From NCBI GenBank assembly GCA_963920765.1, contig OY987243.1, positions 13,268,001 through 13,332,000 of the forward strand: 64,000 bases of DNA. Reading direction: 5' to 3'. Below, piece after piece: positions 1 through 64,000 of this stretch (the stretch's first letter is position 1; each line of letters starts with the position of its first letter). A model generated the notes under the pieces. It did no database searches. It worked only from the letters and a program-made list of their open reading frames with translations, and had not been told where the DNA came from. This DNA comes from Ulota crispa. Its lineage: Eukaryota > Streptophyta > Bryopsida > Orthotrichales > Orthotrichaceae. A program made the position numbers and the translations under genes.

Positions 1-174
1 TAATATTTCACCTCCAATTGTAGATCTAGCTGAAATTTACAACAAACAAGGTGTCCTTCACATTTGTACAGTTGGATTATTCAAATTGGATCCAAATTTG
101 ATACAAATGCACATCTAATTTTATTGCCCCAGTTTCTAGTGGGTTTTGAAAAAATGTGTGTGGTCTTTAAAGGG
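1..174. mobile_element. 3' end of a TTAA-flanked miniature transposon (family E), cut by window start
   Basis: This stretch is similar to 13590-13764, sharing the 'cctccaa...gtagatctagctgaaatt' area, the 'aacaaacaaggtgt' block and the 'tagtgggttttt' block. It ends in AAAGGG directly followed by TTAA at 175-178. Read inward from the right, the terminus is CCCTTTAAAGACCACAC, matching the left terminus of the complete family member at 12862 (CCCTTTAAGGACCA). The rest lies outside the window. No coding capacity is seen. Confidence 0.7.
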
Positions 175-319
175 TTAAATTGTTATGATGGAGTTACACA
201 AAATTGCGGTTTTTGTTTCTAGTATTATTAGATTGATCAATTTTGTTGTGTTTGAGGATGAAGGAGGATTCTAGCACACTGAAAGATGTTTTGGGGATTC
301 CATACGTTGCTTAAAATAT

Positions 320-430
320 GTTCACACTTGGTGTTAAGAGGGATATTAGCAACATGAATGTAGTCTAAAAGTGTGTTCAAATGCATCTAATTTTCCTTTG
401 CTAGTATCCCTCTTAACACCAAGTGTGAAC
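320..430. repeat. Short hairpin-forming inverted repeat (33-nt arms)
   Basis: Arms 320-352 and 398-430 are reverse complements with a single mismatch (32 of 33 pair), separated by a 45-nt loop. Each arm begins with GTTCACACTTGGTGTTAAG. It could be a very small foldback element or a small-RNA precursor; the sequence alone does not decide. 431-889 holds nothing recognisable. Confidence 0.75.
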
Positions 431-889
431 CTACTCTTAGGACTGATAAAGTTGGTAAGATTCTCAGTATTATTGGTAGAGGCTTGACAAGAGCTTCTTT
501 GACAATCTCTCCATTTGTTGTCTTTTATTTCAACCAAATCAAGGGTTCCATGCATCAAAGCTCCCTCCAGTGCTATCCGCCATCTGTTTTGGTGACTTTA
601 TTAGGGGTTTCAATTATGGCAATCTGCACCAACATCTTCACGACCACTTGTTCACCGTTTTTTTGAGATATTTGAAACCCCTATTAGGAGGATTCAAACA
701 GGTTACTCACTTCACGTTTCCACTAGTAGAAAATGAATTAAAAACCAATTGAAAACCAACAAGTCTTTGTTGTTTGGGGCACTGGAATCCACAAGTGCAG
801 TATTTGAACTGATTTTTGTTCAACCAAGAATAGACGTTGCTCTTTGTTTGTTGGTTTGGACACTACTGACTAAATCAACAAGAAATTTT

Positions 890-1545
890 GGAATCTTGAG
901 AATCTTATTAGAATATTTGAGAATCTTTGGGAATCTTTTTAGAATCTTTGAGAATATCTAAGAATCTTCTTGGAATCTTTGAGAATCTTTGGAGATCTTT
1001 ATGGAATCTTTGGGAATCTTCTTAGGATATTTGAAAATCTTTGAGAATCTCTAAGAATCTTCTTGGAATCTTTGAAGATCTTATTAGAATCTTTGAGAAT
1101 CTTATTGGAATCTTTGAGAATATTTTTTGGAATCTATGAGAATCTTTGAGCATATTTTCAAGTTTTTTGAGAATCTTTGAGAATCTTTGAAATCTTTGAA
1201 ATTGTTGAAATCTTTAAAAATATTTTAAGAGTTTTTGAGAATCTTTGAGAATCTTCCTAGAATCTTTGAGAATCTTTGAGAATTTTCTTGGAATCTTTTT
1301 GGGATCTTTTTGAAATCTTTTGAAATCATCAAAATACATCAAAATCTTCTTAAAAATAGAATCTTCTAGAATCTTTTTAGAATCTTTAAAATTCATTAAA
1401 ATATTTCAAAAACTCATATGTGTAAAAACCCTTACAATCTTTTTGGGTTGTTTTTGGAATCTTTTTAGAATCTTTTTGAACTTCACTGAAATACATCAAA
1501 ATTTTAAAAAGTAGACTAATCTTTCAAATTCTATTAGAATCTTTG
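890..1545. repeat. Degenerate tandem repeat built on AGAATCTTTG
   Basis: About 650 bases consist of variably spaced copies of (T)GAGAATCTTTG and GGAATCTTT-like units, several dozen in all, decaying toward the right end. Short open frames on both strands here are a by-product of the repeat. 1546-3389 is AT-rich intergenic DNA without a recognised gene; it contains a perfect 24-bp palindrome at 1607-1630 centred on CTTTAAAG. Confidence 0.8.
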
Positions 1546-3385
1546 CAGTTTTTGTTGTATATTGAATTTTTTTTCTCCACTTTTCACAATTTGACATGAT
1601 TTGAAATTAGTAGACTTTAAAGTCTACTAAAAAAAATACATGTTTATGAAAACTTGGTTGTTTTGGTTGTGTTCATTGAGTTTACTTTTTTGTTGAAATC
1701 AATAGATTTTTGTTTAGATTAATAGATTTATGGCCAAGTGAACAATAAAGTGAACTCAATCAACGCTACCAAAATAATAGAAAAACCCAAGTTTCTACAA
1801 GTGATGACCAAAACAACAAAAAAACAACAATTTTTTGTTGATTTTGGACACTTTTAGACACAACCGGACTAATTCAACAAAATTTCATATAGAACGTACA
1901 ACATTTTATTGCATTAGACACAACAATTTCTTTATTAAAAAATATTAAAAAATGCTCCTAAACTCTTTGAAAAAATAAAACACATCCCTCAAAGATTTAA
2001 ACTATCACTATAAGAGAAAGTCCAAAATGACAAAAATATGTCCAAATCAACATGACTAAATGTACATAAATAGACTAATTTGATAGTCTTTCGGTCATTT
2101 TGGATACATTTAGTCAATTCAAGAGTGTCAATTAGGACACAATTTCTTGTAGTGTATAAAAAATACCCTTGGCTTTTTGAAAAAATATCAATTATACCCC
2201 TACTATTTTGGGAAAATATTAAAAACGCTCCTCAACTATTTTGAATTATCAAACATATCTTTTTGTTATTTGAAAAATATTTTATACCTTTGGTTTTGTG
2301 TAAAAATGCCAATTAATCTTTATTCTTGAATTTTGAAAATACCATAAACACCTCTAATTTTTTTGTGCCTTTTTATTGCAATTTCTATTTTAAATATGAA
2401 TAAAAACAATAAAAAAGAGTATGCAATTGATGCAATAGTTTTTGCAATGATAAATCTATATGCAAAAATTCTACAAAGGGTTTGAACAACTTGACGTCAA
2501 GTATAAAATTGAGTTTGCATTTAGCTTAATTCTATTTTTTGTAATTTTCATTGTCATTCTAGTAATTACAAAAACCGGTAATAAAAAATAATGAATTATG
2601 AGAACTTCCAATATCCTCAAAAATATCCGCAGGTATAGTTTAATTGATATTCTTACCTAAAATCAAAGGTAATGTTTATATTACAAATAATACAAGAGTA
2701 TTTTTTGCATTTCAAAATAAAAAAGCATTTTTGGTATCACATCAAAATACTAGGGGTACAGTTAATATTCCTACAAAAAGCAAGAGCATTTTTGATATTT
2801 TCCCTTCTTTTAATAACTAGATCAACAAAAAAATTATTTCTTATGAAATATACTTGGAATCTTTAAAAAATATTCAAAAATCTTCAAAATATTATAGAAT
2901 CTTGTTTAATTTTATGGATCCTTTGAAATTTTGATTGTGTATAATTGCAAGGTACTTGTTTCCATAACTATTCAAAATTTGATGTTATTTAAAGCTAGCA
3001 AACTATAGAGGCTATTTTCACCTAATAGGAGTTTTTTTTTCAAAAAATTAAAACCAGAGTTTTTTTAAGAAATGAAGCCAACCTTCACTTGTAACAATCA
3101 TTTTGAGATTTATATATTCCAATCAAAAGTTATAAAGGAAAATAAAAATGGTGGAAATAAATAATTTTTTACAAATTTCTCAACACACTCTTTGATTTTT
3201 GCTCATAACTTTTGATTCAAGATCTGAAATCTGAAAAAAATTGTTGAAGCTAAAACTAGATTACATTGAACATCTTTTTGTAGTTTTAAGTTTTCTGAAA
3301 ATAAGTCATTTAATAGGCCGAAATTGCCTCCAAACATAAGTAAACACTATACAAGTAAGTTTTCAGTCCTTATGTGCACATGTGC

Positions 3386-3570
3386 CCCTGGAATTGTTGT
3401 AGTGGTTGGGGATGTGGCCTCCCACCCTTGAGGTTGGGGGTTTGAACCTCACCTCCAGTTGCCTAGGTGACCGAGTGATCCGATAGTCAGTGACCGCGCG
3501 GGCCGGTTGCCGCATTGGTGGACTGGCTACTCCGATAGCTAACGACCGGCTAAATTGGTCAGCCTTTTTT
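3386..3570 (+). mobile_element. tRNA-derived SINE-like element
   Basis: An island of higher GC contains an A-box-like TGTAGTGGTTGG near 3399 and a B box GGGTTTGAACC at 3438-3448, about 30 nt apart, as in tRNA-derived RNA polymerase III promoters. The tRNA-related head is followed by an unrelated GC-rich body ending near 3570 in a T-run. The tRNA fold is not complete enough for a functional tRNA. I found no clear target-site duplication. 3571-5251 is AT-rich DNA with no supported gene. Confidence 0.6.
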
Positions 3571-5251
3571 ATTTTCTTTAATTTTTAAAAAATAGAAAAA
3601 AGAAATCCTTATTAAAAAACAACAAATAATTAACATAAAAATGATAGAAAATCAACACAAAAGAACAAAAAATCAACACTAAACAATAGAAAAGCAACAA
3701 ACCCGTGTTAAAAAGTATCCAAACTAACATGTCTAAAGCAACAAAAAAAATCAATAGTTTTGACTTGACTTTTTGTTGCTTTTGCACCAAATTTTCTAGT
3801 AGTGTTCACCTCAGTGCATTTGCTAATGAACTGCAAGGTGAGTCACCTCTATAATTCACTCCTAACATGATTTGTATTAGGAGTGAAATTTAAAAACTCA
3901 CTTTCAAACAGCTCATCCTCATGGGTGTCTCAAATGCTCAGACCTCCAACTTATGCACAAAACCCTAATTGCAAACTCACAAGTGTCTCAAACTTTGGAC
4001 ATGTGAGTGAACAAAAACAGTTCACTAGTGAACCGGAACATGTGAAGTGAGAAACTTGTAGACCATATTTTATGTTTGAAGCCCCTATTTGATTGGTGAC
4101 TTCATTATTCAATATGGCAACTCTTTTTTTTGGTAAGTGCTATTCATGTTGGTGAACATAAGAACAAATCAATGAACATGCCATTCACTTTGCCAAATCT
4201 AATCAACCTCACTAATTTAATTAGCTATTTTAGCACTTGGCCAAGTGCACTCTTTGACCAGCCAATTATAACAAAAATGTACAAGCTAACCTTGCAGAGC
4301 TCCACGGTTGAGAATTTTTTTATTTTCTTTTTTTCCTAGATTTCTATGCAAGTTTAAGCCTCTTGGTTTCTTGCATTGTCATTACTAGGATACATGCTAT
4401 AATTTGTAGCTTCTTACGTTGATTTGAAACTTTTAGAAGTTTTCTTTTGAACAAAGAAATGGTTTGTTATGTCAATAAGCTCTTATGCTTGACACCTAAT
4501 TCCTTTACAAAAATGAGCCGGACATTTACATTCTCTTTAGAGTAGTTTAAAAAAAAAGCTACTAATGGTTCTTAAACCATTTTAGAATTTCTATACATAT
4601 CAAAAAATATATATAGCAACTATGCTATGATAAATATATATACTTTTTAATATAATGTGTAAGGATTGAGAGCTACATAAATTAAATGCTTTTAAAGTCT
4701 GCATGCTAAAGCTTATTTTTACACAGCTTCTAGAATCAGCTCTCTGAGTTTACACACTCTTTTGAGATGAGGACTTGCTTTAAGTTCACACAACTGAGTT
4801 CAATTGAGTCTGCATGTGCTTTTTAGATTAGGTTTTGTTTGCAAAGACTCTAATCTTGCACACTACCAGTAACAAGCTTAGATCAGCTGAGTCTACATGC
4901 TCTTTTGATTAGGATTAGGATGCAAAAACTTTGAGTTTTGCATGCTACCGGTTATAGGCTGAGAACTGGCTATTTTTTCTCTGCTACGCCCAATTGATTC
5001 TCGGCTATACTTGTAGGTCAAGCTCTTTAAATCTATGGTCATTGCTGCTGGCTCAAGGCCTTTTGATTTCTAATTAGTGCTTGCTCTATTCTTTGTTTAT
5101 TGCACCTTTCTATGCACACTCTCAGGCTACTCCAATATCTCTCTACTGTTATTTGCTTGCTATGCTCTTTGCCTCACCGCACCTTGGAGTACCCTTGGCA
5201 TGATTCTTACATTACATACGCAAGAGCTTACCCTTACACTGCATGTACCGC

Positions 5252-6824
5252 AAACTGTAGGTAGCCTTGCGTATTGCTAGCATTATATTCTCTGGTTTGA
5301 TTTTGGGATTGGTGATATTGGTCACAATGACGGCCACACAAACCAACGCTACACAAATTCTTCTAAAAAAATTGAGGAGTTCTTTTTAGTATTGTTTTGC
5401 TACGTTGTTCTCCTTGCAAAAACAATAACATGTGTATTGGACTTAACACACCTGTTGTATCCCCTCTTATCTAACATTGACTTGTTTGGATGTTTGGGAT
5501 GGGCACAAGTGAGGCCCAATTCCTCTTTGAGATTATGGCAACTCCAACATTTCTCTACTCTACTCTTTTTACTATACTTTTGATGATTATGCTTGAGAAA
5601 GTTGTTATTTCTATGTCATATTTTGAGACTCCTTAGGAAACCCTTTTTTTGTGTTTGATAATTTAGGCATATACCCATGTTTTTCAAAAATATGTGTTTC
5701 ATCTCTTCCAATTAAGTTTTGTCTAGATTTTATTTTAGTTCAAAACATGGCTAATTTTCTTTATTACTTTAAATATAAATATACTGCAAAAATGAATTTT
5801 TTTTGGCCTTGCAAAGCTTCTTGTTTTAAGAGTTCTTGAAAATAATCAAGTATCTAGTCTCTTTATAAATTGACTTTGTATGAGACTATATAGGAAATGG
5901 ACATTGACTTTGACTTTATTAAGTACAACGACTTAATTGGAATTATTACATTAGATACAAGGAATAATTAAGAAATTACTATTTGCAAGCTTATAAAAGT
6001 TCAAGTAAATGTCTAGCAATGCAAGAATATTCCTTGTTTTTAGACCCTGTGTAGCATACCTAAACATTTATTTGAACTTTTATAAGCTTGCAAATAGTAA
6101 TTTCTTGATTATTCCTTGTATCTAATGTAATAATTCCAATTAAGTCGTTGTACTTAATAAAGTCAAAGTCAATGTCCATTTCCTATATAGTCTCATACAA
6201 AGTCAATTTATAAAGAGACTAGATACTTGATTATTTTCAAGAACTCTTAAAACAAGAAGCTTTGCAAGGCCAAAAAAAATTCATTTTTGCAGTATATTTA
6301 TATTTAAAGTAATAAAGAAAATTAGCCATGTTTTGAACTAAAATAAAATCTAGACAAAACTTAATTGGAAGAGATGAAACACATATTTTTGAAAAACATG
6401 GGTATATGCCTAAATTATCAAACACAAAAAAAGGGTTTCCTAAGGAGTCTCAAAATATGACATAGAAATAACAACTTTCTCAAGCATAATCATCAAAAGT
6501 ATAGTAAAAAGAGTAGAGTAGAGAAATGTTGGAGTTGCCATAATCTCAAAGAGGAATTGGGCCTCACTTGTGCCCATCCCAAACATCCAAACAAGTCAAT
6601 GTTAGATAAGAGGGGATACAACAGGTGTGTTAAGTCCAATACACATGTTATTGTTTTTGCAAGGAGAACAACGTAGCAAAACAATACTAAAAAGAACTCC
6701 TCAATTTTTTTAGAAGAATTTGTGTAGCGTTGGTTTGTGTGGCCGTCATTGTGACCAATATCACCAATCCCAAAATCAAACCAGAGAATATAATGCTAGC
6801 AATACGCAAAGCTACCTACTGTTT
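5252..6824. repeat. Long near-perfect inverted repeat (about 765-bp arms, 43-nt spacer)
   Basis: Left arm 5252-6016 and right arm 6060-6824 are reverse complements (coordinates sum to 12076). Differences are visible only near the spacer and at the outer ends, so open frames in one arm recur unchanged in the other. The spacer is 6017-6059. No protein family is recognised in the arms. A transcript crossing it would fold into one very long hairpin. Confidence 0.93.
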
Positions 6825-9800
6825 AGTGAGCTAACAAAAATGCACCCATTTCAAATAGTTGGTTGGAATTGGAGATAGAGTAGAAAGAGCAGGACCTTTG
6901 TTGTTATGTAAAACTTTTGTTGTAGGTGCTATTGAATTTTCCGCCGAAGAAGACTTATTAGCATGCGCAAGGTATTAGTAAACATTTGGTTATTGGCACT
7001 CTATGTAATGCACTCATTTCTAACATTGATGAGATGAGCTAGTCTAGACATTTTTAAAAAGCTCAAGAGATGGGGTTAAGTAGAAAAAGAACAAGCAATA
7101 AACAACTAAACTAGAACAATTGCATAAAAAGTACACAACAATTGCAGAAGTAACTGAGTCAGTTTGTAGTTGATGTAAAGTAGGTGCTTAGTCTTGTAGT
7201 TGTTATTTAGTTGATGTAAAGTCAATTTACAGTTGAGTAGTTGTTTAGCAATGGCAATGATCTAGTTATTTTCATGACCAAATTTGAAGATGAAAGTTTG
7301 AAAAATATCTTACAAGTGGCAAAATAGTTCAATTAAAAAGAAGAAAAGCATTGCATCTACAATACAACCACATAAATATAGTCCCTAATTTGAAAGAACC
7401 AAATGTAGCACTTGAGCTTTAATTAACAACTATAGAACAATTAAAAAACCACTCATTAATGTGCACACTTTCCAACCAAAAAGAAATGGTATTGGGAGCT
7501 GCAACAAAGGCAGCCCAAATATAAAGTTTATTAATCATTTAATTTAATTCTCTCAAGAATCTTTTTATAGAAATATTCTAGTAGTAAAGAAAGAGTCGTT
7601 TATTCATACAACTCACATACAACTCAAAGTCAAAGATGTCAAACTGCTTTGATCATCTAATCATGAACCCAAAATTGTTCATTCCAAAATGTGCATAATA
7701 GACCTCATCCCTTGAGTCAAATAAACAACTGTGCACTACAACTGCTACTACTTCATCCATGACCATAGTCGCTTTGTTGTTGTTGTGCTGTAGTTTAGGA
7801 CAATAAGTTGTTTGCTATTAGTGAGATTTTCCAACATTTTCTTCTAGTGTTATAATTGCTTTGCTCCTAAATTTTTGACATGGCTTTAAAATAATTAGCA
7901 TCATTGTAATGGGTTTGGGCTCTTTATAAATAATGAAGGACAGGGCATAATAATGAGAATTATAATTTTTTTAATTGTACAATAGCCTTGCCAAATTTTT
8001 ATAAAAAATCTACACTTTATGAGAAATATTTAAAATTATTAAAGGTTTATGTAATATATCCAATGTTTGTTGTATCTCAAAGTATCCCATGTTTGTTGTG
8101 TGTCAAAGTATCTAGTGCTTGCTATATTTAGCTATAGCTTAGATGTATAGGCTTAATCAATACACATACTGAGTTGTTAACGACTTGACGCGTGGAGGAT
8201 AAACAACAAAAAGTAGATTGAAAATTGTTGATGAGATTGCCTAGGGCGGAATGATGGATGAGAAAACTTTCTCTTGGAAGCTTCAATTTAGGATTACTCT
8301 AAGATTTAAGTATGCAACATTTACATGCAAGCTTAGGGGTTTTCATTGCATGCTTTTTGTTTTCTTTCACTTTTTGGTTGGAAATAGTTAAAATTTATGT
8401 TTGAAACATTTGAACTTTCTATTTGAGACTAGTTTTTGCTTGGCAACAACTTCAATTTGGAAGTAGAAATTGCTTGAATGTACTTGGTGTCCACAAGCAC
8501 TCCTTGTTTAACACTACCATAAAAATGTCACTCTTGTTTTGTATAGTACATTAGATTTTGCATGTGTGTTATTCCAAAAAGAATTTCATTGTGATTTGAT
8601 CAGGTATATGAAAATTTCTTTTTGTCATTGTGTATTTGTAATGAACATAGGGTATACAAAAATGTCACAAGAGCCTTTTTTGAATGAAGCCTAAGATACA
8701 CAAAAAATTTGGTATTTGGAAATTTAGGTGGATATAGCCCTATATAAATCAATTTTTGTTACCTACATAGCCTACATCTTATAAGGGCTTGAACGCATGG
8801 TACCCACAAATACCCTATATAGTGCACTCCCCATGCACAAAGTAGTTTAGCTGTAGGTACAAGCCTAAATTCCCATTTGTCCCCCATGGGGCAATGGTCC
8901 TTTAGGAGTTAAAACTTCATTTCTTGTCATTTTTTAGTTTTCTCATGCCAAAAAACCTAAGTGCTCAAAACTTTTGGGAATAATCTTGAGAATACTCAAA
9001 CTTGCTTGAGAAGTTTTTTTATATGTCCTCCCTAACGTATATTTTCCATTTCACATGCTCGTTGAATTTCCAACTTGTAAATGAGTTTCTTATGTAAATT
9101 TAGCATGAAGCAAAGTTTTGCTTATAAGAAGAAATGTTTTGAAAATAGCGTTGCAACAGTTACTTAGGTTTGTAGATTATGACTTTTAGCTCAAATATAT
9201 TAAAGAAAAAGGTCTATTTATTCTTCAAAATGTCTTTTTATATATGGATGGATTGAAATATGATTTGTAAGAAGTGTTTAGTTGACTAAAAAATGACACA
9301 AAGGTTTATGTTTTGTAAGAAATTCGAGTAATTTTTAATGTAGAGATGACTTGTGAAGTTTAGTTTGGAGCTTAATTCTTAATCTTTTTCAAAAGAACAA
9401 TCTTGTAGGTATAGATTGCTTGCTACACTAGCCATTTTGTTATAATTCCATTTCAAGTACTCCGTGATTAATAATTCAGTAGTCCTGTTATCATTGTAAT
9501 TCTCTTTAACATGTTTATAAGTTTTACTCTTTGGAAGTTTTTTAATAAGTTTTTAACCCTTATCTTTAGTGTACTTTAAATTTGCACAAGTTGTGCAATG
9601 CATGTTTTACAATAGAATTTCTAATGGACGAATTGGTACCTTTAAAATGGTTGAAAAATACCTTGATGTTCTATTCAAATTTTTATTAATTTGCATTTTG
9701 TATGATGATTTATTTTAAAAGTATGGGAGATGGCACATCAACAACATAAGAAAGAAACCCTATTATTATAATTATCAACTAATCTATAGTTCAAACTTTG

Positions 9801-12800
9801 TTTGTTATCTAAATCAATATGCCCCAAGAACCGTTTCATTATTGTTCATGTCACTTTATTCATTGCATTTGAAATGGTGCTTTTATGGTCATAATTCTTG
9901 TCATGGAAGTTAAAATACCATGTGAAATCATAACCTTCCTTGGAAAGACCATCCATCCAAATATTTCAATTTATTTGGCAATGCAGATTCGAAAAAACAC
10001 TTGTTGGCTTTATTCTCATAAGCAAATACTACTTGACAATTCAAATTTTGTGATAATCCACTTCCTTCAATTATCACCTCCATATTTTATGATAATGGAG
10101 CAACACAACTTTACCTTTATCATAATTGCAATGACATTTGAGATAATTCATCCGGCCGCTAGTCTGAACCAGGCCTGGGCCCACGGAGGCAGCCCAAATG
10201 GAATATTCCCAAAGCTTAAGTAGATGCTACTCCATCTGGATAAACTCTGCTCTTGGATCAATGACATTTCATGCAAGAGAATATCCCAAATACCTTGCAT
10301 GAGCACCATAAGTAAATAAATACCCATGGCCTTTGTGACAATAGGGGTTTCAAACCTTGGGATGAATAGAGTTTCTGTACGACGTTTCTGTGGGAGGAAA
10401 TTGTAATTTTCTCATATAAAATGCAAGTCTTCTCGTGACAAATAAAATACCTAACAAGGCGCAAAAAAGTGCAAGCATGGAGTCTCTTACCTGAGAAAAC
10501 AAGGACATTATTGTGATAAATTTGCACTTTTTTTCTCATCAACAAGTTTAAGGTAGTACGCTCGAAAACCGCCCATCCAAGGGCTCATCCCTCTCTTTCA
10601 TGGTTTTTCATGGATGGGAGGATTTTTAGTTCATTTTTCAAATAAAGAGAAATAGATGCGTAATGTAACACAAGTTGTTTCATATTTTTTGAAGTATTTT
10701 TGAGTTACTTATGAATTCTCAAAGTAAATGTGTCATAGGTACCTATTGATAACCTTAGACCTTCCAAGAACTGTTTGCTTGCAAGTTGTGAAGAGATTTG
10801 GGGAAGCAAGGAGAATGATTAGCTCTTTCAATTTAAAACACCTTTTCTTCCATGCATTCAATGAGTTGTAAAAGGCCAATGTAAGAACCACCATTGCACC
10901 TTTTCACAACGAACTACTAGATGATTCAAAATGTGCAAACGGTTTGTGAGCATACTACCTTAGAACAAGGCATTTTTTTTGTTTGCCAAATTGCAGCTGT
11001 CCAAATTGCATTGTGTAATAAACGGAGGAACCAGCCCGGGCCCCGGAGTGATGAAACTCTGTCAATTTTGTCAATTTGGCTCCAATTAGCCAAAAAAAAA
11101 AGCCCTGATTTAGAGGGAAAAATAGATTTTACTTTGCAAAATGCGTCCAGCTTTGAAACCTCCAAGATAGTTATGTCAATGAAAATCTTTCTACAGAAAT
11201 TCTGCAAGAAATTTATCTTGTTTTGGATGTTGGCTATTCTGATACTAACAGAATGTAAGACAAAAATTTGGATGAAATTGCCAAATCCATCTCAAAGAAA
11301 CCTGATGCCACAAGATGTCGTAAATGAACGTAAACGTATGGATGTTTCTATCCAATTTTTCCCTTATAGGGCGAGTGTGGCTTGACCAATAAAAAACCAA
11401 AAATAACCCGTTGGTTGTGCCAGTTATGCTGGGGATCTTAGATTCTTAGTTATCAGAGAATGTAATAATCTCTTGTATTTATACATTTTAGAAGCATACG
11501 TTGCATTGTTTGACGGTGTTGAGGGGCTTTATATGGAAGCTCTTCCACGGGCTCTTGAGTATGCTATACAATATTTTGTGATCAATGATTCCAAATGAGA
11601 ATTTCATAAGTAGCCCAAGCGGCAAAAAACATTTTTGTTAAATGCGCTAACAATTAAAATTGAACAATGATAGATTCATATTCACCTAAAGAATAGTGGG
11701 TGAATTTTTCTCTCTAAATTGAGTTATATTTATGAACACTATATGTTGACTCTCTATGATAGCCAATTAGAATATTGCCGAGATATCAAAAGGAGGGATC
11801 TATGGAGTTCCAACAACGAGGATTTTAATAATATTTTTTAGTCATGATGCCTTTGCTTTAGACTTTTTGAGCATATTTTGTAAGTGAGTTATATGAGCAT
11901 AAAATAAGGGCATCCACGCCCTTGTGAGTTGAACATGGCTGGAGCCCGTCAAGCTAATTTAATGTTCATGTGCCAACAATTTGCTTTTGCTCCCGTCTTT
12001 TCAAGAAGTAGCACAGTTGCGCCAATAGTTAGGGTCCACATTTTTTTTGAGCAAATCCAATTTTCATTGACATATCCACCTTTGTTTTACAAAAGGGCAG
12101 AAGGGGTCATTGGATTTGAAGTGGGATTTTTTATTGAGTGGATAGTTGGAAAGAGAAGTTATTGGGTGATGCGTAGCAAACTAACTAAAATTATAAAATC
12201 TAGGTAATTTTGGAAAGCTAGCGTGGCATTTATTGCAAGCATTTGTTGCAATCTAAGCATTGCAAGCTCCATGCACAATGGTCGGAGGGGGCAATGACTG
12301 AGGAGAACCAGCTATCAAAACAAAGTTAGCAAATTGAAACAAGAAAAAAAAGCGGTTGAAATCAAAACAATTGGACTAAAAATTAACCAAACTTTTCAAA
12401 ATGTCTAATTATAATACATATTTTAATATAAATAAAATAAAAGTTGAATGCGTGCTTGTGAAAATCAATTGAAAAACAAGAAATGCCAAATATCAGCTGG
12501 TGAAGCTAAAGCTTCTTCCCAACCAACATTGGGCAAGGAAAATTTTCTTAGCTAAGCTTCCCCTAAATCTAACCTCAATTTTTGATTGGCAACTATAACA
12601 CTAGAAAAATTGGGTGAAAAAAGTGGATGAAGTTGTCAAATCTATCCCACATAAGGATTAGATTTGTCAAATTTGGATGAAAGGTGCTAGTGTTAATAAA
12701 TCTTATGGATGAACATGCACACCTCTTCAATTCTATCCAATTCTATACAACTTTTCCTTACCTGCTTGCATTGTGGGGTGCATGTCTCTTCCAGCAAAAA

Positions 12801-12857
12801 TAAAAAGTAAACCTTGCCACTAGGGCCCCCAATTTTCCTTGCCCAACCTTGAACTGC
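6825..12857. other. Intergenic AT-rich DNA, no supported gene
   Basis: About 6 kb in which I see no gene supported by homology or splice structure. The longest open frames (9885-10223 and 10921-11385, both +) match no family I recognise and lack codon structure. A solitary right terminus of the TTAA family (GGTCCTTTAGGAG then TTAA at 8909-8912) lies here without a visible partner. Segments near 11260 and 12600 belong to a dispersed repeat also seen near 23830 and 54340 ('gtggatgaaattgccaaat'). Confidence 0.5.
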
Positions 12858-12861
12858 TTAA

Positions 12862-14503
12862 CCCTTTAAGGACCATGTGACCATATTTTGGTCGCTAGGA
12901 GTAGTTTTTAGCCTATATATCAAAATCGCTCAACAATTTGGAAATTGGTTTTGAAGTACGCTTGTGATCACAAGAATTTTGCATCCATCTAATAAAATAA
13001 CAATGGAACCGGATATGTGAGTTGATTAATAATGGTGTTTATACGACATGGCCTCAAAATACCTATCCGTTTTTTGTCAAAGATGGATCAAAGCAACAAC
13101 ACAATACATCAAGTATGCAAGAAGAATGTCAAACTTCAATTGCAAAATCTTAAAAAATTCAAATTGCTTAAGAAATACACTTGCATTGTTTTCCTATACG
13201 GTAGTAGTATAATTGTAGTGTTTAAAGATCTACTAAAATGGTGTTGTCATTTCATTTTAAAAATTTTGACATCCTACATTGAAGGCCAATTCTTGATTGC
13301 TTTCACCAATCGGATTTTCCATAACAATTATCAAATTTCCTGGAGAGCATTTTAAGGGTAGTCAAGAAAGTGGGATTTTAGACCCTTTTTGTCCACTTAG
13401 CTATGCTTTGTGATTGCTATTTTTATCTATTTTGTGTGAAACTAGCCTTATTGGAAAGGTGGGAACCTTGGCTTTCTAGAAATGTAAGGCTTTTTTCAAT
13501 CAAAGCTTGCATGAAGAGTTAACATCCTACACCACACAAGCATGAAAAACTAGAGATTCTCCACATACGAGTCACTCAATCATTATAATATTTCACCTCC
13601 AACAGTAGATCTAGCTGAAATTTTGGTACTTTCCAACAAACAAGGTGTACTTCCCATTTGTACGGTTGGATTATTGAAAATGGGTCCATATCTAATTCAA
13701 CTACACATGTACACTTGTCATCCTTGATTTTAGTGGGTTTTTTGAAAATGGGTGTGGTCCTTAACCCTGTAATGCCGGGGAAGCCATTTCTTGGCGTTTG
13801 AACAAATGTCCAAGGATGTGCATGAACAGAAAAATTGATTTTTCATCCATAGTTTTGTTTTTGATCTATCATGTTAGGTTATGATGAGTTTCTAATTGGA
13901 TTTGTAGTCTTACTAGTGTTTCTTTTTATGTAGATGAGAAGTTAGTAAAAAAAATAAATCACAACATATGTTGTTTTAGTGTATTTTGGGAAGTTGTTGC
14001 TCTTTGCTCTAAATCTGAAATTTCTTTACAAAAATTATATTTTTTGAATTTGAGCCCAACTTATAAAATGAAGGCCATCTACTCTAGTTTCTTCTCCACT
14101 TTGAATTTTGGAAAATTTCCTAATATTGAATATGTCATTGCTATTTGAACTTTGAATGTATTTTCAATGTCTATTAATTTTTAATTATAGAATGACATGG
14201 AAATGGAGTTTACACCATGATGTTTGTTATTGTGATATACACACACCGTGAAATTTTCATATTTTTTAGATTTTCTATTTGATGTGATTTTTCTTCACTT
14301 TTTCTTCAAATATTCTCAAAAAAATCAAATTTTCTCAAAAAAATCTGAAATTTTTGTGAAGTAAAGAAGACGTGTAATTCCATCTCTAAAAATTAAATAC
14401 AAATGTTTTCATACATATGTAATTGCAAAATGGTAACAAATTGGATGATGGACAGTCACACTTGGATCAGCGGTCATGGGTCCGTCATTTAGGAGTTAAA
14501 GGG
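12862..14503. mobile_element. TTAA-flanked miniature transposon, family E (piggyBac-like), interrupted
   Basis: Flanked by TTAA at 12858-12861 and 14504-14507. The left terminus is CCCTTTAAGGACCA. The right terminus reads GGTCC-TTAA ... AGGG, whose reverse complement after removal of the nested element is CCCTTTAAGGACC, a perfect inverted match. Without the 13765-14499 insert the element is about 907 bp. It has no transposase frame. CCC-starting ends plus a TTAA target duplication are typical of piggyBac-type elements; Kolobok elements also use TTAA and remain an alternative. Confidence 0.8.
13765..14495. mobile_element. TTAA-flanked miniature transposon, family F, nested inside family E
   Basis: 731 bp inserted at the TTAA lying inside the right terminal repeat of the surrounding element, giving TTAA at 13761-13764 and 14496-14499. 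Left end CCCTGTAATGCCGG; right end, reverse-complemented, CTCCTAAATGACGG (11 of 14 identical). The remaining AGGG of the host element follows directly and then the host's own TTAA. No coding capacity is visible. Confidence 0.8.
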
Positions 14504-14767
14504 TTAACCCCATACCTTGAGCTGGCCCACGTGGCAAGTTCCTTTACCAGTGCCAACTGCCAAGGGAGCGGATGCCCTAAAAAAAAGTTTGAAATTGTTC
14601 AGAATCTGCGTAAATCATGAAAGATTCTGTAGTTGAATACAGAACGTTCCTTTGCACTGGCTCTCCAGAAATGGTGCCTCCACTGCTCCTGGGATATCCG
14701 TAGATATAAGAGAAAATTTTATGGATACCTCTGAAGTTTGCCATATTTGTATAGATAGTTGTGATAA

Positions 14768-15079
14768 GGTAAGAGCACTCATCCTCGTGAGGGTCTCCAT
14801 AAGCGTATCCTCTAAAATTTTGGAAAATCTATGGAAGTAGATAGATGTAATGACAAAGATGTACAATATGTGAACACAAAATCTTAAAAGTGGTTATGGG
14901 TACAATGGCAGTTTGCTCTTTAAAAACTCACAACTTATTCTCATAGTATCCAAATAATAAATTTGAAAGTGCAAACTCATTATTTTTCTATTGCTAATAG
15001 GATCCTATAATTTGCTAAACGTTTACAAATAGTCATCATGTTCAAAACCCTTAAACTCACTCTTATGGGTGCTCCTACC
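14768..15079. mobile_element. Miniature element of the GGTAGGAGCA family (312 bp)
   Basis: Starts GGTAAGAGCACTCA and ends (reverse complement) GGTAGGAGCACCCATAAGAG. Internal 'ccataagcgt' and 'taagggttttgaac' blocks recur at 31780-32169 and 58155-59754. Flanks are TAA on the left and TTA on the right, so no clean target duplication is seen here. 14508-14767 and 15080-15246 hold no recognised gene. Confidence 0.65.
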
Positions 15080-15246
15080 TTACCTCTAGTTTTTTAGAAA
15101 TTGCACAAATATCCTTGGTCATGTTTTCCAAGCATTTGTTCTATTATGCATGCCACTTCTTTCTTCCTTGTGTGCATGTTGCTTCTTTTCTGTTCTATTG
15201 CATTTCTTGCTTTTAACCTTGGTTATGAAGAAAGCAGTGTGCTTAA

Positions 15247-16000
15247 CCCTTGTACATCCTAGAGGACCAAAAGTGTCTTCACATGATTTCAGAGGCTTGC
15301 TTGAGGCATCAAATCTAATTTTTTGACCTTGCTATAAACTACAATTACCAAGGCATTCAAGTGGTCCATGCAAGTGGAGTAATGGTAAGGCAAGGCAAAT
15401 GTTGTACAAGTGCCTCAAGAGCATCATTGGGTGAAACACCATACAAGGTGTGGTGGCAAGCAATGTTTTATAGGCTGCAACTAGTCAATACCCCAAGCAA
15501 GCTTCCTTGCATTTGCTTTGTGGTAGCGGGAAAGTTGCCAGCAAGGGTACAAGCATGTTCTAGACCCTTGTTGTGGCAACCCTCACCGGCTGTGCCGGTC
15601 ATCATTTTCCGTGCAATAGCAATTTGAAACCCTAAAACTTGACATAAAAAGAAGTGCAACCTTTAGTAATTTATAAGTGTGCATTCACATCTAATCTTGT
15701 TCCCCCAAAAAATTTAAGATGAATCCAGGACTTATAGAATTTTATAAAATTTATTAAATAGCAACTACTTGCTACAAATTGAGATTTTGCCATCACATGT
15801 TGTTTGATCAGATATTATAATCTTCCATCTCCCACTGTTAATTGTTCCCAAAATTTGCAAGTATTTTTCAACATAGATGCTACACTATTTTCAAATGTCA
15901 CTTTTTGTGGATCACCCAATTGATTGAGATACAATGCATCAAAGTTGTAGGTCTCCCAAAACCTTGATCTTGGTGAAACTATGGCATGGGTGCTCAAGGG
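15247..16000. mobile_element. TTAA-flanked miniature transposon, family D (754 bp)
   Basis: Left flank TTAA (15243-15246), right flank TCAA (a one-base-decayed TTAA). Termini CCCTTGTACATCC and, reverse-complemented, CCCTTGAGCACCC. It is similar along its whole length to 45161-45915 in the opposite orientation. Both copies keep an overlapping frame (15361-15627 here) containing GETPYK.WWQ and a C-terminal VPVIIF.AIAI, but it matches no transposase I know. Confidence 0.78.
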
Positions 16001-17115
16001 TCAACAAAACAAGTGCTTGAAAATTATGGTCCAAAGATCTTTGTGCAATTTCTAGAAAACTAGGGGTATTTATACAAATTTGACAAACTTCAAGGGTATC
16101 CATAAAAATTTCCCTAGTAACTATTTTATTCAAAAGCTGGTTTCTTTTATGTCGGTGTACTGCACATACGTGTTTGTGGGGTAAAGTGGAAAACCTAAAC
16201 CTTTTTACAAACAAGAATAAAATTAATAGTTTGCCCCTATTTTGAAATTGGTCATTTTTGTCCTCTTTAATGTTCTAGTCTATATCCTTGGTCTCGGATT
16301 CCAATTGCGAATTGAAAATTCCCGAATTCAATCTTGATGGTAAGTTTTTAAAGGTCAAAATGAATTGACGCCCTCTTTGCCCCCTAAATGGATGAATTAC
16401 TGTTGTCAATTGCAAATTCATGTTTTTGGGCCAAGGTGCAAAAGCTCTGTAATTTTACAAATATGGGTAAAAGTAATAATATGTCTCTTATTGCGTTGTT
16501 GTTCAATTACATCTTCACAAAATAGACGTTTTTAAATCCAAACGTGAATTCAAAACCCAAAATTCAATCTCATGATGGTAAATTTCCAAATTCTCACAAT
16601 TTTTAAAATATGAAAAAGAGAAAAAAAATCACCTTGTTCCACAAACTCATAAAGTTATTGACTAAGCTTTCACCTAAGAAGCAATAAGCTCAAAGTGAAC
16701 TTAGTAATTACCCATACGGTCAAACTTTCAAAAAAGGTTTTGGACTCATATTTAATGAATTTAGAAGCAATTACCATTTAAGATTCACTAAAATTACAAA
16801 TGTTATTCATAGAATTTAAAATTTGGTATGATTGGTTAAAAATAGACATTCTATTCTATAATTCAAAAATTATTTCTTTTTGAAAAAGAGAACATCATCA
16901 GTTTTTTGAAATAGAAATTGTTAGAACACTAACAAATGTTGAAATGTTTATCTTTGAAAAATTATCCTTGATGGAGTTTAACTTGAATTGACATGATTCA
17001 AATTGAGTTGAATAAATTATTTTATATTTTATTTATAATGTTTTTTTGCATCCCGAGCAACCCTCAAAAAATGACGGTGACCAAAAAAATGATCGATTGA
17101 GCACTTAGGGGTTAA

Positions 17116-17340
17116 CCCTTGAAAGCCACAAAAACCCTTTGCGGTCGTATGTATGACCATATGTACAGAGGTATTTGAGCTACTATGAGGGCTTTCCAAA
17201 AAAAATTATGCACCCACCATCATACAACCCTTCAATATGTATGATTATAACACTTGATTTCCAACTGATTCAAACTTTTGAATATTGATTGCAACGATAT
17301 TTGATACCATAGCTCCAAAGCCCAAGGGCCCTTTAGGGGT
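17116..17340. mobile_element. Short TTAA-flanked element (225 bp)
   Basis: TTAA at 17112-17115 and 17341-17344 bracket the element. Ends are CCCTTGAAAGCCAC and, reverse-complemented, ACCCCTAAAGGGCCC. The sequence just left of 17112 (GCACTTAGGGG) looks like the right end of another member, so the two appear to abut at one TTAA. 16001-17111 has no recognised gene. Confidence 0.5.
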
Positions 17341-17483
17341 TTAATTGGACCAATAATTGAGCCCCAATATAAAGTGGCTCAGTTTCAAAAGAGGCACATC
17401 CATCCAAAGGGTTCATAACATTTAGTAGCTTAAAGAGAGGATGCCTTTCCCTCTCTTTAGGTATCATCCACGAACTTCATCAT

Positions 17484-17535
17484 GACAAAAAAATAAAAAT
17501 AAAAAAATAAAATAAAATAAAATAAAATAAAATAA

Positions 17536-17610
<75 letters not shown>

Positions 17611-17640
17611 AATATATATATATTTTTAATATTTTTTTGA
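17484..17640. repeat. Microsatellite (AAAAT)n followed by (AAT)n
   Basis: A run of AAAAT pentamers passes into a long AAT trinucleotide run and a short (TA)n. The reading frame on the other strand gives only a leucine run and is not a gene. Confidence 0.95.
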
Positions 17641-17739
17641 CATGGCTGGCCCACACATCAATGTATGTGCACTAAACTCAGCCTCTCTTTCATAAACTCT
17701 CTGACAAATTCAACCATGTGTCCTCTTAGCTATTGATGG

Positions 17740-17845
17740 GTGTGAAATATTCCACACTTTTTCATACAACAAGATAAAAGTGTGAAATATTCCACACTTT
17801 TTCATACAACAAGATGAAAGTGAAATATTCCACACTCTTCATCTG
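17740..17845. repeat. 40-bp tandem repeat with a palindromic core upstream of ISCU
   Basis: Two exact-length 40-bp units (17740-17779 and 17780-17819) and a partial third. Each unit starts with the near-palindrome GTGTGAAATATTCCACAC. It lies about 500 bp upstream of the ISCU start codon, so a regulatory role is possible but unproven. Confidence 0.8.
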
Positions 17846-18344
17846 GAGGGAGGGCAGGCATAATGAGCGCTACTGAATGTTATGTTCAGTTTAAAATTTT
17901 ACGCATGTGATATAAAAGAGGTACGTAAGTATCTCTCTACAGTACATACGGTCGTATGATACTCACCCCATATGTATTTGGTCACCGTATCGTCTTCCTC
18001 AAGAGGGCGGTCTGTCGCTCTCTGTTCCACGACCTCTTCTCTTCTCTTTGCTTGGGCCTCCTTTACTCGCAATCGACGTGTGTGTTGCGTGTGTGTTCGA
18101 TTCGGAATCAAAACCACCAGAGTCACAAAGATCGCCATCACCAGAAATCGGTAGAGCTCTCTCGCTTCTTCACGTCACCTCTCTCCTCCTGCAATTTCTC
18201 CGGCGTATTTGCGACCAATTCTCTTTTACGAGCGCTTCTGTTGTGACCGCCCTTGTTTGTTTGTTTACAGCCTTCTTGCCATTTTTGTAAGCCTTCTGAT
18301 TTCTGAGCAGTTCAACGATTCTTCGCGGCTCTGAATCGAGAATC

Positions 18345-20426
18345 ATGCTGGCTCATGTGGTGAAGGGAATTGTCCGAACAGCGAACTCTGCTCCACGGAG
18401 CGCTCTTGTGTTTGGACAGAGGGCGTACCACGAGAAGGTGTGCAGATGCTTTTCCAGACCTTTCCGGGGGTTTGAAATTTTAGCGAGAGGTTCGCTGGAG
18501 GATTTTCTGTGTTGAATTGGTGCAAAAGAGTTTCAAATTGGCTAACGGGGGTTTCCAATTGGCTAACGGGTTTCCAATTGGCTAACGAGGGTTTCAAATT
18601 GGCTAACGAGGGTTTCAAATTGGCTAACGAGGGTTTCAAATTGGCTAACGAGGGTTTTATGGACAATCTTGGCATCACTTTGCAGGTTGTAGATCATTAC
18701 GACAACCCTCGCAATGTAGGCTCGTTCGACAAGAATGATCCGACTGTGGGGACCGGCTTAGTGGGTGCTCCTGCATGTGGCGATGTCATGAAGCTGCAGA
18801 TCAAGGTGGATGAGCAGACTGGAGATATTGTCGACGCTTGTTTTAAAACCTTCGGATGTGGATCTGCTATAGCCTCGTCGTCTGTAGGTATGTATGTATG
18901 TTCACCACGGCTTCCTTTGTTGGTGCGGTGGAGGTTCATCTCAACTAGTTTCGAGATTTGTTAGTCTATATCTAATCTTTGATTTTTGTGTTTGCAGCTT
19001 CCGAGTGGATCAAGGGGAAGCCTATGGAGCAAGCAGTGTCCATTAAGAACAGGTCAGCAAGCTTTCCTCTGAGTGGTTGATTTTCATGTCGTTACAGAAC
19101 AGCCAAATATATATGTTTTAGTCATTGCCACCCTTTCTATTTTTTCTCAAACCCTATGTAATTTCACACTCTGCAGCTGCATGTTCCTTTTATATTTTAA
19201 GAATCTCTCGTCTTTGCATAAGTTTGATTGGACATGTTCCGCAAGTTTGTGAATTGAGAAGCCCGCTTATGGACGACGCTATTTTGTGACGGTGAGCCAA
19301 GATTTCGTGAGTGAGAATCAATTCTAAGCTCAAAATCAATAAAAAAAACAGCAAATTTAGTTTAAAGTGCACAATTATAGGGTCCTATGTGCACGATTAT
19401 AGGTAAAATCTAGTATTTTGACAAAAATTCACGGCTCACGGCTTCCTACTCACGGTTATAGCATTCCTCGCCCGCTTATTCTTGTAAGGTTGTGCAACTT
19501 GGGACGGTTGAGTGAAAGGGATGTTGAGATAGAGGATTCACTACCTCTTTTCATGCACGCATGTGCCTCTATATTTATATGGTGTCCGTATTTAACTTCT
19601 CTCAACTTTCCTCTTTCTATATATCTCTATAGGGAATGGGAGAGAATGGACAATCATGGATACCCAAGCTTCATGCCGTCATAGCCAATTCCAAAACCGT
19701 CACAGGCCTTACTAAAGAATGTTATCAGGGTTTCTTAGTAGAGAAACTGTAGCAATTACATTCCTCTCTTCATTAGGGGGTGTCAAGACTAGAACTTCTG
19801 CCAGAAGTTTGTAAAACCAGGTTTTTGTTCAATAGTAGGTCAAATCTTTAGGATAACCAACTACGCCTTGTCATTGAAGATTCCTTTTTCTAATTATTCT
19901 GAAAAGCCAAAGGAGGAGCTGGATTTTGAGAATCTTGGTTTTCGGAATCCCTTTTGTTGAGTCTCTCCCTTTGTTACAAAAAAGAAATAGAGAAACTTGC
20001 ATGTAGCTAGAATAGGGGCGTTTAAACTCTTTTCTGGTTTTCTTTCTAGATGTGACATGTTTGTCAGCCAAGAGTTTTATCCTCCAGCACAAATTTTAGT
20101 TGTGACGCTTACTGTTAATTCCGGTTCGGTATGTAAGTCTCTTTTAAGGAAAACAGCTACAGTAGTATTAAATAGTTTCCAATACATATCTTTGTCCGTC
20201 AAGCTTTGGGACAAGCGATCATTTTTGTTAATTCTTTATATCGAGTTGTGGTGTGGATGCTTTCTGCAGTGAAATCGCCAAGCATTTGTCTCTGCCACCT
20301 GTGAAGCTCCACTGCAGTATGCTCGCGGAGGATGCTATCAAAGCGGCAGTGAAAGACTACAAGTCCAAGAAAGCGAAAGCAGGAACTGAAGCTTCTCACA
20401 GCGAGGCTTTCGCTGCCAATATGTAG
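18345..20426 (+). CDS. ISU1: Iron-sulfur cluster assembly scaffold protein ISCU (mitochondrial type), 4 exons
   Basis: Exons 18345-18437, 18686-18887, 18998-19052 and 20270-20426, all with GT/AG borders, give 168 residues, the usual length for plant ISU proteins. ISCU is the scaffold on which Fe-S clusters are built in the mitochondrial matrix, with NFS1 cysteine desulfurase, frataxin and the HSCA/HSCB chaperones. The first exon encodes a basic, Ser/Ala-rich presequence of 31 residues ending in RAYHEK. Cluster ligands are present: Cys62 and Asp64 in GAPACGD, Cys89 in FGCGS and Cys132 in LPPVKLHC; LPPVK is the HSC70-type chaperone motif. The C-terminal tail after KDYKSKKAK is species-variable. 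No frameshift is seen. Assignment as ISCU is firm; the choice among plant paralogues is not. Confidence 0.96.
18531..18654. repeat. 21-bp minisatellite in ISCU intron 1
   Basis: Six head-to-tail units (21, 19, 21, 21, 21, 21 bp) of TTTCAAATTGGCTAACGAGGG, with two T/C variants, fill half of the 248-bp first intron and stop about 30 bp before the acceptor. Confidence 0.95.
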
Positions 20427-21688
20427 AAAGATCATGTGTGTTTGCAGTATGGTGGGTGGTTCTTATAGTAACATAGCTGATCTGTTGCCCGCTTTTCTTA
20501 GCTTTGGAAGATTTAATCCTTGAAACAGGCATGGTGCAAAGGTATTGCAGCATGGCCATGGAGGTTTGAAGTTCAAGGAAACGCTGGTTAGAAAGACTGT
20601 CCTGCCAAATTGAACAGGTTCTAGGTCTGGCATCCTTGAGTTTCCTTAAAAGCCAGAGCTGAACTTTGGGTTACCTTTTGGGAAGACGTTCTAGTTATCT
20701 ATAGCTGAAGTTTTTAGAAACACTCCTTGCAAGTGCTGCTTAATGGCTTCACGTCTCTAGCCTACAAGGGTTTCCGGGTTTGAAATGTGGATGTTATCCT
20801 GTCTTGACAAGGATCGTTTTTGTTAGTGTTTGAATTGGATAGTATTAAAGTAGTTGAAATCACCTTTTAAACTTCTGAGAACTCTCTATTTGTTATATGC
20901 TCTTGAAACAGTCATAAGTTTATAGAAATACGTATCTGCTCTGGAACCCTGTTTGCTTGGTTTCGTCAGTATGTGATCTCTATATGACCGTTGGGCTGAA
21001 TTACTTTTGTCAATGACGAGTGCTAAAAATACATGCTAAATATTCTTCATTTTTTTATGACGGGCGTGAATATCCATAGAGATATCAAGTGAGAGTTGTT
21101 GTAGATTGTGGATTTATGTTTTGGATTCAAATACGATAACCTTTCACTGCGTTGTGATTCAACCAATACTCATTTAATGTGCAATTGCAGTAATTCTCAA
21201 TCAAGGAGTTTAATAGCAACTTGGATTATGTGTGGTACACGTGATGAACGTCTTTGAAACTTATAAGAAATCCAGAAGTAGTTCAAAATGACTCCTATCT
21301 TATGATAATCAATGTGACAAGGCATATTGTTGACATTTTTCTCTTTACTCATGCTGAGCACCGTTATATATGGGGTCAATTAGCTACACGATCTGTTAAA
21401 ATTTTGAGATTTTGAGATTGTGTTGTAATACACAGTTCTATAACATGAGTCTTTTGTGCAATCTGTTTTTGAAGTGTCAAGTAACTTTGCAGTTGCAAGT
21501 TTTAATTTTAAAAGTAAGATAATTAGTCCTTGGAATTTGGATCCAAGAAATGTTGATAAATTAGAATATCCTACCATCTCCTTGTCATGTTGTGTAATGA
21601 ATATGCAACTAATAAAGGGAAATCTTTCAAAAACCAGTTTTAGATTATTCTTTCCAAAAATAAATTTGCCTTCAAGAACATGAGCTCC
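20427..21688. other. ISCU 3' flank and intergenic DNA
   Basis: The 3' untranslated region of ISCU is expected in the first few hundred bases. No further gene or RNA is recognised up to the transposon at 21693. Confidence 0.5.
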
Positions 21689-21692
21689 TTAA

Positions 21693-22613
21693 CCTTGAAA
21701 GGACCAAGCCCTTTTTTCTGCCAAAATCACTAAAAACTCCACTTCTAGGGGATGAGTAATAAGGTACTTTTCTTCTTTTTTTGGAAATCCAACTATAGGA
21801 TCATACCTTAGACTAGAAGAGGTACTTGTGGGGAAAAAATCAAGTCATTCTAGATGGAGAGGAGGCAGATATTTACATTTGAAATGAGAAAAAAAGTTTT
21901 TTTCCCTACAGTTAGTAAATTTCAAAAGCCTTTGACCACCTTTACATGAAAAATTGCTCTACCAAAAGTTGAGCTTTTATTTTTCCATGTAGGAGATCAA
22001 GTTAGTATATGTGAGAATTTTCAAATCAATTGGAACTATACAACACATGGAAAAAAAATAGTAAGTAAAAGAAATAAAGAATGAGTCAAAACACTAAATT
22101 GTTAAGAATTTAATTATTGAAATGAAAAATGCAAATCCCAATGGTGATAATGTTGTAACAAATAATCTACTCCCTTGGATTTGATTTTTTTTCCAAAAGT
22201 TTGAAGATTGAGTGAAATGAATGACTTCAAAGTTTATTTTAGAGTAGATAATTCATAATTGCGTGCAAACAAAAACTCCTCATAACTTTCATCTCATTGA
22301 TCAAAATTGAATGATTCAAATCTTCCAACGTATAAAAAAAATCTAAAGAACCAATTCTAGAATTTTATTTTTAAAAAGTGAAATTTTTAAAGAATTTTTT
22401 TGTGCTGCCCAAATGGGCAGTCCTCCCCAAATTTTCATAAATTCATTCATAACTTCTTTGTCAAATGTCAAAATGAAAAAAAAAAATGCCCACATAGGTT
22501 TTTGAATTCCCCACCTTCAATAAAAGTTTCAAAAAATTACAAAAAATAACTTATCCAAAGGTACATGCCCAAAGTACCACTTGTCCCAGGGGGGACAGTT
22601 GCTCATTTAGGGG
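21693..22613. mobile_element. TTAA-flanked miniature transposon, family A/B (921 bp)
   Basis: TTAA at 21689-21692 and 22614-22617. Ends CCTTGAAAGGACCAAG and, reverse-complemented, CCCCTAAATGAGC. Interior 21990-22190 is clearly similar to 44545-44735 (shared 'cactaaattgttaagaat' and 'atcccaatggt' blocks), so the two are copies of one family. It has no coding frame. 22618-23416 is AT-rich with nothing recognised. Confidence 0.75.
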
Positions 22614-23416
22614 TTAAACTAGTCTAATACATTTATAGATCAAGTTTGTTAGGCTCATAAAGTTTGGTAAGTCAATTTTTTTGTACGTTTAGTGTGGATT
22701 TGACCACTTGGTTTGAAATTTGAGATCAAGGAGTCTCGAGATAGATTGGCTCTTTTACTTTTTTTTAATGTTTTTTTTTTTTTTTTCTAAAGGGAAAACT
22801 AAAGGGTTTCAAACAAAGCCATAAACTTAGTACTTTAATAAAATTATAATTATGAGTATTTGGATGTGGACAATTGGCTCTTCACCTACAATAGGAAAGT
22901 CTTTTTGAACTTGAGGTGAAGTATGATAAAATTCATTCAAATGTCACAAGACAAGGCATCAAAATCAATTGGTAGATTTTCTAAATTCATACCTTGATCT
23001 CCAATGTCTTAGTTTTGATCACTTTGCAATGAGTGCTAATGTACTTTTGAATATTCTTTAATGATTATCTATTGATTATCTATTGATCATGTGGATTTAT
23101 TAAGCATGATATTGAGTACACTTTGCATTTTAAGTATCTCACAATTTTGAAATATAACAATGAGTGTTATTCTACATTTGAACATTCTCCAATAAATATT
23201 TATGTACTAGGTAAATTCACTACCAAAATTTTGGGCACACCTTGCACTTGGGTCCTTTGACGATTGCAGCATTCACTATGTAAAGTCTTAAACTTAAAAA
23301 TGCTTATGAGGATGTTTTGATGGAAAAACATGTTTATTCATCCAATTCTGTCAAAGGAGTTGCTTAACTATATTTTTAGTAATTAAGAATCTATTTGCTA
23401 TTGCAAACAAAAGAAA

Positions 23417-23590
23417 CACTAGAAGAAACTTGCATTTTTTATAACAGATTTTTTTGGATGTCCACTTGTTTTTGTGCTAACAATGACATCAAACAAAACA
23501 TCAAGATATTAGTTTAAACATCAATTGAAACATAAAAACAAGTGGACGTCTAAAAATATCCGTTGTAAAAAACACGGGTTTCTTCTAGTG
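23417..23590. mobile_element. 174-bp CACTA-type miniature element
   Basis: Begins CACTAGAAGAAAC and ends GTTTCTTCTAGTG, with inverted repeats extending about 60 bp inward (both reach GTCCACTTGTTTTT). It is flanked on both sides by AAA, the 3-bp duplication expected for CACTA (En/Spm) elements. No coding capacity. 23591-24416 holds a dispersed 'gatgaatttgcc' repeat and no gene. Confidence 0.82.
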
Positions 23591-24416
23591 AAATTGTCAT
23601 CAATTGAACTTCAATTTACGTAATTGGACAAATGAGGAAAAATGTTGGGCAACATTATAGTGCATGACACTTATACCCAACAACTATTGGTCAAGCAAGA
23701 AATACTTAAGCAAAACACATATACTTATTAGCTCAAAAGTAATTCCACCATCAAGTGGGACAAATAGCGTTTAACTTTCTAGCAAATTTTTGCCAAAAAT
23801 TTACCTAGATTTGGGCCTAGCAACAACAACATTAGAAAATCAAGGTGAGAAACTAGATGAATTTGCCAGGTGCCTACTCAAGCTATGACTGGATTTGCCA
23901 AAGTATGGATGAAAACTACTAATATTAGTATTTTTATGGATGAATGCGTGCTTGTAATTTATTCTCTCCATTTTTGTCCAATTATTCTTACTTGCTAGCA
24001 TTGGTAGGTGCTGGTCTTGCAATTAGTGAAAAAACAAAATTTAAACGCTGGGGAAAAACCCTAAGCTTCTTCTTCATGAACTCAAATTTTTGATAACGTT
24101 TTTTTAAGCTAACCACTTGAATTGGGAGTTGTTGGTTATAAGTGTCATGCACCATACAAACAACACTGTCATATGGCTGGAGATGCCCTAAGGACCGGCC
24201 CGGCACTCGCATTCTGCGAGTTTGGTGGCGCAGCTCTGAAGGCTTGCCGCTCGCTTGCTCTCTTCAAAGCGTCCTCCGCAAAATCCTTCATCCACGTGCC
24301 TTATTTTTTTGTCAGTCTCTTCAAAGTAATTCGCATTCTCGTAGAATCGTAGTACTGTCTCTTGAATCGCGAATCTGCAGCGACACGAGAAATCTCCGCA
24401 AAACGACGCACCCGCG

Positions 24417-24683
24417 ATGGCGCTGTCGCAATTCATGTGGCCAATTCCAAAGGCCGAGCTGGTCTTCTTCAGTTCGTTCGTTGATGCCGTGCTCCACCAG
24501 CTCCCGCACGCGATTTCCTCGTCGCCTTTTTGTCTCACGTCCACGTTGCGAACTCACAATACGAGAAGAACCGCTCGATTTACGACGACGGCGACGGTGG
24601 CCAGCCATTCGCGCTCAGCACGAGCACAGGATAAAGAAAAGTGCCTTGACAGTCCATACTCGTCATCGTCTTCCTCTCACTAG
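24417..24683 (+). other. GC-rich open frame resembling a transit peptide; possible 5' exon of the downstream gene
   Basis: This 88-residue frame starts MALSQF and is rich in Ser, Thr, Arg and Ala with few acidic residues near its start, as in plastid transit peptides. It lies about 0.9 kb upstream of the first homologous exon at 25619, in a GC-rich patch typical of a plant gene start. I could not find a donor that joins it cleanly in frame to 25619. A good donor-like site (GGACAG then GTATTA) at 24759-24765 lies after its stop codon, so the segment may instead be 5' untranslated exon. Confidence 0.35.
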
Positions 24684-25597
24684 CCACCCGAACGATCCGC
24701 CGCAGCTATGGCCATGAACTGTGACGGTCCCGCCAGCTCGAGTCCCTGCCCGGACAGGTATTACCGTTATTGCCTTGGTCTCAGTTCAACTAAAATGATA
24801 TCTGTCTCGGCATTGCGGTGATTGATCGCATTGCCGTTTTCGAGAATTTTCAGCTTCTTGTTCTTGATTACGGAATAAACTTAGTAATCGCTGTACTGTT
24901 AATGTTCCGGGCATTGAGAATGATTCTTCTGCTCCGTTTTGGATTTTGTATTGCGCCGAAGATGTGCCGGGGATTGCAGGATTTTTTTGATCCCGTTGGA
25001 TTTGAGCATTTCAGTAACGCATTCGTAAATTGGCAATGCTGGAGCATTGTTAGTTCAGCTGGCTTCTTTTCATCTTTCTTGCAGCATTTGGAAACTTCGC
25101 ATTCTGTGTAACAATACGCTTTGGTTTTGGTTCAAAAATGAAGCGCCATTTCATTTCTGGAATGTTGTTGTTTGTTAACGTTTACTACTCTGGTAGGACG
25201 TTGCATAAGTTTGCAAATGAGAAGTTAGTCTTGTTGAGTACCTAGGGTTCGGTAGACTGTCGCCGCGATTGTTCGGCTAGCTGTTGATTTCAGTACGTTG
25301 CGCTTGAGCTGTTTGGTGAACAGAGCTTGCGAGGAAGCGAGAGCACTAACAAATGGCTCTTCAAACGTCAGAATTCCGATTCTTGGACTTGCGGAGGTTA
25401 GAATGTCTCCTTTACGAAGTTGCGTTCATTTCAAATTCTTGTATTGTGTGAGTGGTTTGAATGCCGGAGGGGTTTACGAAGGGCTGTTTTGCACAGGCAG
25501 TGCTTACGTGGAAGAGAGAGTGGTGAAGGTGTTTGCAGTGGAGTGTTTTGTCTGTCAAAGTGTCCAAGTCTGAGTGTAAAGAGCTTGATGTTTACTG

Positions 25598-27842
25598 ATG
25601 GTTAATGCTTTGTGGCAGATTATTCGTAGATTGCAATGTGAAGCTAGTGCGTCGAGGTATGAGCCTTTACGAGCAATGTACTCAAGTGTTGTCGGTGCCA
25701 TTACAACAGATGCTGCAGCCATGGTGGTACCACTTGATGATCATATGGTGCATAGAGGCCACTCTGTTTTCGACACCACAAGCTTTGTGAACGGGTACTC
25801 ATCTGAGATTCCATCCAATTATTATGTATCATTTAATTCAGCATGTGTGTAGATCCGCAGCGAGTTTCATGTAGGAAAAAAAAAAAGATTCAGCATGCTT
25901 AGCTTCTGACGTGGAGCTGAAAGAACTCGGCTTAGTTTTTAGGGTTTGATAATTCTGAAAGTGCTGTACGATTTCATGCAGGAATCTGTACGAGCTTGAT
26001 ACTCATCTGAACCGCTTTCTTGATTCAGCAGCAAAAGCAAAGATTACGCCGCCTTTCAGTCGAGCAACCATACGAGAGATTCTGATCCAAACCGTAGCAG
26101 CCGGTCGCTGCAAGGATGGGACGTTACGGTTCTGGCTGTCCGCCGGGCGAGGGGACTTCGAGCTGTCTGCTAAGAATTGCAAAGAGGCGTCACTGTTTGC
26201 ATGCTTAATGGAGAGAAGGCTTATCAAGGACGATGTCAACGAGCCAGTTGTTGGAATCACGGTACATGCTTTACTCCAGGTCTTTACTTTGAGTTGATCC
26301 TCATAAACAAAACAAAACGCCATGTATTAGGCTGTTAAGGCTTCAGATGCTCACAGGACTTGTCACAAGGCAAGACGTACTTGTGAAATATGTGACTTAA
26401 CCTTTCTGCAGTCGAGCTAGGAAAAGAAAGAACACTCCACTTTGGAGGCTAATAACTAGTTGTAGGAACTTTCAAAACATGGTACTGCTGTTCAAAATTG
26501 TAGGATATGAATTCTTTCTGTAAATAGGGACATTTTGTTACCACTCCTGTAGACATGACCATTTTTGGGCATCGTAGGGTGTAAAATGCTTGTGGTTGCA
26601 GCTCTAGTTTAGCTTTGCACTTAGTTCAGGAACTGGCGGAATTTTGAGGCAAGTTTCTGTGGCATCTGCAGGCGGTCACCTCCACGGTGCCTATCAAACC
26701 TAAAATGTTTGCTACTATGAAAACCACGAACTACCTGCCGAATGCATTAGCCTTGTGGGAAGCAGAAGAGAAAGGTGGTCAAGTCGGCATTTGGTTGGAT
26801 GAGGAAAGCAACGTAGCTGAGGGGAACAATTTGAGCGTGGGATTTGTGTCGAACGAGGGAGAGGTGTTACTTCCTCCATTTGATAGCATATTACCCGGAT
26901 GCACAGCGCGACGCCTGCTTCACCTTGTGCCAGAGCTTGTGAAGGAGAACGCAATACCAGGTCTGAAGGGTATCAGGTTGGCGAAAATTCCAATGACACA
27001 AGCGAAGAAGGCTGCCGAAATGATGCTCCTCGGTAGTTTTGTAACTATCCTGCCTGTTGTCCAGTGGGACGGCAAACCTATTGGGAACGGTAATTCCGCT
27101 ACTTCACGTCTCTACTTGTTCTTCCTTTACCTACATCACTGACGAATGCCCCCTCAGAATTAATTTCTAACTATATTTTCAATATTAGTAGGCTTCGAGA
27201 CTCATACATCCTCATGTCAACTGATGTTCTTGTAATGCAAGTGGTGTTAACCACGTGCAATGTTAGTTTTATTAGCAATTACTCGACGGTATCCTCGCAA
27301 CTACAGTGAATATTTGCAGCTAGGTTGCCTTGACAATTAGGTTGCCTTACCTTGATCACTTGGAGGCGCATGCAAGTCTTTAGATACTAGGATTTCACAT
27401 AATTTACGACCTGGATGTCGCTCGTTTGTTCTTCCGCAGCTTCGTAGTTGTGGCCAGGCCCTTTTAACAAAAATTACTGCAATAATTATTGATGAAATTA
27501 CTGTAGAATCAGTTAATATTTATGTAGTGTAAAATGTCAATAAATTAGTGTGGGGCAACCTAAATGCAATATTTAGTGTAGTTAGTTAACACTAAGTCAA
27601 CATAAATTCAACATTGTTCTATCATTATCTTGTTTATTGTTCATAGGAGGTTTCTTTTCTTTTTCTCTCTTCTGAATGGAACATTTATCCTTTATGTGCA
27701 TCGTTTGGTGCCTGGCTCAAACTTGTGTCTCTTTTTGTTATTGTTTGCAGGAAAACCTGGACAGATTTCTATGGCTTTACGGCAGCGGTTGCAGCAATAT
27801 ATGTTGACAGGACCATCTGCTCTTCTTACGCCTGTGCCATAG
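25598..27842 (+). CDS. DAT1: Fold-type IV PLP enzyme: D-amino-acid transaminase / aminodeoxychorismate lyase (DAT1/ADCL-like), 4 exons
   Basis: Exons 25598-25794, 25982-26261, 26672-27089 and 27751-27842 join in frame to about 328 residues. The protein follows plant At5g57850-type enzymes closely: MYSSVVG, PLDDHMVHRGHSVFDT, GNLYELDTHLNRFL, LRFWLSAGRGDF, TVPIKP, MKTTNYLPN, VAEGNNLSVGFV, LPGCTARR and AAEMMLLGS. Lys176 in MKTTNYL is the expected Schiff-base lysine and Glu209 in VAEGNN the residue facing the pyridine nitrogen; their 33-residue spacing fits the fold. Family members transaminate D-amino acids and/or cleave aminodeoxychorismate to p-aminobenzoate and pyruvate for folate. The start is uncertain: the acceptor CAG ending at 25618 suggests an upstream exon, and ATG 25598 is only the nearest in-frame start, giving a form without transit peptide. 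Confidence 0.88.
27304..27578. mobile_element. TA-flanked miniature element (GGTTGCC family) in the last DAT1-like intron
   Basis: TA at 27302-27303 and 27579-27580. Ends CAGTGAATATTTGCAGCTAG and, reverse-complemented, CACTAAATATTGCATTTAGG, both continuing into GGTTGCC. It is the same family as 28580-28879. It is wholly inside the intron between 27089 and 27751 and touches no splice site. Confidence 0.75.
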
Positions 27843-28495
27843 AAACGCACCAGCTTCGAGTTACTACTTGAAAGACCATCCACCGAAATGCAGGAACACT
27901 TCAAGTATGTGTGCGCTCGACAGCTCTGACGTTGATATTATGATGATTCGCTAGAAAAAATTTGAGTAAAAGTTGCAGGGTTTGGACAAGCTTGATGGTC
28001 GTCTCATTGAAGGCATTCACGTCGAAAGAAGCAGATGAAGTCCCATTCTCTTTGGACAACTCCATTGACTTCCATTTTTTTCCTTTGAAATTAGATTTTT
28101 TTCATTCGACACATTGTTGGCCATTTTTTAGGGACTCTTCCATTGAAGCTGCACTGGTTCTGCATTTAAGCAAGAGCGTAGTCAACCTTCCTCACATTCA
28201 CTAATTACTTACCGTCAATGCAAACATGGTCTGCTTTGGTCCAGAACCAATAATTGGTGGTGAAGGATAGGGCTGACGGTAGAGTTTTCATCGGCTTCTT
28301 TTTTCCAACTATAGGATTTGAATAAATCATACACTGAGGACCTTCAGACAAGAAATTGTTGAATGGCCTTATTTTTTGTATTTCTATTCCATTTTTGATA
28401 AACTTGATTGAACTATCTGCGTACCATTATCAGCACGTGTGAATTCTTTGGTTTTAGTGTATGATCTTAATAATATATAAGGTTTCAAAGCTAGT
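27843..28495. other. DAT1-like 3' flank; 28005-28495 also present inverted at 33580-34065
   Basis: It contains the 3' flank of the PLP enzyme gene. From about 28005 ('gtcgtctcattgaaggc') to 28495 it matches the reverse complement of 33580-34065 with scattered substitutions and small indels; for example 'cagcacgtgtgaattctttg' corresponds to the complement near 33640. No gene is recognised in it. Confidence 0.75.
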
Positions 28496-28579
28496 CCGTA
28501 CAAGGTGATTACAGAGTTGTGTTTTTAAGCTGTACAAGGTGGATATTACTGAATTATGTTGTGACCAATTTCGTAATTA

Positions 28580-28879
28580 CTCTGAATAGTGCATTTAGGT
28601 TGCCTTAGCAATTAGGTTGTCTTACAATAGAAAGTTACCTCATGACTCATTGCTTGAGTAGTTGAAGGTGCGTGCAATTCTCTAAATATTAGGATTTCAC
28701 ATGGTTACAGCCTTGACATTGTTAGTTTGTCTTTTTTGTAGCTCGTTGCCAAGTCCTTATTGTTAAGATTTGTTTATTGCACTAATCACTGATGAAAATT
28801 ATTATAGTACTAGTAAGTATTTATATAATGTAAATGTCAACATAATTAGTGTGGGGCAACCTAATTACACTATTTAGTG
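28580..28879. mobile_element. TA-flanked miniature element (GGTTGCC family, 300 bp)
   Basis: TA at 28578-28579 and 28880-28881. Ends CTCTGAATAGTGCATTTAGG and, reverse-complemented, CACTAAATAGTGTAATTAGG, then GGTTGCC in both. A related sequence at 46333-46420 carries the same flanks joined at a single TA (46365-46366), which is an empty site. A decayed related copy lies in both arms of the large duplication (about 40030-40150 and 57985-58110). Confidence 0.82.
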
Positions 28880-28968
28880 TAGCTTACAAAACGTCAAGAA
28901 AGAATTGTGAGGCCCAGCACCTCCTTGACATTGGTGTTGCTGGCAATTGGTTATCTGTTGCTCATTAA

Positions 28969-29352
28969 CCCTTAAACATCCCATGGGCATAGTAGATATG
29001 GTGCCGTATAATTGACGTTTGCTACCAACAAGAAGTATTTGTTTGGGATCTCAAATATATCCATTATAATAGCAAATGGCTTGGTCCTTGGCACAGTTGT
29101 TTTGTCTGCAAAAGCAAGATACAATTTTGTTGCAATACTTGCGTAGGTGCTCATACATCAACCTCAACAAATGAGTTAATGCATGTATCAAGCTTACAAA
29201 AATGACAATGTAGCTAATATGACAAATCATAGCAAAAAATACTAAACATGAAAGTTTGAGAGCATGAAGTAACACATAACTTTGAAAATTTTGAAAACAA
29301 ATTGCCATTAGGATTAAAAAATACATAATGCCAAAGTTGACTATGTGCATAG
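28969..29352. mobile_element. Left terminus of a TTAA-type element, right end not found
   Basis: TTAA at 28965-28968 is followed by CCCTTAAACATCCC, close to the left end of the element at 58405 (CCCTTAAACACTG). The right end is not visible; the Tc1-like element starting near 29353 may have inserted in it. The flank left of TTAA matches 46405-46445, where no element follows. Confidence 0.45.
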
Positions 29353-30528
29353 ACTCATTTTTTGAGGCGGTATATACAATATGGTCAAAACCTTGTCCAC
29401 TTGCCACAAGCAACCAAAACAATTGCAATTCAATATGGCATACTTGCATATAATTTCTCACACTACTCTATAGTAATAGCTCTAATAGTTTCTTGCACAC
29501 GTTCCTATAATTGTAGAAGACCTACAAGAGGAGTTGGATAGGAAATCAATCAGTATTTGAATTGCCCAAACATATTCTATAGGATTTAGGTTTAGAGACT
29601 GTGCTGGTCACTCTAAACATAAAATGGTTGCTCCAAAAACCATTTTTGAGCAATCTTTGCCTTGTCAATAGGAGCATTGTCATGCTGAAAATAACTTCAT
29701 CAAGGTTGAAAAACCCTAATCTCTCCAAATTCAAGTAAAAATCTCCATGTAAGATTGAAACATAGTTCTTTGCATTTAAATGACCACTCACCTTTTGTAA
29801 ATTGCCTAAACCTTTTGAAATCATGCAACTCCACAACATCACAAATTGCTTCACAACACAATTAGGTAAGCTTTTGTTGTCGTTGACCCAACACCAAGTC
29901 CTCCCATCTGCATTTTGAAACAATTTATCTTTGTTTGGCCACTAAAAACAACTCTCTTCCAATCCTCCTCTGTCCAATCTTTGAGAATTGTTGCAAAATG
30001 TAGCATCTCTTGTATGTTCTTTTGTGACAAATAAGGCTTTGGCACCTTCTCACAAACGCTCAATCCAGCATTTCTCAAGGCGTAAAGCAGTGTGTTATCA
30101 CAAAACCCTACTTCTCTACCCTCTCTCAACACTTACGTTGCTTGAGATGCCGTTTCTAGCCCTCCAACTCAATGACCCAACGCACCACACGATGTCTCTC
30201 CAAAATGGTAAGAATCTTTGGAGCACCTCGTTTTGGCAATTTTAAAGTACTACAATGTTTTTTCCTCACTCTATGCACTACACTCTGTGAAAAACCAAGA
30301 GATTTTGCAATCTCTCTTGTACTCTTACCTTTCATAAAAAGAGCAACAATATCTCTTACTTTCTCTCTTGAAATTGGCTTTACTATGTCAATCTTAGCTT
30401 CTAAACAACACAATATGTTCCACAAGAGAAAAGAGAAGAGAAACCACAAAAAATTCACCAAAAAACACAAATTTTCTAGGTTCTACTCTCATATGAAGTT
30501 GCAAGAAACCCCACCTCAAAAAATGAGT
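29353..30528 (-). mobile_element. Tc1-like (DD34E) DNA transposon, about 1.18 kb, inactive
   Basis: Short terminal inverted repeats ACTCATTTTTTGAGGCGG (29353-29370) and its near-complement at 30512-30528 bracket a decayed transposase gene on the minus strand. Size and layout fit a one-gene Tc1 element. The right end is followed by TATATG and the left is preceded by ATAG, so the expected TA duplication is only approximate. Confidence 0.72.
29360..30470 (-). pseudogene. Tc1-like transposase pseudogene
   Basis: The gene reads from high to low coordinates. First comes a helix-turn-helix segment (SREKVRDIVALFMKGKSTRE to VVHRVRKKH). A middle domain follows (DNTLLYALRNAGL and TEEDWKRVVFSG), then the catalytic part (WSCMISKGLG, LNAKNYVSIL, FQHDNAP, LNLNPIEYVW) and a degraded C terminus (ASGQGFD). 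Spacing from the Asp of QHDNAP to the Glu of NPIE is 34 residues, the DD34E class. It is broken several ways: in-frame stops near 30160, frameshifts between domains, the first catalytic Asp replaced (SDE expected, SGQ seen), and a stop where Trp is expected before PAQSLNLNPIE. DD34E Tc1 transposases are typical of animals and fungi; plant relatives are usually DD39D. Confidence 0.85.
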
Positions 30529-31779
30529 ATATGAGGATGCACACTCATCTATAATCTCACTCACAAGTAGATACTATGAGGATAAAGCGCCATGTGGACT
30601 AAGTGTAGGAGTGCATGAAGATTAATATTAAAAAGAATTAGCTTAATCTGAAATTAGTTGGAAAAGCTAGCCATAAAAGCGTGAGTTGTCACACATTATT
30701 GACTCATTTGTTGAGATCGTTGTATGTGTGTTAACATGTGCTACCTCAAAGTTCACACTCAACGGAAGTAGGCGTTGCGGAGAATCCGCCCTTCCCGTCA
30801 CTGACATGCATGTGTTTCAAAAAAAATTGGCTGCAAAGGATTCGATGAAGCAGTCATCAATTTTTTCCGGGCTCTACCAACCACGGCCGCTCGGTGCACT
30901 TGCAATGCGCATGTGCCACAAAATCCGATTGCAATGACAGTGCCTATTTGGAGTTGACTAGGAGTTTTGAGATTGAGGTAATTGTCTTAGCCCAAGATTT
31001 TTAGCATGAAAGCTACAGGCCGAGAGAATGACCAACCTCATTTTTCGTGCAAGGATATTGTGCGTAGGAGGGGCAAATAGGGCATGTTAAACCAATTTGA
31101 GGAGGGTGATTGCTACAAGGCCTTCCTGAAGCATGTCTTGCTGCTTGAACCAACGGTGGCAACCACAATTGAGGCACCAAGCTAATGACATCCCTATTGT
31201 TGCCTGCACTTGCCTTGATAGATCTAATTTCCTTGTTGTAGTGTCTAGCTAAGGTTGTTTCAAATGGTGAGAGCACTTATTTCTAGAGCAGCGGGAGAAA
31301 TCTATGAGAATCATTATTTTGTTTGTTACGAGAATGAGTTCTATTTGTGTTGTTGTAGGGCTGAGAGGTTGTTTGTGCTTGTGATAGATTTTTGGAGGAA
31401 ACTGACGGAGATTGCACGGATCTCAATTTGGTTATTGTGCTGAGCAACAATTTGGGGGAGAACTGACGGAGATTGCACAAATCTTAATTTGGTTATTGTG
31501 CAACAATTTTTTATTTTTTCAATGCACTTCCAACCTTACTTTGCATATTGTAAACATGCAAATTATTATTAGTATTGTCTTACTGTCATGCCTCAACCAA
31601 CGGTGGATCTCTTGGGAGTTTACGAGTTCATAAAAAAAATTCATGTCTTTTTGCGTCCTTTTGCGCCCTACACCCTCTGCGTTTTGGTCTATGTTTTAGG
31701 TTGCTTCCTGCGTTCAGCTAGCCTCGTCGGTTGGCAAGGAGTGTGGGAGATCTGCATTGGCAGCAGATTTTCGGTGTAA
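30529..31779. other. Intergenic DNA, no supported gene; short tandem duplication
   Basis: No gene is recognised. A roughly 60-bp unit ('aactgacggagattgcac' ... 'ggttattgtg') is tandemly duplicated at about 31395-31507. Confidence 0.5.
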
Positions 31780-32169
31780 GGTAGCAGCATCCATAAGCGT
31801 TGCATCCCCATGCTCGTCACTTGACAGTGGCAGGGCTCATGAAAAAAACAAATGATTGTGGGTGATTGAGTGATGGTTATGGGTGATGGAGTGATGGTTG
31901 TGGGTGACTAGCATGAGGTTTTGAGTACCCATCTCACTATTTAAGAACCAACAAGCCTTATGATTAGCATCTCTTACACATGGTTCTTACAATTTCAGTG
32001 ATTTTGGATTTTGAAAAATCTTTGTGAACAAATGCTTGCAGGTGGAACCTTGAAATTGATGCCAATATTTTTGGTTTCCATTTCCTAACACATATTATTT
32101 TTTCCAAAGTTAGAAAATTGTTTTACCTACTCCAAAACCCTTATTTCCACGCTTATGGATGCGCCTACC
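31780..32169. mobile_element. Miniature element of the GGTAGGAGCA family (390 bp)
   Basis: Termini GGTAGCAGCATCCATAAGCG and, reverse-complemented, GGTAGGCGCATCCATAAGCG differ at only two of 20 positions. Its reverse complement resembles the ends of 58155-59754, including 'gcaagcatttgttcacaaag' and 'tagtgagatggg'. It carries an unoccupied TTAA (in 'ctatttaagaacc', near 31943) at the position where the 58.4-kb copy has a further insertion. Confidence 0.75.
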
Positions 32170-32735
32170 TTACCTTGAGACACGGGGCCAACGGGGCCAA
32201 GTTGTTAGTTGTCTCTTGATTGTGTCATTGATGTCCACTTCTGCCACTCTAGGCTGTCCCGGATGCCTAGTGATGAACAATTTGTCAGAAAATTTTGAAA
32301 TTTTGCAGGCAATCAATAATTTTGACCTTCTACAATTTGGCAAAATTTTAGAGCATAATTGCTCTTGGTGAATTTGGGACGCTAGTTCAAAGTGCCAAAC
32401 CTCCATGAAATCAGGCCCACTACTAATTTTCAATATACCTGTGACCATTATAATCTTCCTTTTGGTATGGTCAAATGGTTCCCAAATTTTTGACGATTTC
32501 CTAACTGAAAACCACCGCTAATTTCAACGGTCCTTTTTGGTGGATGCAATTTCTCCGCTTGCTACAGTCACTTACAGAACAAGGTCAACCACCGGACAAA
32601 GTCATAAGCAATCTCATTGGTCAATCCCAAGGTTTTGTCCAATATGGCATCCACACCAGAGGGACGTCACTGGAGAATGAGTTCATGTCATCACTTTTTC
32701 CCTCCAAAACTGGAGAGGAGCTCACTTGTGGTGGC

Positions 32736-32775
32736 CAAGATTTGAGGTCACCTCCCAAGGTGACCTCAAATCTTG
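32736..32775. repeat. Perfect 18-bp hairpin
   Basis: Arms CAAGATTTGAGGTCACCT (32736-32753) and its exact complement (32758-32775) are separated by CCCA. It sits in a 32560-33010 segment with several partial inverted repeats ('ggatgtcc', 'ggacaaaac') and may be the core of a degraded foldback element. Confidence 0.85.
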
Positions 32776-33025
32776 TCCTTTGGACAAAACACTCTCTCTC
32801 ACTCCATGTGAGGTAAAGACAAAATCAAGTCAATTAAGAATAGAAAGAACAAAAGCGATCCTCCACCGGATGTCCAATGCTTGGTGTGAATGCATCTACC
32901 GGATGGACAAAACCATGATGACATGGTAATTTCCCCTCCATAATCCACCGGATGAAACAGTGGAGAGGGTCTTTTGTCCTATGGGGCCGGATGTCCTGGT
33001 TTGAATCGGGAAGGCCTAGTTCAAA

Positions 33026-33355
33026 CTAGCGGCTAGCCAAAAATTCTTGAATGTGATTGGTGGATTGGGTTTCAACCGCTGCAAGGTTCAGATTGAGGGT
33101 TTGTCTGGTACTTTTACATCCATCTTCACCAACTAATATAGCCACGTCAGCGGCCAAGATAGTGAATATTTGGGGCTTGCTCCAAGGGTGGTACCAAACT
33201 TGTCCGGCAAAGGCACACTCTTGGATGACAAATGAATATACAAAAAAGTTTCTATCGGGCAAAATACCAAACATAGTGCCAATTTCAATATCTCGACCAG
33301 TCAATAGTCTTAAGCTCTTGCTAAAACATTCCCATTGTTCACTCCCGCAAACCCA
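33026..33355 (-). other. Unrecognised open frame, possible gene fragment
   Basis: A continuous minus-strand frame of about 110 codons contains WECFSKSLRLLTGRDIEIG, FAGQVWYHPWSKP and FTILAADVAILVGEDG, with a more protein-like composition than neighbouring frames. There is no clear start or partner exons, and I do not recognise a family. It may be a fragment captured by a transposon or chance. Confidence 0.25.
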
Positions 33356-33579
33356 TCACATTGTTACCTCTTGCATTGTTGCCATTCACCAGCACTTTTC
33401 AACTTCTCCTTTAATAAGTTCCTGGGCTGCAAAGACCTCCACAATAGCATGAATGGAAGCTTAATATATCATCTCTCTGCATTATCAAGAATTGGTTGCA
33501 GCAAAGAGGTGGAGGCCTAAACTCCAAGCCCTCTTGTTAAAGTACAACGTGTGTCTACCTTTCAATCTCTGGTAGCTAT

Positions 33580-34065
33580 GCTCTTCAACAGACTAGCTCT
33601 GAAACCTTATATTATTACTACCATACACTAAAACCAAAGAATTCATACGTGCTGATAACGGTACGCGGATAGTTCAATCAAATTTATCAAAAATGGAATA
33701 GAAATACAAAAAATAAGGCCATCCACCAGTTTCTTGTCTGAACGTCTTCAGTGTAGGAATTACTCAAATCCTAGAATAGGACGCAAGAAGCCGATGAAAA
33801 CTCTACCGTCTACCCTATCCTTCACCACCAATTATTGGATCTGGACCAAAGCAGACCATGCTTGCATTGACAGTAAGTGAATGTGACGAAGGTCGAGTAT
33901 GCACTTGCTTAAATACAGAACCAGTGCAGCTTGTCAATGGAGGCATCCCTAGAATATGCCCAACAATGTATACCAAAGGGAAAAAATGGAGGTCTATGGA
34001 GTTCTACAGAGAGACTGGTACTTCATCTGCTTCTTTCGACGTGAAAGCCTTCAATGAAATACTTC
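33580..34065. repeat. Inverted copy of the DAT1-like 3' flank
   Basis: The reverse complement of this segment matches 28005-28495. It lies tail-to-tail with the ATP-citrate lyase A gene, ending about 150 bp from its stop codon. Confidence 0.75.
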
Positions 34066-34220
34066 TGGTACTATTTGGTCAGCTAACGAAAGATATTTGA
34101 TAACGCTCTTATTACTAGTCCAAAACACCTCCGAATCAAATACCATGTCTCTTTCTGAACTAAAAAAAATCTAGTACAAGAATCGTAGTCTACTACTACT
34201 ACCACCTAAGAAACACACTC

Positions 34221-37200
34221 TCAATCCCTTGCACTAATGTAATCAATAGCTTGCTTGCAAATCCCAGTCATACTTGCCTCCGGCCCATACACCTGAAATT
34301 TTTCATTCCATCCACCATATTTAGACATCTGGCTGAATCTTGAGAGAATGAACTCGCAATAAACCCATATACAACAGAATTAAGAAATAACAAACCTAAT
34401 CATCCTCGAAATACAAAACACAGCACTGATCCAACAATCAGATCTTACAACGCATTATCGGCTGCACAAAGTTTGAGAAATGAAGCGTAATGCACAACGG
34501 CGCTAGGCATGTAATTGGCAGGATACCTCGTTTTGCATGGTAATTTAGAGTGTTTGCAAACAGCTCTCAAATTCCTGCTCTACAAGATAGTGTATTTACT
34601 CAAAGTACCTCGATTGAAACTCCGGTCTCTTCACTTAGAGCGCGCATGTTTGCAAGGCCTTTCAAGTAGTTGGGACCCCCTCTTCGCACATAAATGTTCA
34701 CCCTTGCTGCTTTCAGATTTGATTGCTGCAATCACACACCAAATGACTCGTCAACAAAGAACACACCACAGAATGTCATGGAAGCTTTTATCACCATATT
34801 CGATAAATTGGGAAACTTGCAAGTCCCAAATATCAAAATTCAGCTCCAATCAGGTTCCTCTACCATCGCTGTTTGCATACTACAAAACAATAAAATGAGA
34901 ATTTAATCTACCGCTATTCACAAGAAACAATGCACAATGCTACCCCTCTAGAATTACACGATGACTTGCACCGAACTTGAACTGGATTGCCAACTATCCC
35001 AATCTGTGGATGTGGTCCCCGTTTATTGCAAATTCTGTTTTTGTTATTACAAAAATGGTACACTAAGGAGTGTCTCCAATCACTAGGGGACCTTACCTTC
35101 TCACGCATGGCTCGAATGATTCCATTGAAAGTGGCTGCCACGTCAGTGAAGTTCGCAATGCCTCCTCCAACCACCAATGCCCTCTTGCGTCCATCGGGGC
35201 TTGCAGTGGCACACTGACATGGTCAAGAGATGTGTTAAAATCTACATCCATTCTCCCACTTGAACAATCGAAATAGCGATTCACTACCCTTCTGCATACG
35301 CAACTATGCACCACTGAACGATAGTGATTTTGCATGGAAAAGTGGTCCTGTAAGGTAGAATTACTACAAGGATAAGAAAAGACTAGAAAGGATGCAATCA
35401 GACAAAATGAGCAGCTGTTCATTGTGAAAGAAGAGTCGGTTGAAACTAATCCGCCTCTACTTCAAAGCAGTACTACGGAGAGAAATTCAAAATGCTCCTC
35501 ATAACTGGCAACAAGAAAATACTTACGTCAATCAAAGCACGTGCGTACTGCAAAGTCTCCTCCTCATTTGGAGCTCCGCTGTACTCAGCATAATTGCCAA
35601 GTTCGTTTGCATATCCCAGATCCCCAACCTACAATGAGAGAACAAAATGACCAGAGTTTCACTGCAGTGGACAAGCATATCGTGAAATATTCTTCAATCA
35701 GCGCTCAATTCCTAGACTCTAGTACTTGATGGACACTTCCGCTTTCAATCAAGTTCTTTGAGGCCGACTTTCCTTGGCCCTCAGGCGAAAGGGTTGCCAG
35801 AAAAGTGATCTATATATGCTTTAGTAATTGAGATGATTGGCCCCTCACCATCGACTTCGAAGAGAAATTGCATATCTACATTAGGATCAAGAGAAACGAT
35901 GCTGTTCAACTTACGGTATCAGCGTAGATGACGCTGGCACCACCTCCAGCGACCATGGTCCAAATGCGGCCCTTCGGATTCAATATCGCCAATTTCAGCG
36001 AAGCTCCAGTCTGCAGTCACATAGGCGTTCATCTAGTACCAATACGACGAGAATTGTGCACGAAAGCTAAGAATTGGAGTACACAGAGATGCCTCGTAAT
36101 CAACAAGATAGTGGTTACTAATGTACCTTTTCGTCCATCCTATGAATACTGTCCTCCGCAGGGGTCATGGTTCTTCCAAAAGGCAAAGGGAACTCCACAT
36201 TGCCCCACCTGCAAAAAAGCAACCCCAGACGTTAATCATTTACTTCTCATTGAAAACCATCCCCTGCGCACGATATTTCCCTCAGAAAGTCAAACACCTA
36301 CTTCTGGAAGTTCTTGAAAAGAGCAGTGTCGTCAAGCTCCCCACGCATGTCCAATGGGCACGGAACGTTGTTCACCAGTGTGAACGGGTTCATCTCCAGC
36401 AGAGTGAAGTCTAAGTCTGCAAACAAGAAGGAGCCAGCATCAATTTCAACACAATATTCATGAGAAGAAAAATACATGAACGACTACTCGAGTCCGTATA
36501 GGACGTGCTTCACAATTGGTACCTTGAAACACGGCGAAAGATCCCATCAGAAACGCTTCTAGTGTCTGCCGAACCTGCAAAATTCAACATATCTTTCTGC
36601 TCATGCTGCTTGTGCAAATGCTCCATCACGGTTCAAATCAGCAAAGTTAGCATACGATAATCACAATGACCACAAGGGCTAACCCAGCATCCAAAAGTAA
36701 ACTGCACAATACGGTCGGGCAGAGCAAGTACCTCCAGTCGAACTGTGGCAATCAACGGCGCGCATAGTTCGCCTGACAGAGTCTTCTCGGTCGGTACAAA
36801 CACATGTTTCACCTGAACTCGGTCAAGATCGGTCCAACGTCAGTCACCAAGATGAAGCCAAGATGAAGCCAATCTTTGAACAATCAACCAGGAAAACCGT
36901 AAACTTTAGAGACAACGTACTGTTACTTCCCAACGACAATTGAGCTCAGAAAGGGAATGCTAGAATGGGATAGCACAGTTTGCATACCTTGTCCCAGTTC
37001 TCTTCAATTTCTATGCCTCCGCACTCGGAGAAGCTCACATTTGCTCCAAGGCGGTCTGACACAATAGACAGATAATACTCGTCCTTGTGAGGAACAAAAG
37101 GTTCTACGATGAACGTTGTGATCGGGCCTCTCGTGCCGCTCATCTCCACCTGATTTATGAACACATCAACCAACATCATTCTCCACTCAGTTTCGGAATC

Positions 37201-37824
37201 ATACACCAAACATATTTCAAATCGTACAAATTCCCACGGAATTGAGAAGAACTCATCCTACCTCTTTTCCCAATCGCTCTTTCACAAATGATTCTACACC
37301 TGCCAAGTCCAGATTGAGGGCTACCTGCATCCACATTGGGCCAAAATGTCAGAAAACTTTGAAATAGATGCGGAATCACCACATTTCCACCAACGGAAAA
37401 CTTGAATCTGCTCACACAAATCTCGGGTTTCTCACCAGTCCGCTTTTACCACGCTTGCCGAACAACATGTCCGGCTTCACAACTAGGCGAGTGGAGTTGA
37501 GCCAGCTCTCCTTATTTGCCAATTCATTGAAGTCCGTCGATTCCGTAACCTGTAATCTCATACCAGATAGGAGAACTTCGTGTCATGAGCACATCAAGAC
37601 GACAGCTTACGTCTAGAATAGTAGGGACACGGTTACGACGAAAAGGATCAAGAAAAGTTTGAAAAAAATAATTTCTGTTCATAATAAACATCGTAGAAGT
37701 GATCAATTCAGGAGTTCGATTGTACCTGCGCAGCCTTGATGTCCACATCGATCCCAGACAGTCTCTTCAAGTGCTCCTTGAAGATCCTTTTCGAGTTGTA
37801 CTCTCTGATCTTCTTCCTTGCCAT
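34221..37824 (-). CDS. ACLA: ATP-citrate lyase subunit A (ACLA), complete, 13 exons
   Basis: Exons on the minus strand, 5' to 3': 37726-37824, 37436-37549, 37262-37324, 36988-37149, 36732-36812, 36523-36574, 36302-36416, 36127-36208, 35915-36010, 35527-35628, 35097-35213, 34609-34725, 34221-34292. They give 423 residues, the standard plant ACLA length. With ACLB it forms the cytosolic enzyme that turns citrate, CoA and ATP into acetyl-CoA and oxaloacetate, feeding lipids, wax and isoprenoids. The start [13 protein letters not shown], the ATP-grasp segment [69 protein letters not shown] and [13 protein letters not shown] are all intact. A likely 5'-untranslated intron ends near 37846. A second, inverted copy begins at 60789; over the overlap the two appear identical, introns included. 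Confidence 0.97.
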
Positions 37825-38800
37825 GCTTACGAACTACACTATTCCTGCAAGTTGCAACAACACCGAGGCCATTTTTACAAACACCATCTCAGATACAACG
37901 ATCGCTTACTCACGCTCCAACTACCAAACCCTAAGACGTAAACACAACGAAGAAGCAATTACCACGACAACTCTGCGCTTCTGCACAATCGATCTCACAG
38001 ATTGATCTTTCAGAAAAGATACATAATTGTACAAAAATACATATATATAGAAAGAATAAGAATCTCAAGAACACGCCCCGCAATCTGATGCACACTAGTA
38101 AAAGAACGCTCACATCACCAATACTGCAATCAACACGCACAAGTAACGAACAGAGGGACATTCAGGACTAACGCCAAATCAAGTAGAGTGAAGAAAGACA
38201 ACAATAAACGCAAATCCAACGACCTCACTCAAACACGATTCAAATCATCAACACCGATTCGTTCGAGGAGCCGAAGCTCCAAGTAAAATTCCGAGGTACT
38301 CCTCAACTACCAAGGAAAATGAAGGTAGACAATGAACAAAGAAAATCACGCAAGAATACGATAAGCAAAGTAGATTGAAAGGCTAAAAAACAAGCATCTC
38401 CGGAAACAGCACCATACAACAGCCATAGCTACCAAATTGCATCAAGCTCTTGCCATTCAAGAGGCCGAACATCTCGAAATGAAGCCTAAATTTTTTCCAG
38501 AACTTGCAAGAAAACGCACCTTCGACAGAGGATCGGAGGAGTTGGTGAAACAGAAGCGTCAATGCAAGTGAGTGTAAGAAGTCTCGGTGTAACCTAAGAA
38601 GGGAGAGGAGAGTAATGTGTCGCACAGTGTACCAACAAGTGAGTAGGTACAGCGATCTAACCTTGCCACTTTGGATGAATACTGTCCAAGCAGGGATGGA
38701 CAGGTTCCTAACTGTATATACGAACAGTGACGTGGTTGCGGGATTGCAGCAAGAACGGTGTGTGAAGACTGAAGACTGAGAGCCAGTAGTGGTAGTCACG
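37825..38800 (-). promoter_or_regulatory. ACLA 5' untranslated region, leader intron and upstream region
   Basis: The region mirrors 59813-60788 in the other arm. Sequence below about 38430 looks identical between arms; above it single-base differences and a roughly 140-bp segment present only here (about 38570-38710) appear. An acceptor-like TTGCAG just upstream of the ATG suggests a 5' leader intron. No TATA box is claimed. Confidence 0.55.
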
Positions 38801-41800
38801 GTTGGTGTAAGATTGAGATTTCCGTGAAGATTGAGAAATGGTTGAGCGATTGTAGGAGCTAATGGAAGTATTTCTTCGTGGAAGAAGGTGTGACACCCCT
38901 TTTGTGGGTGACGGAGAATGAAGAATGAAAGAATGAAGAATGTTTTACTTAAAAGAAAGCAATACGGCCACCGATTGGAGGAGCAAAAAAAGCAAGGGTC
39001 AAAAGTAGTTCACGAGCAAGTAAATGGTAAGAGTTTTCACACAAAAAAAATTCTCAGACCATTTCTCCACGCTTGGGAGATGAGAATTTTTTTTCTCAAT
39101 CTTCACGGAACTGGCCTCAAGAGAGTCATGGACAGCTCGGCACGTAGGTTTTCCGTGAAAATTGAGAAAACAGAAACTCAACTGTAACTACCACTAGTGT
39201 GCGAGGTGATTTTGAGCTTCTTTCGCAAAAATCCTATATTTCTCATTTTCAACAAGTTTTTCTAGTGCATACACCGGATATTGCCTTTGTACTCTTAGAA
39301 ATTTTTCAAAAATTTAGTTGATTTTAAGCCGGTTGTTGTAAATTTTAATTGGTTTTCTTCACATCTCATTCAGCTAACTTTCTATTGTTTTTCAGCTCTC
39401 TCCATACATTGTTGAGAGCCCCTTTGCATGGGCAATCGGAATCGGAGGCCCATCTAGGCTGACTTGAGCGATGACAAAAAAATCTTGAAACATTCACATC
39501 GGATAGAGTTTAGAAAGCAACCTCCAATTTTGGGTCGAGGCCCTCCAGGGATGTAGTTTGACTTTTACAAAATCGGTCGCTAGACGTCCAAACTGGACCC
39601 CTCCAGCTCCCCATGGAAAGGTATTCAATTGATTGCACAACAAAATGATGTGATGAGTGTCAACGTCGCATTACGAGCTTGATATCCTCTTGGAGGAAGA
39701 CCAACGGTCGGCCAATGTCAAATGGCAGGAGGCCGTGGGCGTCCAATGGTCGGGGCTTGAGTCAAAGTTGCTGACTTTGTTGACTAGATTGACCAAGAAT
39801 CCAGTGCCACCTCTCAATTCTCTTCCGGCCATTTCTTTTTGGCAAAAGAAAGCTAACTCACAAAAGACGCCACTAATTGGGGCTTCTCCCTCCATTTATT
39901 CTCCAATTGCCTGCGTGCTTTTAGAATTTGGCAAAAACTACCAAGTTGAAAAAAAATGCCATGGTTCTCATGCGTTGGCAAATACAAAACCATGCAATTA
40001 GTATGGGCCATAATGATTTAACTAGTTATGTACTACAATATACATTGCATTTAGATTGCTCCTCACTAATTTCTTGAAATTTTACATTATATAAATACTT
40101 CTTGGTGGTACATTAAGTTTCATTGTTACTTACTACAATTTATAAATTTTAATAACAATGTTTATGAATAGCTGTCAAAATTCTTGTCCTCCACCCTTGC
40201 CCTTGAAACGTGCCCTAAAAATAGTCAGTTGACCAATCATCAAGTGAAATACACAATGAAGCTCATTAAGCTTAGGACAAATAATAAATTTAAGGATTGT
40301 TACTAGATAGGCTAATTTTAAATGAAAAGAAAATATCTTGAGGAGCTTAAAACATTTATCATTCAAATAATGAGGGTATCAAACCATGATTGTGTAAAGG
40401 TGGGATGCTCTTTGGTAGAGATTTGCGTGAAGTTCATTACCAAATGTGCATCAATGTGCCAACCCTTGCATTGCCTAGAAGTTAAAGTTTAACTTTTGGG
40501 GGTAAAAATAGCTTCACTGGCTTACATCTAGCATTTCCCATATCCACTTATTTTTTCACAAGCATGCACTAATTAATTCATACATATTTTTTGTATTTTT
40601 AATGTATTATACTATAATTAAGTATTTTGTAAAATCTAGCCAAATTTTTATCCAATACTTTTGAGCTTCAATCTATTTTTTTTAGCAATTTCCATTGGCT
40701 CAAACTACATTAAATTGCCAGTTTTTCTCAAACTTTGGGCTAAATTGGATCAAGGGCAATGGTCACAAAAATACAATTGCTTTGGGTCATAGTCCATAAC
40801 TATAATGGGTCTCAATCAATAATGGATTCTACCACAAGGCATCACAAATCTTGTAGTCCAATTCAAATTTCTAAATCTTCATTGTATGATTTGCTAGTAA
40901 TTCTTATATCTTCTAGCAAGCTATGTGCGGCTATATGGTGTTGGAATTTAGTTACTTTATGGTAGCTTAATGTCAAAATTTCATGGATTTTGAAATAGCC
41001 AAAGCACCATAGGATATTGGTTGTTAAAAGAATGATTAGAGTGTTACCCCACTAATATGAGGTGCACAATATCTCTAATGGCCCATACATTTTATAGTAT
41101 GTAAAATGACATCTAACTAGTATGTCAAGTAGCTAGGTGGGTGAAGTAGACATAGTTGAATGTTTCATATTCAATCTTTTTACTTTTATGGTTGGATGGC
41201 CAATTACACACTCACATCTTTTGTTTACAACTAGTGATCACACGCAATATCACATGACTCAAAGGTGGTAGGTAACTTGCCAAGATCCTTTTCCATAATT
41301 GTTTTTGCACAGCATGGTTACCAATTATGAACCAATCTCTTAGGATGCAATGAGAGTGAATCAATTTGACTAGCTTTTGGCAATAATTAATTACACAAAA
41401 GCTATTTTCTTCTTCTTTTGTGAAATTTCATGCCGCTTTAATCATATTGAATCTAGGATAATATGGAGATTGTGTTGTTTGCACAATTTGTTTGAGGTAT
41501 CTAGCTTTTGGTACACAAATTTGTTGAGGACTTGGTGAAAATTAAGTTCTTGCAAAACACTAGGGAAAAAAATGTAAATGTTGTCATTGCTATTGTACCA
41601 AACAAATGATACCTCATAAATCTTTTTTCAAAATCTCAATGTCAAAGGTACACTATGTTTTGAAAATAAGAGAATGATAATGAAAGTATTTATAAACTTC
41701 TACTCTAATACTTATGTACTCAAAGTACAAATTGCACGTTAGAAAACAAACAAATGATGACAATAATATAGAACATATTTTTTTCATTCAAGAATATAGA

Positions 41801-42971
41801 GACCAATTGATTTATTTTGAATGAAATTTAATTCCTTTCATAGTGCTTCCTTGAATGTTTTATTCTAGCCAATGCTTAGGGGGAAATTTGAGCTTCAACA
41901 CCTAAAATTAGGCATTTCCTAGTATCAACCGGGTTTTCACTAGCATGCACTTGTTATTTCCTATAAAACTTCTATATTTCTATTGCAATATACTATGATT
42001 AGGATTTTGGAGAAAAATGACAAGTTTTTATCAAGTGGTTTCAAGTTCCAACCAATTTTTTCAATATCAACTAGTTGACAATATACTAAGCAATGGTCAG
42101 TCTCTGATTCCAACTCATACTTAGAAAGGTTATAGTTTTATTCATTTGAGAAATAGGAAGGTAAAAAAATGATCAATTTTTATTGAAAATCTATTTTAAA
42201 TATAATATAGAAACATGTATAAATATAACTGGTTTAAATACAATATACTGCCAAATGCTTGCTCCTACGTCTATGTACAAATGGGAATCCAATCACATAC
42301 GGTAGGACTCCTACTATATAGAGACAATTCACACGTACTATGTCTCACATCTAAATCCGACGAGTTCCATTTCAACTCCACAATAAAATTTTGTTGGATT
42401 ATAAAGGGACAAAATGAAACAAAATAATTTAAAAAACTAGATTGTGATTTGTAAGAATTATATTGGAATTTGGCTTGCAAGTCGGTTTCTGGTATTTTTT
42501 CTTCTTAAGTCCAACTTCTTGGAATAGAATCTCACTGTTTTGGAGCCACAAACTTCCCAAGAGTGTTTACCTAGAGAGGAATTTCTAAGTGAATTAAGAC
42601 TTGGGAACAAAGCTTTTTTTGACCTTGTCACCAACAAGATCATGAAAATTTAGCAAGGTTATAATTGCTAGTAGAATTTCTATCAATCTAAATTAAGCTT
42701 TACAACCCAATCTTGATTTACCTTATCAAAAAATTGATAAGTTAAACCAAGTGTGGGTCTTAAAACATAGACTATGCAAACCATATTTCTACTAATGAAT
42801 GTGAACCTTCCTTCCATTCCTTTTTCAATAAAAAGAAATGTAACTTCCATGAAAGAAAAAAAATCCATTGCATGATAATTGACCCTGAAAACCCCCTCCA
42901 TTTTTCATGAAACACTCCATGTTTTGCAAAATTTCCATTCAAGCATCAAGCGTGCACAATAGAAAAAACTA

Positions 42972-43556
42972 CTCCCTCTATTTCTGAAAGACACCCGTAC
43001 TTGAGAATTTGTGAGGAATTAAGAAATATTAACAACAAATTGTAATTGGAAGTTATTGGATATTAGGTTTAAACCATTCCAAACCTAATTTTAGTTTTTT
43101 CTAAAATTAGTGTTTTTAAAAAAGGAGAGAAAATTAGTACCAAAATTTTGAAATTTCAAGTGTTTTGTTATTGTCACAAATGGTTAGAAAAATGATTGAT
43201 ATGAAGTGTGTCAATACAGTTATAAGTAAAGAACAAGTTAGCCTAATTGCCCAAGTAGTCCCATTTATAAAAAAACCAAATATTTTTGTTGATATTATTG
43301 ATGATTCTAGTTTAATGATAGACAAAATTTGCAGTCAAAAATCACTAAATCAAGTTTGTAATGCTAACATTAGCAATCAATGAGCATAAAAAATCCTAAA
43401 AATATCACTAAACATGTTAAGTAGTTAATTTCATTGTAGAGATAAGCATAGGGTTTTATTTATTTTTAAATCAATTCTAAAGACAAACACGGGTTTTTTT
43501 TGAAACAGAAAAAAAAAGCATGAATCCGGGTTTCTTTCAGAAACAGAGGGCGGGAG
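42972..43556. mobile_element. TA-flanked Stowaway/mariner-like miniature element (585 bp), with empty site in the other arm
   Basis: TA at 42970-42971 and 43557-43558. The left end CTCCCTCTATTTCTGAAAGA and reverse-complemented right end CTCCCGCCCTCTGTTTCTGA align with a small gap. At the matching place in the right arm (55159-55160) the flanks meet at a single TA with no insert. The 72-residue internal frame (43165-43383) has no transposase motif I recognise. Confidence 0.9.
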
Positions 43557-43795
43557 TAGCAAAATTCCAAGAGTCCGCAAAAAGGAATTGGCAACGTTGA
43601 CACGCAGGATCTTTTTCACATCCATAGATGATTGACCAGGAAGAGCATGAGAATTCTGACCCTGGAAGCTCAAAAAGTCAAAGAAGGAGACCGAACATGC
43701 AGCTCACCATGGCGTGTGTGTGGAAAAACCAACCCTGGGTCCCAGGACTTTTTTATGTTTTGGTCACGGTGAGTTAGAGCGACCGGGGTAAATCG

Positions 43796-44243
43796 ACCCA
43801 CTTTAGCCACTACAAAGATTACGGGGCTTCAAACATGAAATCTGGCCCTCGAATTTCTCACCTCACAGGATCTCCGGCACCAGTGAATTGTTTTAGTTCC
43901 CTCATATGCGTAAAGTCTAAGACACTTGTGAGTTTGCAGAAATTTCTACGAGAGAAGTTTTGGGGTTTGAGGACGTACGTGCATGAGCCATGCAAAGCCA
44001 TGAAGATGAGTTTTTGAAATTCACACCTCACGTGCATCAAGTTAGGAGTGAAGTTCAGAGGTGAGTCACGGCGAGGTTCACGAGTGAATTCACGGAGGTG
44101 AATCGTAATGTGAATCACCTCAAAACGTTGATGTTTGAAGCCCCCTATTGGCCTGTTCCCTAGCCTTGCAAACCAACTTTCATTTTCTCCATTCAAGGAA
44201 AGCAATGGAGCTGCTCTTAGGTGATAGTAGAGTTGTGTTTTAA
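43796..44243. other. Intergenic DNA, no supported gene
   Basis: Left boundary of the spacer between the duplication arms. It has several GTGAATTCAC-like segments (44030-44110) loosely similar to 3820-4090. No gene is recognised. Confidence 0.4.
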
Positions 44244-45156
44244 CCCCTCAAGGACCAAGCAAAGTTTTCACCAAAAACTCTTCAAAACTGCTAGTTTTAG
44301 AGCATCAACCAAATTTGAAAAAAAAAAACATTTTTATGCATATGTGACTGTCGGATCTTCTAAAAGAATAGTTATAGAAGATGTGGAAAAAATTTCAGAG
44401 TTTTCCACCACATGGATTGGAAGTTAGAATGGTTTGAAAATTCAAAAACGTCTTGTGAAAAATCGGGCAGCTATCCTTCAGAAGGTGAAATTCCTAAGGA
44501 AAAAAGGCCATGTGGGTGGTGCTTCTCTAAATTCCTTATTCCACCTCAATAAAGTACATGTCAAAAAAGTTTCAAATCATTTGGAGTTATATAACATATG
44601 GAAAAAAATTAGTAAGTAAAAAGTAGAGAATGATTCAAAACACTAAATTGTTAAGAATATAATCATGGAAATGAAAAATGCCAATCCCAATGGTCATAAT
44701 GTTGTCATAAGCAATCTTCATCCTTTGATTTCGTTTTTTTTTCCAAAATGTTGAAAATTGAGTAAAATAATGGACTTCAAAGTTAATTTTGGAGTAGAGA
44801 ATCCATAATTGCTCACAAACAAAAAATCCTCATAACTTTCATCTTGTTGATCCAAACGGAATGATTCAAAGCTTCCTACATTCAAATAAATCTCCTAAAC
44901 CAACTTAAAATTTTTGTTTTTGAAAAAAGTGATTTCTAAAAATCTGCCTAGGCTGCCTGACAAACAAAAAAAACAACATATTAGGCCATAACTTTTTACT
45001 CATAATTCAAAATGTCATGAAATTTAGTGCATATGAAAGATAAACCTCTTCCCCACATTCTATTAAAATTTCAGCCTAAAACATGAAAAGCTCCAATCAC
45101 GTGTACCTACCCAAAATCGCTATGTTTCTAAAACAGGGAGTCTAGTCCTTTAGGGG
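44244..45156. mobile_element. TTAA-flanked miniature transposon, family A/B (913 bp)
   Basis: TTAA at 44240-44243 and 45157-45160. Ends CCCCTCAAGGACCA and, reverse-complemented, CCCCTAAAGGACTA (12 of 14 identical). Interior is similar to 21693-22613. It shares its right TTAA with the next element. Confidence 0.82.
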
Positions 45157-45160
45157 TTAA

Positions 45161-45915
45161 ACCCCTGAGCGCCCATGTCATTTTCACCAAAATCAGGGTT
45201 TTGGGAGACCTAAAACTTTGATGTATTATATCTCAGTCAATTGGATGATCCACAAAAAGTGACCGTTGAAAATAGTGGAACACCTACTTAGAAAACAACT
45301 TGCAAATTTTGGGAACAATTGACCATAGGAGATGGAAGATTATAACATTTGATCAAACAACATGTGATGATAAAATCTCATTTTTTGGTACGTAGTTGCT
45401 ATTTGATGATTTTTACAAAATTCTATAAGCCCTTGATTCATCTCAATTTTTGGGAGTAGCACAATTAGATGTGAATGCACACATTTGTAAATTATTGAAG
45501 ATTGCACTTCTTTTTATGTCAAGATTTAGGGCTTCAAATTGCTATTGCACAGAAAATGATGACTGGTACAGTCGGTGAGGGTTGCCATAATAAAGGTCTA
45601 GAATATGCTTGAACTCTTGCCAACAAATTTCCCGCTACCACAAAGCTTACACAAGGAAGCTTGCAAGGGATGTTGATCGGTTGGAGCCTATAAAACGCTA
45701 CTTGCCACCACGCCTTGTATGGTGTTTCACCCAATCAGATCTCTTGCAGCACTTGTACAACATTTAACTTTCTTTGCCATTACTCCATTGGCATGGACAA
45801 CTTGAATGCCTTCATAATTGTAGTTTATAGCAAGATCAAAAAGTTAGATCGAGTACCTCAAACAAGCCTTTGAAATCATGCGATGACACTTTCGGTCCTC
45901 TAGGGCGTTCAAGGG
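45161..45915. mobile_element. TTAA-flanked miniature transposon, family D (about 755 bp), inverted relative to 15247-16000
   Basis: TTAA at 45157-45160 and 45916-45919. Ends (A)CCCCTGAGCGCCC and, reverse-complemented, CCCTTGAACGCCC. Similar end to end to 15247-16000. The minus-strand frame 45534-45734 retains GETPYKAWWQ and VPVIIFCAIAI, as in the other copy. Confidence 0.82.
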
Positions 45916-46002
45916 TTAAGCAATTGCTAATCTATCTATATAAAAGAATCCCATATTGGATGAAAAGTAAAATAGAGCAAAGTAACAACAAAGTAAGACA
46001 AA

Positions 46003-46078
46003 TCACTGCAAGTTACACCACTCACTGCAAGTTACACCACTCATTACAAGTTACACCACTCATTGCAATTTACACCAC
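46003..46078. repeat. 19-bp tandem repeat, 4 units
   Basis: Four units of TCACTGCAAGTTACACCAC with one to three changes in the last two. Confidence 0.93.
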
Positions 46079-46525
46079 AACACTCTTTTTTATCCACTTT
46101 ACCAGATGTTAACAACATGTCACTAGTAGTTGCACCACCACTTCCTCTTGACCCTTGTCTTTACCAAAGGGGAACACAAGGATAAGGGGCACATGAATCG
46201 GAAGCACATGGATAGGAGGCACGGAGATAGGGGGACACGGGGATAAGATTGCTATTGCACAATTTGTTTATTGCAAAGATATTTTTGTTGCCTCCATTGG
46301 TACAATGGGTACGTAAACTAGTACTTTAAGAATAGAAGAATTATGTTGTGATCAATATGGTAACTAACTTACAAAATGTGGAGCAAGACTTGTGAAGCCT
46401 GGAATCTCCTTGACATTGGTGTTGCTGGCAGTTGGTTGTCAGTCGCTCAGTAACTCTCTTACTTCATGCAGTAGTCTCTGGACACTCCGGTTTTTCCCCA
46501 AGCAGGGTTTTTAAAATTAAAAAAA

Positions 46526-46898
46526 GGGAAATTACAAATAGGGGCCCAAAAATGAAAAATATTACAAATAGGGGCACAGTTTCAAAATAATTTGTAAGTT
46601 TTTGTATCTTGGTTTTGACATTGGTTGATTTAGATGTGTCATATCAAATGTTAGCTAACTTCCAAAAAAACTTAGAGGTCTTTCTAAAACTTGCCATCCC
46701 CTTTGCTAAAATTTATTTATTAAGGCTTGATTTGGAGAGGCCTTTAAGTTTTTTGGAAGTTAGCTGACATGTGATGTGATATATCTAAATCAACCAATGT
46801 CCAAACCAAAAAGATCTACAAAATTTTACAAATTATTTTGAAATTACACCCCTATTTGTAATATTTTTCATTATTGTGCCCCTATTTGTAATTTCCCC
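46526..46898. mobile_element. Foldback miniature element (long terminal inverted repeats, 373 bp)
   Basis: Starts GGGAAATTACAAATAGGGGC and ends with its complement. The inverted repeats run about 165 bp with scattered mismatches ('ttggttgatttagat', 'gctaacttccaaaaaa' in both). It is embedded between A-runs. An 18-bp direct repeat, ACTCTCTTACTTCATGC plus flanking A, at about 46451-46468 and 46907-46924 brackets the element and its leader. Confidence 0.82.
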
Positions 46899-46924
46899 AA
46901 AAAAAAACTCTCTTACTTCATGCC

Positions 46925-48260
46925 TATCTCCAATCAGCAGCAAGCAAGAGTACAAAAGGCTTTTGTTTCTATTGGTGGAGCTCTATTTACACTACCCTAA
47001 CAAAAAATTTACCACCTCTTTCAGTTATCAGAACCAAAATTTCATCGTCAGAAACGTGAATGGAAAAACAATGTGACAGAATGGTATACAGCACTGGAGT
47101 CTTAGCGGTCCCTTCGAAGCACATGCACAGAAAAGATCAGTTCAGTATTGAACAATACTCACTCGCTTTGTGTAACTCTATCGCTCAAAAGCCTTTTTTC
47201 TCCAACCCATTTAAAATCATATGTTATACAACATACATTTAAATGATACTTAAATACTTCTGTGATAATGATGTTTAGATGAAACGTAAGTGATATTGAG
47301 TCAGTTTTGGTCACAGAATGTGTTGTAGAGCAAATTTGACAATTATCCATAGGAAGTTTGAAATTCTTCTAATCATTTCTTGGCTCTGGACCGCAAGGAA
47401 GAGCTTTGCATCAAGAGAAACTACCTTCTGGAAGTTCAAAGCGAACCAATGCGACAGGGACAGAGAGAAACTTAACCCATGATAACATAATTGTTTCTGG
47501 CGTTTGGCAAAGTAGTGCCACATGTCACAGGAAATAAATACCAGCTCTACCCTGGTGTGGTCATAGACATTCAATAGAAACATACACTAGAGTACCAGAT
47601 AACACCGTAACTGGAAAGGAAGGTCGACAGAGAATGATTCTCCAAATAAATGAGGCCTTTTAGAACTTTTTAAGTCAAATCTTGTTATATCGTCAAAAAC
47701 GAGTGTTGAGGGAATTTAAAAACTATTAATGTTTCAGCAGAGCAATGTTGACCCTGCTATTTGGCCACGGTACTTTGAAGAGGGTTTACTCTATGCAAGG
47801 AAGCATACACCATGCACAGGATACTAGCATACAAGTGCACCATATGAACAATCATTTCTTGAATAATGATATGAGAAGAAGAACTCACCCAAAGTATTAA
47901 AGACTCTACTAAGGAAATTCCACTAAGTAAGCCACATAGACCTAGATAGCAAGTGCTACCCTTGGTGTCTCTTCTCATTGGTAGATACAAGAAGTTACTA
48001 TTGCTAATACTCGATTATGACGTGGCTCAATATGATACTTGCTACAAGGGTGGCCTTCTAATTGGATGCACTACTCTTTGCTTCTGCGGCAGCACGAATG
48101 AATGCTTGACATTACGACAGTACGTAAAGTTCTGGAAATAGGTAGCCTACAGTTTATGAGAGCTTGACTACCTCTCTACCTGGGGTTCTGAAGTTCAGTA
48201 GTCTAACATCTACGCTCATTACCTCAATTACGGGGATACCTGTATAATAATAGATGCAGT
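46925..48260. other. Intergenic DNA and 3' flank of the aminotransferase gene
   Basis: No gene is recognised. The first few hundred bases left of 48261 should contain the 3' untranslated region of the minus-strand aminotransferase. Confidence 0.5.
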
Positions 48261-52922
<4,662 letters not shown>

Positions 52923-53961
52923 GAGTGCGAACTGCGAACCCCAAGGAGAGGTAGATGAATGATATCTGGTCGTAATTGTCCGCTGAACGTCAAGTCTTCA
53001 TTCATCCAAGCCCGCTGGTCTCCTCTGGAATTCAAAGGAAATAATAAGTTAGTCCCTTTGGTCAAACGAGTGCGTATCCTAACTGCTCACCAACGCCGCC
53101 ACCCTCTCACAACAAAAGTGTTGTCAAAGTTGGGTTTCCCTACTTTTCTCCTTTTTTTTTTTAATGATTTCCTTAACCCAACGACCCTGAGGACCAAGGT
53201 TTTTTTGGTTTTCTGACCAATGGCTACTATGTGGCATTTTTTGCAAATGGTTTGCAGCTTGCAGGCTCCATCCCGATTTTTGGTTGGAGTTAAAAGTGGC
53301 CTCTATGCATGAATTTTTGCAGCATCATGGGATTTTTTTGTAGGCAAGAAATATTTGTTGACAATTTTTTGAAAATATCCAAATAACCACTAGCATTACT
53401 TCATTATTGCAAGAACTGGATTAGGCAACACCTCAAGTAATTTTAAAATGATGGCCTCAATTTTCAATTTAATAAATTTTTTATGAAAGCCTAGGCTGCA
53501 ATGCAATTTTTGTTATTGTAATTTGGCATTTTTTGAAACTTTTTCCCCCCTTTTTGTCTATACGCTAGAAGCTCACCTTTTTTTTGAGGCAATTGGGCAT
53601 TTTATTGCCCAAAATAAATCATGCTGAGGATAGAATGTGTCCTCAACCAATTTTTGAAGAAACCTCACCAAAATACTATTTTTAGTAGTATGCATTTTTG
53701 AATAATTATTTTTGAAGTTTAGTTTTAACTTCAACAATATGATTTTGCACAGAATTGATTATGATTCTTCTATTCAAGATTTTGTGTACGGATGTCCATT
53801 GCAATCTTAACTTTGTGTAGTAGTGTGAGGGCTCTTGGGAATGAGCCTCAAATACATTAGATCTTTGAGAAATATTACATTAGAAATTCATTTAGAAAAA
53901 TTGTAGAGTAGATATTGAGAAGTCATAAATTGATTGGGGTTCTGCTTGTTAGACCCTTTAA
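52923..53961. other. PAT upstream region and intergenic DNA
   Basis: The first 100-200 bases are GC-richer and probably hold the aminotransferase promoter and leader on the minus strand. The rest is AT-rich without a recognised gene. Confidence 0.45.
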
Positions 53962-54254
53962 CCTCATATTTTTTTGGTGACCAAATTTTTAAATTTGACA
54001 AGTGAAAAGAAGATTGAAAGATTTCAAATCACTTTCACAGTATTAAGACCCCTAATGACCAAACATTATAATCTTTCAATCCATAAGAGACATTGTTGTG
54101 TTTTCTTTTTTAATGTGATCTCTAACATGTCTAGTTTGATTTTGTACTATTACCGTTCAAAAAGAATTGATAAAACTTATCAAAATGTTAGCTTTTTGTT
54201 CATATTATTGCAAATTCCTAGAAGCTCAAGAAACTCACTAGGGTCGTCATGGGG
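53962..54254. mobile_element. Candidate TTAA-flanked element (293 bp)
   Basis: TTAA at 53958-53961 and 54255-54258; ends CCTCATATTTTTTTGG and, reverse-complemented, CCCCATGACGACCC. Only the first six bases of the ends agree, so this is a weaker member of the set. 54259-54909 has the dispersed 'gtggatgaaattgccaaat' repeat and no gene. Confidence 0.4.
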
Positions 54255-57200
54255 TTAAGGAAGAAGGGAAGGGGCAAGGTTCTTTTTCTTTGCAAATTTT
54301 GTCTAAACCTTACCTCAATCTGACATTGGCTACCATTACATCAAGAAAATCAGGTAAAAAAGTGGATGAAATTGCCAAATTCCTTCCTAAATAAATATTA
54401 CATTTGCAAAATTTTGAATGAAAGTTACAAATCTAAACTTATTAGATGAACGTGCACACAATGTTCATTCTTTCTAATTTTATCCAACTCTTCCTTACTT
54501 GCTTTTATTTTTGGGGTGGGTTGCCCTACCTAACCCTGCATGAAGCAATCCTCTCATTGCCCCTTGCAAGGATGAATGGGACTTTGGGACTTTGGAGCTT
54601 TGTCCAATGCACATCCATAATTTTGGGACAAGGTGAAAAAACTCCATAATTCTTCAAGCAAGAGTAAAAGCAACAATGTGTCCCCTATTTCATTGTTATT
54701 CAATTGTATCCTCATCTAGAGTTTAGGCAAAATGAAGATTTTTGAACACAAACATGAATTCAATATTTTAAAATTCAAATTCCTAATGGTAAATTTTCTA
54801 AGTGCCAGAATTTTTGAAACGTGAAAAAGCAAAACTTTTGAACCCTGTCCCCGTACTCTCATACAGTAGTTGACTGAGTTCCCAGCTCCACTCATCAGCA
54901 ACGAGGGGGTCCATTTACCTGGCCGCTCTACCGTGACCAAAACACATAAAAAATCTGGGACCCAGGGTTAGATTTTCCACACACATACCATGGTGAGCTG
55001 CATGTCAAGTCTCCTTCTTTGACTTTTTGAGCTTTGCACCATTTCAGGGTCAGAATTCTCATGCTCATCCTGGTCAATCATCTATGATTCTACGGATGTG
55101 AAAAAGGTCCTGCATGTCAACGTTGCCAATTCCTTTTGGTGGACTCTTGGAACTTTGCTACTTTTCCTGTTGTGCGAGCTTGGTCCCGGATGGAAATTTT
55201 GCAAAACATGGAGTGTTTCATGAAGAATGGAATTGCAGGGGAGGGGGGTTTTCAGGGTCAATTATCAGGCAACGGATTGTTTTTATATTTATTTTATTTA
55301 TAGAAGTTACATTTCTTTTTATTGGAGTAAGAATGGAAGAATGGTTCGCGTTCATCAGTAGAAATACGGTTTGCATAGTCTATATTTTAAGACCCGCACT
55401 TGGTTATCAATTTTATGACAAGGTAGATCAAGGTTGGGTCGTAAAGCTTAATTTAGATTGATAGTATTTTGTACTAGTGATTTTGTCCTTGTTAAATCTC
55501 ATTTTCTTGTTGGTGAAAAGGTCAAAAATTGGGACTTGAAGCTTTGTTACCAAGTCTTGATTCACTTAGAAACTCCTCTATAGTAAACACTTTTTGGAAG
55601 TTTATGGCTCCAAAACAGTGAGATTATATTCTAAAAATATGGACTTGACAAGAAAAAATACAAGAATCCAACTTGCAAGCCAAGTTCCAATATCATTCTT
55701 ACATATCAGAATCTAGTTTTTATGCTTATTTTCTTTCATTTTGTCTCTTTATAATTCAACAAAATTGTACCATGGAGTTTGAATGGGACTCATAGGATTT
55801 GGATGTGAGACATAGTGTGAATTGTCTCTATACTCCTATGGCATGTGATTGAATTCCCATTTGTACATAAATGTAGGAGCAAGCATTTGGCATTATATTT
55901 AAGCCAGTTATATCTAAAAATATTTTTACACTTAATTTTAAACTGATTTTCCAAAAAAACCGGATCATTTTTTTTTATCTTCCTATTTCTCAAATGATCG
56001 AAACTGTAACCTTTCTAAGTATGAGTCAGAATCAAGATTTGGGGAGACTGACCAGCAATTAGTATATTGTCAGCAAGTTGATATTGCAAAAAAATCAGTT
56101 GGAACTTGAAAACACCCACTGAAAAACCTATCACCTTCTCCAAAATCCTAATTATAGTATATTACAATAGAAAAATAAAAAATTTACAAAAAATAACCAA
56201 TGCATGCTAGTGAAAGTTTTGTTGAAACTAGAAATTACCGGATTTCAATCAGTGAAGCTCAAATCTCCCCCAAAACATTGGTTGGAACAAACTGTGAAGG
56301 AAGCAATATGAAAGGGATTAAATTTTCATTCAAAATTAATTGTTCCCCGTATTCTTGAATGAAAAAAATATGTTCTATATTATTGTCATCATTTATTTGT
56401 TTTCTAAAGTGCAATTTGTACTTTGAGTACATAAGTATTAGAGTAGAAGTTTATAAATACTTTCATTATCATTCTCTTATTTTCAAAACATAGTGTACCT
56501 TTGACATTGAGATTTTGAAAAAAGATTTATGAGGTATCATTTGTTTGGTACAATAGCAATGACAACATTTACATTTTTTTCCCTAGTGTTTTGCAAGAAC
56601 TTAATTTTCACCAAGTCCTCAACAAATTTGTGTACCAAAAGCTAGATACCTCAAACAAATTGTGCAAACAACACAATCTCCATATTATCCTAGATTCAAT
56701 ATGATTAAAGCGGCATGAAATTTCACAAAAGAAGAAGAAAATAGCTTTTGTGTAATTAGTTATTGCCAAAAGCTAGTCAAATTGATTCACTCTCATTGCA
56801 TCCTAAGAGATTGGTTCATAACTGGTAACCATGCTGTGCAAAAACAATTATGGAAAAGGATCTTGGCAAGTTACCTACCACCTTTGAGTCATGTGATATT
56901 GCGTGTGATCACTAGTTGTAAACAAAAGATGTGAGTGTGTAATTGGCCATCCAACCATAAAAGTAAAAAGATTGAATATGAAACATTCAACTATGTCTAC
57001 TTCACCCACCTAGCTACTTGACATACTAGTTAGATGTCATTTTACATACTATAAAATGTATGGGCCATTAGAGATATTGTGCACCTCATATTAGTGGGGT
57101 AACACTCTAATCATTCTTTTAACAACCAATATCCTATGGTGCTTTGGCTATTTCAAAATCCATGAAATTTTGACATTAAGCTACCATAAAGTAACTAAAT

Positions 57201-58404
57201 TCCAACACCATATAGCCGCACATAGCTTGCTAGAAGATATAAGAATTACTAGCAAATCATACAATGATGATTTAGAAATTTGAATTGGACTACAAGAAAC
57301 AGCGTGATGCCTTTTAGTAGAGCCCATTATTGATTGAGACCCATTATAGTTATGAATTATGACCCAAAGCAGCTTTTTTTGTGACCATTGCACTTGAGCC
57401 TTAATCCAATCTAGCCCAAGGTTTGAGAAAAAACTTGAATTTGAGTGTATTGTCAACTAGTTGAATTACAAAAAAATAGATTGAAGCTCAAAAGTGTTTG
57501 ATAAAAATTTGGCTATATTTTACAAAAAGCCTAATTATAGTATAACACATTAAAAATATAGAAATTTTATAAGATATAATTGGTGCATGCTTATGATAAA
57601 CCAATTGGATATGGGAAATGCTAGATTTAATCTAGTGAAGCTATATTTATCCCACAAAGTTGAGCTTTAGCTTGTAGGCTTTGCAAGGTTTGGCACATTG
57701 ATGCACAATTGAAAACCAACTTTGCATAATTCTCGAGCATCAGCACCATTATACAATCATGGTTTGACACATGTAATGCTTGAATGATAAATGCTTTGAG
57801 CTCCTCAAAATGTTCTCTTCACTCTCAAAATTGAGGACATAAAACCTTGCGTAAAACAATGGTCTTGGAAATCACTATCCATCCTAAGCTTAGTGAGCTT
57901 TATCCTATACTTTATTTGATTAGTCAATTGACTATTTGTCACATTTGAAAAGCAAGGGTGGAAGGCAAGAATTTTGAGGGGTCTTAAACACATTGTTGTT
58001 AAAATTTGTACATTGTAGTTATAATTACTAGTAAGAATTATTTTAGAATTGAGAAGTATTTATATAATGCAAATGCCAAGAAATTAGTGTGGGGCAACCT
58101 AAATGCACTATTTAGTGTAATAAGTAATTGGTTGATCATTATGGCTCATATTAAGGTAGGAGCACCTATAAACGTGAAACTAAGGGTTTTGGGGTCAGAA
58201 AATCAATTGATGAACTTTGAGAAAAATAGTGTTAAGTTAGGAAGAGGAAATCAAATAAATTGACATCAATTTGAAAGTTCCCATTGCAAGCATATGTTCA
58301 CAAAGATTTTTCAAAGTCCTAAATCACTGAAAATATATAGTTGTGTGTAGGAGATGTTTTTTGTGTGTTCATATGTTTATAATACTAACTTGAAGAGTCC
58401 TTAA

Positions 58405-59132
58405 CCCTTAAACACTGTTGCAGCCATTTTGTGGCTTTTGGATGATTGAATATTGCTTTGATAGTGGAATAACACTATTTCTCATCCAAGATTCCATTGG
58501 GATATGAATAATGCAATTTAGAGCATGTAGATAGATAGCTTTTGCATGCACAGTGTTCACAAAAGGGTCCCAATTGCCAATTGTGTAGTAAAGATGCACC
58601 ACTATGTAGTGTATTTCCAATTTGAGGATCTTTTTACCAAAACTCTAGTGTGAGTTATTAAAATGATGTATTTCTAGTTTTAACATAACTTGTAATAGAA
58701 AGTTTACCAAAACTAGTTCCTCCTTCTATTTTAAGTTTTTGAAAAAATATAAGTTTTGAAATTTATATTACTATCACAAGTTGAATACCTATTACTATGG
58801 AACGGTTACTTTTTCTAATTTTACCAACTTGGGAAAAAAAACACCATCTTGATGATCTTCATTGTGATTCACATCCACGATTAAAAAAATTGGCATAATT
58901 GAATACATTTTGTAATTAATATGATTTTTTTAGCATTTGCTTCAAAACATTACAATAATTTCAAATTTTCACCAAAATTAATGAATATTTTTGATACATG
59001 TACTATGCACATACCTTCTTCTACTAAAATTAAAATATTGAATTTTGATGTTGATTACATTGCCAAAATAACTCCTAGAAGATGATTGCAATTCCATAGA
59101 AAATCCATGGTTGTAGGTCCGTCCTTTACAGG
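58405..59132. mobile_element. TTAA-flanked miniature transposon, family F/H (728 bp), nested
   Basis: TTAA at 58401-58404; right flank TTAG (one change). Ends CCCTTAAACACTG and, reverse-complemented, CCTGTAAAGGACGGACC, the latter resembling the right end at 14495 (CTCCTAAATGACGGACC). The related host element at 31780-32169 has the same flanks joined at a single TTAA. Confidence 0.8.
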
Positions 59133-59171
59133 TTAGATAGTGAGATGGGGTACTCAAAATCGTCATGCCAC

Positions 59172-59281
59172 TCACCCAAAACCATCACTTTGTTACGCAA
59201 AACCATCAATTCCTCACCCAAAACCATCACTTTGTTACGCAAAACCATCAATTCCTCACCCAAAACCATCACTTTGTCACC
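59172..59281. repeat. 42-bp tandem repeat (2.6 units)
   Basis: Units 59172-59213 and 59214-59255 are identical; a third is partial. Each contains two related halves starting ACCCAAAACCATCA and ACGCAAAACCATCA. Confidence 0.93.
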
Positions 59282-59301
59282 CATAAACAATTTTTTTAAG
59301 G

Positions 59302-59700
59302 GAATTGACATATGTATCACACCCTTTCAACTATTCTACTGCACCTACTATATATGGTCAATATTTATGATATCATAGTAGGTGTGGACCACGGGCAAAA
59401 CATCACTAAAATAAAGAACATAGAAATTATAATTTCAACTCTATTTTTCAACTCTAAATCCAGCTCATAGGAGTTAAGATATCTAAATTATGCTAGGTTA
59501 AATTTAGATTTTTTAATCTATACTATGAACAAGATTTAGAGTTGAGAAATAGAGTTGAAGTTACAACTTCCATGTTAAGTTATATCTTCATTATAGTGAT
59601 GTTTCACCTGTGGTCCACACCTACTATGATATCAAAAATATTGACCATATATGATAGGTGTGGTAGAATAGTTGAAAGGATGTAATACATGTAACAATTC
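59302..59700. mobile_element. Foldback miniature element (399 bp)
   Basis: Left arm from GAATTGACATATGTATCAC and right arm ending in its near-complement are about 160-170 bp long. Shared blocks include CCTTTCAACTATTCTAC, ATATATGGTCAATATTT and ATATCATAGTAGGTGTGGAC. The spacer is about 60-70 bp. No coding frame. Confidence 0.75.
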
Positions 59701-60788
59701 TTTTTTGATTTCAGTCAGTCACTACTGACATAAGTAGGTAGAGATGCTCCTACATTAATTGCGTGGTTTCGTACTTGCCAACGCGTGAGACGTTGAGAAC
59801 TGAGAAGTGGCACCGGATTCCTGGTCAATCTAGTCAACAGAGTCAGCAACTCTGGGCTCGAGCTCCGGCCGTTGGACGCCCGCGACCTCGCGCCATTCGA
59901 CGTCGGCCGACCGTCAGTCTTCCCCCGAGAGGATATCAAGCTCCTTATGCGACGTCGGCACTCATCACACCACTTCGCCACTTCGCCGTGCAATCAATCA
60001 GTCTTCACATACCGTTCTTGCTGCATCCCGCAACCACATCACTGTTCGTATTCACGCCTCTGTTTCACCAACTCCTCCGATCTTCTGTCGCAGGTGCGTT
60101 TTCTTGCAAGTTCTGGAAAAAATTTAGGCTTCATTTCGAGATGTTCGGCCTCTTGAATGGCAAGAGCTTGATGCAATTTGTTAGCTATGGCTGTTGTATG
60201 GTGCTGTTTCCGGAGATGCTTGTTTTTTAGCCTTTCAATCTACTTTGCTTATCGTATTCTTGCGTGATTTTCTTTGTTCATTGTCTACCTTCATTTTCCT
60301 TGGTAGTTGAGGAGTACCTCGGAATTTTACTTGGAGCTTCGGCTCCTCGAACGAATCGGTGTTGATGATTTGAATCGTGTTTGAGTGAGGTCGTTGGATT
60401 TGCGTTTATTGTTGTCTTTCTTCACTCTACTTGATTTGGCGTTAGTCCTGAATGTCCCTCTGTTCGTTACTTGTGCGTGTTGATTGCAGTATTGGTGATG
60501 TGAGCGTTCTTTTACTAGTGTGCATCAGATTGCGGGGCGTGTTCTTGAGATTCTTATTCTTTCTATATATATGTATTTTTGTACAATTATGTATCTTTTC
60601 TGAAAGATCAATCTGTGAGATCGATTGTGCAGAAGCGCAGAGTTGTCGTGGTAATTGCTTCTTCGTTGTGTTTACGTCTTAGGGTTTGGTAGTTGGAGCG
60701 TGAGTAAGCGATCGTTGTATCTGAGATGGTGTTTGTAAAAATGGCCTCGGTGTTGTTGCAACTTGCAGGAATAGTGTAGTTCGTAAGC

Positions 60789-63700
60789 ATGGCAAGGAAG
60801 AAGATCAGAGAGTACAACTCGAAAAGGATCTTCAAGGAGCACTTGAAGAGACTGTCTGGGATCGATGTGGACATCAAGGCTGCGCAGGTACAATCGAACT
60901 CCTGAATTGATCACTTCTACGATGTTTATTATGAACAGAAATTATTTTTTTCAAACTTTTCTTGATCCTTTTCGTCGTAACCGTGTCCCTACTATTCTAG
61001 ACGTAAGCTGTCGTCTTGATGTGCTCATGACACGAAGTTCTCCTATCTGGTATGAGATTACAGGTTACGGAATCGACGGACTTCAATGAATTGGCAAATA
61101 AGGAGAGCTGGCTCAACTCCACTCGCCTAGTTGTGAAGCCGGACATGTTGTTCGGCAAGCGTGGTAAAAGCGGACTGGTGAGAAACCCGAGATTTGTGTG
61201 AGCAGATTCAAGTTTTCCGTTGGTGGAAATGTGGTGATTCCGCATCTATTTCAAAGTTTTCTGACATTTTGGCCCAATGTGGATGCAGGTAGCCCTCAAT
61301 CTGGACTTGGCAGGTGTAGAATCATTTGTGAAAGAGCGATTGGGAAAAGAGGTAGGATGAGTTCTTCTCAATTCCGTGGGAATTTGTACGATTTGAAATA
61401 TGTTTGGTGTATGATTCCGAAACTGAGTGGAGAATGATGTTGGTTGATGTGTTCATAAATCAGGTGGAGATGAGCGGCACGAGAGGCCCGATCACAACGT
61501 TCATCGTAGAACCTTTTGTTCCTCACAAGGACGAGTATTATCTGTCTATTGTGTCAGACCGCCTTGGAGCAAATGTGAGCTTCTCCGAGTGCGGAGGCAT
61601 AGAAATTGAAGAGAACTGGGACAAGGTATGCAAACTGTGCTATCCCATTCTAGCATTCCCTTTCTGAGCTCAATTGTCGTTGGGAAGTAACAGTACGTTG
61701 TCTCTAAAGTTTACGGTTTTCCTGGTTGATTGTTCAAAGATTGGCTTCATCTTGGCTTCATCTTGGTGACTGACGTTGGACCGATCTTGACCGAGTTCAG
61801 GTGAAACATGTGTTTGTACCGACCGAGAAGACTCTGTCAGGCGAACTATGCGCGCCGTTGATTGCCACAGTTCGACTGGAGGTACTTGCTCTGCCCGACC
61901 GTATTGTGCAGTTTACTTTTGGATGCTGGGTTAGCCCTTGTGGTCATTGTGATTATCGTATGCTAACTTTGCTGATTTGAACCGTGATGGAGCATTTGCA
62001 CAAGCAGCATGAGCAGAAAGATATGTTGAATTTTGCAGGTTCGGCAGACACTAGAAGCGTTTCTGATGGGATCTTTCGCCGTGTTTCAAGGTACCAATTG
62101 TGAAGCACGTCCTATACGGACTCGAGTAGTCGTTCATGTATTTTTCTTCTCATGAATATTGTGTTGAAATTGATGCTGGCTCCTTCTTGTTTGCAGACTT
62201 AGACTTCACTCTGCTGGAGATGAACCCGTTCACACTGGTGAACAACGTTCCGTGCCCATTGGACATGCGTGGGGAGCTTGACGACACTGCTCTTTTCAAG
62301 AACTTCCAGAAGTAGGTGTTTGACTTTCTGAGGGAAATATCGTGCGCAGGGGATGGTTTTCAATGAGAAGTAAATGATTAACGTCTGGGGTTGCTTTTTT
62401 GCAGGTGGGGCAATGTGGAGTTCCCTTTGCCTTTTGGAAGAACCATGACCCCTGCGGAGGACAGTATTCATAGGATGGACGAAAAGGTACATTAGTAACC
62501 ACTATCTTGTTGATTACGAGGCATCTCTGTGTACTCCAATTCTTAGCTTTCGTGCACAATTCTCGTCGTATTGGTACTAGATGAACGCCTATGTGACTGC
62601 AGACTGGAGCTTCGCTGAAATTGGCGATATTGAATCCGAAGGGCCGCATTTGGACCATGGTCGCTGGAGGTGGTGCCAGCGTCATCTACGCTGATACCGT
62701 AAGTTGAACAGCATCGTTTCTCTTGATCCTAATGTAGATATGCAATTTCTCTTCGAAGTCGATGGTGAGGGGCCAATCATCTCAATTACTAAAGCATATA
62801 TAGATCACTTTTCTGGCAACCCTTTCGCCTGAGGGCCAAGGAAAGTCGGCCTCAAAGAACTTGATTGAAAGCGGAAGTGTCCATCAAGTACTAGAGTCTA
62901 GGAATTGAGCGCTGATTGAAGAATATTTCACGATATGCTTGTCCACTGCAGTGAAACTCTGGTCATTTTGTTCTCTCATTGTAGGTTGGGGATCTGGGAT
63001 ATGCAAACGAACTTGGCAATTATGCTGAGTACAGCGGAGCTCCAAATGAGGAGGAGACTTTGCAGTACGCACGTGCTTTGATTGACGTAAGTATTTTCTT
63101 GTTGCCAGTTATGAGGAGCATTTTGAATTTCTCTCCGTAGTACTGCTTTGAAGTAGAGGCGGATTAGTTTCAACCGACTCTTCTTTCACAATGAACAGCT
63201 GCTCATTTTGTCTGATTGCATCCTTTCTAGTCTTTTCTTATCCTTGTAGTAATTCTACCTTACAGGACCACTTTTCCATGCAAAATCACTATCGTTCAGT
63301 GGTGCATAGTTGCGTATGCAGAAGGGTAGTGAATCGCTATTTCGATTGTTCAAGTGGGAGAATGGATGTAGATTTTAACACATCTCTTGACCATGTCAGT
63401 GTGCCACTGCAAGCCCCGATGGACGCAAGAGGGCATTGGTGGTTGGAGGAGGCATTGCGAACTTCACTGACGTGGCAGCCACTTTCAATGGAATCATTCG
63501 AGCCATGCGTGAGAAGGTAAGGTCCCCTAGTGATTGGAGACACTCCTTAGTGTACCATTTTTGTAATAACAAAAACAGAATTTGCAATAAACGGGGACCA
63601 CATCCACAGATTGGGATAGTTGGCAATCCAGTTCAAGTTCGGTGCAAGTCATCGTGTAATTCTAGAGGGGTAGCATTGTGCATTGTTTCTTGTGAATAGC

Positions 63701-64000
63701 GGTAGATTAAATTCTCATTTTATTGTTTTGTAGTATGCAAACAGCGATGGTAGAGGAACCTGATTGGAGCTGAATTTTGATATTTGGGACTTGCAAGTTT
63801 CCCAATTTATCGAATATGGTGATAAAAGCTTCCATGACATTCTGTGGTGTGTTCTTTGTTGACGAGTCATTTGGTGTGTGATTGCAGCAATCAAATCTGA
63901 AAGCAGCAAGGGTGAACATTTATGTGCGAAGAGGGGGTCCCAACTACTTGAAAGGCCTTGCAAACATGCGCGCTCTAAGTGAAGAGACCGGAGTTTCAAT
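60789..64000 (+). CDS. ACLA: ATP-citrate lyase subunit A, second copy (inverted), 3' end beyond the window
   Basis: Exons 60789-60887, 61064-61177, 61289-61351, 61464-61625, 61801-61881, 62039-62090, 62197-62311, 62405-62486, 62603-62698, 62985-63086, 63400-63516 and 63888 onward mirror the copy at 34221-37824. Wherever I compared them, exons and introns match with no indel. The window stops inside exon 12, four bases before its donor; only that end and the 24-codon last exon (as in the first copy, [14 protein letters not shown]...) are missing. All ACLA motifs named for the first copy are present. Its upstream region differs from the first copy by substitutions and lacks about 140 bp, so the two genes may differ in expression rather than product. 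Confidence 0.95.

Follow-up and report, generated by a model that had tools for sequence, protein, structure and literature searches.

The 64,000-nucleotide stretch of DNA analysed here (the window) contains a 731-bp element bounded by TTAA, situated inside the right terminal repeat of a 907-bp element that is likewise bounded by TTAA. We interpret the two, with a probability of about 0.92, as members of two different non-autonomous (MITE-like) piggyBac families, nested one in the other and mobilized in trans by transposases that this genome encodes, the inner one coming from the lineage of transposase locus L008 and the outer most likely from that of L005 and L089. The formation of this arrangement would have begun with the insertion of the outer element at a genomic TTAA, followed by insertion of the inner element into a TTAA four bases inside the right terminal repeat of the outer (GGTCC-TTAA-AGGG), duplicating that TTAA. 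Movement of both families would have been supplied in trans by piggyBac transposases of the same genome, and the split end would lock the outer element in place until the inner one leaves by clean excision.

Anatomy of the nested elements

The nested elements, including the letters and coordinates given for them in the preliminary description, were exact on direct reading (Table 1). TGGTCC ends at 13760 and is followed by the target TTAA at 13761-13764. Deletion of the inner element with one TTAA, which had been said to restore a perfect inverted end, indeed leaves an outer element of 907 bp between TTAAs whose 14-bp inverted ends are perfect and identical (CCCTTTAAGGACCA and CCCTTTAAGGACCA).

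Table 1. Positions of the nested elements, their palindromes and the transposase-bearing elements with two clear ends
Feature	Position	Strand	Evidence
Left target-site copy of outer element, TTAA	12858..12861	+	Read directly
Outer non-autonomous element, 899 bp up to interruption	12862..13760	+	Starts CCCTTTAAGGACCA
Left terminal repeat of outer element	12862-12875	+	Sequence read
Outer palindrome, bp 16-34 from tip, centre bp 25	12877..12895	+	6/7 scored pairs complementary
TGGTCC (inner part of right terminal repeat of outer element) and target TTAA	13755..13764	+	
Inner non-autonomous element, 731 bp, assigned to L008 piggyBac lineage	13765..14495	+	CCCTGTAATGCCGG...ATTTAGGAG
Inner left-end palindrome, centre bp 25	13783..13795	+	5/7 scored pairs
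Right target-site copy of inner element, TTAA	14496..14499	+	Read directly
AGGG, outermost 4 bases of right end of outer element	14500..14503	+	Read directly
Right target-site copy of outer element, TTAA	14504..14507	+	Read directly
e1, transposase-bearing element, 5.0 kb	C3:13130262-13135288		TTAA-CC ends both sides
e6, transposase-bearing element, 5.1 kb	C2:15046195-15051296		TTAA-CC ends both sides
L008, transposase-bearing element, 5.3 kb	C9:16419462-16424749		TTAA-CC ends both sides
L005, transposase-bearing element, 5.6 kb	C8:446266-451851		TTAA-CC ends both sides

No transposase was present among the six open reading frames of at least 150 aa in the window, which comprise a NifU-like piece, an aminotransferase class IV piece and four frames without a Pfam family. 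Searches of the window against Rfam at gathering scores and against a plasmid collection (near mode) gave no match.

The right TTAA of the outer element runs into CCCCATACCTTGAGCT (14504-14540), a third TTAA-CCCC start. A proposed likeness between this start and a complement-strand start at 7079 was rejected, being confined to the first bases and giving no blastn match. Two further TTAA-CC...GG-TTAA intervals in the window, 21689-22617 (929 bp) and 44240-45160 (921 bp), are probably other families of the same TTAA-CC kind.

Copy families of the two elements

The genome-wide search for TTAA-bounded elements that had been suggested earlier showed both families to be multicopy, with copies ending at TTAA. 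There are at least 44 genome matches for the outer family (40 scored of 2413 first-look candidates) and at least 41 for the inner (40 scored of 230), the window copy included in each; both are lower bounds, with 40 candidates scored per family. TTAA flanks were counted at 30 loci for each family, again including the window copy. Among the outer loci, an exact TTAA was present at 23 left and 21 right ends and a one-mismatch TTAA at four more per side, the remaining ends (three left, five right) being interrupted, lost or not placed by the pattern. Among the inner loci, the exact TTAA was present at 24 left ends, 23 right ends and both ends of 20. Most ends are exact (21-24 of 30 loci per side), as the earlier reading requires of other copies. 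Two loci, L010 and L041, carry the same non-TTAA tetramer on both sides (TTAT and TGAA, respectively), perhaps as non-canonical targets.

The genome contains 669 exact occurrences of the end GGTCCTTAAAGGGTTAA and 0 of its reversed control. The outer tips are CCCTTTAAGGACC at both ends, a CC[C/T]T-type start, and the inner tips, of the same type, are CCCTGTAAYGCC at the left and, in most copies, CCCCTAAATG at the right. The inner right end reads ATTTAGGGG-TTAA in most other copies, whereas the window copy has ATTTAGGAG-TTAA. In the outer copies L023, L035 and L038 the right end is GGTCGTTAAAGGG or GGTTGTTAAAGGG.

piggyBac transposases in the assembly

The piggyBac profile DDE_Tnp_1_7, named earlier among the searches to be made, has at least 120 matches above the Pfam cut-off in the assembly and none in 14 control genomes. 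These matches lie at about 116 places, four copies being split into two matches each. Two pairs of transposase matches, C7:18203169-18204302 with C7:18223004-18224137 and C2:36765124-36766008 with C2:36779670-36780554, score equally and lie in opposite orientations some 14-20 kb from each other, an arrangement seen in inverted duplications.

Flanks were extended at ten transposase loci (e1, e6, L002, L003, L004, L005, L007, L008, L069 and L089), and in four of them (e1, e6, L008 and L005) a TTAA-CC end is clear on each side. L089 has its right end, its left end being split, and L002, L003, L004, L007 and L069 showed no clear end pair around the transposase within the stretches fetched. L069 was considered as an autonomous outer element and rejected, the right-end pattern there being that of an ordinary outer copy. 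Among the elements examined, those with TTAA-CCC ends encode DDE_Tnp_1_7, and no autonomous element with a non-piggyBac transposase, the case that would have counted against the earlier assignment, was encountered.

L089 contains an open 476-aa frame that matches DDE_Tnp_1_7 at 8e-60, the T. ni transposase 6x67 at 4e-20 and the piggyBat transposase 9c0f at 6e-17, and its transposase is 67.5% identical to that of L005 over 434 aa. At the positions of the three catalytic aspartates of piggyBac transposase, the first two catalytic motifs of L089 align with 6x67, and the alignment ends before the third. This third motif, G[VI]D..DQ, is present in e6, L003, L004, L005, L007 and L008, is GVN in L089 and L069, and was not picked up in e1 and L002. 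No copy showed all three motifs intact. The transposase matches scored in L005 and L008 contain stop codons, and L089 has GVN in place of GVD, so that the enzymes of these loci may not be functional. Cysteine-rich stretches of 51-62 aa follow the DDE domain in three of eight loci (e1, L003 and L004), as judged by eye; Pfam gave no match to that of e1, nor to the region beyond the DDE domain of L089.

Probable transposase lineages of the two elements

The reading of TTAA plus CCC ends as a piggyBac signature is supported by matches between the tips of both elements and those of transposase-bearing elements, strong for the inner and short for the outer. Starting at the TTAA, the inner element aligns in register with L008 over 90 columns (72%, E 2.4e-9) and, by this resemblance, is assigned to the L008 piggyBac lineage. 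The outer left tip matches the L005 left end over 37 columns (76%) and the L005 right end over 20 columns (95%), both from the TTAA on; these matches are short and weak by E-value (0.01-0.06), and carry weight because they are in register at the tips. L005 and the outer-family consensus also share, by eye, the motif CGACC-N7-GGTCG with its centre at bp 25. The outer element thus most likely belongs to the L005/L089 lineage.

Recurrent insertion into terminal TTAAs

The ends of these piggyBac elements are preferred insertion targets, compared with their internal TTAAs. The right-end TTAA of the outer family is interrupted by CCC sequence in 29 of 187 cases (GGGTGTGGTCCTTAACCC, 29; intact GGGTGTGGTCCTTAAAGG, 158), compared with 3 of 330 (327 intact) at an internal TTAA of the same family (Fisher P 6e-11, calculated over copies that are not independent). 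A second internal site, which has the TTTAAGG context found at the end, was interrupted 10 times, or about 2% on an estimated intact number of about 476, obtained by scaling 327 in the ratio 16 to 11 given by exact matches at 30 loci. The end is therefore hit in about 15% of exact right ends and the two internal TTAAs in about 1-2%, an excess of roughly 7- to 17-fold. A shorter junction, GGTCCTTAACCC, occurs 237 times compared with 7 for its reversed control.

The cause of this end hot spot that we tentatively regard as likeliest, though at less than even odds, is tethering, in which transposase bound at an end would bring a second transposon to the adjacent TTAA. It is possible, although rather doubtful, that the excess instead reflects survivorship, with intact copies leaving by clean excision and split-end copies remaining locked, accumulating and so appearing enriched. 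Excision of piggyBac is seamless according to the available part of PMC7351741, and a split end would presumably block it. The interrupted copies are, however, not visibly older, their identity to the window copy being 92% in L011, 91% in L015 and L017 and 88% in L032, within the range of the matches listed. These four copies, picked for their resemblance to the window, carry little weight.

A local base preference around TTAA as the only cause is unlikely. C precedes TTAA at 44% of 63 insertion flanks of the two families, compared with 18% (P 1.4e-6), the end site has a C on one side, and the internal site sharing the TTTAAGG context was the one interrupted 10 times. Yet the first internal site, GC-TTAA-GA, offers the preferred base on both strands and was hit only in the 3 of 330 cases above, and the second was hit in only about 2% if its estimated intact number holds.

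Both sides of the interruptions were also compared. The far-junction pattern GTTAAAGGGTTAA has 972 matches compared with 48 for its reversed control, but it is confounded by those outer copies that end in GGTCGTTAAAGGG, and only paired junctions were therefore used, counted in part of chromosome 1 among the matches listed. For 12 of the 37 near-side junctions there, a correctly oriented, exact far side was present; for 25 none was found. The controls gave 2 for the wrong strand and 1 for the upstream side. Five of the 30 outer loci have a split end (the window, L011, L015, L017 and L032); the far side is restored in the window, L011 and L017, is not restored in L032, and was not seen in L015 within the flank examined. 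The transposase-bearing element L089 has such an insertion too: its left-end TTAA is where an outer-type sequence (83% over 429 columns) stops, and about 0.9 kb upstream TTAA-CTCT-TTAA is followed by an outer-type left tip (81 bases read); we infer that both outer-type tips are those of one copy, across the approximately 430 bases between them. In L092 (1-81), GGCGTTACAGACC-TTAA lies just before this split left end and resembles the terminus of an inner-family copy.

These junctions make it very improbable that no insertion occurred and that the inner TTAA merely served the outer element as an alternative end beside another element. L032, L015 and the 25 chromosome-1 junctions without an exact far side would fit such an origin, but the lost bases and TTAA are found on the far side in the window, L011, L017 and L089, the 12 exact far sides stand against 2 and 1 in the controls, and the AGGG-TTAA remainder refutes it for the window copy.

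A palindrome near the left ends

A subterminal palindrome is a candidate binding site for transposase. In the outer family its consensus is GCGACC-N7-GGTCGC, and the window copy has GTGACC-N7-GGTCGC. At left ends, the number of complementary pairs out of seven at centre bp 25 is 6 in the outer element, 5 in the inner, 6 in e1, 6 in L008, 5 in L005 and 1 in e6, so that the palindrome is present in five of the six elements checked and absent from e6. At right ends, there are 4 pairs in e1, 2 in e6 and 0 of 7 in the inner element, L008, L005 and L089. At least five of seven pairs at bp 25 are found in 22 of 137 non-redundant TTAA-CCYY ends, compared with 14 of 597 other TTAAs. The mean profile has a peak at bp 25 (z 2.9), but those at centres 14, 15 and 15.5 are equally high, and the palindrome claim therefore rests on individual left ends and not on a single peak.

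In T. ni piggyBac, cysteine-rich domains bind a palindrome that spans bp 17-33 of the left end and is likewise centred on bp 25, as described in the accessible text of PMC7351741. The bp-25 palindrome described here is thus a putative binding site for such a domain. A more speculative reading, which we consider possible but not probable, is that ends with their own TTAA act as landing pads, where transposase bound at bp 25 would draw in other families, split the end and lock the element already there, even one that bears a transposase, until the newcomer makes a clean exit.

Comparison with known systems

The tip of T. ni piggyBac is CCC, as here. T. ni piggyBac and Myotis piggyBat also share with the present elements the TTAA target and a DDE transposase, that of the present genome being homologous to 6x67 and 9c0f. 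The present system differs from both in its plant-type genome, in combining transposase-bearing elements of 5-6 kb with many short non-autonomous families, and in terminal repeats that themselves contain TTAA. A study of piggyBac elements as targets of piggyBac integration appears similar from its title; it reportedly concerns an element inserting into itself, whereas two different families are involved here. piggyBat likewise has a palindrome just inside its tip, of different sequence, in the portion of PMC11707139 consulted.

The nearest published parallel found in the literature searched is that of the coral CMITEs, which, as described in part of PMC2872659, are non-autonomous, duplicate TTAA and have CC[C/T]T tips, and one of which, CMITE-IN, has a CMITE at a TTAA inside another mobile unit. 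CMITEs differ in being about 100 bp long, in having a conserved core and in a target lying between two direct repeats, whereas the target here lies in a terminal repeat and is hit repeatedly. Xenopus T2-MITEs, of the Kolobok superfamily, share the TTAA target and the abundance of MITEs, but have AGGRR tips and another transposase (PMC6004289, in the part available). Kolobok identity for both elements, which TTAA duplication alone would fit as well as it fits piggyBac, has next to no probability and was rejected, since the tips reported for that superfamily in the same excerpt of PMC6004289 are AG/RR against CCC here, and the inner tip matches the DDE_Tnp_1_7-encoding element L008.

piggyBac in a plant-type genome

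Most plants, and some algae, have TTTAGGG as their telomere repeat. This sequence is repeated at two chromosome ends of the assembly, two other ends being N throughout, and a plant-type host therefore fits. Work on piggyBac has, to our knowledge, been confined almost entirely to animals and a few protists. Among the titles listed in a literature search, with subscription papers mostly outside its scope, none dealt with amplification of piggyBac in mosses or other land plants; a moss paper considered as a piggyBac report (PMC10619864) was set aside, the word in its abstract passage being piggybacking. A table in a fern genome paper lists 1230 PiggyBac copies at 0.00% (PMC6890710, that table), and a passage of PMC10813416 says that piggyBac has been isolated from plants, so that finding it in plants is in itself no novelty.

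With at least 120 transposase matches, TTAA-CCC elements of 5-6 kb and large non-autonomous families, this plant-type genome would allow the superfamily to be studied outside animals. The bp-25 palindrome makes the transposase-site model of the moth element testable in it, and the recurrent splitting of terminal repeats provides natural data on target choice and on the mutual limitation of families. If ends carrying their own TTAA do serve as landing pads, competing transposon families would hold one another in check by a built-in and reversible brake.
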